DNA of 44,893 nt, from contig PZPA01000007.1 in NCBI GenBank assembly GCA_003045825.1, forward strand, positions 1-44,893, read 5' to 3'. Position numbers and translations under genes: made by a program. The notes below the pieces were generated by a model. That model ran no database searches. It worked only from the letters and a program-made list of their open reading frames with translations, and had not been told where the DNA came from. The stretch comes from Bacteroidota bacterium. GTDB taxonomy: Bacteria; Bacteroidota; Bacteroidia; Flavobacteriales; Schleiferiaceae. Of the stretch, positions 1 through 44,893 are shown one piece after another (within the stretch, counting starts at the first letter, position 1; each line of letters opens with the position of its first letter).

Positions 1-1078
1 TGGTGATTTGACGTTTGATTTTTCCATTTGCTGCGACGTGGTACAAATGGTTCCATCCATCACGATCACTTAACATAACAAAGGAACCGTCCTTCAAAAA
101 GTACAGCTCATCATTGATCTCCAGGTATTTATCGTCTGATTCATGGTAGAGTTCTCGTGTTGAACCATCCGTTGCCGCTACGGCATACAACTTGAATTCA
201 TTTTGTAATCTGTTGAGTGTGCTCACTACCCAAGTATTCTCATTGGACCACTGCGCGCGCGGCAGGTATTCGTAAGGAACATCTTGCAACACCTGTTGAA
301 TTTGGCCTGATTTCATATTCCATAGGTGCGCCGTGACGACACTATTGTCTTCACCCGCTTTTGGATACTTGAAGGTGTACGGGTTGGGATAGAGTTCTTT
401 ACCGTACATGTCCATGTTGAAGCTTCTTACATTGCTTTCGTCAAAGCGCAAAAAGGCTATACTTTCAGAATTAGGCGACCACCAAAAAGCCTTTACAATA
501 GCAAACTCCTCTTCGTAAACCCAATCTGTAGCACCATTTATGATTTGGTTAAAAGCTCCGTCGCTGGTGATTCGAATGTGCGCATCCGAATCGATATCAT
601 AGATATAAAGATTGTTGTCTAAAACATAGGCAACGTAGGCCCCGTTTGGAGAGAAAGTAGCATAGCGCACCTTTTCTGGTCGTAATTTACGTACTTCGTG
701 ACTTTCGAGATCGACAAGCCAAACTACGCTGCGCGAACTGCGGCGGTAGATGGGGGTGGTTTCAGTTTCTAAAATGGCCCAGCTTTCGTCTTCGCTCAGT
801 GCATAGGCGTCAAATGTGGGTACTTCCAGAGCTTCACTTTTTAAAGCCGTGACGTCCAGCAAAATCCCGACCTGTTCACCTGTTTTATAGCTGTATTGTT
901 CAATCGTTCCCTTCCCTTGAGCGGTGTAATGAACACCGTCGTTCATGCTTCGCAAACCACTGATGCCTCCGGCATAAAATTCATAACGCTGCCAAAGCGA
1001 ATTCAGGGTAATACTCTCTTGTGCTAAAGTGTTGAGGGTTAGGGCAAATAGCGCCCCGAGTAGGAGTGTTTTTTTCAT
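1..1078 (-). CDS. Dipeptidyl peptidase IV-like S9B peptidase, N-terminal part (cut by window edge)
   Basis: The reading frame is open from an ATG at 1078 to the window edge, so only about 359 N-terminal residues are present. It starts with a clear signal peptide (MKKTLLLGALFALTLNTLAQ), so the product is exported to the periplasm or envelope. The rest reads as the DPP IV beta-propeller domain: repeated blade-like stretches such as FSPNGAYVAYVLDNNLYIYD and WWSPNSESIAFLRFDE, plus the motif DWVYEEEF, whose paired glutamates bind the substrate N-terminus in DPP IV enzymes. The catalytic Ser-Asp-His hydrolase domain would lie beyond the window. The family removes X-Pro or X-Ala dipeptides from peptide N-termini. 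The start is supported by the signal peptide directly after it. No clear -7 box was found upstream. Confidence 0.85.
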   Translation of the reverse strand, partial: MKKTLLLGALFALTLNTLAQESITLNSLWQRYEFYAGGISGLRSMNDGVHYTAQGKGTIEQYSYKTGEQVGILLDVTALKSEALEVPTFDAYALSEDESWAILETETTPIYRRSSRSVVWLVDLESHEVRKLRPEKVRYATFSPNGAYVAYVLDNNLYIYDIDSDAHIRITSDGAFNQIINGATDWVYEEEFAIVKAFWWSPNSESIAFLRFDESNVRSFNMDMYGKELYPNPYTFKYPKAGEDNSVVTAHLWNMKSGQIQQVLQDVPYEYLPRAQWSNENTWVVSTLNRLQNEFKLYAVAATDGSTRELYHESDDKYLEINDELYFLKDGSFVMLSDRDGWNHLYHVAANGKIKRQIT

Positions 1079-1155
1079 TGGGATAGATTCTGAATCCCGC
1101 TAAGATAATAGCTCTGTGACTTTTAATTCCTCAAAGAAGGGTGCAGATTAATAAT

Positions 1156-1482
1156 TTATTCGCTTTCCTCTGCGAGACGCACCATCAGTCCTTCGTATTC
1201 CGGCTTCATGAAGATTTGACACCCTAGACGACTATTATCTTCGACAAAAAAGGCTTGATCCAGCATATCTTCTTCATCGTCAGACGGCGCATTGAGTTCG
1301 TGCGCGCTTTCAATGTAACAATGGCAGGATGCACACATGGCCATACCGCCACAGGTACCTTTAACAGGAAGCTCATACGACTTGCAAACCTCCATGAGGT
1401 TCATGTTCATGTCGGTCGGCGCGATCAGCTCGTGAGGGACACCTTCACGATCCACGACGGTTATTTTAATATCTGCACTCAT
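1156..1482 (-). CDS. [2Fe-2S] ferredoxin, adrenodoxin/Isc type
   Basis: This 108-residue protein carries the plant/adrenodoxin cluster pattern C44-X5-C50-X2-C53 (KGTCGGMAMCASC) and a fourth ligand at C88 in RLGCQIF, the spacing of vertebrate-type ferredoxins. The surface is strongly acidic (SDDEEDMLD), as in adrenodoxin-like proteins. It should carry one electron at a time in the cytoplasm. The gene starts 3 bp after the stop of the upstream ferredoxin-NADP reductase, so the two are almost certainly co-transcribed and the reductase is the natural electron donor. The final acceptor cannot be told from the window. No Isc genes are nearby. Confidence 0.92.
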   Translation of the reverse strand: MSADIKITVVDREGVPHELIAPTDMNMNLMEVCKSYELPVKGTCGGMAMCASCHCYIESAHELNAPSDDEEDMLDQAFFVEDNSRLGCQIFMKPEYEGLMVRLAEESE

Positions 1483-1485
1483 GAT

Positions 1486-2499
1486 TTATTCTAAACTGCC
1501 GACGCCACCCATAACAGTAGTGTACTTAAATGATAATTTTTTATCCGGGAAGGCTCTTTTAAACGCACTTTGAACCATAATCGTCGCTTCATGAAATCCA
1601 CAAAGAATCAGTTTGAGTTTGCCTGGATAGGTGTTCACATCGCCGATAGCATAGATGCCTTCTCTGTTTGTGCGGTAATCGGTTGCGTTGTCTACAACGA
1701 TCGCGTTTTTCTCGATTTCCAATCCCCAATCCCCAATGGGTCCCAGAGTGGGTGTTAAACCAAAAAGTGGTAACCAATGCTCGCATTCCATGCTGAGATC
1801 CTCGGCACCTTTTATCTTGATCGTTACGCGGTCCAATTCACTTTGCCCGTGTACATCGACAACCTCTGCGTTAGTAATGAGTTTCACTTTGCCGTTTTGG
1901 GCCAATTCATGCACTTTATCAACGGTGTCTAAATGTCCGCGGAATGAGGTTCTACGGTGTACTAAACTGACTTCGCTCGCTACATCCGCTAAAAAGACCG
2001 TCCAGTCTAGCGCACTGTCGCCACCACCGGAAATCACCACGCGTTTACCGCGGTATTTCTCCGGATCGCGAACGATGTAATCCACACCTTTTTCTTCGAA
2101 TTCAGTTAAACCTTCGATGGGCGGTTTACGAGGAGTAAAGACTCCCAGTCCACCCGCAATGGCGACAGAAGGTGCTTTGTGTTGCGTTCCTTTATCTGTA
2201 GTTACAATAAAGCAATGATCATCAGTTTCTTCTATACTTAGAGCACTTTCACCCAGGGTGAATCCGGGGTTGAAAGGTTTGATTTGCTCCATAAGATTAT
2301 CCACTAACTCACCCGCCATTACTACCGGATAGCCCGGTATATCGTAAATGGGTTTTTTTGGGTAAATCTCTGTCAATTGTCCCCCGGGTTGCGGCAGGAA
2401 ATCTATCAAATGGCATTTCATTTTCAGAAGTCCTGCTTCAAAAACGGTGAACAAACCGGTGGGGCCAGCCCCTATGATAAGAAGATCGGTTTCGATCAT
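1486..2499 (-). CDS. Ferredoxin-NADP reductase, thioredoxin-reductase-like type
   Basis: This FAD/NAD(P) oxidoreductase of 337 residues from the chosen start passes electrons between NADPH and ferredoxin (EC 1.18.1.2). An FAD-binding GAGPTG sits at residues 10-15 and FLPQPGGQLTEIYPKK follows. A second nucleotide-binding fold has VVISGGGDSALDW, and the C-terminal FAD motif is YAIGDVNTYPGK. The CxxC disulphide of true thioredoxin reductases is absent, which points to the YumC-type reductase. An in-frame ATG at 2523 exists, but a -7 promoter box occupies 2521-2528, so translation should begin at the ATG at 2499, directly before the conserved beta strand ETDLLIIGAG. The ferredoxin gene follows 3 bp downstream. 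Confidence 0.9.
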   Translation of the reverse strand: MIETDLLIIGAGPTGLFTVFEAGLLKMKCHLIDFLPQPGGQLTEIYPKKPIYDIPGYPVVMAGELVDNLMEQIKPFNPGFTLGESALSIEETDDHCFIVTTDKGTQHKAPSVAIAGGLGVFTPRKPPIEGLTEFEEKGVDYIVRDPEKYRGKRVVISGGGDSALDWTVFLADVASEVSLVHRRTSFRGHLDTVDKVHELAQNGKVKLITNAEVVDVHGQSELDRVTIKIKGAEDLSMECEHWLPLFGLTPTLGPIGDWGLEIEKNAIVVDNATDYRTNREGIYAIGDVNTYPGKLKLILCGFHEATIMVQSAFKRAFPDKKLSFKYTTVMGGVGSLE

Positions 2500-2520
2500 G
2501 ATTACGCTGTTTTGTGTGTG

Positions 2521-2528
2521 CAAAGTTA
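2521..2528 (-). promoter_or_regulatory. Candidate -7 promoter box for the reductase-ferredoxin operon
   Basis: On the minus strand this reads TAACTTTG, a perfect match to the Bacteroidota -7 consensus TAnnTTTG. Transcription would begin near 2517 and give a leader of about 18 nt to the ATG at 2499. No good TTG is present at the -33 position (closest is TTC at about 18 nt). The box overlaps the longer possible start codon at 2523 and argues against it. Confidence 0.55.
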
Positions 2529-2679
2529 CTAGGTAAAATTGGCTTTGAATACCTCAGCGGTGCAATGTTCTCCACCACCGTTAGGACTAAGGGAAAATCG
2601 CTTTATAAACGAGTAGGAACTTATACTCATTTCTCAAAGAAAATTGAAGGCGATTCTGTAAATTCGCAATACTAATTTT

Positions 2680-5600
2680 ATGTCTATGCACCTACGCATT
2701 TTCGCTGCTTTGTTATTGAGTTTTGGGCTGCATGCTCAAGGCATTATGACCATTCCGACCAATGGTACCACTGATACGGCTACTAGTTGCTCTGGAATTT
2801 TCGTTGATGGTGGAGGCCTCAATGGAAATTACGGGAACTACAATAACGGCTACCTCATTATAGATCCACCCGGGACATCCCCGGTATCGTTGACATTTTC
2901 ATCGTTCTCCACAGCGAGCAGCTCTGATTACATCTACGTTTGGGACGGCGTAGGTACAAGTGGTTCTTTCATTGGGTATTATTACGGCAGTTCATTACCG
3001 AACGGAGGTTCGGCCATTACATCAACATCCGGTGCGTTGACCGTTCGCTTTTATTCAAACTATGCGGGTACCTCAAGCGGATTCGTATGTTCTTGGGCTA
3101 CCTCTGGTACTACGGCGCCAACGGCGAGTTTTACAACGACTTCCACCAGCATTAGCTACAATACACCGCTACAATTTGTTAATACAAGTCAAAATGCAGG
3201 ATCCTATGCATGGGATTTCGGTGATGGTTCAACGAGCACTGATCAATATCCAGAGCACAGTTATACGAGTTCGGGTGCCAAAACAGTTACGCTGGTCGCA
3301 ACGAATTGTTTCAGCAGTGATACGACGACAATGAACATCACAGTAGGGAGTGCGCCAAATGGCTCAATTTCAAACGATTCATTAGTAATAAACATTCCAT
3401 GTGGTACGACGGCCTCACAGTCCCTCACTTTTTCAAATGCAGCAAGCGCCGGAAATTTAGCGTTGAGTACAGCGCTCATCGATACCAATTATATTTTTAA
3501 AGCAGATTTTGAAGACGGAACCTTAGAGACGTTTACTTCGGCCAGTGCCAACGGCTCGTTGAGCAATACCAGTACAGTGACCAATTCGGGAAATGGCACG
3601 CTCATGATGAACGGCTACTTCAATACTAGTGCTACAACCAGTGCCAGTTTTTCTAATGCACAGCCTTCTCGAGCATCCTATGCAACGAAGGTAAATGCTG
3701 GACAAGGGGGGAGTGGTTATACCTGGTTTTCGGGGGATCAATATTCAACTCTTGGGTATTCACCCTTTGGTTATTCCTACTGGTATACCTCCAGTTTACG
3801 CCTAGTATACAGGCAGGCAAACGGTTATACCACAACGCACTTCGTATATACCACGGCGAATGAATTTGTAAACATCGAATACGATAATATCGACTGGACG
3901 AACAAGACTTTTGATATCATCATCGATGGCGTGACCATCGCTACGGGTGCCCAATTCTATTATAATTTGAATACGGGTATCAACGGTATTCACAGCTACC
4001 AGTACTCGACCTCTTACGTACATTATCTTGACGACGTTGAGGTACAAGGCGGGAACGCGCTCAGTATTGCGCAAAACCCAACTTCCGCTACAGTCGCGGG
4101 AGGAAACAACGTGGTCATGAATTTCACTGTGGATGCCACAGATTTGTATGCGGGGTCTTACTTCCTTGAATTGGCGTTGACCTCAAACGACACGGCGCTT
4201 GATGGAATGAAAATCCCTGTGATTGTAAATATTACAGGAGATGGAGTATGGGCCTCTAATTATTCCTCTTGTCTGAATATTTCTGGATATTCAGGAGCGG
4301 TAACCCGTGATACATTGAAGTTATGGAATACGGGTTGTGATACGTTAAGGGTGAACAGTGTATCTAAATCTACGAACCGATTAACCGTTGCAACCAATGG
4401 ATTTACTATAGCGCCTGAGGACACCGTTTATGTACCCTATGCTTGGGCCGCAGGTTCGGCAGGAACTTACAACGACAGCATTTTGTTCCAAGAGCAGGAT
4501 TCTATCTATGCGCATTGTATTACAGCGACAGTGCAAGATGCGCCATCTATTGGCTTTGACAGTACGGTATTCAATATATCGTATACCGGTTGTCCGGATT
4601 CATTGGTCGTTCCGTTTTGGTTGTACAACGATGGCCAGCAGACGCTGAATTGGGGGACATCGCCGATGGGTATGAACATTACGGAAGATTTTGAAACGGG
4701 AACGATGAATACTTCGCTTTGGAGTTACTTTGGTTCAGGTACGAATATTCAGTCCTCTACATACGGTTGTGGATCCATCAATGGTAGTTACAGTTTACAT
4801 TTTTATGGCGGTACGCGCTACGCCGCAACAGTTCCACTTAATCTTTTAAACGGAGGGACCGTATCCTTCGAGATGGATCAGGGCAATTGTGATAATGCCG
4901 AATCTGGTGAGGGAATTTATTTACAATACAGTACCAACGGTTCAACGTGGTACAACATCCAATACTTCTACACGTATTACTCTATGACCGCAACAGCTAC
5001 CATACCTGCAGCGGCAATGACCTCATCTACGCAGTTGAGATTGTACCAGCAGTCGTATAGTGGCTCATCTTATGACGCCTGGATAGTAGATGATTTTGAA
5101 GTAGATGCCGGTTTAGGAGTGAATCTCGCATTCAGCCCCGACACGGGTAATACAGCGGTTGGTGATTCAGAATTGGTCAATATTATTATTTACACCGATT
5201 CGTTGCAGGAAGGCCTGCATACATTCCAAGGATATATCAACAGTAATGATCCAGTGGATTCAACAGTATATCTTAAGGTAAATCTCACACTGGATGGGGT
5301 GAGTGAAACTTACGTTGATCGCACTGTATGTTTAGACCTGGATACTATCGTAAAAAATAGTGTCACTATAGATAGTATACTCGTCGAAAATTTGGGTTGT
5401 GACAGCCTTTATTTCAATGCGCTCACTACGTCAAGTACATTCTTTACAGCAACCAATGCTACCTCTCAAATGTGGGTAGGGGATAGCGCTTGGATACAGG
5501 TGACCATAAATCCAACGGCCACAGGTACAATAAATGACACTGTGTATGTTTCTACCTCAGATACGGTTTGGCCAGTGTGTTATGCGGGGTATGTAGCTGA

Positions 5601-8520
5601 AGCTCCTGCGGCATGGGTCAATACAACGCCATTGACTCTAAGTACCCAGAATTGTGGTGATAGTGTGAACTTTACCTTCGATTTGGGAAATACGGCATTG
5701 AATACAAACTTAAGTTGGAACGCTTCTTCTAACCCAGTTTTGAATGTTGTGGTGGTGAATCAAAATGTATACCCGTCGTTGTTATCAAACCTTCAAACCT
5801 ATTTGGGCGGTGTGAAAAATTTATCAGTCAAAACTGTCACGTCTTTATCAGCGATGGTATCAGAGTTGAATTGGGCTGATGTGGTCATCTTCCCACCAAT
5901 TACGAACAGTTCTGCTTCGACCGATTACACTGCAGTGCAATCGGATATGGAAGATTGGATTGAAGACGGAGGCAAGATGATCGTTATGGGGAGTACCTAT
6001 GTAGGTAATATCCTTGCGATGAACTGGATTAGCGGGTATTACTACGGCAACTACACGGGGTATACGCATTATGTGAATACGACCTATTCGAACCATCCCT
6101 ACATCCAAGGGGTTAGCAATTCGTTCGTGACACAATCGGCGTCACTAGATGCGTACATCTACAATACGGGTTTGATCTATTTAGTTTACAATACCTACTA
6201 CCGCCAAGCGCTTAGTTATTTGCCGATGGGCGATGGGGAGTTTATCTATTATGGATTTAACTTTAATACGGTTTACAGCGAGATTACAACCATGATGGAT
6301 AATATTCTCGAAAACACTTTAGCGAATAAAGATCAAGGGCCTAATTGGATACGTTTAAGTCCAAAGAGTGGTACAACTGCTGGAGGCGATACTACGACTG
6401 TTAGCGGTACAGCTTATTCCGATAGCCTTGCTGCAGGTAAACATGAGTTGACTATTACTGTAACTACGAATGATCCCTCGAATGGTTCATTCTCTATACC
6501 CGTTACTTTTACTGTAAACGGTTTGGGTGAGACGGCAGTGGAATCGGCTTGTACGAGCTGGGATTCGGTATACCAAAACATGAATCATATCAAAGATGTT
6601 CCCTTCTATAACGTAGGTTGTGACACCCTGACATTGACCGGAACAGCAACGGGTACTAACGTCTTTACGGCAGCAAGTCCATCGCTGAGTATTGCGCCTG
6701 GCGATACGGGATATATTCCAGTGACCCTTAATTCAAGTACGCTAGGTAGCGTCAGTGATCAATTAACTATTTACACCAATGCGGATACCATTACGCATTG
6801 TTTATCAGGCGTTATTGTGGGTGCGGCAGATATTAGTGTGAGCCCTAGCAGTATAACGGTAACGGTAAATAAGTGTAACAGCTTTACGACGGTCCCTTAT
6901 ACCATAACTAATAACGGTTCAGCTGCACTGAGTTATGAGGTGAGCGTTGCGGAGGTGTACGATTCGAGCTCGACACAGAATTGGCTGTATCCTGCACCGA
7001 ACTACTCCAATACCCAAGTGCATACGTTTAACAACATTATCGATTCGGATACCTTGTTCTACAGCATTATTTTAAATGGGGAGTATAGTGCTACAAGTAA
7101 CTACTTCTACCTGTATGCGAACGGGTATTACATCCAAACGCTTTACGATAACAATGTTGCGAATTATACCAATGATACTATTTCAGGATTCTTAACTGGT
7201 ACTACGTTAACGAACATCATCAATAATGGTTATTTGACGATCCAATTGTATTCGTACAACTATACGTATGCTACGGGACAAACTTGTACGGTTGAGGTTT
7301 ATCAAAAAGATCTAGTGACCTGGGCATCTCCAGTAGGTTTAACTACGGGTTCGGTAGGCGCAGGTAATAGCGTGTCAAAATCATTACTTGTCACCGTGAG
7401 TAATCTGGCAGTGGGTACCTACAATACGACGGTCTTGTTCGAGACGAATGACCCTCAAGATCCGTTATATCAGGTGCCAATGACGGTCAATGTGGTCAGC
7501 GAGCCCGATATGGTATTGGGAACCAATGCTGTGAATTATGGTAATGTCTACAATACCACACCTGTAAAGGACTCTGTCTTAGTCACGAATGACGGTTGTA
7601 CAGATTTGTCTATTTCAAATGTGGTTGCGAATAATGCGCATTTTGTGCCGAGTTGGACCTCAAAGGTTATCGCTGCGGGCGCAAGTGCATGGCTAGACGT
7701 GACCTTTACCGCAACTACGGCGACGCAACAAACGGGTATCCTTACGATCACGAATAACGACAGTATTCAATACGTCAACCTCGCGGCTAATGTTATTTTC
7801 GCACCAGATGCGGACTATCAATACCAAGTGCAGAATGCCTGTAATGGCGAAGTCAGTTTTATCAATGAAAGCACGAATGGTTCGCAATATTTCTGGGCAT
7901 TCGGAGATGGAACCTTCTCTGCCGCGGTGAATCCGACCCACAATTACAGCAAACCTGGTACGTATCAAGTGATGCTCGTTACCTCAAATGCTGGGGGTTC
8001 AGACACGTTGTATAAGAACGTGGCGTTGAACGATATTTTATATGTTGCTTCAGAGTTTCCGGATACAGTGCAGGCTGGAACTACCGTTCAGTTTATCGAT
8101 TCTTCTATGTATGCCAATTCATGGCAGTGGTACTTTGGAGACGGCGGTAACGCAACATCACCAAATCCTCAGCACACTTATGCGAACAAGGGTACATTCA
8201 TCGTAACCTTGCTGGTCACAAATTCCGCAGGCTGTTCAGGATCAGATAATGATGCCATTATTGTTACGAGTGGTATTGGTATAGACCAAAACCTAGCAAT
8301 TGATTTAACGCTCTATCCAAATCCAACGCAAGGATTGATAGAGGTGCAAACCTCTGCTGAGGTATTGCGAATGGAGCTGTACAGTCCGGCAGGACAGCTT
8401 GTATTTGAAGCACCATTCCGTACGAAAATAGACTTGAGCGCGTACCCAACGGGTACCTATCAATTGGTGTTTAGGGGCGAGGATTTTGTTGTCCGTAAAT
8501 CGGTAGGTATTCTCCACTAA
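2680..8520 (+). CDS. Giant secreted modular protein: CUB, PKD, four long repeat units with inserted domains, type IX sorting domain
   Basis: This 1946-residue protein begins with a signal peptide (residues 1-20, ending LLSFGLHAQ). A CUB-like domain spans about 22-143 (YIYVWDGV). A PKD domain spans about 149-222 with WDFGDG at 178. Four long tandem units follow at about 228-620, 621-974, 975-1381 and 1382-1707. Each opens with a BACON-like strand pattern and closes with a segment ending SNDP or TNDP; in the first three a choice-of-anchor-D-like block with GCDTL or GCDSL comes next, and in the fourth the equivalent block reads GCTDL. Units A-C carry a different domain in the middle: a jelly-roll-like insert (274-456), a reelin-like insert (667-808, LQYSTNGSTW) and a glutamine-amidotransferase-like fold (1020-1214). 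Two more PKD domains have WAFGDG at 1739 and WYFGDG at 1817. The end (about 1865-1946, LYPNPTQG at 1878) is a type A sorting domain, so the protein should cross the outer membrane by type IX secretion and be surface-anchored or released. An adhesive role is likely but inferred. Confidence 0.92.
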   Translation: MSMHLRIFAALLLSFGLHAQGIMTIPTNGTTDTATSCSGIFVDGGGLNGNYGNYNNGYLIIDPPGTSPVSLTFSSFSTASSSDYIYVWDGVGTSGSFIGYYYGSSLPNGGSAITSTSGALTVRFYSNYAGTSSGFVCSWATSGTTAPTASFTTTSTSISYNTPLQFVNTSQNAGSYAWDFGDGSTSTDQYPEHSYTSSGAKTVTLVATNCFSSDTTTMNITVGSAPNGSISNDSLVINIPCGTTASQSLTFSNAASAGNLALSTALIDTNYIFKADFEDGTLETFTSASANGSLSNTSTVTNSGNGTLMMNGYFNTSATTSASFSNAQPSRASYATKVNAGQGGSGYTWFSGDQYSTLGYSPFGYSYWYTSSLRLVYRQANGYTTTHFVYTTANEFVNIEYDNIDWTNKTFDIIIDGVTIATGAQFYYNLNTGINGIHSYQYSTSYVHYLDDVEVQGGNALSIAQNPTSATVAGGNNVVMNFTVDATDLYAGSYFLELALTSNDTALDGMKIPVIVNITGDGVWASNYSSCLNISGYSGAVTRDTLKLWNTGCDTLRVNSVSKSTNRLTVATNGFTIAPEDTVYVPYAWAAGSAGTYNDSILFQEQDSIYAHCITATVQDAPSIGFDSTVFNISYTGCPDSLVVPFWLYNDGQQTLNWGTSPMGMNITEDFETGTMNTSLWSYFGSGTNIQSSTYGCGSINGSYSLHFYGGTRYAATVPLNLLNGGTVSFEMDQGNCDNAESGEGIYLQYSTNGSTWYNIQYFYTYYSMTATATIPAAAMTSSTQLRLYQQSYSGSSYDAWIVDDFEVDAGLGVNLAFSPDTGNTAVGDSELVNIIIYTDSLQEGLHTFQGYINSNDPVDSTVYLKVNLTLDGVSETYVDRTVCLDLDTIVKNSVTIDSILVENLGCDSLYFNALTTSSTFFTATNATSQMWVGDSAWIQVTINPTATGTINDTVYVSTSDTVWPVCYAGYVAEAPAAWVNTTPLTLSTQNCGDSVNFTFDLGNTALNTNLSWNASSNPVLNVVVVNQNVYPSLLSNLQTYLGGVKNLSVKTVTSLSAMVSELNWADVVIFPPITNSSASTDYTAVQSDMEDWIEDGGKMIVMGSTYVGNILAMNWISGYYYGNYTGYTHYVNTTYSNHPYIQGVSNSFVTQSASLDAYIYNTGLIYLVYNTYYRQALSYLPMGDGEFIYYGFNFNTVYSEITTMMDNILENTLANKDQGPNWIRLSPKSGTTAGGDTTTVSGTAYSDSLAAGKHELTITVTTNDPSNGSFSIPVTFTVNGLGETAVESACTSWDSVYQNMNHIKDVPFYNVGCDTLTLTGTATGTNVFTAASPSLSIAPGDTGYIPVTLNSSTLGSVSDQLTIYTNADTITHCLSGVIVGAADISVSPSSITVTVNKCNSFTTVPYTITNNGSAALSYEVSVAEVYDSSSTQNWLYPAPNYSNTQVHTFNNIIDSDTLFYSIILNGEYSATSNYFYLYANGYYIQTLYDNNVANYTNDTISGFLTGTTLTNIINNGYLTIQLYSYNYTYATGQTCTVEVYQKDLVTWASPVGLTTGSVGAGNSVSKSLLVTVSNLAVGTYNTTVLFETNDPQDPLYQVPMTVNVVSEPDMVLGTNAVNYGNVYNTTPVKDSVLVTNDGCTDLSISNVVANNAHFVPSWTSKVIAAGASAWLDVTFTATTATQQTGILTITNNDSIQYVNLAANVIFAPDADYQYQVQNACNGEVSFINESTNGSQYFWAFGDGTFSAAVNPTHNYSKPGTYQVMLVTSNAGGSDTLYKNVALNDILYVASEFPDTVQAGTTVQFIDSSMYANSWQWYFGDGGNATSPNPQHTYANKGTFIVTLLVTNSAGCSGSDNDAIIVTSGIGIDQNLAIDLTLYPNPTQGLIEVQTSAEVLRMELYSPAGQLVFEAPFRTKIDLSAYPTGTYQLVFRGEDFVVRKSVGILH

Positions 8521-8553
8521 GGGCGCCGCGAAAATTTCGCAGATAAAAGGCAT

Positions 8554-8589
8554 AAAAAATGGGCCGCGCATCGCGCGGCCCATTTTTTT
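8554..8589. terminator. Bidirectional rho-independent terminator between the giant gene and metK
   Basis: A perfect 16-bp stem (AAAAAATGGGCCGCGC at 8554-8569, its complement at 8573-8588) closes on a 3-nt loop. A run of seven T follows on the plus strand and six A precede it, so the hairpin has a U-tract in both directions. It lies in the 90-bp gap between two convergent genes and can end both transcripts. Confidence 0.9.
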
Positions 8590-8610
8590 ACGTTGTCCTG
8601 TCGTTTGATT

Positions 8611-9870
8611 TTAGCCGTTGAATGCCTTCTTGAAAGCATCTACAAAGTCGAGTTTTTCCCAAGTAAATAGTTCGACGTCAAGACTGAGTTCTGTTTTGCC
8701 ATCGGCAGACTTGAATGTCTTTGTAACGGTTTCGTTGGTACGTCCCATGTGGCCGTAGGCCGCACTTTCACTATACATCGGTTGACGCAGTTTTAAATTT
8801 TTCTCAATCAATCCCGGACGGAAATCGTAAAGTTCCTTCACCTTAGCTGCGATTTCACCATCGGTAAAATCAACTTTCGAAGTACCGTAGGTATCCACGA
8901 AAACGCCCATCGGCTCAACCACACCGATGGCATAAGAAACTTGTACGAGTACTTGGTCACATACACCGGCAGCCACGAGATTTTTTGCTACGTGGCGCGT
9001 TGCATACGCAGCAGAACGGTCCACTTTAGAGGGATCCTTGCCAGAGAAGGCACCACCACCGTGTGCACCCTTGCCGCCGTAGGTATCTACAATGATTTTA
9101 CGTCCGGTCAAACCAGTATCACCGTGCGGTCCGCCAATCACGAACTTCCCGGTAGGGTTGATGTGGTATTTAATATCGTCACCAAACAAGGCTTGAATGT
9201 TAGGCGGTAGGTCGGCTTTTACTGCAGGAATAACCAAGTTTACAATGTCTGCTTTGATTTTCGCCAACATCACTTCGTCATTTGCATTGAAATCATCGTG
9301 TTGTGTACTCACTACGATGGCTTCTATACGTTCGGGCTTATTGTCGTCACTGTATTGAATAGTCACCTGACTTTTTGAATCCGGACGCAAATAAGGGATT
9401 TGTGCACCGTCTCTTCTGAAATCGGCCAATTTCTGTAAGATGCGGTGGCTAAGATCCAGTGCCAATGGCATATAGTTTTCCGTTTCATTTGAAGCGTAAC
9501 CAAACATCATTCCCTGATCACCAGCACCTTGGTCTTCAGGATTCCCGCGGTCTACACCACGATTGATGTCGTCACTCTGGTCATGAATAGCGCTCAATAC
9601 ACCGCAAGAATTGGCTTCAAACATGTATTCACTTTTCGTGTAACCAATGCGTTGTATGACATCACGAGTAATGCTTTGTACATCTAAGTACGCTGAAGAT
9701 TTTACCTCGCCGGCAAGAATGACTTGACCCGTCGTAACCAGGGTTTCACAAGCTACTTTTGATTGAGGGTCAAAGGCCAAAAAGTTATCTATAATGGCAT
9801 CTGATATTTGATCGGCTACTTTGTCTGGGTGGCCTTCTGAAACACTCTCTGAAGTGAAGAAATAAGACAT
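8611..9870 (-). CDS. metK: S-adenosylmethionine synthase (methionine adenosyltransferase)
   Basis: MetK makes S-adenosylmethionine from methionine and ATP (EC 2.5.1.6). The 419-residue length is slightly above the usual ~385-400. The family signatures are present: [16 protein letters not shown] near the N-terminus with the methionine- and ATP-site residues, [12 protein letters not shown] in the centre, and the glycine-rich [19 protein letters not shown]. The start ATG at 9870 is directly followed by the conserved [16 protein letters not shown]. The gene is divergent from metH across a 349-bp gap. A SAM-II-type riboswitch and a -7 box lie upstream on the same strand, so expression is probably feedback-controlled by its own product. 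Confidence 0.98.
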
Positions 9871-9921
9871 CTCTCTATAGATTTATTAGGGTTTACTAAA
9901 ACTTAGGTAGAAATATAAAAG

Positions 9922-9979
9922 CTGCTTGCCCTGCGAGATGTGTGCTGTATTTAGCATTTTTTATCGTGGTTGCAAGCAG
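9922..9979 (-). promoter_or_regulatory. Long-range stem in the metK leader that competes with the SAM-II aptamer
   Basis: On the minus strand CTGCTTGC (9979-9972), inside the aptamer, is perfectly complementary to GCAAGCAG (9929-9922) downstream; the loop is 42 nt. The second arm is followed by CTTTTATATTT, a U-rich stretch. The stem cannot coexist with the SAM-bound fold, because its first arm contains the conserved TTGCA core. It is therefore a candidate expression platform. Whether it acts as terminator, anti-sequester or nothing at all cannot be told by eye. Confidence 0.45.
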
Positions 9980-9995
9980 TCAAATCCTTCCACTG
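9944..9995 (-). promoter_or_regulatory. SAM-II riboswitch aptamer upstream of metK
   Basis: Read on the minus strand, the leader has the SAM-II (metA motif) layout. P1 is GTGG (9993-9990) pairing with CCAC (9969-9966). Between them lie the conserved GATTTG and CTTGCAA. After P1 come GATAAA and GCTAAA (9955-9950), which form the pseudoknot side of the family consensus. The size, about 50 nt, fits this very small class. SAM-II is known mainly from alphaproteobacteria, with Bacteroidota examples. The match was recognised by eye from the conserved blocks, not by covariance search. Placement directly upstream of metK fits SAM feedback. Confidence 0.8.
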
Positions 9996-9998
9996 CCC

Positions 9999-10006
9999 CA
10001 AAAGTA
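9999..10006 (-). promoter_or_regulatory. metK: Candidate -7 promoter box for metK
   Basis: The minus strand reads TACTTTTG, matching TAnnTTTG exactly. The predicted transcript start is near 9995, 2 nt before P1 of the SAM-II aptamer, so the mRNA would begin with the riboswitch. No convincing TTG was found at -33. Confidence 0.5.
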
Positions 10007-10060
10007 GAAAAGATTTTGAGTTTCTATGCTTGAGATGCAACTTTTTCGAAAAATACGTTC

Positions 10061-10068
10061 TAATTTTA
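10061..10068 (+). promoter_or_regulatory. Weak candidate -7 box for the metH-metF operon
   Basis: TAATTTTA differs from TAnnTTTG at the last base. It would place the transcript start at about 10072, just before the SAM-I aptamer begins at 10075. No TTG was seen at -33. The position supports it more than the sequence does. Confidence 0.3.
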
Positions 10069-10074
10069 CCCCGC

Positions 10075-10164
10075 TATCAAGAAAGACTGAGGGATTGGGC
10101 CCTGTGATGTCTTGGCAACCCGGAAGCGCCGGGTGCCACCACCCACCCGAACAAGGGAATGATA
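10075..10164 (+). promoter_or_regulatory. SAM-I riboswitch (S-box) upstream of split metH
   Basis: The leader shows the SAM-I order of conserved blocks: TATCAAGA, then GAGGGATTGG, GCCC, GATG, GGCAACC, GGTGCCA, and a closing strand TGATA. P1 pairs TATCA (10075-10079) with TGATA (10160-10164). The 90-nt length is compact for the class but acceptable. The 55 nt between aptamer and start codon contain no strong hairpin with a U-tract, so control is more likely at translation than by a classical terminator. In the family, SAM binding represses methionine-cycle genes. Confidence 0.92.
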
Positions 10165-10219
10165 CGTATCGCAGACGCAGCGCCACCTCCTTTCTTCTTA
10201 GCACCTAACCTTGGAAGAG

Positions 10220-11212
10220 ATGACAATAACAAAAGCTGTACAGCAAAAGATTTTAGTTTTGGACGGTGCCATGGGTACCATGATTCAAGCCTATAAGTTT
10301 GAAGAGGAGGACTACCGTGGTGATCGGTTTGCAGACTACCCGTATTCTCTTAAGGGCAATAACGATCTTTTAGTACTCACGCAACCGAAGGCTATCGATG
10401 CCATCCATCTTGCCTATCTCGAGGCCGGTGCTGATATTCTAGAGACTAATACGTTCAATTCCAACAGCATCTCTATGGAGGATTACCACATGAGTGATCT
10501 CGTGGTAGAACTGAACAAGGCCGCTGTGGAAAGCGCCCGCCGCGCCATCGATCAGTACCGCGCAAATGGTGGGACTGAGGCGAAATATATAGCCGGCTCT
10601 GTGGGACCGACGAATAAAACAGCTTCCTTGAGCCCAGATGTGAATAATCCAGGATTTAGAGCGGTGTCTTTTGATGATTTACGCGAGTGTTATTTCGAGC
10701 AATGTGAAGCGCTCGTTGAGGCGGGAGTGGATGCTTTATTGATTGAGACGGTATTCGATACGTTGAATGCGAAGGCCGCCCTATTTGCTGCGCAAGATGC
10801 AATAGAGGCTTCTGGCCGTGAGGTCGCGATCATGCTCAGCGGCACCATTACGGATGCTTCGGGACGCACCCTAAGCGGCCAGACCACGGAGGCCTTTCTA
10901 ATCTCTGTGGGGCATGCACCTTTATTGAGTATAGGATTGAATTGTGCCTTGGGTGCGAAACAATTGATGCCGTACCTACAGACCTTAGATGCTAAAGCGC
11001 CTTTTGCAGTCAGCGCACACCCCAACGCAGGATTACCCAACGCTTTTGGCGAATACGACGAGACTGCGGATCAAATGGCGGCTCAGATTAAGGACTATTT
11101 AGAATTGAACCTCGTTAATATTATCGGCGGTTGTTGCGGGACTTCTCCTGCGCACATTGCGGCCATTGCTGAATTGGCAAAAAACTACAATCCCCGTACC
11201 TATGTCGCATAA
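10220..11212 (+). CDS. metH: Methionine synthase, homocysteine-binding subunit (N-terminal half of split MetH)
   Basis: This 330-residue protein is the homocysteine S-methyltransferase barrel that forms the N-terminal module of cobalamin-dependent MetH. It starts with the family motif [12 protein letters not shown]. The zinc and homocysteine ligands are visible as C242 (GLNCALGAK) and C305/C306 ([12 protein letters not shown]). It activates homocysteine and must work with the next gene product, which holds folate, cobalamin and reactivation modules. The ATG at 10220 is preferred over a TTG at 10211. The stop overlaps the next start by 11 bp, so the two halves are translated together. The gene is controlled by the SAM-I leader. 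Confidence 0.95.
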
Positions 11213-13859
11213 TCTTCCAAATCGACCTATGCGTCTTTCGGGTTTAGAGCCCTTAGTCATTACGCCTGATACCAATTTTGTAAACGTAGGCGAACGCACT
11301 AATGTTACGGGTTCTAAAAAATTCTTGCGCCTAATTAAAGAGCGCAATTTCGACGAAGCATTAGATGTTGCACGCGACCAGGTAGAGGGCGGTGCGCAAA
11401 TCATTGATATCAATATGGACGAAGGAATGATCGATGGGGTAGAAGCCATGACGACATTCTTGAACCTTATCGCTGCAGAGCCTGATATAGCTCGAGTGCC
11501 CATCATGATTGATAGTTCTAAATGGGAAATCATAGAAGCGGGCTTAAAATGTGTACAGGGCAAATGCGTGGTGAATTCCATTTCGCTGAAAGGCGGCGAA
11601 GAAGAATTTATTGCGCAAGCGCGTACCATTAAGCGCTACGGTGCTGCAGTCATTATTATGGCCTTTGATGAAGACGGTCAGGCGGATTCGTACGAGCGTC
11701 GTATTGAGATTTGTGAACGGTCCTACCGAATCTTAAGGGAACAATTAAATTTCCCACCAGAAGATATCGTCTTTGATCCCAATATTTTCCCAGTAGCTAC
11801 AGGGATGGAGGAACACCGGAAAAATGCACTCGATTTCTTCCGTGCCACAAGGTGGATCAAAGAAAACCTGCCTTACGCAAAGGTGAGTGGCGGCGTTTCG
11901 AATGTGAGCTTTTCTTTTAGAGGGAATAACACCGTACGTGAGGCGATGCATGCATCATTCTTGTACCACGCTATTCAACACGGTATGGACATGGGCATTG
12001 TGAATCCGACCATGTTAGAAGTGTATGCAGAGGTCGACAAGGAACTCATGGAGCATATTGAAGATGTGTTACTGGATCGAAGGGACGACGCGACAGAACG
12101 CTTGTTAGAGTTCTCCCAAACGGTTGAAGGTACCGTAAAAGATGAAGCTAAAGTATTGGAATGGCGCAATGCGTCGGTTGCAAAACGACTGGAGCACGCA
12201 CTGATAAAAGGAATTACAGAATTCATCGATGAAGATGTTGAAGAGGCCCGTCAATCTTTTGCGAAGCCACTGCACGTGATTGAAGGGCCACTCATGGATG
12301 GAATGAACGTGGTTGGTGACCTTTTCGGAGCGGGGAAAATGTTCCTACCGCAAGTGGTGAAAAGTGCTCGCGTCATGAAGAAGGCGGTGGCTTATTTGAT
12401 GCCTTATTTAGAGGCAGAAAAAGAAGTAGGCACCTCCTCGAGTGCAGGAAAAGTTTTGCTTGCTACGGTAAAAGGGGATGTGCACGATATTGGGAAAAAC
12501 ATTGTAGGTGTTGTCATGGCATGCAACAACTTTGAAATCATAGATCTTGGAGTGATGGTGCCACCGGAGAAAATCTTGCAAGCGGCGCAAGAGCATCAGG
12601 TGGATATCATTGGTTTGAGCGGGTTAATAACGCCGTCTCTGGATGAAATGATTCACATCGCAAAAGAAATGAAGCGTTTGGGTATGACGCAGCCCTTATT
12701 GATTGGGGGTGCTACGACCTCACGAGCACACACCGCGGTAAAGATTGATCCGGAATTTGACGGCCCTGTATTACACGTTGTTGATGCCAGCAGGGCAGTA
12801 GGCGTTTGTTCCAAACTGTTGAGTGAGCAGGGTGCATTGTACGCACAAACGGAAAAAGAGGGCTTGGCGAAGGTTCGTGAAGGCTATGCGAAACACCGCG
12901 AGAAAAAGGCATTAGTCCCGCTGATGTATGCGCAGGCGAATAAACCGAAACTCGTATTTGATTCATCTACAGTGCCAACGCCAAAATTCATTGGAACAAA
13001 GCATGTTTTGAACGTTCCAATAGGAGAGGTTGTCCCGTTTATCGATTGGACTCCGTTTTTCCAAACGTGGCAGCTTTTTGGCAAATTCCCCCGAATACTC
13101 GAAGATGCCGTTGTAGGGGAGCAGGCAAAAAGTGTGTATGCCGATGCCCAAAAAATGTTGCGTACGCTGCAAAAGGAGCAATGGTTGACCCTAAATGCAG
13201 CGTATGGTATTTTCCCTGCGCAGAGTCGAGGTGAAGAAATTTTATTAGGCGAAAAAGGCAAATTGGGAAGTTTTTACACCCTCCGACAAACGGGAGAGAA
13301 ATCCAAATTTCAGGCGCTCTCAGATTTTATTGCGCCAGAAGGTACCGTTCAGGATTATGTCGGTGGATTTGCCGTGACCGCAGGACTTGATATTGAGAGG
13401 ACCTTAGCGAAATTTGATGCCGCACTGGACGATTACAGCAGCCTTATGTTAAAGGCACTGGCCGATCGATTGGCCGAAGGTTTGGCAGAATATGTGCATT
13501 TGAAAATTCGTCGTGAGATATGGGGGTATGCTCCTGAAGAGCAGTTGACGAATGAGCAGCTCATTGCTGAGAAATACCGCGGCATTCGTCCAGCACCGGG
13601 CTATCCTGCTTGTCCAGATCACCTCGATAAATCGACGTTATTTGACCTACTGGACGCACCGGCTATTGGTATGTCGTTAACTGAAAGTTTAGCGATGTAT
13701 CCTGCCTCAAGCGTGAGTGGGTATTATTTTGCCCATCCGGATTCAAAATATTTCGCCGTCGGAAAATTGGCCAAAGATCAGATAGAATCGTATGCCGCCC
13801 TTCGTGGCATTGATGTAGCGACCGTAGAAAAGTGGTTGGCTCCTAACCTTAACTATTAA
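11202..13859 (+). CDS. metH: Methionine synthase, folate/cobalamin/activation subunit (C-terminal part of split MetH)
   Basis: This 885-residue protein carries the remaining MetH modules: a pterin-binding barrel (about 25-280; [11 protein letters not shown] and [11 protein letters not shown]), the cobalamin cap and B12 domain, and the AdoMet reactivation domain (about 560-885) with [12 protein letters not shown] from residue 796. In the B12 domain GDVHDIGKN gives the DxHxxG motif at 426-431, with H428 as the lower axial cobalt ligand. It moves the methyl group from methyl-tetrahydrofolate through cobalamin to homocysteine held by the upstream subunit. The start at ATG 11202 fits the 11-bp overlap better than the GTG-like start at 11157. 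The next gene, metF, makes its folate substrate. Confidence 0.96.
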
Positions 13860-13862
13860 GCA

Positions 13863-14816
13863 ATGAAGATTACCGATTTACTACAAGAAGTCAAGGAGTG
13901 CCAATTCACGTTCGAAATTCTTCCGCCGCTTAAAGGGCAGAAGGCAATGGAGATCTTTGATAATTTGGACCCTTTGATGGAGTTCAAGCCACCGTTCATT
14001 GATGTGACCTACCACCGCGAGGAGACCATTTATAAGCGTTTAGACAACGGATTACTCCAAGAAAAAGTAGTTCGTAAGCGACCAGGTACTGTTGGGATTT
14101 GTGCCGCGATTATGAACCGCTATGATACTGAAACCGTACCGCACGTTCTTTGTGGCGGATTTTCGCGAGAGGAAACAGAAAATTTACTGATTGATTTGAA
14201 TTTCCTGGGTATTGAAAATGTTGTGGCATTACGCGGCGATCAGGCTAAGCACGAGAGTTACTTTACTCCGCACAAAGAAGGAAATGCTTTTGCTATTGAT
14301 TTGGTGCACCAAATAAAGGATTTGAATCAGGGCAAATACCTCGACGAGGAATTGCAAAATACAACCGCAACGAACTTTTGTATTGGCGTCGCTGGATACC
14401 CAGAGAAGCATTTTGAAGCGCCGTCTTTGAATCTCGATATTGAGTACTTAAAGGCAAAAGTTGAGGCAGGGGCCGATTATATCGTTACCCAGCTCTTCTT
14501 TGACAACAGTAAATATTTTGCTTTTGTAGAAAAATGCCGTGCCGCTGGTATTACGGTGCCTATCATCCCAGGTCTAAAGCCGTTATCTACAAAGCGTCAA
14601 TTGAGCATTTTGCCCCAGATCTTTCACGTGGATATTCCTGATGATTTGGCTATCCAAGCCATTAAATGCAAGGACAATACACAGGTTAGGCAATTGGGTA
14701 TTGATTGGTGTATACAGCAGAGTAAGGAACTTAGAGACGCTGGGGTACCGGTGCTGCATTACTACAGCATGGGCAAGAGTCAAAACATTTACGAGATCGC
14801 TAGCGCTATTTTTTAG
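13863..14816 (+). CDS. metF: Methylenetetrahydrofolate reductase
   Basis: MetF reduces 5,10-methylene-tetrahydrofolate to 5-methyl-tetrahydrofolate with FAD (EC 1.5.1.20), the methyl donor for MetH. At 317 residues it has the usual bacterial length and reads through a TIM barrel: FTFEILPPLKG near the start (catalytic glutamate), FIDVTYHREE, ALRGDQ, GVAGYPEKH and GADYIVTQLFFDN. It begins 3 bp after the metH stop, so the three genes form one SAM-I-controlled operon. Its stop overlaps the stop of the convergent downstream gene by 4 bp. Confidence 0.98.
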   Translation: MKITDLLQEVKECQFTFEILPPLKGQKAMEIFDNLDPLMEFKPPFIDVTYHREETIYKRLDNGLLQEKVVRKRPGTVGICAAIMNRYDTETVPHVLCGGFSREETENLLIDLNFLGIENVVALRGDQAKHESYFTPHKEGNAFAIDLVHQIKDLNQGKYLDEELQNTTATNFCIGVAGYPEKHFEAPSLNLDIEYLKAKVEAGADYIVTQLFFDNSKYFAFVEKCRAAGITVPIIPGLKPLSTKRQLSILPQIFHVDIPDDLAIQAIKCKDNTQVRQLGIDWCIQQSKELRDAGVPVLHYYSMGKSQNIYEIASAIF

Positions 14817-15286
14817 AGGTAGCGTTTCGCCCAACTTTCACCCAAAGGAATCATTCCGTTTCCACTGTCATGTAGGGTAGTGGCCAAGGTATGCATGACT
14901 GGCGTTTCTGCCGTGATACTGCCCGCTGATATGGCTTCTTTAAGCGCAGCAGGGGTAAAGGCTTTTAAGCCCGCATTATCCGTTGTGAATACCAACATTC
15001 GATTGAAAAAGTCCACGCCAAATTCTTGTCCAAATTCCATCAACAGGTGTACGCTTTTATCGATGCTACACCCTGTTGCCTGTTGTTGACGTTCATCTAC
15101 GGCTATGATGAGACATTGGTTGCCTATGATTCTGTAGGCGGCTGCGAGTTGCGCTCCGTGTGCTTTCCATTGCCCCACGAAATCATTCATTAATGTTTTA
15201 AGCACCTGTGCTTGCTGATCCGTTAAAGGCGCAGCGAGACCGTAAAACCACATGCGCGATTCTGGATGCATAGATTGCATACTCAT
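14813..15286 (-). CDS. Conserved Bacteroidota protein, function unknown
   Basis: This 157-residue protein belongs to a family found next to Fe-S protein genes in flavobacteria, often labelled ABC transporter ATPase. That label is not supported here: there is no Walker A, signature or Walker B motif. Visible landmarks are RMWFYGL near the start, the hydrophobic strand CLIIAVDE, GCSIDKSVHLL, GVDFFNRMLVF and a C-terminal ESWAKRYL. It is a soluble, probably cytoplasmic alpha/beta protein with no signal peptide. It is the last gene of a six-gene operon, 1 bp after the Fe-S protein gene. An alternative start is the ATG at 15280. No function is proposed. Confidence 0.8.
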   Translation of the reverse strand: MSMQSMHPESRMWFYGLAAPLTDQQAQVLKTLMNDFVGQWKAHGAQLAAAYRIIGNQCLIIAVDERQQQATGCSIDKSVHLLMEFGQEFGVDFFNRMLVFTTDNAGLKAFTPAALKEAISAGSITAETPVMHTLATTLHDSGNGMIPLGESWAKRYL

Positions 15287-15287
15287 A

Positions 15288-16076
15288 CTAAAGGTCTTCT
15301 GCTAATGCGATCATCTCTGCCAAATCCAACACTTGAACTTGCGCTTCTTTTTCGCGATTTTTCACGCCGTCTGTCAGCATAGTGTTGCAGAAAGGACAAC
15401 CCGCTACGACAATCTCAGCGCCTGTTTCCATCGCTTCGTCCGCGCGGACGTGGTTAATTTCCGCTGTACCTTTTTCAGCATCTTTAAACATCTGAGCGCC
15501 TCCGGCGCCGCAGCATAGACCATTTTTTTTGCAACGACGCATTTCTTTCAGTGAGACATCGAGCTTCTCCAGAAGTGCGCGCGGCGCCTCGTATTCGTCG
15601 TTTGCACGTCCTAGGTAACACGGATCGTGAAAAGTGATTTTCTTCCCCTTGAAACTACCGCCTTCAATCTTGAGACGGCCTTCATTGAGTAGGCGGTTTA
15701 AGAATTGGCTGTGGTGCTCTACGTGGTAATTACCGCCCAATTCAGGGTATTCGTTTTTTAAGGTGTTGAAGCAATGCGGGCACGTGGTTACAATATGCTT
15801 GACTTCATAGCCATTTAGAACCTGTATGTTCATCATGGCTTGCATCTGAAAAAGAAACTCATTACCTGCTCTTTTGGCTGGATCCCCGGTACAACCTTCC
15901 TCAGTTCCCAAAACGGCAAAGCTGATGCCCGTGTGGTGCAAAATTTTTGCCATTGCTTTGGTGATCTTTTTTGCACGATCGTCAAAGCTACCGGCACAAC
16001 CGACCCAAAACAAGACTTCAGGAGCCTTGCCTTCGGCAGTCATTTGTGCTAATGTGGGAACTTGGAATGTAGTCAT
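15288..16076 (-). CDS. CCG-domain Fe-S oxidoreductase (heterodisulfide reductase subunit B-like)
   Basis: This 262-residue protein contains two cysteine-rich CCG domains, as in HdrB, GlpC and LutA. The first has GCTGDPAKR and TCPHCFNTLKNEYPELGG; the second has HDPCYLGR, LCCGAGGAQMF and AGCPFCNTMLTD. In the family these bind Fe-S clusters and catalyse two-electron redox chemistry on disulfides or hydroxy-acids. The partner is almost certainly the membrane-bound ferredoxin-like protein two genes upstream in the same operon, giving a quinone-linked HdrB/HdrC-like pair. The substrate is unknown. It starts 2 bp after the stop of the HAD protein gene. Confidence 0.88.
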   Translation of the reverse strand: MTTFQVPTLAQMTAEGKAPEVLFWVGCAGSFDDRAKKITKAMAKILHHTGISFAVLGTEEGCTGDPAKRAGNEFLFQMQAMMNIQVLNGYEVKHIVTTCPHCFNTLKNEYPELGGNYHVEHHSQFLNRLLNEGRLKIEGGSFKGKKITFHDPCYLGRANDEYEAPRALLEKLDVSLKEMRRCKKNGLCCGAGGAQMFKDAEKGTAEINHVRADEAMETGAEIVVAGCPFCNTMLTDGVKNREKEAQVQVLDLAEMIALAEDL

Positions 16077-16078
16077 AG

Positions 16079-16522
16079 TTAGTCTTCGAAAACTTGAATT
16101 GTACTCTCTTTCTCAACGAGTTCAGTGAATTTACCTGTATAACGGGTCGCACGAACGATGTGGTTGTCTACCCAATGGTAGTTCCCCCCGCGTGGTTTGC
16201 CCATGAGCAAGCCGTGCCAATTAAAACCGTTTTCTTTCAGCCATTTTTCAGTAACCTCGCGGTGGTCTTCAGTACGAGAGGTAAAGAAGGTAATTACATG
16301 TCCTTCGTCGAACCATTTGTTTAAGGTGTCCAAAGCATCTGGGTAGACATTCGCCGTAGCCATACGTTCTGGTTCCTCATTCGGGATATCGTCACAGACA
16401 GTGCCATCAATGTCTATGAGGTAATTCTTCACATCTGACGGAAGCATTGGGCTGATGAGTTGACCATCTTCGGAGGCTTCTTTTAATAATTTATCGATGT
16501 GTGCATTTGCGCTTTTTTCCAT
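16079..16522 (-). CDS. HAD-superfamily phosphatase-like protein
   Basis: This 147-residue protein, counted from the ATG at 16522, has the HAD nucleophile motif LIDIDGTVCDD with D37 and D39. Motif II is FFTSRTEDH. Lysine and the acidic metal-binding segment appear in GKPRGGNYHWVDNH. It should be a small cytoplasmic phosphatase without a large cap domain. Related proteins are sometimes annotated as phosphoheptose isomerase, which the motifs do not support. The frame is open to 16624, but that extension overlaps the upstream Fe-S protein gene and reads as low-complexity sequence, so the shorter start is chosen. It sits between two Fe-S genes, an order I recognise from other flavobacteria. The substrate is unknown. 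Confidence 0.82.
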   Translation of the reverse strand: MEKSANAHIDKLLKEASEDGQLISPMLPSDVKNYLIDIDGTVCDDIPNEEPERMATANVYPDALDTLNKWFDEGHVITFFTSRTEDHREVTEKWLKENGFNWHGLLMGKPRGGNYHWVDNHIVRATRYTGKFTELVEKESTIQVFED

Positions 16523-16578
16523 GTGTGTTTTTTGACGCGTTTGTAGAATTACTGTTTGTATGTTGGGTGTTGGGTTGC

Positions 16579-17883
16579 TTATTCGTTGATCCAGTTCGCA
16601 CGGTCCATCTGGTTGAAGGGCCAAGGCGCACCATTGTTCTCCACGTTGGTCATCATAGCATTCAGTGCGCCGGGTGCGCTACTCTCTTCCATGGTCGCAA
16701 AATTGCGGAGTTTCATAATGATATTTAAAGGATCGATATCTACTGGGCAAGCTTGAACACAGGCGTTACAGCTGGTACAGGCCCACAATTCTTCATTGGT
16801 AATGTAGTCGCCTAATAAACTCTTACCATCGTCTAAAAAAGAGCCATTGGTAGCGATGTTTTGGCCAATCTCTTCGATGCGGTCGCGCGTGTCCATCATG
16901 ATTTTGCGCGGCGATAATTTTTTACCGGTGAGGTTGGCAGGGCATTCACTTGTGCAGCGACCGCACTCCGTACAGGTATAGGCATTGAGTAAGTTCGCCC
17001 AGCTAAGATCATTAGCGTCTTTTGCACCAAAGCGCTCAATAGGAGCATCAGCATCCGGCGCTGGCGCTGCAAAAGGATCGGCTGAAGGATCCATCATCAA
17101 TGCAACTTCCTTAGTTACCGCTGCATTGTTTTCAAAACGGCCTTTGGCTTCGAGGTTGGCATAATAGGTATTTGGGAAGGCGAGAATAATGTGAAAATGC
17201 TTTGAATACGGAAGGTAGTTTAAGAACGCAAAGATGCCGAGGATATGGACCCACCAGAAAAGCCGCTCACCAAAATGCAGTCCCCATTCACTCGCACCGC
17301 TCCAAAGTGGCGCAATGTATTGACTGATGAGGAAGCTGTGGTGCGCATCGGCAAAATTGGCCTCTAATGCATTCATGTTCAGGAAAGCAAACATGAGGAC
17401 CAGTTCGATGTATAAGATGTTGTTCGCATCCGTAAAAGCCCATCCTTTCATTTCAGGTTTGTGGAAACGGTCCAATTTACTCACGTTTCTGCGCCACCAA
17501 AAAATGAGGACCGCGACGACGGTAAGCACGGCCAAAACTTCGAATGCACTTATGATCGGTACATAGGCGCTGCCTAAGAAGGGAGCAAAGACGCGGTGGG
17601 TTCCGAAAATTCCATCAACGATAATTTCTAAAACTTCAATATTAATGATAAGGAAACTCACATAGACGATAAAATGGAGCACACCTGCGACTGGGCGCGC
17701 TTGCATTTTTGATTGACCAAAGGCTACTCGAAGCATGTTTTGTAGCCGATCGCTTGGCCGATCGCTACGATCGGTATCCTTTCCTAAACCAATGTTTTTA
17801 CGTATTCGTCCCACCTTCTTAGCGAATACTACGATGGCGGTGGCCAGCGCGGCAATGAATAGGATGTTGGGCAAATACGTCAT
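16579..17883 (-). CDS. Membrane-bound 4Fe-4S protein (NarI-like membrane domain plus HdrC-like ferredoxin domain)
   Basis: This 434-residue protein has several transmembrane helices in its first ~240 residues (for example ILFIAALATAIVVFA, VLHFIVYVSFLIINI, VLAVLTVVAVLIFWW). A soluble part follows with two 4Fe-4S motifs, CTECGRCTSECP and CTSCNACVQACPVD. Histidines in the membrane part could bind haem, as in nitrate reductase gamma-like domains, but that is inferred. The protein probably links the quinone pool to the CCG-type partner encoded downstream. A GTG at 17889 overlaps the upstream stop. The ATG at 17883 is preferred because it directly precedes TYLPNILFIAAL. Confidence 0.88.
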   Translation of the reverse strand: MTYLPNILFIAALATAIVVFAKKVGRIRKNIGLGKDTDRSDRPSDRLQNMLRVAFGQSKMQARPVAGVLHFIVYVSFLIINIEVLEIIVDGIFGTHRVFAPFLGSAYVPIISAFEVLAVLTVVAVLIFWWRRNVSKLDRFHKPEMKGWAFTDANNILYIELVLMFAFLNMNALEANFADAHHSFLISQYIAPLWSGASEWGLHFGERLFWWVHILGIFAFLNYLPYSKHFHIILAFPNTYYANLEAKGRFENNAAVTKEVALMMDPSADPFAAPAPDADAPIERFGAKDANDLSWANLLNAYTCTECGRCTSECPANLTGKKLSPRKIMMDTRDRIEEIGQNIATNGSFLDDGKSLLGDYITNEELWACTSCNACVQACPVDIDPLNIIMKLRNFATMEESSAPGALNAMMTNVENNGAPWPFNQMDRANWINE

Positions 17884-17885
17884 GA

Positions 17886-18902
17886 TCACTTCCCTGGATT
17901 GCTTTCTTCCATAGCCTCTTCGATGGCTTGGATTTCTTCCTCAGTATAGCGCGTTCTGCTCCCGAACATGCTTACGTGAAGGTATTTGTTCGGATTGTAT
18001 TTAATGTCTAATAAGAGACGGTTCAAATTTTCCGTCGCTTTTTTCATGTTTGCGTAGACCTCTTCATCGTAAATTAACTTTGATGCCGCGCCTTCACCTG
18101 TTTCCAATTCCGCCATCAAACGGTCAAAGCGTGCAGTGATGCTTTCCATATTATTAATGGTCTCCGTGAGCTTCGCACTGGCTAGACTGTCTGATATCGC
18201 TTCAAGGTTGGTGATTGTGCTGCTGATATCTTTACTCTTCGCAGCCAATTCTTCACTGAGCGTTCTGAAATTCTCGCTCATCGCGTCAAAGTTCCCTTTA
18301 TTATCACCTAGATACTCACTGACTTCCGCCGCGCTTGCCTCAACGCTTGCAAAGGTTTTGGTTAAACTTTCAAAGGTCGATTTGAAATTTTGAGAAGTGC
18401 GTTCGTCTAAAAATCCTGAAGCGAGACCAATAACCGTATCTAGTGTGCCGAGCAATTCTTCAGTGCGTGCTTTGATGGGCGCAAGCTGCATGTTTACTTC
18501 TTCCGTTAAATCGCGCTCAGTGGCACTTACTAGGGTATCGCCGCTCAACGAGAGTGGTGCTCCTTTGTTTACCGATAAAGAGATGCTTTTCTCGCCCATG
18601 ATACTGGCGGAATAGATTTTTGCAACGGTTCCTTTTGTGATGGGAAAGTCGTTGCCCACATTAAGGGTCACAATAAGCCGACCTGAAGCATCAGGAAGGA
18701 AAGAAATATCGCTGACCTGACCTACCTGAAAGCCGTTGATGGTGATGGGGCGCGTCGCAAGCAGTCCTTCTGTGTTATCGTAAACGACATAGTATTTGTT
18801 CTCTGTGCTAAATACATCCTTGCCCTTGAGGTAATTTACCCCCCAATACAATAGGAAAACACCTAGAACTATGGCCAAGCCAATTTTAAATTCTGTTTTC
18901 AA
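17886..18902 (-). CDS. MlaD/Mce-family lipid transport protein
   Basis: This 338-residue protein has a single N-terminal transmembrane anchor (IGLAIVLGVFLLYWGVNYL, about residues 7-25), an MCE domain (about 37-115, with ITINGFQVGQVSDISFL and SIMGEKSISL) and a long alpha-helical, probably coiled-coil tail (about 140-300). It should sit in the inner membrane facing the periplasm and take part in lipid movement across the envelope, like MlaD. The permease and ATPase partners (MlaE, MlaF) are not in this window. It lies 28 bp after the amidase gene and 2 bp before the Fe-S protein gene, inside one operon. Confidence 0.92.
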   Translation of the reverse strand: MKTEFKIGLAIVLGVFLLYWGVNYLKGKDVFSTENKYYVVYDNTEGLLATRPITINGFQVGQVSDISFLPDASGRLIVTLNVGNDFPITKGTVAKIYSASIMGEKSISLSVNKGAPLSLSGDTLVSATERDLTEEVNMQLAPIKARTEELLGTLDTVIGLASGFLDERTSQNFKSTFESLTKTFASVEASAAEVSEYLGDNKGNFDAMSENFRTLSEELAAKSKDISSTITNLEAISDSLASAKLTETINNMESITARFDRLMAELETGEGAASKLIYDEEVYANMKKATENLNRLLLDIKYNPNKYLHVSMFGSRTRYTEEEIQAIEEAMEESNPGK

Positions 18903-18930
18903 AGTCGTTTCGTTTAGATGCTAAAATACA

Positions 18931-20178
18931 TTATGGCGCGCGCTTTTTGGCCTCATTTAGGTCAATTTTCTTGTCCTTTTCGAACGCTACGAGATAGGCG
19001 TCCGGATAGTGCTCCAGTACTTCTTCTTTTAACGCTTCTGCTTCAGTAAATGTTGTTAATCTGCCGCAGAAGTATTTGTACAGACCATATTGTTCTTGTT
19101 TCCACACCGATTCTAGTCCCTTAAAGTTTTCTGGAAGGCAAGGGAGGTCATTGCGCGATACGGCAATTTGAACTGAAAAATGCAAGGTTAATCCATCCTC
19201 AATAGCCACATTAATGACCGTAGAAGGTGCCGCTGCAATAGATTCAGGAATAGGTTCAACGGATGTTTCGGTCGGTTTGTCGCTGACGGGAGGGACCGAA
19301 TTTTCTACGACGGGCGTTAGGGAAGACCCTTCGGTTTGGATACCAGCATCGCGCTGTTCGCGTTTAAATTTATATTCTTTCACCGCACGATAGATGGCGC
19401 TGGCAAGCAATTCTTTGCCTTGGGTACTTTGTAAGAAATCTTCTTCTCCTGGGTTGGTGAGAAATCCTAATTCTACTAGTACAGCGGGCATAGTAGAGCC
19501 ACGGAGTACGGCTAAGGGTTGTTGTTTGACCCCGCGGTTGCGTCGTTTGACGCGACCTTCAAATTGGCGCTGGATCTCATCTGCAATGCTAATGCTTTGC
19601 TCTAGGAAAGCGTCCTGATAGGCGCGCAAAGCAATTATGGCAGCAGGATTGTTCGTGTTTAGTTCCTCGTAGTTGCTTTCCCAATTTTCTTCTAATAAGC
19701 GGGCAGCATTCTCTAGTTGAGCCGTTTTATTTAGTCGCTGGTCTTTTTCACCCATCCCAAGAACGAAACTTTCGGTACCATAGGCGGTTTTATTATCGTT
19801 CGCATTACAGTGGATGGAGATGAATACATCAGCGTTGGCGCGATTCGCAATAACAGTACGCTGGTAGAGTTCAATGAACCGGTCGTCGTCACGGGTGAGA
19901 ATTACTTTCGTATCCGGTAGGTTTTCTTCGATGTATTTTTTCACCAATGCACTTACATCAAAACTGACGTCTTTCTCACGCGTGCGGTAGCGTCCAGTCC
20001 CGAGATTGCCAGGATCTTTACCACCGTGCCCGGGGTCTATGACAATAATGTTTACGCCCGCATTCGCAGCACGAAAGGGGCGTGGATTGAAGGCGGCCAG
20101 CACTGTAAAAAGCACTGCCAAACCAGCAATTTTAATTCCTTTAAAACTTGGGCCAACCATACCAAGGCACATAAACAT
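18931..20178 (-). CDS. N-acetylmuramoyl-L-alanine amidase (Amidase_3) with SPOR-like C-terminus
   Basis: This zinc amidase cuts the bond between N-acetylmuramic acid and L-alanine in peptidoglycan (EC 3.5.1.28). The catalytic core shows VIDPGHGGKDPGN (zinc histidine), a later ISIHCNAND (second histidine region) and VLVELGFLTNPGEEDF (catalytic glutamate). The N-terminus has a hydrophobic signal or anchor (GIKIAGLAVLFTVLAAF). A Pro/Ser-rich linker leads to a C-terminal domain (about 325-400, HFSVQIAVS to YLVAFEKDKKI) that resembles SPOR or SPOR-like repeats, which bind denuded glycan. Starts are possible at 20178, 20172 and 20160; the longest is kept without strong evidence. It is the first gene of the operon that continues with the Mce protein. 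Confidence 0.93.
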   Translation of the reverse strand: MFMCLGMVGPSFKGIKIAGLAVLFTVLAAFNPRPFRAANAGVNIIVIDPGHGGKDPGNLGTGRYRTREKDVSFDVSALVKKYIEENLPDTKVILTRDDDRFIELYQRTVIANRANADVFISIHCNANDNKTAYGTESFVLGMGEKDQRLNKTAQLENAARLLEENWESNYEELNTNNPAAIIALRAYQDAFLEQSISIADEIQRQFEGRVKRRNRGVKQQPLAVLRGSTMPAVLVELGFLTNPGEEDFLQSTQGKELLASAIYRAVKEYKFKREQRDAGIQTEGSSLTPVVENSVPPVSDKPTETSVEPIPESIAAAPSTVINVAIEDGLTLHFSVQIAVSRNDLPCLPENFKGLESVWKQEQYGLYKYFCGRLTTFTEAEALKEEVLEHYPDAYLVAFEKDKKIDLNEAKKRAP

Positions 20179-20184
20179 TCGTTT

Positions 20185-20192
20185 TACCTTTG
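20185..20192 (+). promoter_or_regulatory. lptD: Candidate -7 promoter box for lptD
   Basis: TACCTTTG matches TAnnTTTG exactly and would start transcription near 20196, about 22 nt before the GTG start at 20218. No TTG stands at the -33 position. The box lies in the short region between the divergent amidase and lptD genes. Confidence 0.5.
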
Positions 20193-20217
20193 AATCTCAT
20201 GCAAATTACATACCCGG

Positions 20218-22767
20218 GTGCATCAGCGACTTACTGATCTTCTTTTTTTGCTCACATTTTGTACACCGTTTTTAACGGCCGCACAGGATAAACCTATTAG
20301 CTACACCGCGAAGGATTCAATCACTTCTGACGTGGATGCAGGGACGGTTGAATTGTTCAACGAAGTGCACCTAATTTTTGGAGAAACGAAGTTGGATGCG
20401 GGCTATGCTAAAATCTTTTGGAAAGAGGGGCTGGTGGTTGCGCACGGCATAGAAAACGAAGGAGGTGAGGTTGTGCAACAACCTGTTTTTGAGGATGGTG
20501 GAAAGGTGTTTTATTTGAGCGAAATCAAATACAATTGGACCACGGAAAAGGCTAAAATTAAAGGCGTTTTGACGCAAGAAGGGGAGAATTACCTCAACGG
20601 AGATGCGGTCAAAAAAATAGATTCCAACACCTTATATATGGCCGGAACGGGTTTCACGACCTGTTCGCATGAGGAGCCACATTTTCAGATTAAAACCAAT
20701 AAGAGTAAGGTGGAATTGGGTGAGCGCATCATTACAGGACCTGCTCATTTTGAATTCTTTGGCATTCCTACACCGCTGGTTATTCCCTATGGCTACTTTC
20801 CAACGAATCTCGAAAAGCCGAGCATCTCAGGTTTGTTGATGCCTAGTTTTCAAAATTCACCATCGCAAGGGGTGGGCATAGTGAACGGTGGTTGGTATTT
20901 CCCGATCAATGACTTTATGGATCTAGAATTGCGCGGCGATTTATACCTGCGCGGTTCTTGGTCGTTGCAAGCCACAACCAATTATAGAAAACGCTACAGC
21001 TACAGTGGTAATTTTGGGTATCAATACCGTTATCAACGCAGAGGGCTTCCCATTTTTGAGCCGTTCGGTGGTTACGATATTACGAAGAATTTCAGTATTC
21101 GATGGACCCACCGTCAAGATGCAAAAGCGCATCCGTCGCGTCAGTTCAACGCGAGCGTTAATTTGCAGAACCCAAATTTCTTCAAGAACAGCGCCAACCC
21201 GGAAGATTTGCTCAACGGGACGATGAGCACGACGAATAATACGATGAATTCCAGCATCACCTACAACCAGCGTTTTGGTCGAGCGAATTTAACGGTGAGC
21301 GGTAACCACACTCAAAACAATGGCTCACAGAGCTTCACGACTAACCTGCCTAAAGCTTCGTTCAATGTGCCTCGATTCTTTCCTTTGAAGACCAACGATG
21401 GAAAAAGTCAATGGTACGATAAGCTGGGGATGAATTACAGTTCAGTAGCCGAAGGCCGATTAAAAGGAAACTTAGGTACAATCAGCGAGAAATTGGACTC
21501 ACTAGCTGGGTATGACATGAACGATGTGCTGCGCGAATACGGCCAGTACGGCGTGAAGCACAACACGTCATTATCCACTAATGCCAAGCTTTTAAAATAC
21601 TTTACCTTCAGTCCATCCGCGAATTATACGGAACGCTGGTATTTTCAACAGTATGATTATGCCTTCGATCCGGCACTCAATAAAGGAGTGCTTACCGATA
21701 CGATCAGTGGGTTTACCGCGGTCCGTGATTTTGGTATGAATGCATCGTTGAATACAAAAATTTATGGAACATTTCTATTCTCTAAAGGACCTGTAAAGGC
21801 AATACGTCACATGATTACACCGCGTGCGACATTCAACTTTCGTCCAGATTTTGGTACGGAGCAGTGGAATTATTACCAGAACTTTACAGACACCCTCGGA
21901 AACAACCTCTTCTACAATAGGTATAATGGATTTTTGTACGGTTCGCCGGGTAGAGGTAGTAATGGTGCGATTACCATTGCAATCGATAACAATCTAGAGG
22001 CGAAAGTAATGGACCGCAGCGATACAACGGGGGGGACAAAAAAAGTAAAATTGCTCGAGCGCTTTAATTTGAATACCAATTATAACCTCGCCTCTCAAGA
22101 CGGGTTCAACTGGAACGTGGTTCGCCTGACCGCTGCAAGTTCTTTGTTTAATCAAAAACTACGTCTTACGTACCAAGGTCAGTTTGATCCCTACGGGTAC
22201 AATGTAGAAGGAGAGCGTATTGCTACATTGGCTTACAAACTCAATCAGTCCCCACTTATTCATCGAACATCGCAATTCTCAGCCAGTACTCAACTTAAAA
22301 GTAATCGAGGGAACAGTCGAGAGGCAGTTGCTCTGGAACGCCGCGGTGGAAGCTTTACTTCAGGCGATATTGATTACTACCGCTACCCCGATCTGGTGCC
22401 TTTACGTTCGGATTGGAACGTGAGTTTAAATTATGATCTTCGTTTTTTAACAAACGTTTCTGAGGGTGCAGAAGGCGCTAGCGGTCCTGTGTTCCAAAAC
22501 GAATTTGCAGCACACAGTATTAGTATTTCAGGTGCATACAGACCCACAGATAATTGGTCCTTGAATTACCGCACGGGAATAGATATTGCGGAACGTACGG
22601 CAGGATTTACCTCGATAAACGCTACTAGGGACTTGCATTGTTGGGAGATGAAGATTTCATGGGTGCCTTTTGGTTCAACGCGTTCGTACATGATTGGTAT
22701 TAACCTGAAAAACCAGCAATTCCGTCAAGTGAAAACCCAGCGCAGACGCACGGCCATAGATTTCTAA
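20218..22767 (+). CDS. lptD: LPS-assembly outer-membrane protein LptD
   Basis: LptD is the outer-membrane beta-barrel that inserts lipopolysaccharide into the outer leaflet. The 849-residue product starts with a signal peptide (LLFLLTFCTPFLTAAQ). A periplasmic LptA-like domain follows (about 30-170; TVELFNEVHLIFGETKLDA). The LptD barrel starts at the recognisable segment PYGYFPTNLEKPSISGLLMP, and aromatic beta-strands run to the end. The start is a GTG: no in-frame ATG exists between it and the upstream stop at 20191, and the signal peptide begins directly after it. Its stop overlaps the convergent pabA/trpG gene by 4 bp. LptE was not seen nearby. Confidence 0.88.
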   Translation: MHQRLTDLLFLLTFCTPFLTAAQDKPISYTAKDSITSDVDAGTVELFNEVHLIFGETKLDAGYAKIFWKEGLVVAHGIENEGGEVVQQPVFEDGGKVFYLSEIKYNWTTEKAKIKGVLTQEGENYLNGDAVKKIDSNTLYMAGTGFTTCSHEEPHFQIKTNKSKVELGERIITGPAHFEFFGIPTPLVIPYGYFPTNLEKPSISGLLMPSFQNSPSQGVGIVNGGWYFPINDFMDLELRGDLYLRGSWSLQATTNYRKRYSYSGNFGYQYRYQRRGLPIFEPFGGYDITKNFSIRWTHRQDAKAHPSRQFNASVNLQNPNFFKNSANPEDLLNGTMSTTNNTMNSSITYNQRFGRANLTVSGNHTQNNGSQSFTTNLPKASFNVPRFFPLKTNDGKSQWYDKLGMNYSSVAEGRLKGNLGTISEKLDSLAGYDMNDVLREYGQYGVKHNTSLSTNAKLLKYFTFSPSANYTERWYFQQYDYAFDPALNKGVLTDTISGFTAVRDFGMNASLNTKIYGTFLFSKGPVKAIRHMITPRATFNFRPDFGTEQWNYYQNFTDTLGNNLFYNRYNGFLYGSPGRGSNGAITIAIDNNLEAKVMDRSDTTGGTKKVKLLERFNLNTNYNLASQDGFNWNVVRLTAASSLFNQKLRLTYQGQFDPYGYNVEGERIATLAYKLNQSPLIHRTSQFSASTQLKSNRGNSREAVALERRGGSFTSGDIDYYRYPDLVPLRSDWNVSLNYDLRFLTNVSEGAEGASGPVFQNEFAAHSISISGAYRPTDNWSLNYRTGIDIAERTAGFTSINATRDLHCWEMKISWVPFGSTRSYMIGINLKNQQFRQVKTQRRRTAIDF

Positions 22768-23336
22768 TTCACTAATGCGAGCCAGTTTTTAATCATTCGA
22801 AGTCCTTGTGGGGTTAGGACACTTTCAGGGTGAAATTGGACGCCATATGCGCTGTCTATTTCTGATTCAATAACCATAGGTGCATCCTCCTCTAGAGCAA
22901 CGGCGCAAAGTGCCCACCCCAAAAGCGCTTCTTTATCTACTGCCCAACTGTGGTATAGACCTACTTGGAATTCTGTGATGCCTTTTAACAGTGCGCTGTC
23001 TCGAAGCACTTTCAATGCAGCGGTACGTCCGTGCATGATGCCTTTTCTATTGTACAAACGGCCACCAGTGTGTAAAGCGAGTGCCTGCATACCCAAACAA
23101 ACACCCAAAATAGGAAGTTGGCCATAGCTTCGCTGAATGAAGGACATAAGCTGTCCGCTATCTTCTGGTAATCCCGGCCCAGGGCTGAGAACTAGGCCGT
23201 CGAACTGTGCCAATTCTAAATGCGCCAATTCCGCGGCATCATTGCGGTAAACGACAACTTCAGCACCTGATTTCTCCAGATAATGGACCAGGTTATAGGT
23301 AAAGCTGTCGTAATTGTCAATGAGAAGCACCTTCAT
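22764..23336 (-). CDS. pabA: Glutamine amidotransferase subunit of aminodeoxychorismate/anthranilate synthase
   Basis: This 190-residue class I glutamine amidotransferase provides ammonia to a chorismate-using partner. The nucleophile is C80 in GVCLGMQ, the oxyanion region is SPGPGLPEDS, and the catalytic pair is H169/E171 in FHPES. Sequence alone does not separate PabA (folate) from TrpG (tryptophan), and many bacteria share one protein for both. Neither pabB nor trpE is adjacent. The gene stands alone on the minus strand between lptD and ridA. The start ATG at 23336 directly precedes the conserved KVLLIDNYDSFTYNL. Confidence 0.88.
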   Translation of the reverse strand: MKVLLIDNYDSFTYNLVHYLEKSGAEVVVYRNDAAELAHLELAQFDGLVLSPGPGLPEDSGQLMSFIQRSYGQLPILGVCLGMQALALHTGGRLYNRKGIMHGRTAALKVLRDSALLKGITEFQVGLYHSWAVDKEALLGWALCAVALEEDAPMVIESEIDSAYGVQFHPESVLTPQGLRMIKNWLALVN

Positions 23337-23391
23337 GTGCGCAAATATGAGTTAAATTCGGTTGAAGTAATTTAAATCTACCGACAAAACC

Positions 23392-23778
23392 ATGAAAAAA
23401 GCAATTGAAGGAAAGGGACTAGCACCGGCGATAGGGCCGTATAGTGCTGGTATTAGTTGGGGGGATGTGATTTTCACCTCTGGACAGATCGCAATGGATC
23501 CACACACGGGTGATATGGCGCAAGGAAATTCAATCACTGAGGAGACGCACAGGGTAATGAAAAACCTGCAAGCCGTTTTGTTGGCAGGCAGCGCTGATTT
23601 TAATTCTGTGGTTAAGACGAGTATTTTTCTAAGCTCAATGGATCATTTTGCTGAAGTTAACGAAGTGTACGGGAGTTATTTTGCTGCGCCGTTCCCAGCA
23701 AGGGAGACGGTTGCCGTGAAAACATTGCCAAAAAATGTGAATGTTGAGATATCCTGTATTGCCATGCGGAAGAGTTAA
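23392..23778 (+). CDS. ridA: RidA-family enamine/imine deaminase
   Basis: RidA hydrolyses reactive enamine/imine intermediates such as 2-aminoacrylate, protecting PLP enzymes in the cytoplasm. The 128-residue length is typical. Family marks are AIGPYSAG at about 13-20, FTSGQIAMDP, and the substrate-binding R104 in PARETVAV, followed by VEISCIAM. It is separated from pabA by 55 bp (divergent) and precedes lpd by 42 bp on the same strand. The upstream gap has TAAATTCG, a one-mismatch -7 box, not called separately. Confidence 0.95.
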   Translation: MKKAIEGKGLAPAIGPYSAGISWGDVIFTSGQIAMDPHTGDMAQGNSITEETHRVMKNLQAVLLAGSADFNSVVKTSIFLSSMDHFAEVNEVYGSYFAAPFPARETVAVKTLPKNVNVEISCIAMRKS

Positions 23779-23820
23779 GGTTTTGGCCTTAAATTGCACG
23801 CTCATTTAAAAGAAAAATAA

Positions 23821-25209
23821 ATGGATTTTGACGTAATCGTTGTGGGGTCAGGCCCCGGTGGCTATGTAACTGCCATTCGTGCATCTCAATTGGGATTCAA
23901 AACGGCCGTAGTAGAAAAAGAAAACCTAGGCGGCGTTTGTCTAAACTGGGGATGTATTCCTACAAAAGCCCTTCTGAAGAGTGCTCAGGTATTTGAATAT
24001 GTGAAGCATGCGGAAGACTTTGGAATCAAAATCAAAGAATACGATAAAGACTTTAACGCGGTTGTAAACCGTTCGCGCGAGGTTGCGAATGGCATGAGCG
24101 GTGGTGTACAGTTTTTAATGAAGAAAAATAAAATCACTGTTTTAAACGGGTTTGGTAAAGTTCAACCGGGCAAAAAGGTTGCCGTAACGGATGAAGCTGG
24201 AAAGGAAACGGTTTATACTGGTCAGCATATCATTATAGCCACAGGTGCCCGTTCAAGAGAACTACCAAACTTACCACAAGACGGAAAGAAAATTATAGGC
24301 TACCGTAAAGCGATGACGCTTGAAAAGCAGCCTAAGAAAATGGTGGTTGTAGGTTCTGGAGCGATCGGTATCGAATTCGCTTACTTCTACAACAGCATGG
24401 GTACAGATGTGACCATTGTAGAATACATGCCAAATATTGTTCCTGTCGAAGATGAGGATGTGAGCAAGCAATTGGAACGTACCTTCAAAAAGTCAGGCGT
24501 TAAGATTATGACGAATGCGGAGGTTACTGGGGTTGATACCTCGGGTAAAGGCTGTATCGTTAACGTAAAGACTAAAAAGGGCGAAGAGCAATTGGAAGCT
24601 GATGTTGTCTTATCGGCAGTAGGTATTGCCCCTAATATCGAAGGAATTGGACTTGAAGAGGTAGGTATTGCCTCCGATCGTGGCCGTATTTTGGTGAACG
24701 ATTTTTACCAGACCAACGTACCGGGCTACTTTGCCATTGGTGATATCGTTAAAGGACCAGCATTGGCCCATGTCGCTTCTGCAGAGGGTATTCTGTGTGT
24801 GGAGAAATTAGCGGGCTTGCATGTTGAGCCACTTGATTACGGGAATATTCCTGGATGTACGTACTGTTTCCCTGAGGTAGCCTCAGTTGGAATGACAGAG
24901 AAAGCAGCAAAAGAAGCAGGTTACGAGTTGAAAGTAGGGAAATTTCCATTCTCGGCTTCAGGTAAAGCTTCTGCATCGGGCCACAAAGACGGCTTCATAA
25001 AAGTGATTTTTGATGCCAAATACGGAGAGCTTTTAGGTGCTCACATGATTGGATCGAACGTTACAGAGATGATCGCTGAGGCTGTTATTGCACGTAAACT
25101 TGAAACTACGGGTCATGAAATTCTCAAAACGGTGCACCCGCACCCGACACTCAGTGAGGCCTTTATGGAGGCCACTGCAGCTGCCTACGACGAGGTAATC
25201 CACTTATAA
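23821..25209 (+). CDS. lpd: Dihydrolipoyl dehydrogenase (E3)
   Basis: This 462-residue flavoprotein re-oxidises dihydrolipoamide in 2-oxoacid dehydrogenase and glycine cleavage complexes (EC 1.8.1.4). It has the FAD motif GSGPGGYV, the redox disulphide in GGVCLNWGCIPTKALL, the NAD-binding VVVGSGAIGIEFAYF, FAIGDIVKGPALAHVA, and the C-terminal active-site pair in HPHPTLSEAF. The gene ends in a strong terminator. The other complex subunits are not in the window. Because these sit elsewhere, its main partner complex cannot be assigned. Confidence 0.97.
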   Translation: MDFDVIVVGSGPGGYVTAIRASQLGFKTAVVEKENLGGVCLNWGCIPTKALLKSAQVFEYVKHAEDFGIKIKEYDKDFNAVVNRSREVANGMSGGVQFLMKKNKITVLNGFGKVQPGKKVAVTDEAGKETVYTGQHIIIATGARSRELPNLPQDGKKIIGYRKAMTLEKQPKKMVVVGSGAIGIEFAYFYNSMGTDVTIVEYMPNIVPVEDEDVSKQLERTFKKSGVKIMTNAEVTGVDTSGKGCIVNVKTKKGEEQLEADVVLSAVGIAPNIEGIGLEEVGIASDRGRILVNDFYQTNVPGYFAIGDIVKGPALAHVASAEGILCVEKLAGLHVEPLDYGNIPGCTYCFPEVASVGMTEKAAKEAGYELKVGKFPFSASGKASASGHKDGFIKVIFDAKYGELLGAHMIGSNVTEMIAEAVIARKLETTGHEILKTVHPHPTLSEAFMEATAAAYDEVIHL

Positions 25210-25225
25210 AAAAATAAGATTCGTT

Positions 25226-25258
25226 AAAAACCGCCCCAACATTGGGGCGGTTTTTTTT
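25226..25258 (+). terminator. Rho-independent terminator after lpd
   Basis: CCGCCCCA (25231-25238) pairs with TGGGGCGG (25243-25250) around a loop of four, with flanking A-run and a run of eight T at 25251-25258. It lies 16 bp after the lpd stop. The downstream ABC gene begins just after the T-run at 25272. Confidence 0.92.
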
Positions 25259-25271
25259 GTTTATTGAAGGT

Positions 25272-26171
25272 ATGCATGCACCCTTAGTCCATTTTGATGC
25301 GCTCCGCTTCACATACGGTGAAGACCAAATTTTCGAATTTGGCACGGCTTCCATTGCGCCTGGCGAAATAGTAGTCATGGTTGGCCCCTCCGGCGCAGGT
25401 AAAAGTACATTGATGCGATTGCTTCGTGGCGAACTAGAGCCACTATCTGGAAGCGTCTCTATTGACGGTGCGCCGGTAGAGACTAGGAAGAAGCGTTTGG
25501 TATTGGATGAAAAGAAGGCGGGTTGGGTTCCGCAGTTGGACGACTTACAAGGCATGTTGGCTGTTGAAGAAAACATTGGCCATCATATCTTACGATTGGA
25601 TGAGGAGGAACGCGAGCATAGAATAAAGAGCTTAATGGAAGCGATGTGCTTGACTGCGTTTGCAGGTCAGACGACGAAAACCTTAAGCGGTGGTCAGCGC
25701 CAACGAGTAAGCATAGCTAAAGCAATGGCTGGGGAGCCCCCAGTGCTTTTGATGGATGAGAGTTTAGCTCAGCTGGATCTTAGAACCAAGAGCGCCATTC
25801 TATTGGATATGAAAGCCATGATTAAGCGCTCGAAAAGTGCCGCCTTATTGGTGTTACACGATCCGTCTGACGCTTTGCTTGTTGCCGATACGCTTTGGGT
25901 CGTACGAGATGGAAAATTGGTGCAGACGGGTTCACCCAATGCTATTATATCAAATCCTGCACACCATGAGATTGCGGGTCTGTTCGATTACATTAATGTG
26001 GTTCCTTTAGCATTAGAGGTGCCGGGTCCTTGGCGCGAGGAGCATGGCGTAAAGTGGCTTTACGCACACGATTTACCTGTGCTGGATGCGGAAGTGCTGG
26101 ATCGAATGGAAACGCCTTCAGGCCCCATTATAGTTTACCAATATCAAAGCCACCGGTTGCTAAAAAAGTAA
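25272..26171 (+). CDS. Orphan ABC transporter ATP-binding protein
   Basis: This 299-residue ATPase has a complete ABC cassette: Walker A GPSGAGKST (38-46), a Q-loop around WVPQLDD, signature LSGGQ (138-142), Walker B LLMDE (159-163) and H-loop H196. About 70 residues follow the cassette (AGLFDYINVVPLALE onward), which may be a small TOBE-like regulatory domain; this is uncertain. Import of an ion or small solute is plausible from the cassette type, but no permease or binding protein is adjacent, so the substrate is unknown. Start: the frame is open to 25242, inside the lpd terminator, so the ATG at 25272 is chosen. Confidence 0.88.
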   Translation: MHAPLVHFDALRFTYGEDQIFEFGTASIAPGEIVVMVGPSGAGKSTLMRLLRGELEPLSGSVSIDGAPVETRKKRLVLDEKKAGWVPQLDDLQGMLAVEENIGHHILRLDEEEREHRIKSLMEAMCLTAFAGQTTKTLSGGQRQRVSIAKAMAGEPPVLLMDESLAQLDLRTKSAILLDMKAMIKRSKSAALLVLHDPSDALLVADTLWVVRDGKLVQTGSPNAIISNPAHHEIAGLFDYINVVPLALEVPGPWREEHGVKWLYAHDLPVLDAEVLDRMETPSGPIIVYQYQSHRLLKK

Positions 26172-26200
26172 AACGCCCCGTTCCAAAAGGAACGAGGCGT
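26162..26200 (-). terminator. Terminator of the thrS-infC-rpmI-rplT operon
   Basis: ACGCCCCGTTCC (26173-26184) pairs with GGAACGAGGCGT (26189-26200) with one mismatch and a 4-nt loop. On the minus strand the hairpin is followed by TTTTACTTTTTT (26173 down to 26162). The U-tract is only on the minus side, so it mainly serves rplT, 24 bp downstream of its stop. Confidence 0.8.
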
Positions 26201-26223
26201 CTCTAAGTCTCCAATCTGATTTA

Positions 26224-26568
26224 TTACTTCACCTTATCAACGATCGCTTTGAACGCTTCCGGGTGGTTCATGGCTAAATCTGCCAATACCTTACGGTTCA
26301 ATTCAATGTTCGCTTTTTTCACCTTACCCATGAATTGTGAGTAAGACATTCCATGCAATCTTGCACCAGCGTTAATACGCTGAATCCATAACGCGCGGAA
26401 TGTGCGTTTTTTGTTTTTACGGTCGCGGTAAGCATACGTGAGACCTTTCTCAACAGCATTCTTAGCAACAGTCCAAACATTTTTACGACGTCCAAAGTAT
26501 CCTTTGGCGTGTTTCATCAATTTTTTTCTGCGCTCTCTTGAAGCAACAGCATTTACTGAACGTGGCAT
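26224..26568 (-). CDS. rplT: 50S ribosomal protein L20
   Basis: This 114-residue L20 binds 23S rRNA early in large-subunit assembly. The sequence is typical: [20 protein letters not shown] at the start, [10 protein letters not shown], and [11 protein letters not shown]. It is the last gene of the thrS-infC-rpmI-rplT operon, 86 bp after rpmI. In other bacteria L20 represses its own operon by binding the leader. I could not recognise such a leader here. Confidence 0.98.
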
Positions 26569-26654
26569 AATTTTTAATTTTTTGCGAGAGGTACTTCTGT
26601 TGTTTCAAGAAGATTTAGCTACCCAGCACAGGGTTATTAATTAACTCTAAGGAA

Positions 26655-26852
26655 TTATTTCATTCCAAGCTGCTTCTTGATGTTTGCAACATCAGCATCA
26701 GCTACAAGACCAGATTTTGTCAAACGACGTTTCTGATCTGTTGCTTTCTTCGTCAAAATGTGTGACTTGAAAGCGTGTTTTCTTTTGATCTTACCAGAAC
26801 CTGTCAGCTTGAAACGCTTCTTTGCACTGGATTTGGTTTTCATCTTTGGCAT
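26655..26852 (-). CDS. rpmI: 50S ribosomal protein L35
   Basis: This is a 65-residue, very basic protein with the L35 pattern [20 protein letters not shown] and [15 protein letters not shown]. It is a structural component of the large ribosomal subunit. It lies 28 bp downstream of infC in the conserved infC-rpmI-rplT order. Confidence 0.98.
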
Positions 26853-26880
26853 GATCTAACTTTATTTTGATTGGAGTGAC

Positions 26881-27423
26881 TTATTTTTTAGGGGCAAGCG
26901 TAAGGTTCATTTTCTTGCCGTCCATAGAAGGCATGTGTTCTACCTTTCCGTACTCTTCAAGGTCCTGAGCCAAGCGCAGTAACAAGATTTCACCTTTGTC
27001 TTTAAACACGATAGAACGCCCACGGAAGAAAACAAAGGCTTTCACCTTGTTACCCGCCTGTAAAAATTCGATGGCGTGTTTTTTCTTGAATTCGTAGTCG
27101 TGATCTGAAGTGTTTGGTCCAAATCTTATTTCTTTAATGACCACCTTAACTGCCTTTGACGCAAGTTCCTTTTGTTTCTTGCGTTGGTCGTACATGAATT
27201 TGCTGTAATCAATGATCTTACAGACCGGTGGATCTGCGTTTGGTGAAATCTCCACCAAATCTAAATCCATATCGTCCGCCATGCGCAACGCTTGACGAGT
27301 TTCAAATACTCCAGGTTCAACATTTTCTCCAACGAGGCGAATTTTTGGTACTCTAATTCTATCGTTGATGCGGTGGTTTGCGGCCAATTTCTCTTTTGGC
27401 TGCTTTCTTTTGCCTTTTCTCAG
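26881..27423 (-). CDS. infC: Translation initiation factor IF-3 (non-standard start codon)
   Basis: IF-3 binds the 30S subunit and checks start-codon choice. The core is clear: HRINDRIRVPKIRLVGENV, the N-domain to about residue 85, a linker, and a C-domain with KEIRFGPNTSDHDYEFK. No ATG or GTG starts the frame. A TTG at 27387 would begin LAANHRIND, but family members usually carry a basic stretch before HRIN. The frame stays open upstream and encodes RKGKRKQPKEK after a CTG at 27423; the in-frame stop is at 27430-27432. I extend to that CTG as a hypothesis. Non-standard infC starts are known from E. coli (AUU) and serve autoregulation by IF-3. thrS ends 28 bp upstream. Confidence 0.88.
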   Translation of the reverse strand: MRKGKRKQPKEKLAANHRINDRIRVPKIRLVGENVEPGVFETRQALRMADDMDLDLVEISPNADPPVCKIIDYSKFMYDQRKKQKELASKAVKVVIKEIRFGPNTSDHDYEFKKKHAIEFLQAGNKVKAFVFFRGRSIVFKDKGEILLLRLAQDLEEYGKVEHMPSMDGKKMNLTLAPKK

Positions 27424-27451
27424 GGTCTTTTATTTTTTAGTTAAACTTCTA

Positions 27452-29380
27452 TTAATCAATAAGTTCCGAGATTTCATTCTCGACGCTTGTTACAAATGCT
27501 TCTTTGGTCATGGTGCCTAAATCTCCTTCGCCGTGGCGACGAACACTTAACTCACCACTGGTAGCTTCTTTCTCTCCAACGATCAACATGTATGGAATTT
27601 TTGTGACTTCAGCATCACGTATCTTCCTGCCAATCTTTTCGTTACGGTCGTCTACGAGGGCGCGAATATCGGAAATTTCTAGGAATTGAGCTATTTCTTT
27701 CGCGTACTCATTGTACTTCTCACTAACCGGAAGAATCTTTACTTGTTCAGGTGTAAGCCACAACGGGAAGTTACCGCCACAATGTTCGAGCAGTACCGCC
27801 ACAAAACGCTCCATGGAACCGAACGGTGCTCTGTGGATCATCACAGGGCGGTGCGTTTCATTATCACTGCCCTTGTATTCTAATTCAAAGCGTTCTGGTA
27901 GGTTGTAATCCACTTGAATGGTGCCCAATTGCCAGCTGCGTCCTAGGGCATCTTTTACCATGAAATCGAGCTTGGGTCCATAGAAAGCTGCTTCTCCGTA
28001 CTCAACAACCGTATTCAGTCCTTTTTCGCCTGCAGCCTCAATGATGGCAGATTCTGCCTTTTCCCAGTTTTCGTCTGAGCCTATGTATTTCTCAGGTTTG
28101 TTCGGGTCCCGTAAACTGATTTGAGCCGTATAATCCTTGAAATCAAGCGTTTTGAATATGTATAACACAAGGTCGATCACACTCTTGAATTCACTCTTTA
28201 ATTGATCTGGCATGCAGAAAATATGAGCATCATCTTGCGTAAACCCACGAACGCGCGTCAAACCGTGAAGTTCACCGCTTTGCTCGTAGCGGTATACCGT
28301 GCCGAATTCAGCGTAGCGAATTGGGAGGTCTTTATACGATTTTGGAGTCGCTTTATACAATTCACAGTGGTGAGGACAGTTCATGGGTTTGAGCAGATAC
28401 TCTTCACCATCTTCTGGTGTACCAATTGCTTGGAAGCTATCAGCACCATATTTGGCATAATGGCCAGAACAGATGTAAAGTTCCTTATTTCCAATATGTG
28501 GCGTAATCACGCCGTCGTATCCTGCCTTTTTCTGAGCTTTCTTGAGGAAGTTCTCTAAGCGTTCACGAAGTGCCGCACCTTTGGGCAACCATAGCGGTAG
28601 TCCGGCTCCAACACGTTGGCTAAAAGTGAACAGTTCAAGTTCCTTTCCTAATTTTCTGTGATCGCGCTTCTTCGCTTCTTCTAGCAATTCAAGATATTCT
28701 TTAAGCTCACCCTGCTTTTGGAATGAAACCCCATAAACGCGGGTTAACTGAGGATTATTCTCATCGCCACGCCAGTATGCACCGGCAACGTTCATGATTT
28801 TTACCGCTTTGATATAGCCGGTATGTGGAATGTGTCCACCACGACATAAATCTGTAAAGTCTGCATGGTCACAAAATGTGATGGTGCCGTCTTCTAGATT
28901 TGATATAAGTTCCGTTTTGTAAGGGTTGTCTTTGTAGGCTTCCAAGGCTTCCGCTTTGGTCACTGCACGAAGTTTAAATTCCGATTTTGAGCGGGCAAAC
29001 TCCAACATTTGCTTTTCAATCTTCTCGAAATCCTTTTCTCCTATCGTTTCCTCACCAAAATCGACATCGTAATAAAACCCTTTCTCAATGGCGGGTCCTA
29101 TGGTCAGTTTCGCACTTGGGTAGAAGTGCACAATGGCTTGGGCCAAAACGTGCGCTGAGCTGTGCCAAAACGCTTCTTTCCCAGAGGCATCGTTCCAAGT
29201 GAAGAACTGGAGTGTGCCATTGGTCGTGAGTGGATCGTTGAGTTCGATGGTATTACCGTCAAAACTTCCGGATAAAATATTGCGTGCAAGGCCGTGAGAG
29301 ATGCTCTTTGCTACGTCCATGGCAGTTGTGCCCGATTCGTAGCTGCGTTGATTCCCATCTGGGAAAGTGATTGTAATCAT
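27452..29380 (-). CDS. thrS: Threonyl-tRNA synthetase
   Basis: ThrRS charges tRNA-Thr (EC 6.1.1.3). At 642 residues it has the full layout: an N-terminal TGS domain (1-60), the editing domain with [12 protein letters not shown] and a later [10 protein letters not shown], the class II catalytic core with zinc-ligand motif MNCPHHC and [12 protein letters not shown], and the C-terminal anticodon-binding domain from about 540. It is the first gene of the operon that continues with infC-rpmI-rplT. A -7 box lies 30 bp upstream of the start. Confidence 0.98.
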
Positions 29381-29409
29381 GTGCTTATCTACAATTATAA
29401 GTTGAAGCG

Positions 29410-29417
29410 CAAAAATA
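29410..29417 (-). promoter_or_regulatory. Candidate -7 promoter box for thrS-infC-rpmI-rplT
   Basis: The minus strand reads TATTTTTG, matching TAnnTTTG. Transcription would begin near 29406, giving a leader of about 25 nt to the thrS start at 29380. No TTG was found at -33. Confidence 0.45.
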
Positions 29418-29464
29418 AGGTTTCGCGGGGCTTGTACCGTTTTTTTACTCCTATTTTATTCTCG

Positions 29465-29472
29465 TACTTTAG
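29465..29472 (+). promoter_or_regulatory. Weak candidate -7 box for the menaquinone operon
   Basis: TACTTTAG differs from TAnnTTTG by one base and lies 18 bp before the thioesterase start at 29491. The region upstream is T-rich but has no clear TTG at -33. Called mainly on position. Confidence 0.35.
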
Positions 29473-29490
29473 CACTGCATTTATAACCCT

Positions 29491-29925
29491 ATGGAGCACA
29501 CCTCGAATAAGGCCGCCATTTTGAAGAAATTTAACGACCTCTGCAAGGATACCTTGATGGAAACGCTTGGTATTGAGTACGTTGATGTAGCGCCTGAAAC
29601 GGGTACGCTGGTGGCAACCATGCCTGTCGATTCTCGAGTCTACCAACCCATGCGTATTTTACACGGCGGTGCAACTGTAGCTTTGGCGGAAAGTGTTGGT
29701 TCCGCAGCGTCGCAATTGCTTATTGATCCATCAAAAGAAGCGGCTGTAGGTGCAGAAATCAGTGCAAATCATTTGAAGAGCGCTCGCACGGGCATGCTTA
29801 TCGCCACAGCAACCTGTCTGCACAAAGGAAAGAGCTCACATCTGTTTCAGATTCGTGTTGAAAACGAACAAGGTGAATTGATTTCGATGGTGAAACTGCT
29901 CAACTTTATTAAAGCTCGTAAATGA
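29491..29925 (+). CDS. menI: Hotdog-fold acyl-CoA thioesterase, probably the menaquinone-pathway DHNA-CoA thioesterase
   Basis: This 144-residue protein of the PaaI/YdiI hotdog family has the active-site helix segment ILHGGATVALAESVGS. Members hydrolyse acyl-CoA thioesters. Because it is the first gene of a menF-menD-menA-menC run and overlaps menF by ATGA (29922-29925), the likely substrate is 1,4-dihydroxy-2-naphthoyl-CoA. The family assignment comes from sequence; the substrate is inferred from context. menB, which makes that CoA ester, is not in the window. Confidence 0.85.
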   Translation: MEHTSNKAAILKKFNDLCKDTLMETLGIEYVDVAPETGTLVATMPVDSRVYQPMRILHGGATVALAESVGSAASQLLIDPSKEAAVGAEISANHLKSARTGMLIATATCLHKGKSSHLFQIRVENEQGELISMVKLLNFIKARK

Positions 29926-30878
29926 TGCTTGAAGTATTGGCCAAAATTCCAGGTAGGTCAAAAATCGCCTATAAATATTCCGAAACTGACATCGCCCATG
30001 CGGCTGTCTTGTTGCGCGGATTTAAGGGCGAGCTGCGCGGATTTAAGGAGGAATCGGTAGTAGATGAACATACGTTTTGGTTAGATTTCGGGGCGACGAA
30101 TCCCAACCTATCCGATCAAAGTGATACTGCAGTCTACCAGCAGCAGATTTTAGAAATTATAGACCGCATACAACTCCATGAGGTGAATAAGGTTGTGCTG
30201 AGTAGGCCTTCTCATTTGTACACAGAGCGTGCCGACGCACAGGCCACCTTTGCTGCTCTTCAAGAACGCTATTCAAACTGTACTGTATTTGCCTTAAAAC
30301 ATCCTGATTTTGGACATTGGATGGGGGCTTCTCCAGAGGTGCTTTTTGAAGAAATCGATGGGGGATACCGTTCTATGTCGCTCGCAGGTACACGATTGTC
30401 TGGCGCTTTGAATTGGGGGGATAAAGAGCGCGAGGAACAAAATTTTGTTACTAAGGAAATATATAAAACCCTTGATAATTTTGGTGGACACGTTCGCATG
30501 CAGGGCGAGGAAACACTGAATGCAGGCCCCGTTGAACACTTGATGACGTGGGTAGTAACCGACGCGATGAATGCGCCCGCAGTAGATGTTTTAGAAGCCT
30601 TGCACCCAACGCCTGCCATTTGTGGCACACCTACAGCCCCTGCAAGAGAAGTGATCGAATCGGTGGAACACTACGACCGTGGGTTATACACGGGATACCT
30701 GGCTTTTATGACGGGTGGTTTGCATGCCACAGTGCTGCTTCGAACCATGCAATGGTCGCAATCGGGCATTACCTTTTATGCAGGTGGAGGAATTACAAAG
30801 GACAGCGTACCTTTGAATGAGTGGATGGAGACAGAGTACAAAATCTCGGCCCTCAAGGACGCTGTACAATTCAAATGA
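29922..30878 (+). CDS. menF: Isochorismate synthase
   Basis: MenF converts chorismate to isochorismate (EC 5.4.4.2), the entry step of menaquinone synthesis. It is short (318 residues versus about 430 in E. coli); the missing part is N-terminal. The chorismate-binding core is intact: RSMSLAGTRLSG, EEQNFVTKEIYKTL, ALHPTPAICGTP, and the end FYAGGGITKDSVPLNEW with the metal-binding glutamate near EWMETEYK. ATG codons are doubled at 29922 and 29925. Start and stop overlap both neighbours by ATGA, indicating translational coupling. Confidence 0.93.
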   Translation: MMLEVLAKIPGRSKIAYKYSETDIAHAAVLLRGFKGELRGFKEESVVDEHTFWLDFGATNPNLSDQSDTAVYQQQILEIIDRIQLHEVNKVVLSRPSHLYTERADAQATFAALQERYSNCTVFALKHPDFGHWMGASPEVLFEEIDGGYRSMSLAGTRLSGALNWGDKEREEQNFVTKEIYKTLDNFGGHVRMQGEETLNAGPVEHLMTWVVTDAMNAPAVDVLEALHPTPAICGTPTAPAREVIESVEHYDRGLYTGYLAFMTGGLHATVLLRTMQWSQSGITFYAGGGITKDSVPLNEWMETEYKISALKDAVQFK

Positions 30879-32431
30879 CAACAACAAAACACACGGCACA
30901 CTGGACATTAGAGGCGCTTGCGCATGCGGGGGTTAAGACCATTGTGTTTTCTCCAGGTTCGAGAAACGCCCCATTGATTATTGCTGCAGAAGCTTTAGGA
31001 TCTTTCGACATGGAAGTGCTGGGTGATGAGCGTAGTGCGGCGTTTAATGCATTGGGACGTAGTCTTGTTACAGGTTTGCCTGTTGCCGTTTGCTGCACGT
31101 CGGGCAGTGCTTTAGCGAATTATTACCCCGCGATTTTAGAAGCTTACTATGCGCACGTTCCATTGATTGTACTTAGTGCCGACCGACCAGAAGAGCGCAT
31201 CAATAAAGGGGAGGGACAGACTTGTGTTCAGCGAGACTTTTATGAGCCGCATGTCGCTGCTAGCGTGCATATTGAAGAAGATGCTTCGGCCTCGGAAGTG
31301 GTGTCGCAATTAGATTTTGCGATTCGCGCGCAACAGGTTGAAATGCGGCCTATTCATATCAATCTGTCTTTTGATGAACCCCTTTATGCCCAAGAATTGG
31401 AGCCTGAGTCGTTGGCGATCGTCTTTTCGGACGACGTAATGGAATTCCATGGAATTCCGGATAATCAGCCGGTTCCTTCTTTTTCAGATTGCAAATCCGT
31501 AGCCGTAATTGCGGGCCAATTGTTACCTCAAGAAAGTGCACAATTACGTACGCTGCTGGATGAAGGAGTTGCTTGGACACTTTTTGCGGACCCTATGAGC
31601 GGCGTGCTGGATCATCCACAAGCGGTACCTATGGAAGCGTTGCTCGATCTTGAACCCGATGCAGTCTTAAGTATTGGCGGACAGTGGATTAATAAAAAGC
31701 CCAAGCAGCACTTACGAGCGCTGGGAATTAAAAAGCATGTGCATATCGATATCTTCCAATGTTGGGATGTGTTAGATGCAGAGGTGCTTCACTTAAGGAT
31801 GGCGCCGAATGCGCTTACGGTTTGGAAATCGGCCCCGGAATTCATTAGAATACCAGCTGTGGCACCAGTTTCGAAACCCCTGCCGTGGTCTGACGCTGCG
31901 GCATTTCAAGCTGTGGTTTCGAAATTAAAAACAACGGATGTACTGCATCTAGGCAACAGTTCCATCGTACGTTATTTCAATTACTTCCCAAAAGCCGTGC
32001 AACTATATGGAAATAGAGGCGTGGCTGGTATTGACGGCAGTTTGAGTACGGCAGTCGGTGCGGCATTGGCAGATCCTGACCGTAGGCATATTTTAATCAT
32101 CGGTGATCAAAGTTTTTTATACGATCACAACGGCTTGTATGGACAAAAGATTCCTCAGAATTTGATTGTTTGCGTGCTTAATAACAGTGTAGGCGCCATA
32201 TTCGACTGGCTGCCAGATACAGCCAGTACAGGGTCCGAGGCCAAACGCGTTTTTGCCAACGCACAACAAGTGAATCTTGCAGGCATTGCATCCGCCTTTG
32301 GGGTGAAATATGAAGCGGTTACCTCTGTCGAGGCATTACTAAATGCTCTAGAGGGGGCGGTCGGTTCTAAAATAATTGATAGTAAAACGGAGCAGCATGC
32401 CAACTTAGCGGCGCTTGTTGCGTTACGATAG
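30875..32431 (+). CDS. menD: SEPHCHC synthase (MenD)
   Basis: MenD is the thiamine-diphosphate enzyme that joins isochorismate and 2-oxoglutarate to SEPHCHC (EC 2.2.1.9). It is 518 residues from the ATG at 30875, which overlaps the menF stop as ATGA; an upstream in-frame start at 30821 is rejected for that reason. Motifs: VFSPGSRNAPL, DERSAAFNALG (catalytic glutamate), CTSGSALANYYPA, NRGVAGIDGSLSTAVGAAL, and the ThDP/Mg motif GDQSFLYDHNG followed by LNNSVGAIFDWL. Confidence 0.97.
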   Translation: MTTTKHTAHWTLEALAHAGVKTIVFSPGSRNAPLIIAAEALGSFDMEVLGDERSAAFNALGRSLVTGLPVAVCCTSGSALANYYPAILEAYYAHVPLIVLSADRPEERINKGEGQTCVQRDFYEPHVAASVHIEEDASASEVVSQLDFAIRAQQVEMRPIHINLSFDEPLYAQELEPESLAIVFSDDVMEFHGIPDNQPVPSFSDCKSVAVIAGQLLPQESAQLRTLLDEGVAWTLFADPMSGVLDHPQAVPMEALLDLEPDAVLSIGGQWINKKPKQHLRALGIKKHVHIDIFQCWDVLDAEVLHLRMAPNALTVWKSAPEFIRIPAVAPVSKPLPWSDAAAFQAVVSKLKTTDVLHLGNSSIVRYFNYFPKAVQLYGNRGVAGIDGSLSTAVGAALADPDRRHILIIGDQSFLYDHNGLYGQKIPQNLIVCVLNNSVGAIFDWLPDTASTGSEAKRVFANAQQVNLAGIASAFGVKYEAVTSVEALLNALEGAVGSKIIDSKTEQHANLAALVALR

Positions 32432-32432
32432 T

Positions 32433-33344
32433 ATGGTACCACTTCATATTTGGATTCAAGCAGCGCGGCTGCGCACCTTACCTCTAGCTTTCGCGGTCAT
32501 TGCCTTAGGAACCGGTTTGGCCTTCAAAATTAATGAATACCTGCACTGGGGGATTTTTGCGCTTGCGGTGTTCACGGCCGGAGCATATCAAATATTGTCG
32601 AATTATGCGAATGATTTGGGCGATGGCCTGCGCGGCACAGACGACCATCGTACCGGTGAAAAACGTGCGATAGCTAGCGGTTTAATCACTGCAGATCAAA
32701 TGAAGCGCGCCGTTAATTTGTGGACCGTATTGGCTTTGTTCGGAGGGGGTGGATTAAGCTTTCTAGCGTTTCAAGAACGCATTCCACTTTTAGTACTCTT
32801 TTCGTTATTGAATGTTGCTGCAGTGCTGGCTGCTAAGTCCTATACTATGGGTCCAAAGCCTTATGCATACTGGGGCGGAGGTGATTTTTTTGTCTTTTTA
32901 TTTTTTGGATTGGTTGGGGTGCTCGGGTCAGCAAATTTGTACGGAACGTTGCATTGGAGCTTCCTTTTTCCAGCGTTGGTTGCCGGCGCTTACAGTGCAG
33001 CGGTACTCACTTTGAATAATTTAAGGGATGTTGAAACTGATGCTATTGCGGGGAAGCGCACGCTAGTCGTTCGATTCGGGTATAAATGGGGCAGAGGTTA
33101 TTTTAAAGCACTCTTGATCATAGGGAATGTCCTGAGTTTGTTCTTCGCCTTGTATTGGGCCGCATTAGACGGGAATCAATATTTACTCCTTTTTCACATA
33201 GCTTTCGGAGTATTACTCTCGCGGGTAGTCTTTATTCGGTTTGCTCGAGCAAGAGATTCATTAGCATTGGATGCCTTACTTAAACCAATGGCGCTGATGA
33301 CATTACTCTATTGTATTGGAACTGCTTTATCTCTTAATCTCTAG
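32433..33344 (+). CDS. menA: 1,4-dihydroxy-2-naphthoate polyprenyltransferase
   Basis: MenA is an integral membrane UbiA-family prenyltransferase that attaches the polyprenyl tail to DHNA. At 303 residues it shows several hydrophobic helices and both aspartate-rich motifs: NYANDLGDGLRGTDD and NNLRDVETDAIAGKRT. The ATG at 32433 lies 1 bp after the menD stop; a longer frame from 32415 would overlap menD and is not preferred. It begins with IWIQAARLRTLPLA, typical of MenA. Confidence 0.96.
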   Translation: MVPLHIWIQAARLRTLPLAFAVIALGTGLAFKINEYLHWGIFALAVFTAGAYQILSNYANDLGDGLRGTDDHRTGEKRAIASGLITADQMKRAVNLWTVLALFGGGGLSFLAFQERIPLLVLFSLLNVAAVLAAKSYTMGPKPYAYWGGGDFFVFLFFGLVGVLGSANLYGTLHWSFLFPALVAGAYSAAVLTLNNLRDVETDAIAGKRTLVVRFGYKWGRGYFKALLIIGNVLSLFFALYWAALDGNQYLLLFHIAFGVLLSRVVFIRFARARDSLALDALLKPMALMTLLYCIGTALSLNL

Positions 33345-33348
33345 CGTT

Positions 33349-34413
33349 ATGATTAAAGCTACGGTGCATTCTTACCTTCTTAATTTTAAACAACCCGCCG
33401 GGACTTCGCGTGGCGTCCTGCGCACGAAAGAGAGTTTTTTTCTGCGAATTGAAGATCCTACGACGCCATTTGCAGTTGGATTAGGGGAGGTAGGCGTTTT
33501 ACGTGGATTGAGTGTTGATGATGTACCGGAATTAGAAAGTCGATTGGCCTGGACCGCTGAGAATATTCATCTAGGATTAGAAGTACTTTATGCGCGGAAT
33601 AGTGCCTTTCCAAGCATACAATTCGCATTGGAGCAAGCCTTTAGTCATCTACAACACGGCTTTCACCACTTTGTGACTCCGTTTAGCCGCGGTGAGCAGG
33701 GGCAGGCCATCAATGGTTTGATTTGGATGGGGACAAAGCACTTTATGCTCGATCAAATCCAACGCAGATTAGAAGAAGGGTTTGGAACGCTTAAAATGAA
33801 GGTAGGTGCTATTTCCTGGGCGGATGAATTGGCCTTGCTCAAGGGGATTCGTGAGCGATTTTCATCGCGCGATTTAACCTTGCGTGTTGATGCGAATGGC
33901 GCTTTTAGTCGATCGTCTATTGATCCGGTACTTCATGAATTGGCAGCCCTTGAAGTCCATAGTATAGAGCAACCGCTTCCCACAACGGATCGTGATGGAT
34001 TATCAGAGGTATGCGCGGTTTCGCCTATTCCGGTCGCATTAGACGAGAGCCTTATAGGTATGTTTTCTAAGGCCGATAAAGAGTTGCTTCTCGACACAGT
34101 CCGACCGCAATACATAATTCTCAAACCCAGTTTTATTGGAGGCTGGCGCGGCGCTGATGAATGGATAGAATGCGCAGCCGCTCGCGGTATAGATTGGTGG
34201 GCTACTTCTGCTTTAGAGAGTACAGTAGGCATGAATGCTATAGCGCAGTGGACCGCAACGAAGCACCTGCATACACCGCAAGGACTGGGTACAGGTAGTT
34301 TATATACGAACAATATTCCAGGACCGCTCGAAGTTAAAAAAGGCGAATTGTGGACTGCTGGAGATGTTCAGACTTCTTGGTCGCTACCAGAATCGTTACA
34401 AACGTTTAGATAG
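33349..34413 (+). CDS. menC: o-Succinylbenzoate synthase
   Basis: MenC is an enolase-superfamily dehydratase that makes o-succinylbenzoate from SHCHC (EC 4.2.1.113). The 354-residue protein shows the lysine pair region LKMKVG, the metal ligands in DANGAFS, SIEQPL and ALDESL, and the second lysine in ILKPSFIGG. It begins 4 bp after the menA stop. Its 3' end overlaps the convergent TonB-dependent receptor gene by 8 bp. The next pathway gene, menE, is found beyond that receptor on the same strand. Confidence 0.94.
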   Translation: MIKATVHSYLLNFKQPAGTSRGVLRTKESFFLRIEDPTTPFAVGLGEVGVLRGLSVDDVPELESRLAWTAENIHLGLEVLYARNSAFPSIQFALEQAFSHLQHGFHHFVTPFSRGEQGQAINGLIWMGTKHFMLDQIQRRLEEGFGTLKMKVGAISWADELALLKGIRERFSSRDLTLRVDANGAFSRSSIDPVLHELAALEVHSIEQPLPTTDRDGLSEVCAVSPIPVALDESLIGMFSKADKELLLDTVRPQYIILKPSFIGGWRGADEWIECAAARGIDWWATSALESTVGMNAIAQWTATKHLHTPQGLGTGSLYTNNIPGPLEVKKGELWTAGDVQTSWSLPESLQTFR

Positions 34414-36841
34414 ACCCTCGTAGTGAGATAAAGATTGAACGGCCCGGTGCTACTATGCCACTGGCGTAACCGCGGTATTGTACGTCCATTATATTGTCTA
34501 TTCCGCCACGAACTAAGATATTCTTACTGAATACATAGGAGGCATGCAGGTTTATGGTGTACCACGCTGGTGCATAAACTTCTCCAAAGTTGTTGAGCGC
34601 GTACATGTGCGTTTTTGAACGTTCACTGAAGGCCATATCCTCCGCATCAATGGCACCATTGTAGCGAAAAATGAGATTGCTACGCCAGTTGTTTTTATGG
34701 AAGGAAAGATTCGAAGTTGCGTTAAATGGCGAAACGTGACGAAGCGTATACCCTTGGCTGTCTTTACCGAAAGGGTGTGCCCAGTGAATCATCCAATTCA
34801 AGTTTTCTGAAATATCTGTACGTACACCAAATTGGTAGCCCCAAATCCAAGCGAAATCTAAATTCTGAACAGCGAGCACTTGGGATAATTCGCCGTCAAA
34901 GTCGATGCTGTCACTGCCCATGAAAGTGTACGGAGCGCGTTCTAAGGCATTGTCAAGGTAGCTGTAATAAAAGCTGGCATCCACAACCCATGATTTACCA
35001 AGCTTTTGCTTTGCACCGACCTCAGCACTGTAGAGACGCTCCTCACGCAGCGTACTATTTGGAACAATCACAGCACCAGGCTGGGAGTCAAATACTTTAC
35101 TCGCATCGTCAATATTTGGCGCACGGAAACCGGAGCTGAAATTCAGAAAATATTTAAAGGTAGGCTTGTGGTAGGTGAGTCCCATTTCTGCACTAGGTGC
35201 AAGAAATTTTAATCGCGCGTTTTCATTGAATCCACGAAATGAAATAGGGGTGTACATTCCTACACCATTGAGTCTGGATCCTGCGCTAAAGGCAATGTGT
35301 TTACTCAAATCTGTATCGAAATGTGCAAAGATGGAACCGCTCATCCAATGGCTTCCATTGGCGTAGCGGGATTGTGCATTCCATGTCGAATCCTCGTTCA
35401 TGTAGTAGTAATGATAGGCTGTGCTGGTGAGGTTATTTCCAATAAATTCAGCACCATACAAAATGGAACTCTTCTCTGTAATCTTCTTGCTGGCATCAAA
35501 ATTTACCTGATTGATATACACCTGTTCGCGTTGCACTTTACCTGAAGGGGCCTTAAACTTCCGTATGTTCCGGCTTTCTTCGAAATACTGACCAGATAAG
35601 GTGAATTTCATCCAATCACTGATGGCCGTAATATCTCTGTTCTCGATTGAAATGTAGCTCATGATCCACGCTTGTGGGCCATAGTTCCATTGGGCATACT
35701 TCGGACTGCCGTTCATCATTTCTGTAAATCTGTCGTAGCGGTTAACCTCGCCCGTCAAACTAAAATGCACGCCAGATTTGAATGTGGTGCGCTCTGCCAA
35801 GCGTACTTTGAATTTTTGTGTGATGTTTCGCTGCTCGTACGAAGTATTGTATTGCGTGTATGGGTCTTCTGGAGTTCGAATGGTATCTATACTTCCGATT
35901 GTTGTCGGTAGACAAGTAAGTTGTGTATTGCTGAGGTGTTGCGCTGGCGTCCACGGTAGAATACGCCGGCCCATTTGTATGTCGTGGTATTGGGTATAGG
36001 TAAGCGATGTCATTCCTGCCCAATTCAGGCCGCCGTAGTTGATCCGGAAATTGGGTCTTCTTGATAGTTGCGCACTTTGATTGCTCAATGTGAAAACTAA
36101 GCTTTGTAAAATCTCTGTGGAATCCCCGAAATGAGCATCGTAAGTGTTAATGTGCATGACTCCACCTAATGCATCGCTTCCGTGCAAAACACTTCCAGGA
36201 CCTAGACTAATTTCCATATTAGAAACGCTCTCTCCATCAACAGAAATAACACTATGTACATTCCCAGATCTAAAGATGGCGTTGTTCATTCTGATGCCAT
36301 CTACCAGAACCAGAACACGCGAAGTACTCATTCCTCGGATCATAGGAGAACCTCCTCCAGCTTGGGATTTCTGGACAAAAACATTAGGGTCTATAGCTAA
36401 GGCATCCGCAGTGTTTGCTAGGAACTGTTGGTCTAATTGTTTGGAGTCAATACTTCTAACCTCCTGGGCCGTTTTCTGATATTGCTGCTCCATGCGATTC
36501 GCGCGAATGACCACTTCCTGAATGTTCAAAACGCTTTCCCTTAAAAAAACCTCATAGTCGCGCTCTTGAAGTTCCTTTCGGGAATAATAGCCTGCCGAAT
36601 AACTGGTGTGGTAGAGTGCAATGAGTTGACCTGGAGTGCCATTGGGTATTAGAATTCGACCCAGAGGTCCTGTTTCCCCTATATACGCTTGTTCTACGGT
36701 AATACTTACCCCTTCGATGGGTTCGCCGCTCATCGCATTACGAACCGTAAGCCATACATAGTCTGCATCACCCGCAGCATAACCGCTCAGTGAGAATGCC
36801 AAGAGGCTGATGTATATTGCTATAGTTTTGAACTTGTTCAT
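34406..36841 (-). CDS. TonB-dependent outer-membrane receptor with carboxypeptidase-like N-domain
   Basis: This is an 811-residue TonB-dependent receptor. A signal peptide (MNKFKTIAIYISLLAFSLSG) is followed by a carboxypeptidase-D regulatory-like domain (about 28-110, LTVRNAMSGEPIEGVSITVE), a plug (about 110-240; DALAIDPNVFVQKSQAGGGS, IRGMSTSRVLVLVDGIRMNN, LGPGSVLHGSDALGGVM) and a beta-barrel ending ARSIFISLRGSI-like (GRSIFISLRGSI). The plug resembles haem/vitamin B12-type receptors, but the ligand cannot be assigned. The frame extends to 36898; the ATG at 36841 is chosen because the signal peptide begins there and the extension overlaps menE. No SusD-like partner is adjacent. Confidence 0.92.
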   Translation of the reverse strand: MNKFKTIAIYISLLAFSLSGYAAGDADYVWLTVRNAMSGEPIEGVSITVEQAYIGETGPLGRILIPNGTPGQLIALYHTSYSAGYYSRKELQERDYEVFLRESVLNIQEVVIRANRMEQQYQKTAQEVRSIDSKQLDQQFLANTADALAIDPNVFVQKSQAGGGSPMIRGMSTSRVLVLVDGIRMNNAIFRSGNVHSVISVDGESVSNMEISLGPGSVLHGSDALGGVMHINTYDAHFGDSTEILQSLVFTLSNQSAQLSRRPNFRINYGGLNWAGMTSLTYTQYHDIQMGRRILPWTPAQHLSNTQLTCLPTTIGSIDTIRTPEDPYTQYNTSYEQRNITQKFKVRLAERTTFKSGVHFSLTGEVNRYDRFTEMMNGSPKYAQWNYGPQAWIMSYISIENRDITAISDWMKFTLSGQYFEESRNIRKFKAPSGKVQREQVYINQVNFDASKKITEKSSILYGAEFIGNNLTSTAYHYYYMNEDSTWNAQSRYANGSHWMSGSIFAHFDTDLSKHIAFSAGSRLNGVGMYTPISFRGFNENARLKFLAPSAEMGLTYHKPTFKYFLNFSSGFRAPNIDDASKVFDSQPGAVIVPNSTLREERLYSAEVGAKQKLGKSWVVDASFYYSYLDNALERAPYTFMGSDSIDFDGELSQVLAVQNLDFAWIWGYQFGVRTDISENLNWMIHWAHPFGKDSQGYTLRHVSPFNATSNLSFHKNNWRSNLIFRYNGAIDAEDMAFSERSKTHMYALNNFGEVYAPAWYTINLHASYVFSKNILVRGGIDNIMDVQYRGYASGIVAPGRSIFISLRGSI

Positions 36842-36879
36842 TGCGCACACGTTGAAACAAAAACTGTACCCGAAAATAC

Positions 36880-37917
36880 ATGGCTGAAAATAAATCACTT
36901 TTCCTTTGGAACGGCCGCAGTTATTCTGCTGCTGAGTTTGTTGATTTACAGGGTGTTACCGAATATGTTGTTGCTGTTCAAAGCGCCCTGAAATTTTGCA
37001 TAAGTCAAGCAACAGAGTGGACGCTAGAGACCAGCGGTTCGACCGGTTCGCCAAAAGCAATCGCTTTGACGCGCGCGATGATTTATGGATCGGCCCGTGC
37101 TACGCTGGACAGGTTTGAACTGGTTCCTGGTTCTACTGCGGCATTGGTTTTACCAGCAAAATATATTGGCGGCTTCATGATGGTCGTTCGCGCTTACATA
37201 GGCCAACTTACTTTGCATTTGTGTGAGCCTCGGGCTTTGCCACATGTTCCGGAAGGACTGGACTTTGTTCCAATGACCCCCGCCCAGTTTGTTGCAATAC
37301 AAGAAGCTGGAAAGCAACTTAAGGTGAACACCGTATTGTTAGGGGGGAGTGCACTGCCTGCGCGATACGATACCTCGAGTTATCCTGGTGTATGTATAGG
37401 ATATGGAATGACAGAAACCGCTTCGCACATTGCTTTACGTCCACTGGGCAGTGCGGTTTATACCGCAGTAGGGGCGACAGAATTTTCTTTAAATGTTGAT
37501 GAATGCCTATGTGTTTCTGCGCCGCATCTAGGAATAGCGCAGCTACAAACTCAAGATCGTGTGCGATTGCTCGATAAGAAACGATTTCATTATGAAGGTC
37601 GATTGGATCATGTGATTAACTCCGGAGGAATCAAACTTCACCCGGAAAAATTCGAGTCTGTTTGTGATGTACACGGTATTCAGGCGGTCATGAGCTCAAG
37701 GGAACACGAACGGTATGGTCAAGTGCCGGTCATGGTATTGCGCGCGATGGATGATGTTAAAGGTCTCAAAAAGGCCTTGCGTCATTGGGAGGGAACGGCG
37801 ATGCCCAAAGAAGCTTGTATTGTCGCAGAATCGCCACTGTTGGAGAACGGGAAATTGGACCGATTAAAGCTGCAGTCTTTTATTAAATCACATCCGGATC
37901 GCCTTTTCCGGCTCTAA
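36880..37917 (+). CDS. menE: o-Succinylbenzoate-CoA ligase (short Bacteroidota form)
   Basis: MenE activates o-succinylbenzoate to its CoA ester (EC 6.2.1.26). It has the adenylate-forming motifs TSGSTGSPKAIAL (P-loop), GYGMTETASHIAL, and YEGRLDHVINSGGIKLHP (hinge and core), then a C-terminal lysine in LENGKLDRLKL. At 345 residues it lacks much of the N-terminal domain of typical 450-490 residue enzymes. Short MenE proteins occur in this phylum. It begins 38 bp from the divergent TonB receptor and overlaps the convergent Sua5-like gene by 35 bp. Loss of the N-terminal part could mean altered activity, but all core motifs are present. Confidence 0.9.
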   Translation: MAENKSLFLWNGRSYSAAEFVDLQGVTEYVVAVQSALKFCISQATEWTLETSGSTGSPKAIALTRAMIYGSARATLDRFELVPGSTAALVLPAKYIGGFMMVVRAYIGQLTLHLCEPRALPHVPEGLDFVPMTPAQFVAIQEAGKQLKVNTVLLGGSALPARYDTSSYPGVCIGYGMTETASHIALRPLGSAVYTAVGATEFSLNVDECLCVSAPHLGIAQLQTQDRVRLLDKKRFHYEGRLDHVINSGGIKLHPEKFESVCDVHGIQAVMSSREHERYGQVPVMVLRAMDDVKGLKKALRHWEGTAMPKEACIVAESPLLENGKLDRLKLQSFIKSHPDRLFRL

Positions 37918-38500
37918 GCAGTACAGGTATTGCTCCACTGAGGTCAATAACTGTTGAGGGAACATTATCACCCCAGCCACCGTCTATCATAAAATCAGCG
38001 AGATGCGCATAGGTCGCAGCGATTTCATCTGGATCAGTAGGGTACTGAATGATTTCATCGTCGTGGTGTAATGAAGCGGATGCTAAAGGTCGACCTAATG
38101 CCTCACACAATGCCATTACAATAGGGTGGTCCGGAATACGAATACCAATAGTTTTTCGCTTTTGTCCAAGTTTCCGTGCTAAGGCGATGTTCGCTTCTAA
38201 TACCATAGTATAGGGACCGGGCAGACAGCGTTTTAATAGTTTGAAAGTTCCTCCGTCAAGGCTTTGTGTATATTCTGATACCTGACTAAGATTGGTGAAG
38301 AGAAAAGAAAATTCAGCTGCTTTTACCGATTCTTTTTTGATTTTTGCCAGTTTTTCCATGGCCAAGGGATGCTGAAAATCGCCTGCAACTGCGTAAACAC
38401 TGTCGGTAGGGATAATAGCAATCTCACCCCGCTTAAAACGCTCCACACATTCCGTAATGGTTTGCGCGTTTATACTTTCTGGATAAATAGAATAAATCAC
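37883..38500 (-). CDS. Sua5/YciO/YrdC-family protein, probable threonylcarbamoyl-AMP synthase
   Basis: The 205-residue protein matches the YrdC/YciO domain: IIPTDSVYAVAGDFQHP near the N-terminus, KRCLPGPYTMVL, and GIRIPDHPIVMALCEALGRPLASASLH. Sua5/TsaC makes threonylcarbamoyl-AMP for t6A at position 37 of ANN-decoding tRNAs; YciO-type paralogues have less clear roles. SASLHHDDE differs from the usual SANxSG stretch of Sua5, so YciO is a real alternative. Its 3' end overlaps menE by 35 bp on the opposite strand. Confidence 0.85.
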   Translation of the reverse strand: MIYSIYPESINAQTITECVERFKRGEIAIIPTDSVYAVAGDFQHPLAMEKLAKIKKESVKAAEFSFLFTNLSQVSEYTQSLDGGTFKLLKRCLPGPYTMVLEANIALARKLGQKRKTIGIRIPDHPIVMALCEALGRPLASASLHHDDEIIQYPTDPDEIAATYAHLADFMIDGGWGDNVPSTVIDLSGAIPVLLRAGKGDPDVI

Positions 38501-38526
38501 GACGCTGTCAATTTATATTAAGATAC

Positions 38527-38553
38527 AAAAAAGCCCCGCTATTAGCGAGGCTT
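38527..38553 (-). terminator. Terminator after transaldolase
   Basis: On the minus strand AAGCCTCGCT pairs with AGCGGGGCTT around a 3-nt loop (one mismatch), followed by a run of six T (38532-38527). It lies 29 bp after the tal stop and separates tal from the Sua5-like gene. Confidence 0.82.
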
Positions 38554-38581
38554 TCCTAAAACTATAAGTTACGAATAGGTA

Positions 38582-39238
38582 TTAGCTGTTTGCTTTTGCG
38601 TGATCCGCTAAAAACTTCGCCAAACCGATATCTGTTAGCGGGTGCTTCAATAATGCTTCCATTGCGCTCAAAGGACCCGTCATCACATCTGCGCCAATCT
38701 CAGCACACTGTATAATGTGCATTGGGTGACGAACAGATGCCGCAAGAATTTCTGTACCGAAGTCGTAGTTGTCAAAAATGATGCGAATGCTTTCGATCAA
38801 ATCCAAACCATCGGTTGAGATATCATCCAAACGTCCAATGAATGGACTCACGTATGTTGCGCCAGCTTTTGCCGCCATCAGTGCTTGACCCGCAGAGAAG
38901 ATCAGCGTGCAGTTTGTCTTGATGCCTTTGTCAGAGAAGTATTTCAATGCTTTCACACCGTCTTTGATCATTGGTATCTTAACTACAATTTTTTCGTCCA
39001 ATGCGGCTAATTCTTCACCTTCCTTGATCATGCCTTCATAATCCGTTGAGATCACTTCTGCACTTACGTCACCGTCAACAATGGCACAGATCGCCTTGTA
39101 GTGTGCTTTCACATTTGCGTCGCCGCTAATGCCTTCTTTAGCCATCAATGATGGGTTCGTAGTTACCCCGTCTAGGACGCCTAGTTCTTGGGCTTCTTGA
39201 ATCTGTGCTAGATTTGCAGTGTCGATGAAGAATTTCAT
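38582..39238 (-). CDS. tal: Transaldolase, short TalB/FSA-like type
   Basis: This 218-residue enzyme belongs to the short transaldolase / fructose-6-phosphate aldolase group. It has FFIDTANL at the start, [13 protein letters not shown], the Schiff-base lysine K87 in [22 protein letters not shown], and ILAASVRHP. It transfers dihydroxyacetone units in the pentose phosphate pathway; aldolase activity cannot be ruled out. The frame is open to 39319, but that would run into the SRP RNA gene, and a -7 box sits at 39265-39272, so the ATG at 39238 is chosen. The gene is monocistronic and ends in its own terminator. Confidence 0.94.
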
Positions 39239-39264
39239 GTATGTGAGATATATTGTTTGTTGAG

Positions 39265-39272
39265 CAAAAGTA
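39265..39272 (-). promoter_or_regulatory. tal: Candidate -7 promoter box for tal
   Basis: The minus strand reads TACTTTTG, identical to the box before metK and matching TAnnTTTG. The predicted start near 39261 gives a 22-nt leader to the ATG at 39238. No TTG is seen at the right distance. Confidence 0.5.
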
Positions 39273-39304
39273 CGTCTTTCCTCAAAATTTAGGGCACAAA
39301 AAAT

Positions 39305-39400
39305 GGGCAAGCTACTCACATCACACCGCTACGACCAATTACCCTTGCTGCGTTCCCGCCCTGGGGGATTCACCAGGAGCTGGTTGTGTGAGACTTGCCC
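39305..39400 (-). ncRNA. ffs: Signal recognition particle RNA (small bacterial type, 4.5S-like)
   Basis: The 96-nt minus-strand transcript has ends GGGCAAG and CTTGCCC that pair (7 bp), further pairing of CTCACA with TGTGAG, and the conserved SRP core. The core contains GGCGGGAACGCAGCAAGGG: a GGAA tetraloop closed by GCG/CGC, then the GCAGCAAGG strand of the symmetric and asymmetric loops bound by Ffh. The RNA is followed by six T (39303-39298). A -7 box stands 4 nt upstream. The RNA acts with Ffh in co-translational membrane targeting. Recognised by eye from these conserved elements. Confidence 0.93.
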
Positions 39401-39404
39401 AACG

Positions 39405-39436
39405 CAAAGTTACATCAACTAACCGCGCGAGACCAA
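39405..39436 (-). promoter_or_regulatory. ffs: Promoter of the SRP RNA gene
   Basis: The minus strand carries TTG (39436-39434), 21 nt of spacer and a perfect -7 box TAACTTTG (39412-39405). The predicted transcript start at about 39401 coincides with the first base of the folded SRP RNA at 39400, which supports both calls. Confidence 0.72.
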
Positions 39437-39449
39437 TGAATTTTAACAA

Positions 39450-39479
39450 TTTTTAATCGGACCGCGTAGCCTATATTTG
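39450..39479 (+). promoter_or_regulatory. Promoter of the DUF4199-glycosyltransferase operon
   Basis: A perfect -7 box TATATTTG lies at 39472-39479, with TTT at the -33 position (39450-39452) and a 19-nt spacer. The predicted start near 39483 gives a leader of about 38 nt to the ATG at 39521. It is back to back with the ffs promoter. Confidence 0.6.
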
Positions 39480-39520
39480 TAGTCAACGATTGCCTCTTAA
39501 ACTGCAAAACAACACCGAAA

Positions 39521-40063
39521 ATGGGACAAGAAATTGAAATCATGAAGGACAAGGGTAAACAACTCGCCTTCATTGTAATAGCGTTAGGACTTCTTATGTT
39601 TTTGTGGAGTTACCTGGGTGATCCTACCTTTCTCTTCAAATTTTGGTGGGTAGGTATTTTATATCAGTGGATTCTTCCGATTGGTTTAGCTATTTACGCT
39701 GTGGCCAAAGCAAAGCAGTCGCTCGATGGTTTCATCTCGTTCAAAGGAGCATTAGGTACTTCTGCAATAGGTTTGATTTTAGGAACAGCCGTAGTTGTGT
39801 TGTTTAATGCATTGATGTACAATGTTGTAGATCCGGATTTCAAGGATATGATGGAAGAAAAAACCATTGAGTTCACGGTCCAGTTCATGGAGCGGATGGG
39901 AGCTGATAAAGCACAAATTTCGGAGGGCGTTTCCCAATTAAAAGAGCGCAATCAGTTTGGTTTTAAAGCCCAAATCATGGGCTTAACGTTTATTAGCATC
40001 TATTATTTGGTGATCAGTATAGTAGTGGCTGCAGCCATGAAAAAAGACGAACCTGTAGTCTAA
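39521..40063 (+). CDS. DUF4199 membrane protein
   Basis: This 180-residue membrane protein has about four helices (LAFIVIALGLLMFLWSYL, WILPIGLAIYAVA, GALGTSAIGLILGTAVVVLF, IYYLVISIVVAAAM) and an amphipathic acidic loop in the middle (MEEKTIEFTVQFMERM). It fits the DUF4199 family, which is largely restricted to Bacteroidota and has no known function. It precedes a DPM1-like glycosyltransferase by 6 bp, an order common in the phylum, so a role near polyprenyl-linked sugar metabolism is possible but only by context. A second ATG at 39542 (MKDKGKQ) is an alternative start. Confidence 0.85.
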   Translation: MGQEIEIMKDKGKQLAFIVIALGLLMFLWSYLGDPTFLFKFWWVGILYQWILPIGLAIYAVAKAKQSLDGFISFKGALGTSAIGLILGTAVVVLFNALMYNVVDPDFKDMMEEKTIEFTVQFMERMGADKAQISEGVSQLKERNQFGFKAQIMGLTFISIYYLVISIVVAAAMKKDEPVV

Positions 40064-40069
40064 AACACG

Positions 40070-41035
40070 ATGAGCATATTAGATCTGAGCATAGTTATCC
40101 CTCTATTTAACGAGGACGAGAGTTTACCGGAGTTGACCCAGTGGATTTCGCGTGTCATGGACCGCGAGGGCTATACCTACGAAATCATTTTTGTCAACGA
40201 CGGCTCTACCGATAACAGCTGGCAGGTCATCCAGGAACTTCGCGCGGAAAATGCCAACGTCAAGGCCATTTCATTCCGCCGCAACCAAGGCAAAAGCGCG
40301 GGCTTGAATCAAGGATTTAAAGCGGCTTCAGGCCAGGTAGTCATCACCATGGACGCCGACCTTCAGGACAGCCCGGAGGAAATTCCAGAATTGCGTAAAA
40401 TGATTTTGGAAGAGGGCTACGATTTGGTAAGTGGCTGGAAGCAGAAGCGTTACGATCCGCTGACCAAGACCATTCCGACGAAGCTTTTCAATGCTGCGAC
40501 CCGCCGCATATCCAAGATAAAGCTCAATGACTTTAATTGTGGTTTAAAAGCCTACCGCCTTGAGGTGGTGCATAATATTGAAGTCTACGGCGAGATGCAC
40601 CGCTACATTCCGTTTTTGGCTAAAAACAAAGGATTTGGCAAGATCGGGGAGAAGGTAGTGCAGCACCAGGCCCGTAAATATGGCACGACTAAGTTTGGTT
40701 TAGATCGATTCATCAATGGCTTTCTCGACCTGGCCACCCTAGCGGTGATGGGCAAGTTTGGTCGCCGTCCTATGCACTTTTTCGGCGCTGCCGGAACGCT
40801 TATGTTTACCTTGAGCATCGCCCTGTTGGCCTACCTTGGTGGGTACAAGCTTTGGGCGCTGAGCGCTGGGATAGAGGCCCGATTAATTACTGAAAATCCA
40901 CTCTTCTACATCCTCCTGGCCCTGACCATTATGGGGGTTCAACTCTTCGGCGTGGGATTCATTGCCGAGTTGTTGTTGCGCGAGAGCAATAAGAAGCACG
41001 ATTACACGATCAACGATAAAATAGGTTTGGATTAA
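40070..41035 (+). CDS. Family 2 glycosyltransferase, polyprenyl-phosphate sugar transferase-like
   Basis: This 321-residue GT2 enzyme resembles dolichyl-phosphate mannose synthase and GtrB. It has SIVIPLFNEDESLPEL, FVNDGSTDNSW, the metal-binding DADLQDSP, and DFNCGLKAYR with RYIPFLAKNKG. Two C-terminal transmembrane segments follow (about 230-250 and 270-300). It probably moves a sugar from a nucleotide donor onto a polyprenyl phosphate at the inner membrane. Its stop overlaps the start of a second GT2 gene by one base (TAATG). Base composition is richer in G and C than the genes before 39 kb. Confidence 0.92.
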   Translation: MSILDLSIVIPLFNEDESLPELTQWISRVMDREGYTYEIIFVNDGSTDNSWQVIQELRAENANVKAISFRRNQGKSAGLNQGFKAASGQVVITMDADLQDSPEEIPELRKMILEEGYDLVSGWKQKRYDPLTKTIPTKLFNAATRRISKIKLNDFNCGLKAYRLEVVHNIEVYGEMHRYIPFLAKNKGFGKIGEKVVQHQARKYGTTKFGLDRFINGFLDLATLAVMGKFGRRPMHFFGAAGTLMFTLSIALLAYLGGYKLWALSAGIEARLITENPLFYILLALTIMGVQLFGVGFIAELLLRESNKKHDYTINDKIGLD

Positions 41036-42063
41036 TGGCCCACGCTGCCACTTCCCCAAAGTATGCGTTGATTTCTCCGACGTTCAAGCGCCCGGATGAA
41101 GTCACTGAATTCCTCCAAAGCCTCACCGCCTTGGACTACCCGCAAAGTGGTTTTGAAATCATCTTAGGAGACGGTACCCCGGGGGATGAATTACGACCAG
41201 AATTGGCCCCTTATCTGGACCAATTACCGCTTCAAATTTATTACGAGGAATACCTGCCCGTCTCGGATGCCCGCAACCGCGCAGCCTCCTTGGCCACGGC
41301 CCAGTATTTCATCTTCCTCGACAGCGATTGCATCATCCCGCCCGGCTACCTCCGCGCCATTGATGCCTTCCTCGAAACACACCCGGACACCACGCTCTTC
41401 GGCGGTCCCGATGCGGCCTCAGCCGACTTCACTGACCTTCAAAAAGCCATCAACTTTTCGATGACCAGCTTCCTCACCACCGGAGGCATACGCGGCGGCA
41501 AAAACACGCTGACCTCATACCAACCGCGCGGCTTTAACATGGGCATGAGTGCCGAACTCTTCCGCTCGGTAGGGGGCTATGACGAAAACTTCGTTTGTGG
41601 CGAAGATGTCGAGCTCAGCCTCCGCCTTCAAAAAGCAAGCGCCATCAGCCGATTCATTCCCGAAGCCCACGTGTACCACAAGCGCCGCGCCACGCTCAAG
41701 CAATTCCGCCGCCAGGTCTTTCGCTTCGGCGCTGCCCGTCCTTTGCTTGCCAAGGCACACCCGGGCAACCTTAAATTGACCCACCTCTTTCCGCTAGTCT
41801 TCACTCTCTACCGCCACCTTACGGCCATCCTTGCGCTCGTGGGTATCTTCTATTTCCACGAGAGCGTGTACGTTATGCCGTTCGCACTCTATGTACTCTA
41901 CATGATTGCGGTCTTTATTAGCGCCCTTTCCAAAGAGGGCCTCGCCGTCGCCGTCCTGGCCGTACAAACTACTCATACGATGAATGAAGGGTATGGCATT
42001 GGATTCCTGCGCAACTTCATCGAGGTCTACCTAAAGGGCAACCCTAAGGGCATCAAACTTTAA
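41035..42063 (+). CDS. Family 2 glycosyltransferase with C-terminal membrane helices
   Basis: This 342-residue GT2 protein has ALISPTFKRPDEVTEFLQSL at the start, the nucleotide-sugar metal motif DSDCIIPPGYL, and the acceptor/catalytic region GGYDENFVCGEDVELSLRL. The C-terminus carries hydrophobic helices (about 255-300). It probably acts with the upstream transferase in building a surface glycan. The sugar and acceptor are unknown. The gene is strongly C-rich: 38 of 60 bases are G or C in 41341-41400, clearly above the men genes. Confidence 0.9.
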   Translation: MAHAATSPKYALISPTFKRPDEVTEFLQSLTALDYPQSGFEIILGDGTPGDELRPELAPYLDQLPLQIYYEEYLPVSDARNRAASLATAQYFIFLDSDCIIPPGYLRAIDAFLETHPDTTLFGGPDAASADFTDLQKAINFSMTSFLTTGGIRGGKNTLTSYQPRGFNMGMSAELFRSVGGYDENFVCGEDVELSLRLQKASAISRFIPEAHVYHKRRATLKQFRRQVFRFGAARPLLAKAHPGNLKLTHLFPLVFTLYRHLTAILALVGIFYFHESVYVMPFALYVLYMIAVFISALSKEGLAVAVLAVQTTHTMNEGYGIGFLRNFIEVYLKGNPKGIKL

Positions 42064-42087
42064 CTCATACCTACACCACCATCCGCC

Positions 42088-42459
42088 ATGGCCACACACG
42101 CAACTCCCGAACATCACGCCCGCGTCGCGGCACTTACCTTCGCCGGTGTCTATCCGCACTACGTTGCCAAAGTCGAAAAGAAGGGCAGGAGTGAGGCCGA
42201 GCTGCTCGAGGTGATCCAATGGCTCACGGGCTATTCCCAGGCCGATCTGGACCGCCATATGGCCGCTAAATCTACGTTCCAAACCTTCTTCGATGAGGCG
42301 GCTCTTCACGCGAATGCCCACCTGATCACCGGCACCATTTGTGGCTACAAGATTCAAGACCTCGACAATGAGCTCACGCGTGCGGTGCGCTACTTGGACA
42401 AGCTCGTAGATGAATTGGCCAAAGGGCGTCCCATGGCGAAAATCCTTCGCGGTTCATAA
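42088..42459 (+). CDS. DUF2200 family protein
   Basis: This 123-residue protein matches DUF2200: VAALTFAGVYPHYVAKVEKKGRS-like N-terminus (AGVYPHYVAKVEKKGRS), VIQWLTGYSQADLD, TFQTFFDEA, LITGTICGYKI and the end YLDKLVDELAKGRPMAKIL. The family is small, soluble and of unknown function, widespread in bacteria and often horizontally mobile. It lies 24 bp after the glycosyltransferase on the same strand and 69 bp before the recombinase, and shares their C-rich composition. Confidence 0.88.
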   Translation: MATHATPEHHARVAALTFAGVYPHYVAKVEKKGRSEAELLEVIQWLTGYSQADLDRHMAAKSTFQTFFDEAALHANAHLITGTICGYKIQDLDNELTRAVRYLDKLVDELAKGRPMAKILRGS

Positions 42460-42528
42460 GCGCAACTTTTCCACATTTCTTGGAGGTTTAAGGCGCTGGG
42501 CCCAATTTATTTGGACAACCCCCAGCTC

Positions 42529-43701
42529 ATGTCCAACCCGAAACATTTTGTCATTACTGTCGGCGATTACCGCGATTACCGTGGCCGATTCTTTTCGCTA
42601 CGCACCCCGTTCCACCGCCCCTTAAACCGTGCCCTTCACCGCATTGGTGCCGCTTGGGAAGCCGATATCAAGTGCTGGATCTTGCTCTATAACAAAGAAA
42701 ATTGGCGCAACCTCCAAACCCTCGCCGCAGAGTTTGGCACCCTCGAAGTGCTCACACGCCGCCCACTCTCAACTAAAATCCAACGCGCACACAACGCTGC
42801 CACCTTAGAATATCTCGAAGCCTACCAGCAGATGCTCTATGCCCGTGGCTATGCCCAAAACACCATCAATTCCTACATCAACCTCATCTCACCACTGCTC
42901 ACCGCTCTGGATCCTACCCGCCCCAAAGACTACACCCTCGCCCAAATCAACTCCTACCGCGCCACCAATCTCTTCCGCATGGCCAACAGCACCCAACGCC
43001 AATTCGTCGGTGCCCTCAAACTCCTCTTGTCCCTAAACAACAACCCCCTAAACCCCACCACGCTCGTTCGCCCGCGCCCTTTGAAGCACAAACCCAAGGT
43101 CCTCGCCATCGAACAAGTCCTGAAGATGATCGCCGGCACCCTCAACCTCAAGCACCGTCTGATCATCAGTATGTTGTATTCGTGCGGCCTGCGTCGCGGA
43201 GAAATCATCCACCTAAAATGCTCCGACCTTAACCTCGAGCGCAGCATCGTCCACATTCGCGATGCCAAATGGGATAAAGACCGTCTCTTGCCCTTGCCCC
43301 AAAGTTTGCTTCCGCTGCTCAAGGAATACCTCCATTTCTACCGCCCCAAAACCTTCCTCTTTGAAGGACAAAAAACGCCACAATACAGTTCGACCTCTAT
43401 CGCCAATATCGTAAAGCGCTCTGCCAAACGGGCCGGTATCCACCAACGGGTTACCCCACACATGCTGCGCCACAGCTATGCCACCCACCTTCTCGAGAAG
43501 GGTGTTGACTTACGCCACATCCAAGAACTGCTCGGTCATAGTAAAATAGATACCACAACCATTTACACCCACGTAGCCAAAAACAGCACCCTACGTATTG
43601 AGAGCCCCCTTGATACAGCAGTGCGCGACCAACTCGCCTCACGCAACAACCTAGGGGAGGGTGCCTCGGGAACTTCCACAGAAATTCAATTGGATAAGTA
43701 A
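42529..43701 (+). CDS. Tyrosine recombinase (XerC/D-like) with an extra N-terminal arm
   Basis: This 390-residue site-specific recombinase has a complete catalytic set: R222 in GLRRGE, H311 and R314 in HMLRHSYATHL, H337 in LLGHSKID and nucleophile Y346 in TIYTHV. Before the SAM-like core-binding domain (about 90-175, AYQQMLYARGYAQNTINSY) lies an extra arm of about 80 residues (FFSLRTPFHRPLNR, IGAAWEADIKCWIL) not present in XerC/XerD. Such arms occur in integrases of mobile elements in this phylum; the resemblance to a HARP-like fold is only an impression. The ATG at 42529 is preferred over a TTG at 42511. The gene is very C-rich, unlike the toxin-antitoxin genes right after it. Confidence 0.93.
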   Translation: MSNPKHFVITVGDYRDYRGRFFSLRTPFHRPLNRALHRIGAAWEADIKCWILLYNKENWRNLQTLAAEFGTLEVLTRRPLSTKIQRAHNAATLEYLEAYQQMLYARGYAQNTINSYINLISPLLTALDPTRPKDYTLAQINSYRATNLFRMANSTQRQFVGALKLLLSLNNNPLNPTTLVRPRPLKHKPKVLAIEQVLKMIAGTLNLKHRLIISMLYSCGLRRGEIIHLKCSDLNLERSIVHIRDAKWDKDRLLPLPQSLLPLLKEYLHFYRPKTFLFEGQKTPQYSSTSIANIVKRSAKRAGIHQRVTPHMLRHSYATHLLEKGVDLRHIQELLGHSKIDTTTIYTHVAKNSTLRIESPLDTAVRDQLASRNNLGEGASGTSTEIQLDK

Positions 43702-43719
43702 ACTAATTAGTTAACTTTG
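43690..43719 (+). promoter_or_regulatory. Promoter of the HigBA-type pair
   Basis: TTG (43690-43692), exactly 19 nt, then TAACTTTG (43712-43719): a full match to the Bacteroidota -33/-7 consensus. It lies over the 3' end of the recombinase gene and the 20-bp gap, so the toxin-antitoxin pair has its own promoter. The predicted start is about 43723, at the GTG start codon of the toxin. Confidence 0.72.
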
Positions 43720-43721
43720 TT

Positions 43722-44054
43722 GTGGTAAGAAACGTCCGTATCTATTCCTTTTCATTCGTCGAGTTTTATCGATCTCAAGAACCCAAGGTTCAACAAAAAA
43801 TTGAGTTTGTTATTGATTTGATTCGCTACGAACGTGCAGTGCCTACGAAGTTTTTCAAGCGACTGCAGAACACAAAAGGGTTGTATGAGGTGCGCGTTAT
43901 CACCCCGCATAAAAGCATCAGAATCCTGTGTTTTTTGGATGAAGGAAATTCTGTAATACTAACCAATGGCTTCATAAAAAAGACACAAAAGACCCCAAAA
44001 AGACAAATAGCCACCGCACAACGACTAAGAGATGAATACTACTCCGACAAATAA
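43722..44054 (+). CDS. higB: HigB/RelE-type toxin (phage Gp49-like family)
   Basis: This 110-residue protein matches the Gp49/HigB ribonuclease toxin family: KFFKRLQNTKGLYEVRV, SIRILCFLDEGNSVILTNGF and the basic KKTQKTPKRQIATAQ near the end. HigB-type toxins cut mRNA, usually at the ribosome. The start is a GTG with no later methionine in the whole protein, so no alternative ATG exists. It comes before the antitoxin, the order typical of HigBA, and overlaps it by 23 bp. Composition is AT-richer (24 of 60 G/C in 43801-43860) than the recombinase upstream. Confidence 0.9.
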   Translation: MVRNVRIYSFSFVEFYRSQEPKVQQKIEFVIDLIRYERAVPTKFFKRLQNTKGLYEVRVITPHKSIRILCFLDEGNSVILTNGFIKKTQKTPKRQIATAQRLRDEYYSDK

Positions 44055-44346
44055 GAAAATCAACCTCATTTCATTTGAGGAACTGATCGAGGACAAATAC
44101 GGAACATTAGGAACGCCGTCCCGTGAAAAGTTTGAAACCGATGCACTTGCATTTCGATTGGGTGTAATGCTGAAAGAAGCTCGAAAATCGGCCAATTTGA
44201 CCCAAGAAGAACTCGCCCTGCGCACCGGAACCAAAAAGAGCTACATTTCCCGTATAGAAAGAGGCTTGAGCGATATCCAGATGTCCACCTATTTCAAACT
44301 CATAGAAATAGGCCTGGGCAAGCGATTGAATATTTCCATTGCTTAG
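44032..44346 (+). CDS. higA: XRE-family antitoxin (HigA-like)
   Basis: This 104-residue protein has a helix-turn-helix of the XRE type (about 43-100; LGVMLKEARKSANLTQEELA, GTKKSYISRIERGLSD) and an N-terminal segment that may contact the toxin (LISFEELIEDKYG). HigA antitoxins neutralise HigB and repress their shared promoter. The start ATG at 44032 overlaps the toxin gene by 23 bp. The target operator would be around 43690-43722; no clear inverted repeat was noticed there. Confidence 0.9.
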   Translation: MNTTPTNKKINLISFEELIEDKYGTLGTPSREKFETDALAFRLGVMLKEARKSANLTQEELALRTGTKKSYISRIERGLSDIQMSTYFKLIEIGLGKRLNISIA

Positions 44347-44422
44347 CTCTAAAGGTTGCTGATAAAAGTCTTATCTTTCTAGGGCCCAACGGGGGATGTA
44401 CTAGTATTAACCAAACCATAAC

Positions 44423-44536
44423 CACAACTCCCTTTCTGCCTAACATCTCCCAAAAAAGCCCATAAACGTGTACAATTACCCAGTGGGGGGCGACGTTCTA
44501 AACAGGTGAATATACATTGGCATAAAGGGAGTTGTG
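44423..44536. repeat. Structured intergenic element with an 18-bp imperfect inverted repeat
   Basis: CACAACTCCCTTTCTGCC (44423-44440) and GGCATAAAGGGAGTTGTG (44519-44536) pair at 17 of 18 positions across 78 nt. The loop holds smaller pairings: AACGT (44465-44469) with ACGTT (44493-44497) and CCC-AGT-GGG around 44479-44487. It sits between the toxin-antitoxin pair and the next ORF, whose ATG begins 14 bp after the second arm. The rest of the 203-bp gap (44347-44549) has no recognisable gene. GCCTAAC next to the left arm fits one half (RYYYAAC) of an integron attC core, but the matching GTTRRRY was not found. Confidence 0.6.
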
Positions 44537-44549
44537 CCACATTAAAAAA

Positions 44550-44893
44550 ATGACAGAGAAACTAAACGGAGCACCAATTTCAGGAGAGTATGAAGAAATC
44601 CTGTTTGACTTGCCAGGACCTTGGCGAGAACAAGTTTGGCATTACGTGAAGTTTACAACAAAAGACGGAATTGAATGGGTTGGTGGTTTCAGAGAAAAGG
44701 ACAACCACAATTTCTTAGTTGCAGAATTAGATAGTAAAGGAGTTGCGTGCGTTGTTTCGGGTGGACACGGTTACATAATTGACATTAACCGAAAAGAGAA
44801 AATCAAAGACCTTGAAACCGACACTATCCTTGACCTAACTGCTGACCAAGAAACAAGTTCGTTTTACATTTCTCGTTGGTGGGACTTAAAATT
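44550..44893 (+). CDS. Hypothetical protein, 5' part only (cut by window edge)
   Basis: An open frame from the ATG at 44550 runs to the window edge, giving 114 codons. I do not recognise the family. Visible features are LNGAPISGEYEEILFDLPGP and WREQVWHYVKFTT near the start and FREKDNHNFLVAELD in the middle. The protein has no signal peptide or membrane segment. The beta-rich, aromatic-rich pattern suggests a small globular domain. It is AT-rich (23 of 60 G/C in 44641-44700). It begins directly after the structured element, as gene-cassette ORFs do. No function is proposed. Confidence 0.6.
   Translation, partial: MTEKLNGAPISGEYEEILFDLPGPWREQVWHYVKFTTKDGIEWVGGFREKDNHNFLVAELDSKGVACVVSGGHGYIIDINRKEKIKDLETDTILDLTADQETSSFYISRWWDLK

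Follow-up and report, generated by a model that had tools for sequence, protein, structure and literature searches.

Divergent SAM-II and SAM-I riboswitches between metK and metH in a Schleiferiaceae genome, with a predicted start-codon gate that is independent of Shine-Dalgarno sites

SAM-II riboswitches with long loops (RF01726) have been described in Bacteroidetes (Weinberg et al. 2010, PMC2864571), and a 2007 survey listed no species with both SAM-I and SAM-II. The closest described arrangements to the one reported here are the tandem SAM-II/SAM-V units (PMC9481103) and the rare SAM-II/SAM-I-IV units (PMC2704228), in which two structurally distinct SAM riboswitches share an intergenic region, one transcript and one gene. 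The SAM-II element of Sinorhizobium metA, with a start codon ~74 nt downstream, controls translation through a Shine-Dalgarno sequence located in the aptamer (PMC9373788). In Bacteroidetes, where Shine-Dalgarno sites are absent, structure near the start codon tunes translation (PMC6847099). A divergent SAM-II/SAM-I arrangement was not described in the literature that we searched, mostly papers available without subscription. This agrees with a preliminary description of the locus, which knew of no such case; however, the arrangement is not singular, as it is conserved in the family and present in further families of the order.

The locus lies in a 44,893-nucleotide stretch of contig PZPA01000007.1 (assembly GCA_003045825.1; hereafter the window) from a member of the Schleiferiaceae, order Flavobacteriales. 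The minus strand carries metK (8611-9870), encoding methionine adenosyltransferase (SAM synthetase; NCBIfam TIGR01034 equivalog, 506 bits), and the plus strand carries metH, followed by metF (13863-14816; methylenetetrahydrofolate reductase, TIGR00676 equivalog, 303 bits, above the cut-off). In the window metH consists of two ORFs (10220-13859), and related loci are apparently split likewise. The first ORF (10220-11212) covers the N-terminal half with the homocysteine-binding part (positions 12-337 of model PRK09490) and the second (11205-13859, start codon approximate) the C-terminal half (positions 342-1231). These assignments, supported by NCBIfam, confirm that one riboswitch class precedes SAM synthesis and the other methionine synthesis. 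Elsewhere in the window, a small SRP RNA of the Bacteroidales type is found on the minus strand (39301-39407, 112 bits, cmscan), and a predicted secreted protein of 1946 residues, which has PKD-like repeats and resembles a sorting signal at its C-terminal end, is encoded convergently with metK (2680-8520, plus strand).

The 349-bp gap between metK and metH (9871-10219) contains one SAM-II and one SAM-I aptamer (cmscan of the window), at the coordinates and on the strands that had been assigned to them before. The SAM-II aptamer in the metK leader (9941-9999, minus strand) matches RF01726 over model positions 1-60 with 56.2 bits (gathering threshold 44, E 3e-8), and the SAM-I (S-box) aptamer in the metH leader (10071-10167, plus strand) matches RF00162 with 54.1 bits (gathering threshold 44.4, E 8e-10). 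Both classes thus score above their cut-offs, as anticipated, but the SAM-II family is RF01726 and not RF00521 (SAM-II alpha), which has no match at the gathering threshold in the window. The two aptamers are on opposite strands and face two operons; in contrast to the tandem units, they do not share one transcript and one gene.

The two aptamers belong to unrelated classes, and both are predicted to bind SAM. In the window alignment the P1 hairpin and the conserved 3' tail (AAUGCUAAA) of RF01726 are present, and related loci share this core. The element belongs to the same covariance family as the SAM-II long loops of other Bacteroidetes and, like them, stands upstream of metK; the main text describing that family (PMC2864571) mentions neither a divergent SAM-I partner, as found at this locus, nor start-codon gating, as predicted for it. 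The SAM-I aptamer has the P1-P4 junction with the GAGGGA, GGCAACC and GGUGCCA signatures, and its P4 is short and partly mispaired. Whole-genome searches found each class once in the 1.83-Mb genome, SAM-II upstream of metK and SAM-I upstream of metH (ATG at 10220). A second SAM-I, stronger at 80-86 bits, occurs in several genomes of the genus and is absent from the window's genome; at locus L088 it lies at 1501-1607 and precedes an OsmC-like gene and a PLP-dependent sulfhydrylase-like gene, and search scores place it also at L086, L091, L097-L101 and L103.

The divergent pairing is old and widespread in this order of Bacteroidota, and not a one-off. Among 88 genomes of the family, SAM-I is present in 72 and SAM-II in 64. 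A divergent SAM-I lies on the same contig in 53 of the 64 SAM-II genomes, at less than 200 bp in 30, contrary to a singular arrangement, and at ~1-10 kb, with intervening DNA, in 23 more. Two others have a same-strand SAM-I. In the remaining nine, among them several fragmented assemblies, no SAM-I lies on the contig. Across 296 genomes of the order, SAM-II was found in 217 and SAM-I in 201, and close divergent metK/metH riboswitch pairs occur also in two other families (loci L192-L196). Members of the order match Flavobacterium and Flagellimonas loci at the DNA level, which suggests that it is Flavobacteriales. Conservation of the pair in dozens of relatives rules out chance. Counts from a regular-expression screen of 80 named loci are lower bounds, because the expression misses SAM-II variants. 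A search for metK found few complete genes in genomes without SAM-II, and most apparent absences may therefore be assembly gaps or missed genes.

Individual relatives show variations on this layout. In Polaribacter AI_MB73 (L021), SAM-II stands before metK and SAM-I faces a metH-metF region; one intervening stretch is unassigned. In Polaribacter MAG_294 (L041), the SAM-II/SAM-I pair is beside metK and the SAM-I precedes a metY-like gene instead (identity read from the sequence). A subclade of a sister genus appears as a natural series of SAM-II loss: the element is degenerate in L183 (1384-1440, 26 bits); in L186, where metH has retained its SAM-I, it is missing upstream of metK at 1501; and in L184 and L185 metK is without any SAM riboswitch in the 4.3 kb examined. 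At L010, a MetK 77% identical to the window's Bacteroidota protein is found on a contig labelled Verrucomicrobia, probably a binning error.

Candidate promoters lie between the two aptamers. For metK, the -7 box TACTTTTG (consensus TAnnTTTG; 9999-10006, minus strand) would place the transcript start at ~9994, the nucleotide before P1, given the published spacing in Bacteroidetes, with the -7 box at -12 to -5 (PMC9723704). For metH, the degenerate box TAATTTTA (10061-10068, plus strand), which is also the prevalent form in the window's genus, would place it at ~10073, at the 5' strand of SAM-I P1. With these predicted starts the gap would consist of leaders of 124 and 147 nt flanking ~80 bp of promoter DNA. 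Among relatives, 47 of 50 metK leaders have a TAnnTTTG box 4-16 nt 5' of SAM-II. In 27 of 46 metH leaders such a box stands 5-9 nt 5' of SAM-I, and the other metH leaders have mostly close variants.

Both leaders contain strands that can pair either with the aptamer or around the start codon. In the metK leader, the strand GCAAGCAG (9922-9929, minus strand) is a perfect complement of the aptamer strand CTGCTTGC (9972-9979), with which it pairs in the full-leader fold and in the duplex analysis. In the downstream-only fold, which represents the occupied aptamer, ACATCTC (9935-9941), just 3' of SAM-II, pairs instead with GAGATGT (9867-9873), which spans the metK start codon (ATG 9870-9868; duplex -9.9 kcal/mol). 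In other lineages the corresponding pairs are CATTCGT/ACGAATG or GCATACTGC/GCAGTATGT. In the metH leader, CCTTTCTTCTTAGC (10189-10202, plus strand) is predicted to alternate between the 5' switching strand of the free aptamer, CTATCAAGAAAGA (10074-10086; P1, J1/2 and the 5' side of P2), and, in the occupied state, GGAAGAGATGA (10213-10223), which spans the metH start codon (ATG 10220-10222). Folds, duplexes and covariation at a variable J1/2 position point to this alternation. Involvement of the P1 5' strand in an alternative pairing is usual for SAM-I, and aptamer and position upstream of metH-metF are those of an S-box; unlike in the class at large, the platform here is predicted to pair with the start codon, and we saw neither a terminator nor a Shine-Dalgarno site.

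The predicted pairing partners differ in sequence between genera. Anti-aptamer strands of the metK leaders differ by genus yet stay complementary to SAM-II. Counterparts of CCTTTCTTCTTAGC lie ~12-29 nt 5' of the AUG in most relatives and perform better than shuffled leaders in most groups; the start-codon partner in metH relatives is the anti-aptamer strand itself or an adjoining strand, with genus-specific pairs CATCTCC/GGAGATG, GTCCTTC/GAAGGAC (next to the ATG) and GTCATAG/CTATGAC. The variable J1/2 base and its leader partner form A:U in 18 cases, C:G in 15 and G:C in 2, with 7 non-pairs. Compared with shuffles, the combined p values for complementarity are 5e-9 for metK (16 groups) and 1e-8 for the SAM-I 5' strand (14 groups), both overstated because the groups share ancestry. 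In the window sequence, the SAM-I duplex test gave p=0.021 when narrowed to the 5' switching strand, a choice made after viewing a few sequences. A global duplex test with the SAM-I aptamer at full length against its leader was uninformative (p 0.4) because GC-rich parts of the aptamer match anything, and the metH sequestor alone gave p=0.15 in the window sequence. Distances from aptamer to ATG cluster at 56-100 nt for metK and, with three exceptions above 100, at 45-70 nt for metH, in three or more families.

We estimated the cost of opening the start region (-10 to +6) in pseudoknot-free thermodynamic folds without tertiary structure, the occupied state being approximated by removing the aptamer and compared with the whole free leader. 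In silico, the metH start in the window costs 9.0 kcal/mol in the occupied and 1.3 kcal/mol in the free state, and the metK start 7.9 and 4.8 kcal/mol, a modest contrast; the median of 24 other ORFs in the window is 4.3 kcal/mol. The occupied cost exceeds the free cost in 15 of 16 groups for metK and in 13 of 14 for metH. Real aptamers open the start better than shuffled ones in 14 of 15 metK and 10 of 13 metH groups; as shuffled aptamers lose part of the opening, the effect goes beyond what extra upstream RNA would give. Raw AUG pairing probabilities against shuffled leaders are mixed, and the opening cost with shuffled-aptamer controls is clearer. Sequestration of the AUG is heterogeneous, with a small effect in groups g4, g9 and f3, and in genus group g17 the metK AUG is paired no more than in shuffles.

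In these models the two leaders resemble translational SAM-OFF switches that use no Shine-Dalgarno sequence, and each riboswitch probably hides its start codon at high SAM. We consider it likely that the gap holds two independent riboswitches of this kind, facing outward and gating the start codon itself. The shared promoter gap of ~80 bp would drive both transcripts outward, each probably starting at, or one base 5' of, the 5' strand of its own aptamer. At low SAM, the strand between aptamer and gene would pair back into the aptamer and leave the start codon accessible, allowing metK to supply SAM and metH-metF to supply methionine. Upon SAM binding, the aptamer would retain its own strands, and the refolded leader (ACATCTC in metK, UUUCUUCUUAG in metH) would pair with the start codon and block initiation. 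We infer the folding in the cell and the direction of control from the modelled structures. As in Sinorhizobium metA, control is predicted to be translational, but a leader strand would pair with the AUG and a Shine-Dalgarno site would play no part in either switch. A gate on the AUG itself fits the absence of such sites and the structure-tuned starts in Bacteroidetes (PMC6847099).

Premature transcription termination by both riboswitches, as predicted for many SAM-II leaders of Proteobacteria, is in our judgement unlikely. The pyrimidine-rich leaders in the window's genus could suit Rho, but the strong downstream hairpins in the folds overlap the start codon and not a U tract. Intrinsic termination was rejected for want of a candidate site in the gap, and in 9840-10260 no hairpin with a U tract resembles a terminator. 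More improbable still is decay, by which one of the elements, or both, would have lost its function. The related subclade with a degenerate or lost SAM-II beside a retained metH SAM-I would be compatible with decay, as would a SAM-I score (54 bits) below that of many relatives; against it, the window has an intact SAM-II core and intact SAM-I signature stretches, and each of the 16 genomes of the genus found to carry the pair has kept both aptamers and their platforms. We give the least credence to SAM-II as an ON switch, in which the strong anti-aptamer helix CTGCTTGC/GCAAGCAG of the full-leader fold would itself be inhibitory without SAM, so that SAM would raise metK expression, because in the folds this helix makes the start more accessible and does not block it, known SAM-II units on biosynthesis genes repress (PMC9373788), and the direction is contrary to feedback logic.

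The suggestion of the preliminary description, a separate tuning of the two outputs in SAM level or kinetics, is possible and not required by the data. A single 350-bp fragment suffices to test relative affinities, kinetics and start-codon gating. Long conservation of two separately arrived aptamers would look like separate tuning. We tentatively speculate that the two classes have been retained from an early point in the order's history because each responds in a SAM range of its own, which would provide separate set points for SAM and methionine synthesis, and that both may have converged on a strand that alternates between aptamer and AUG, independent of Shine-Dalgarno sites.
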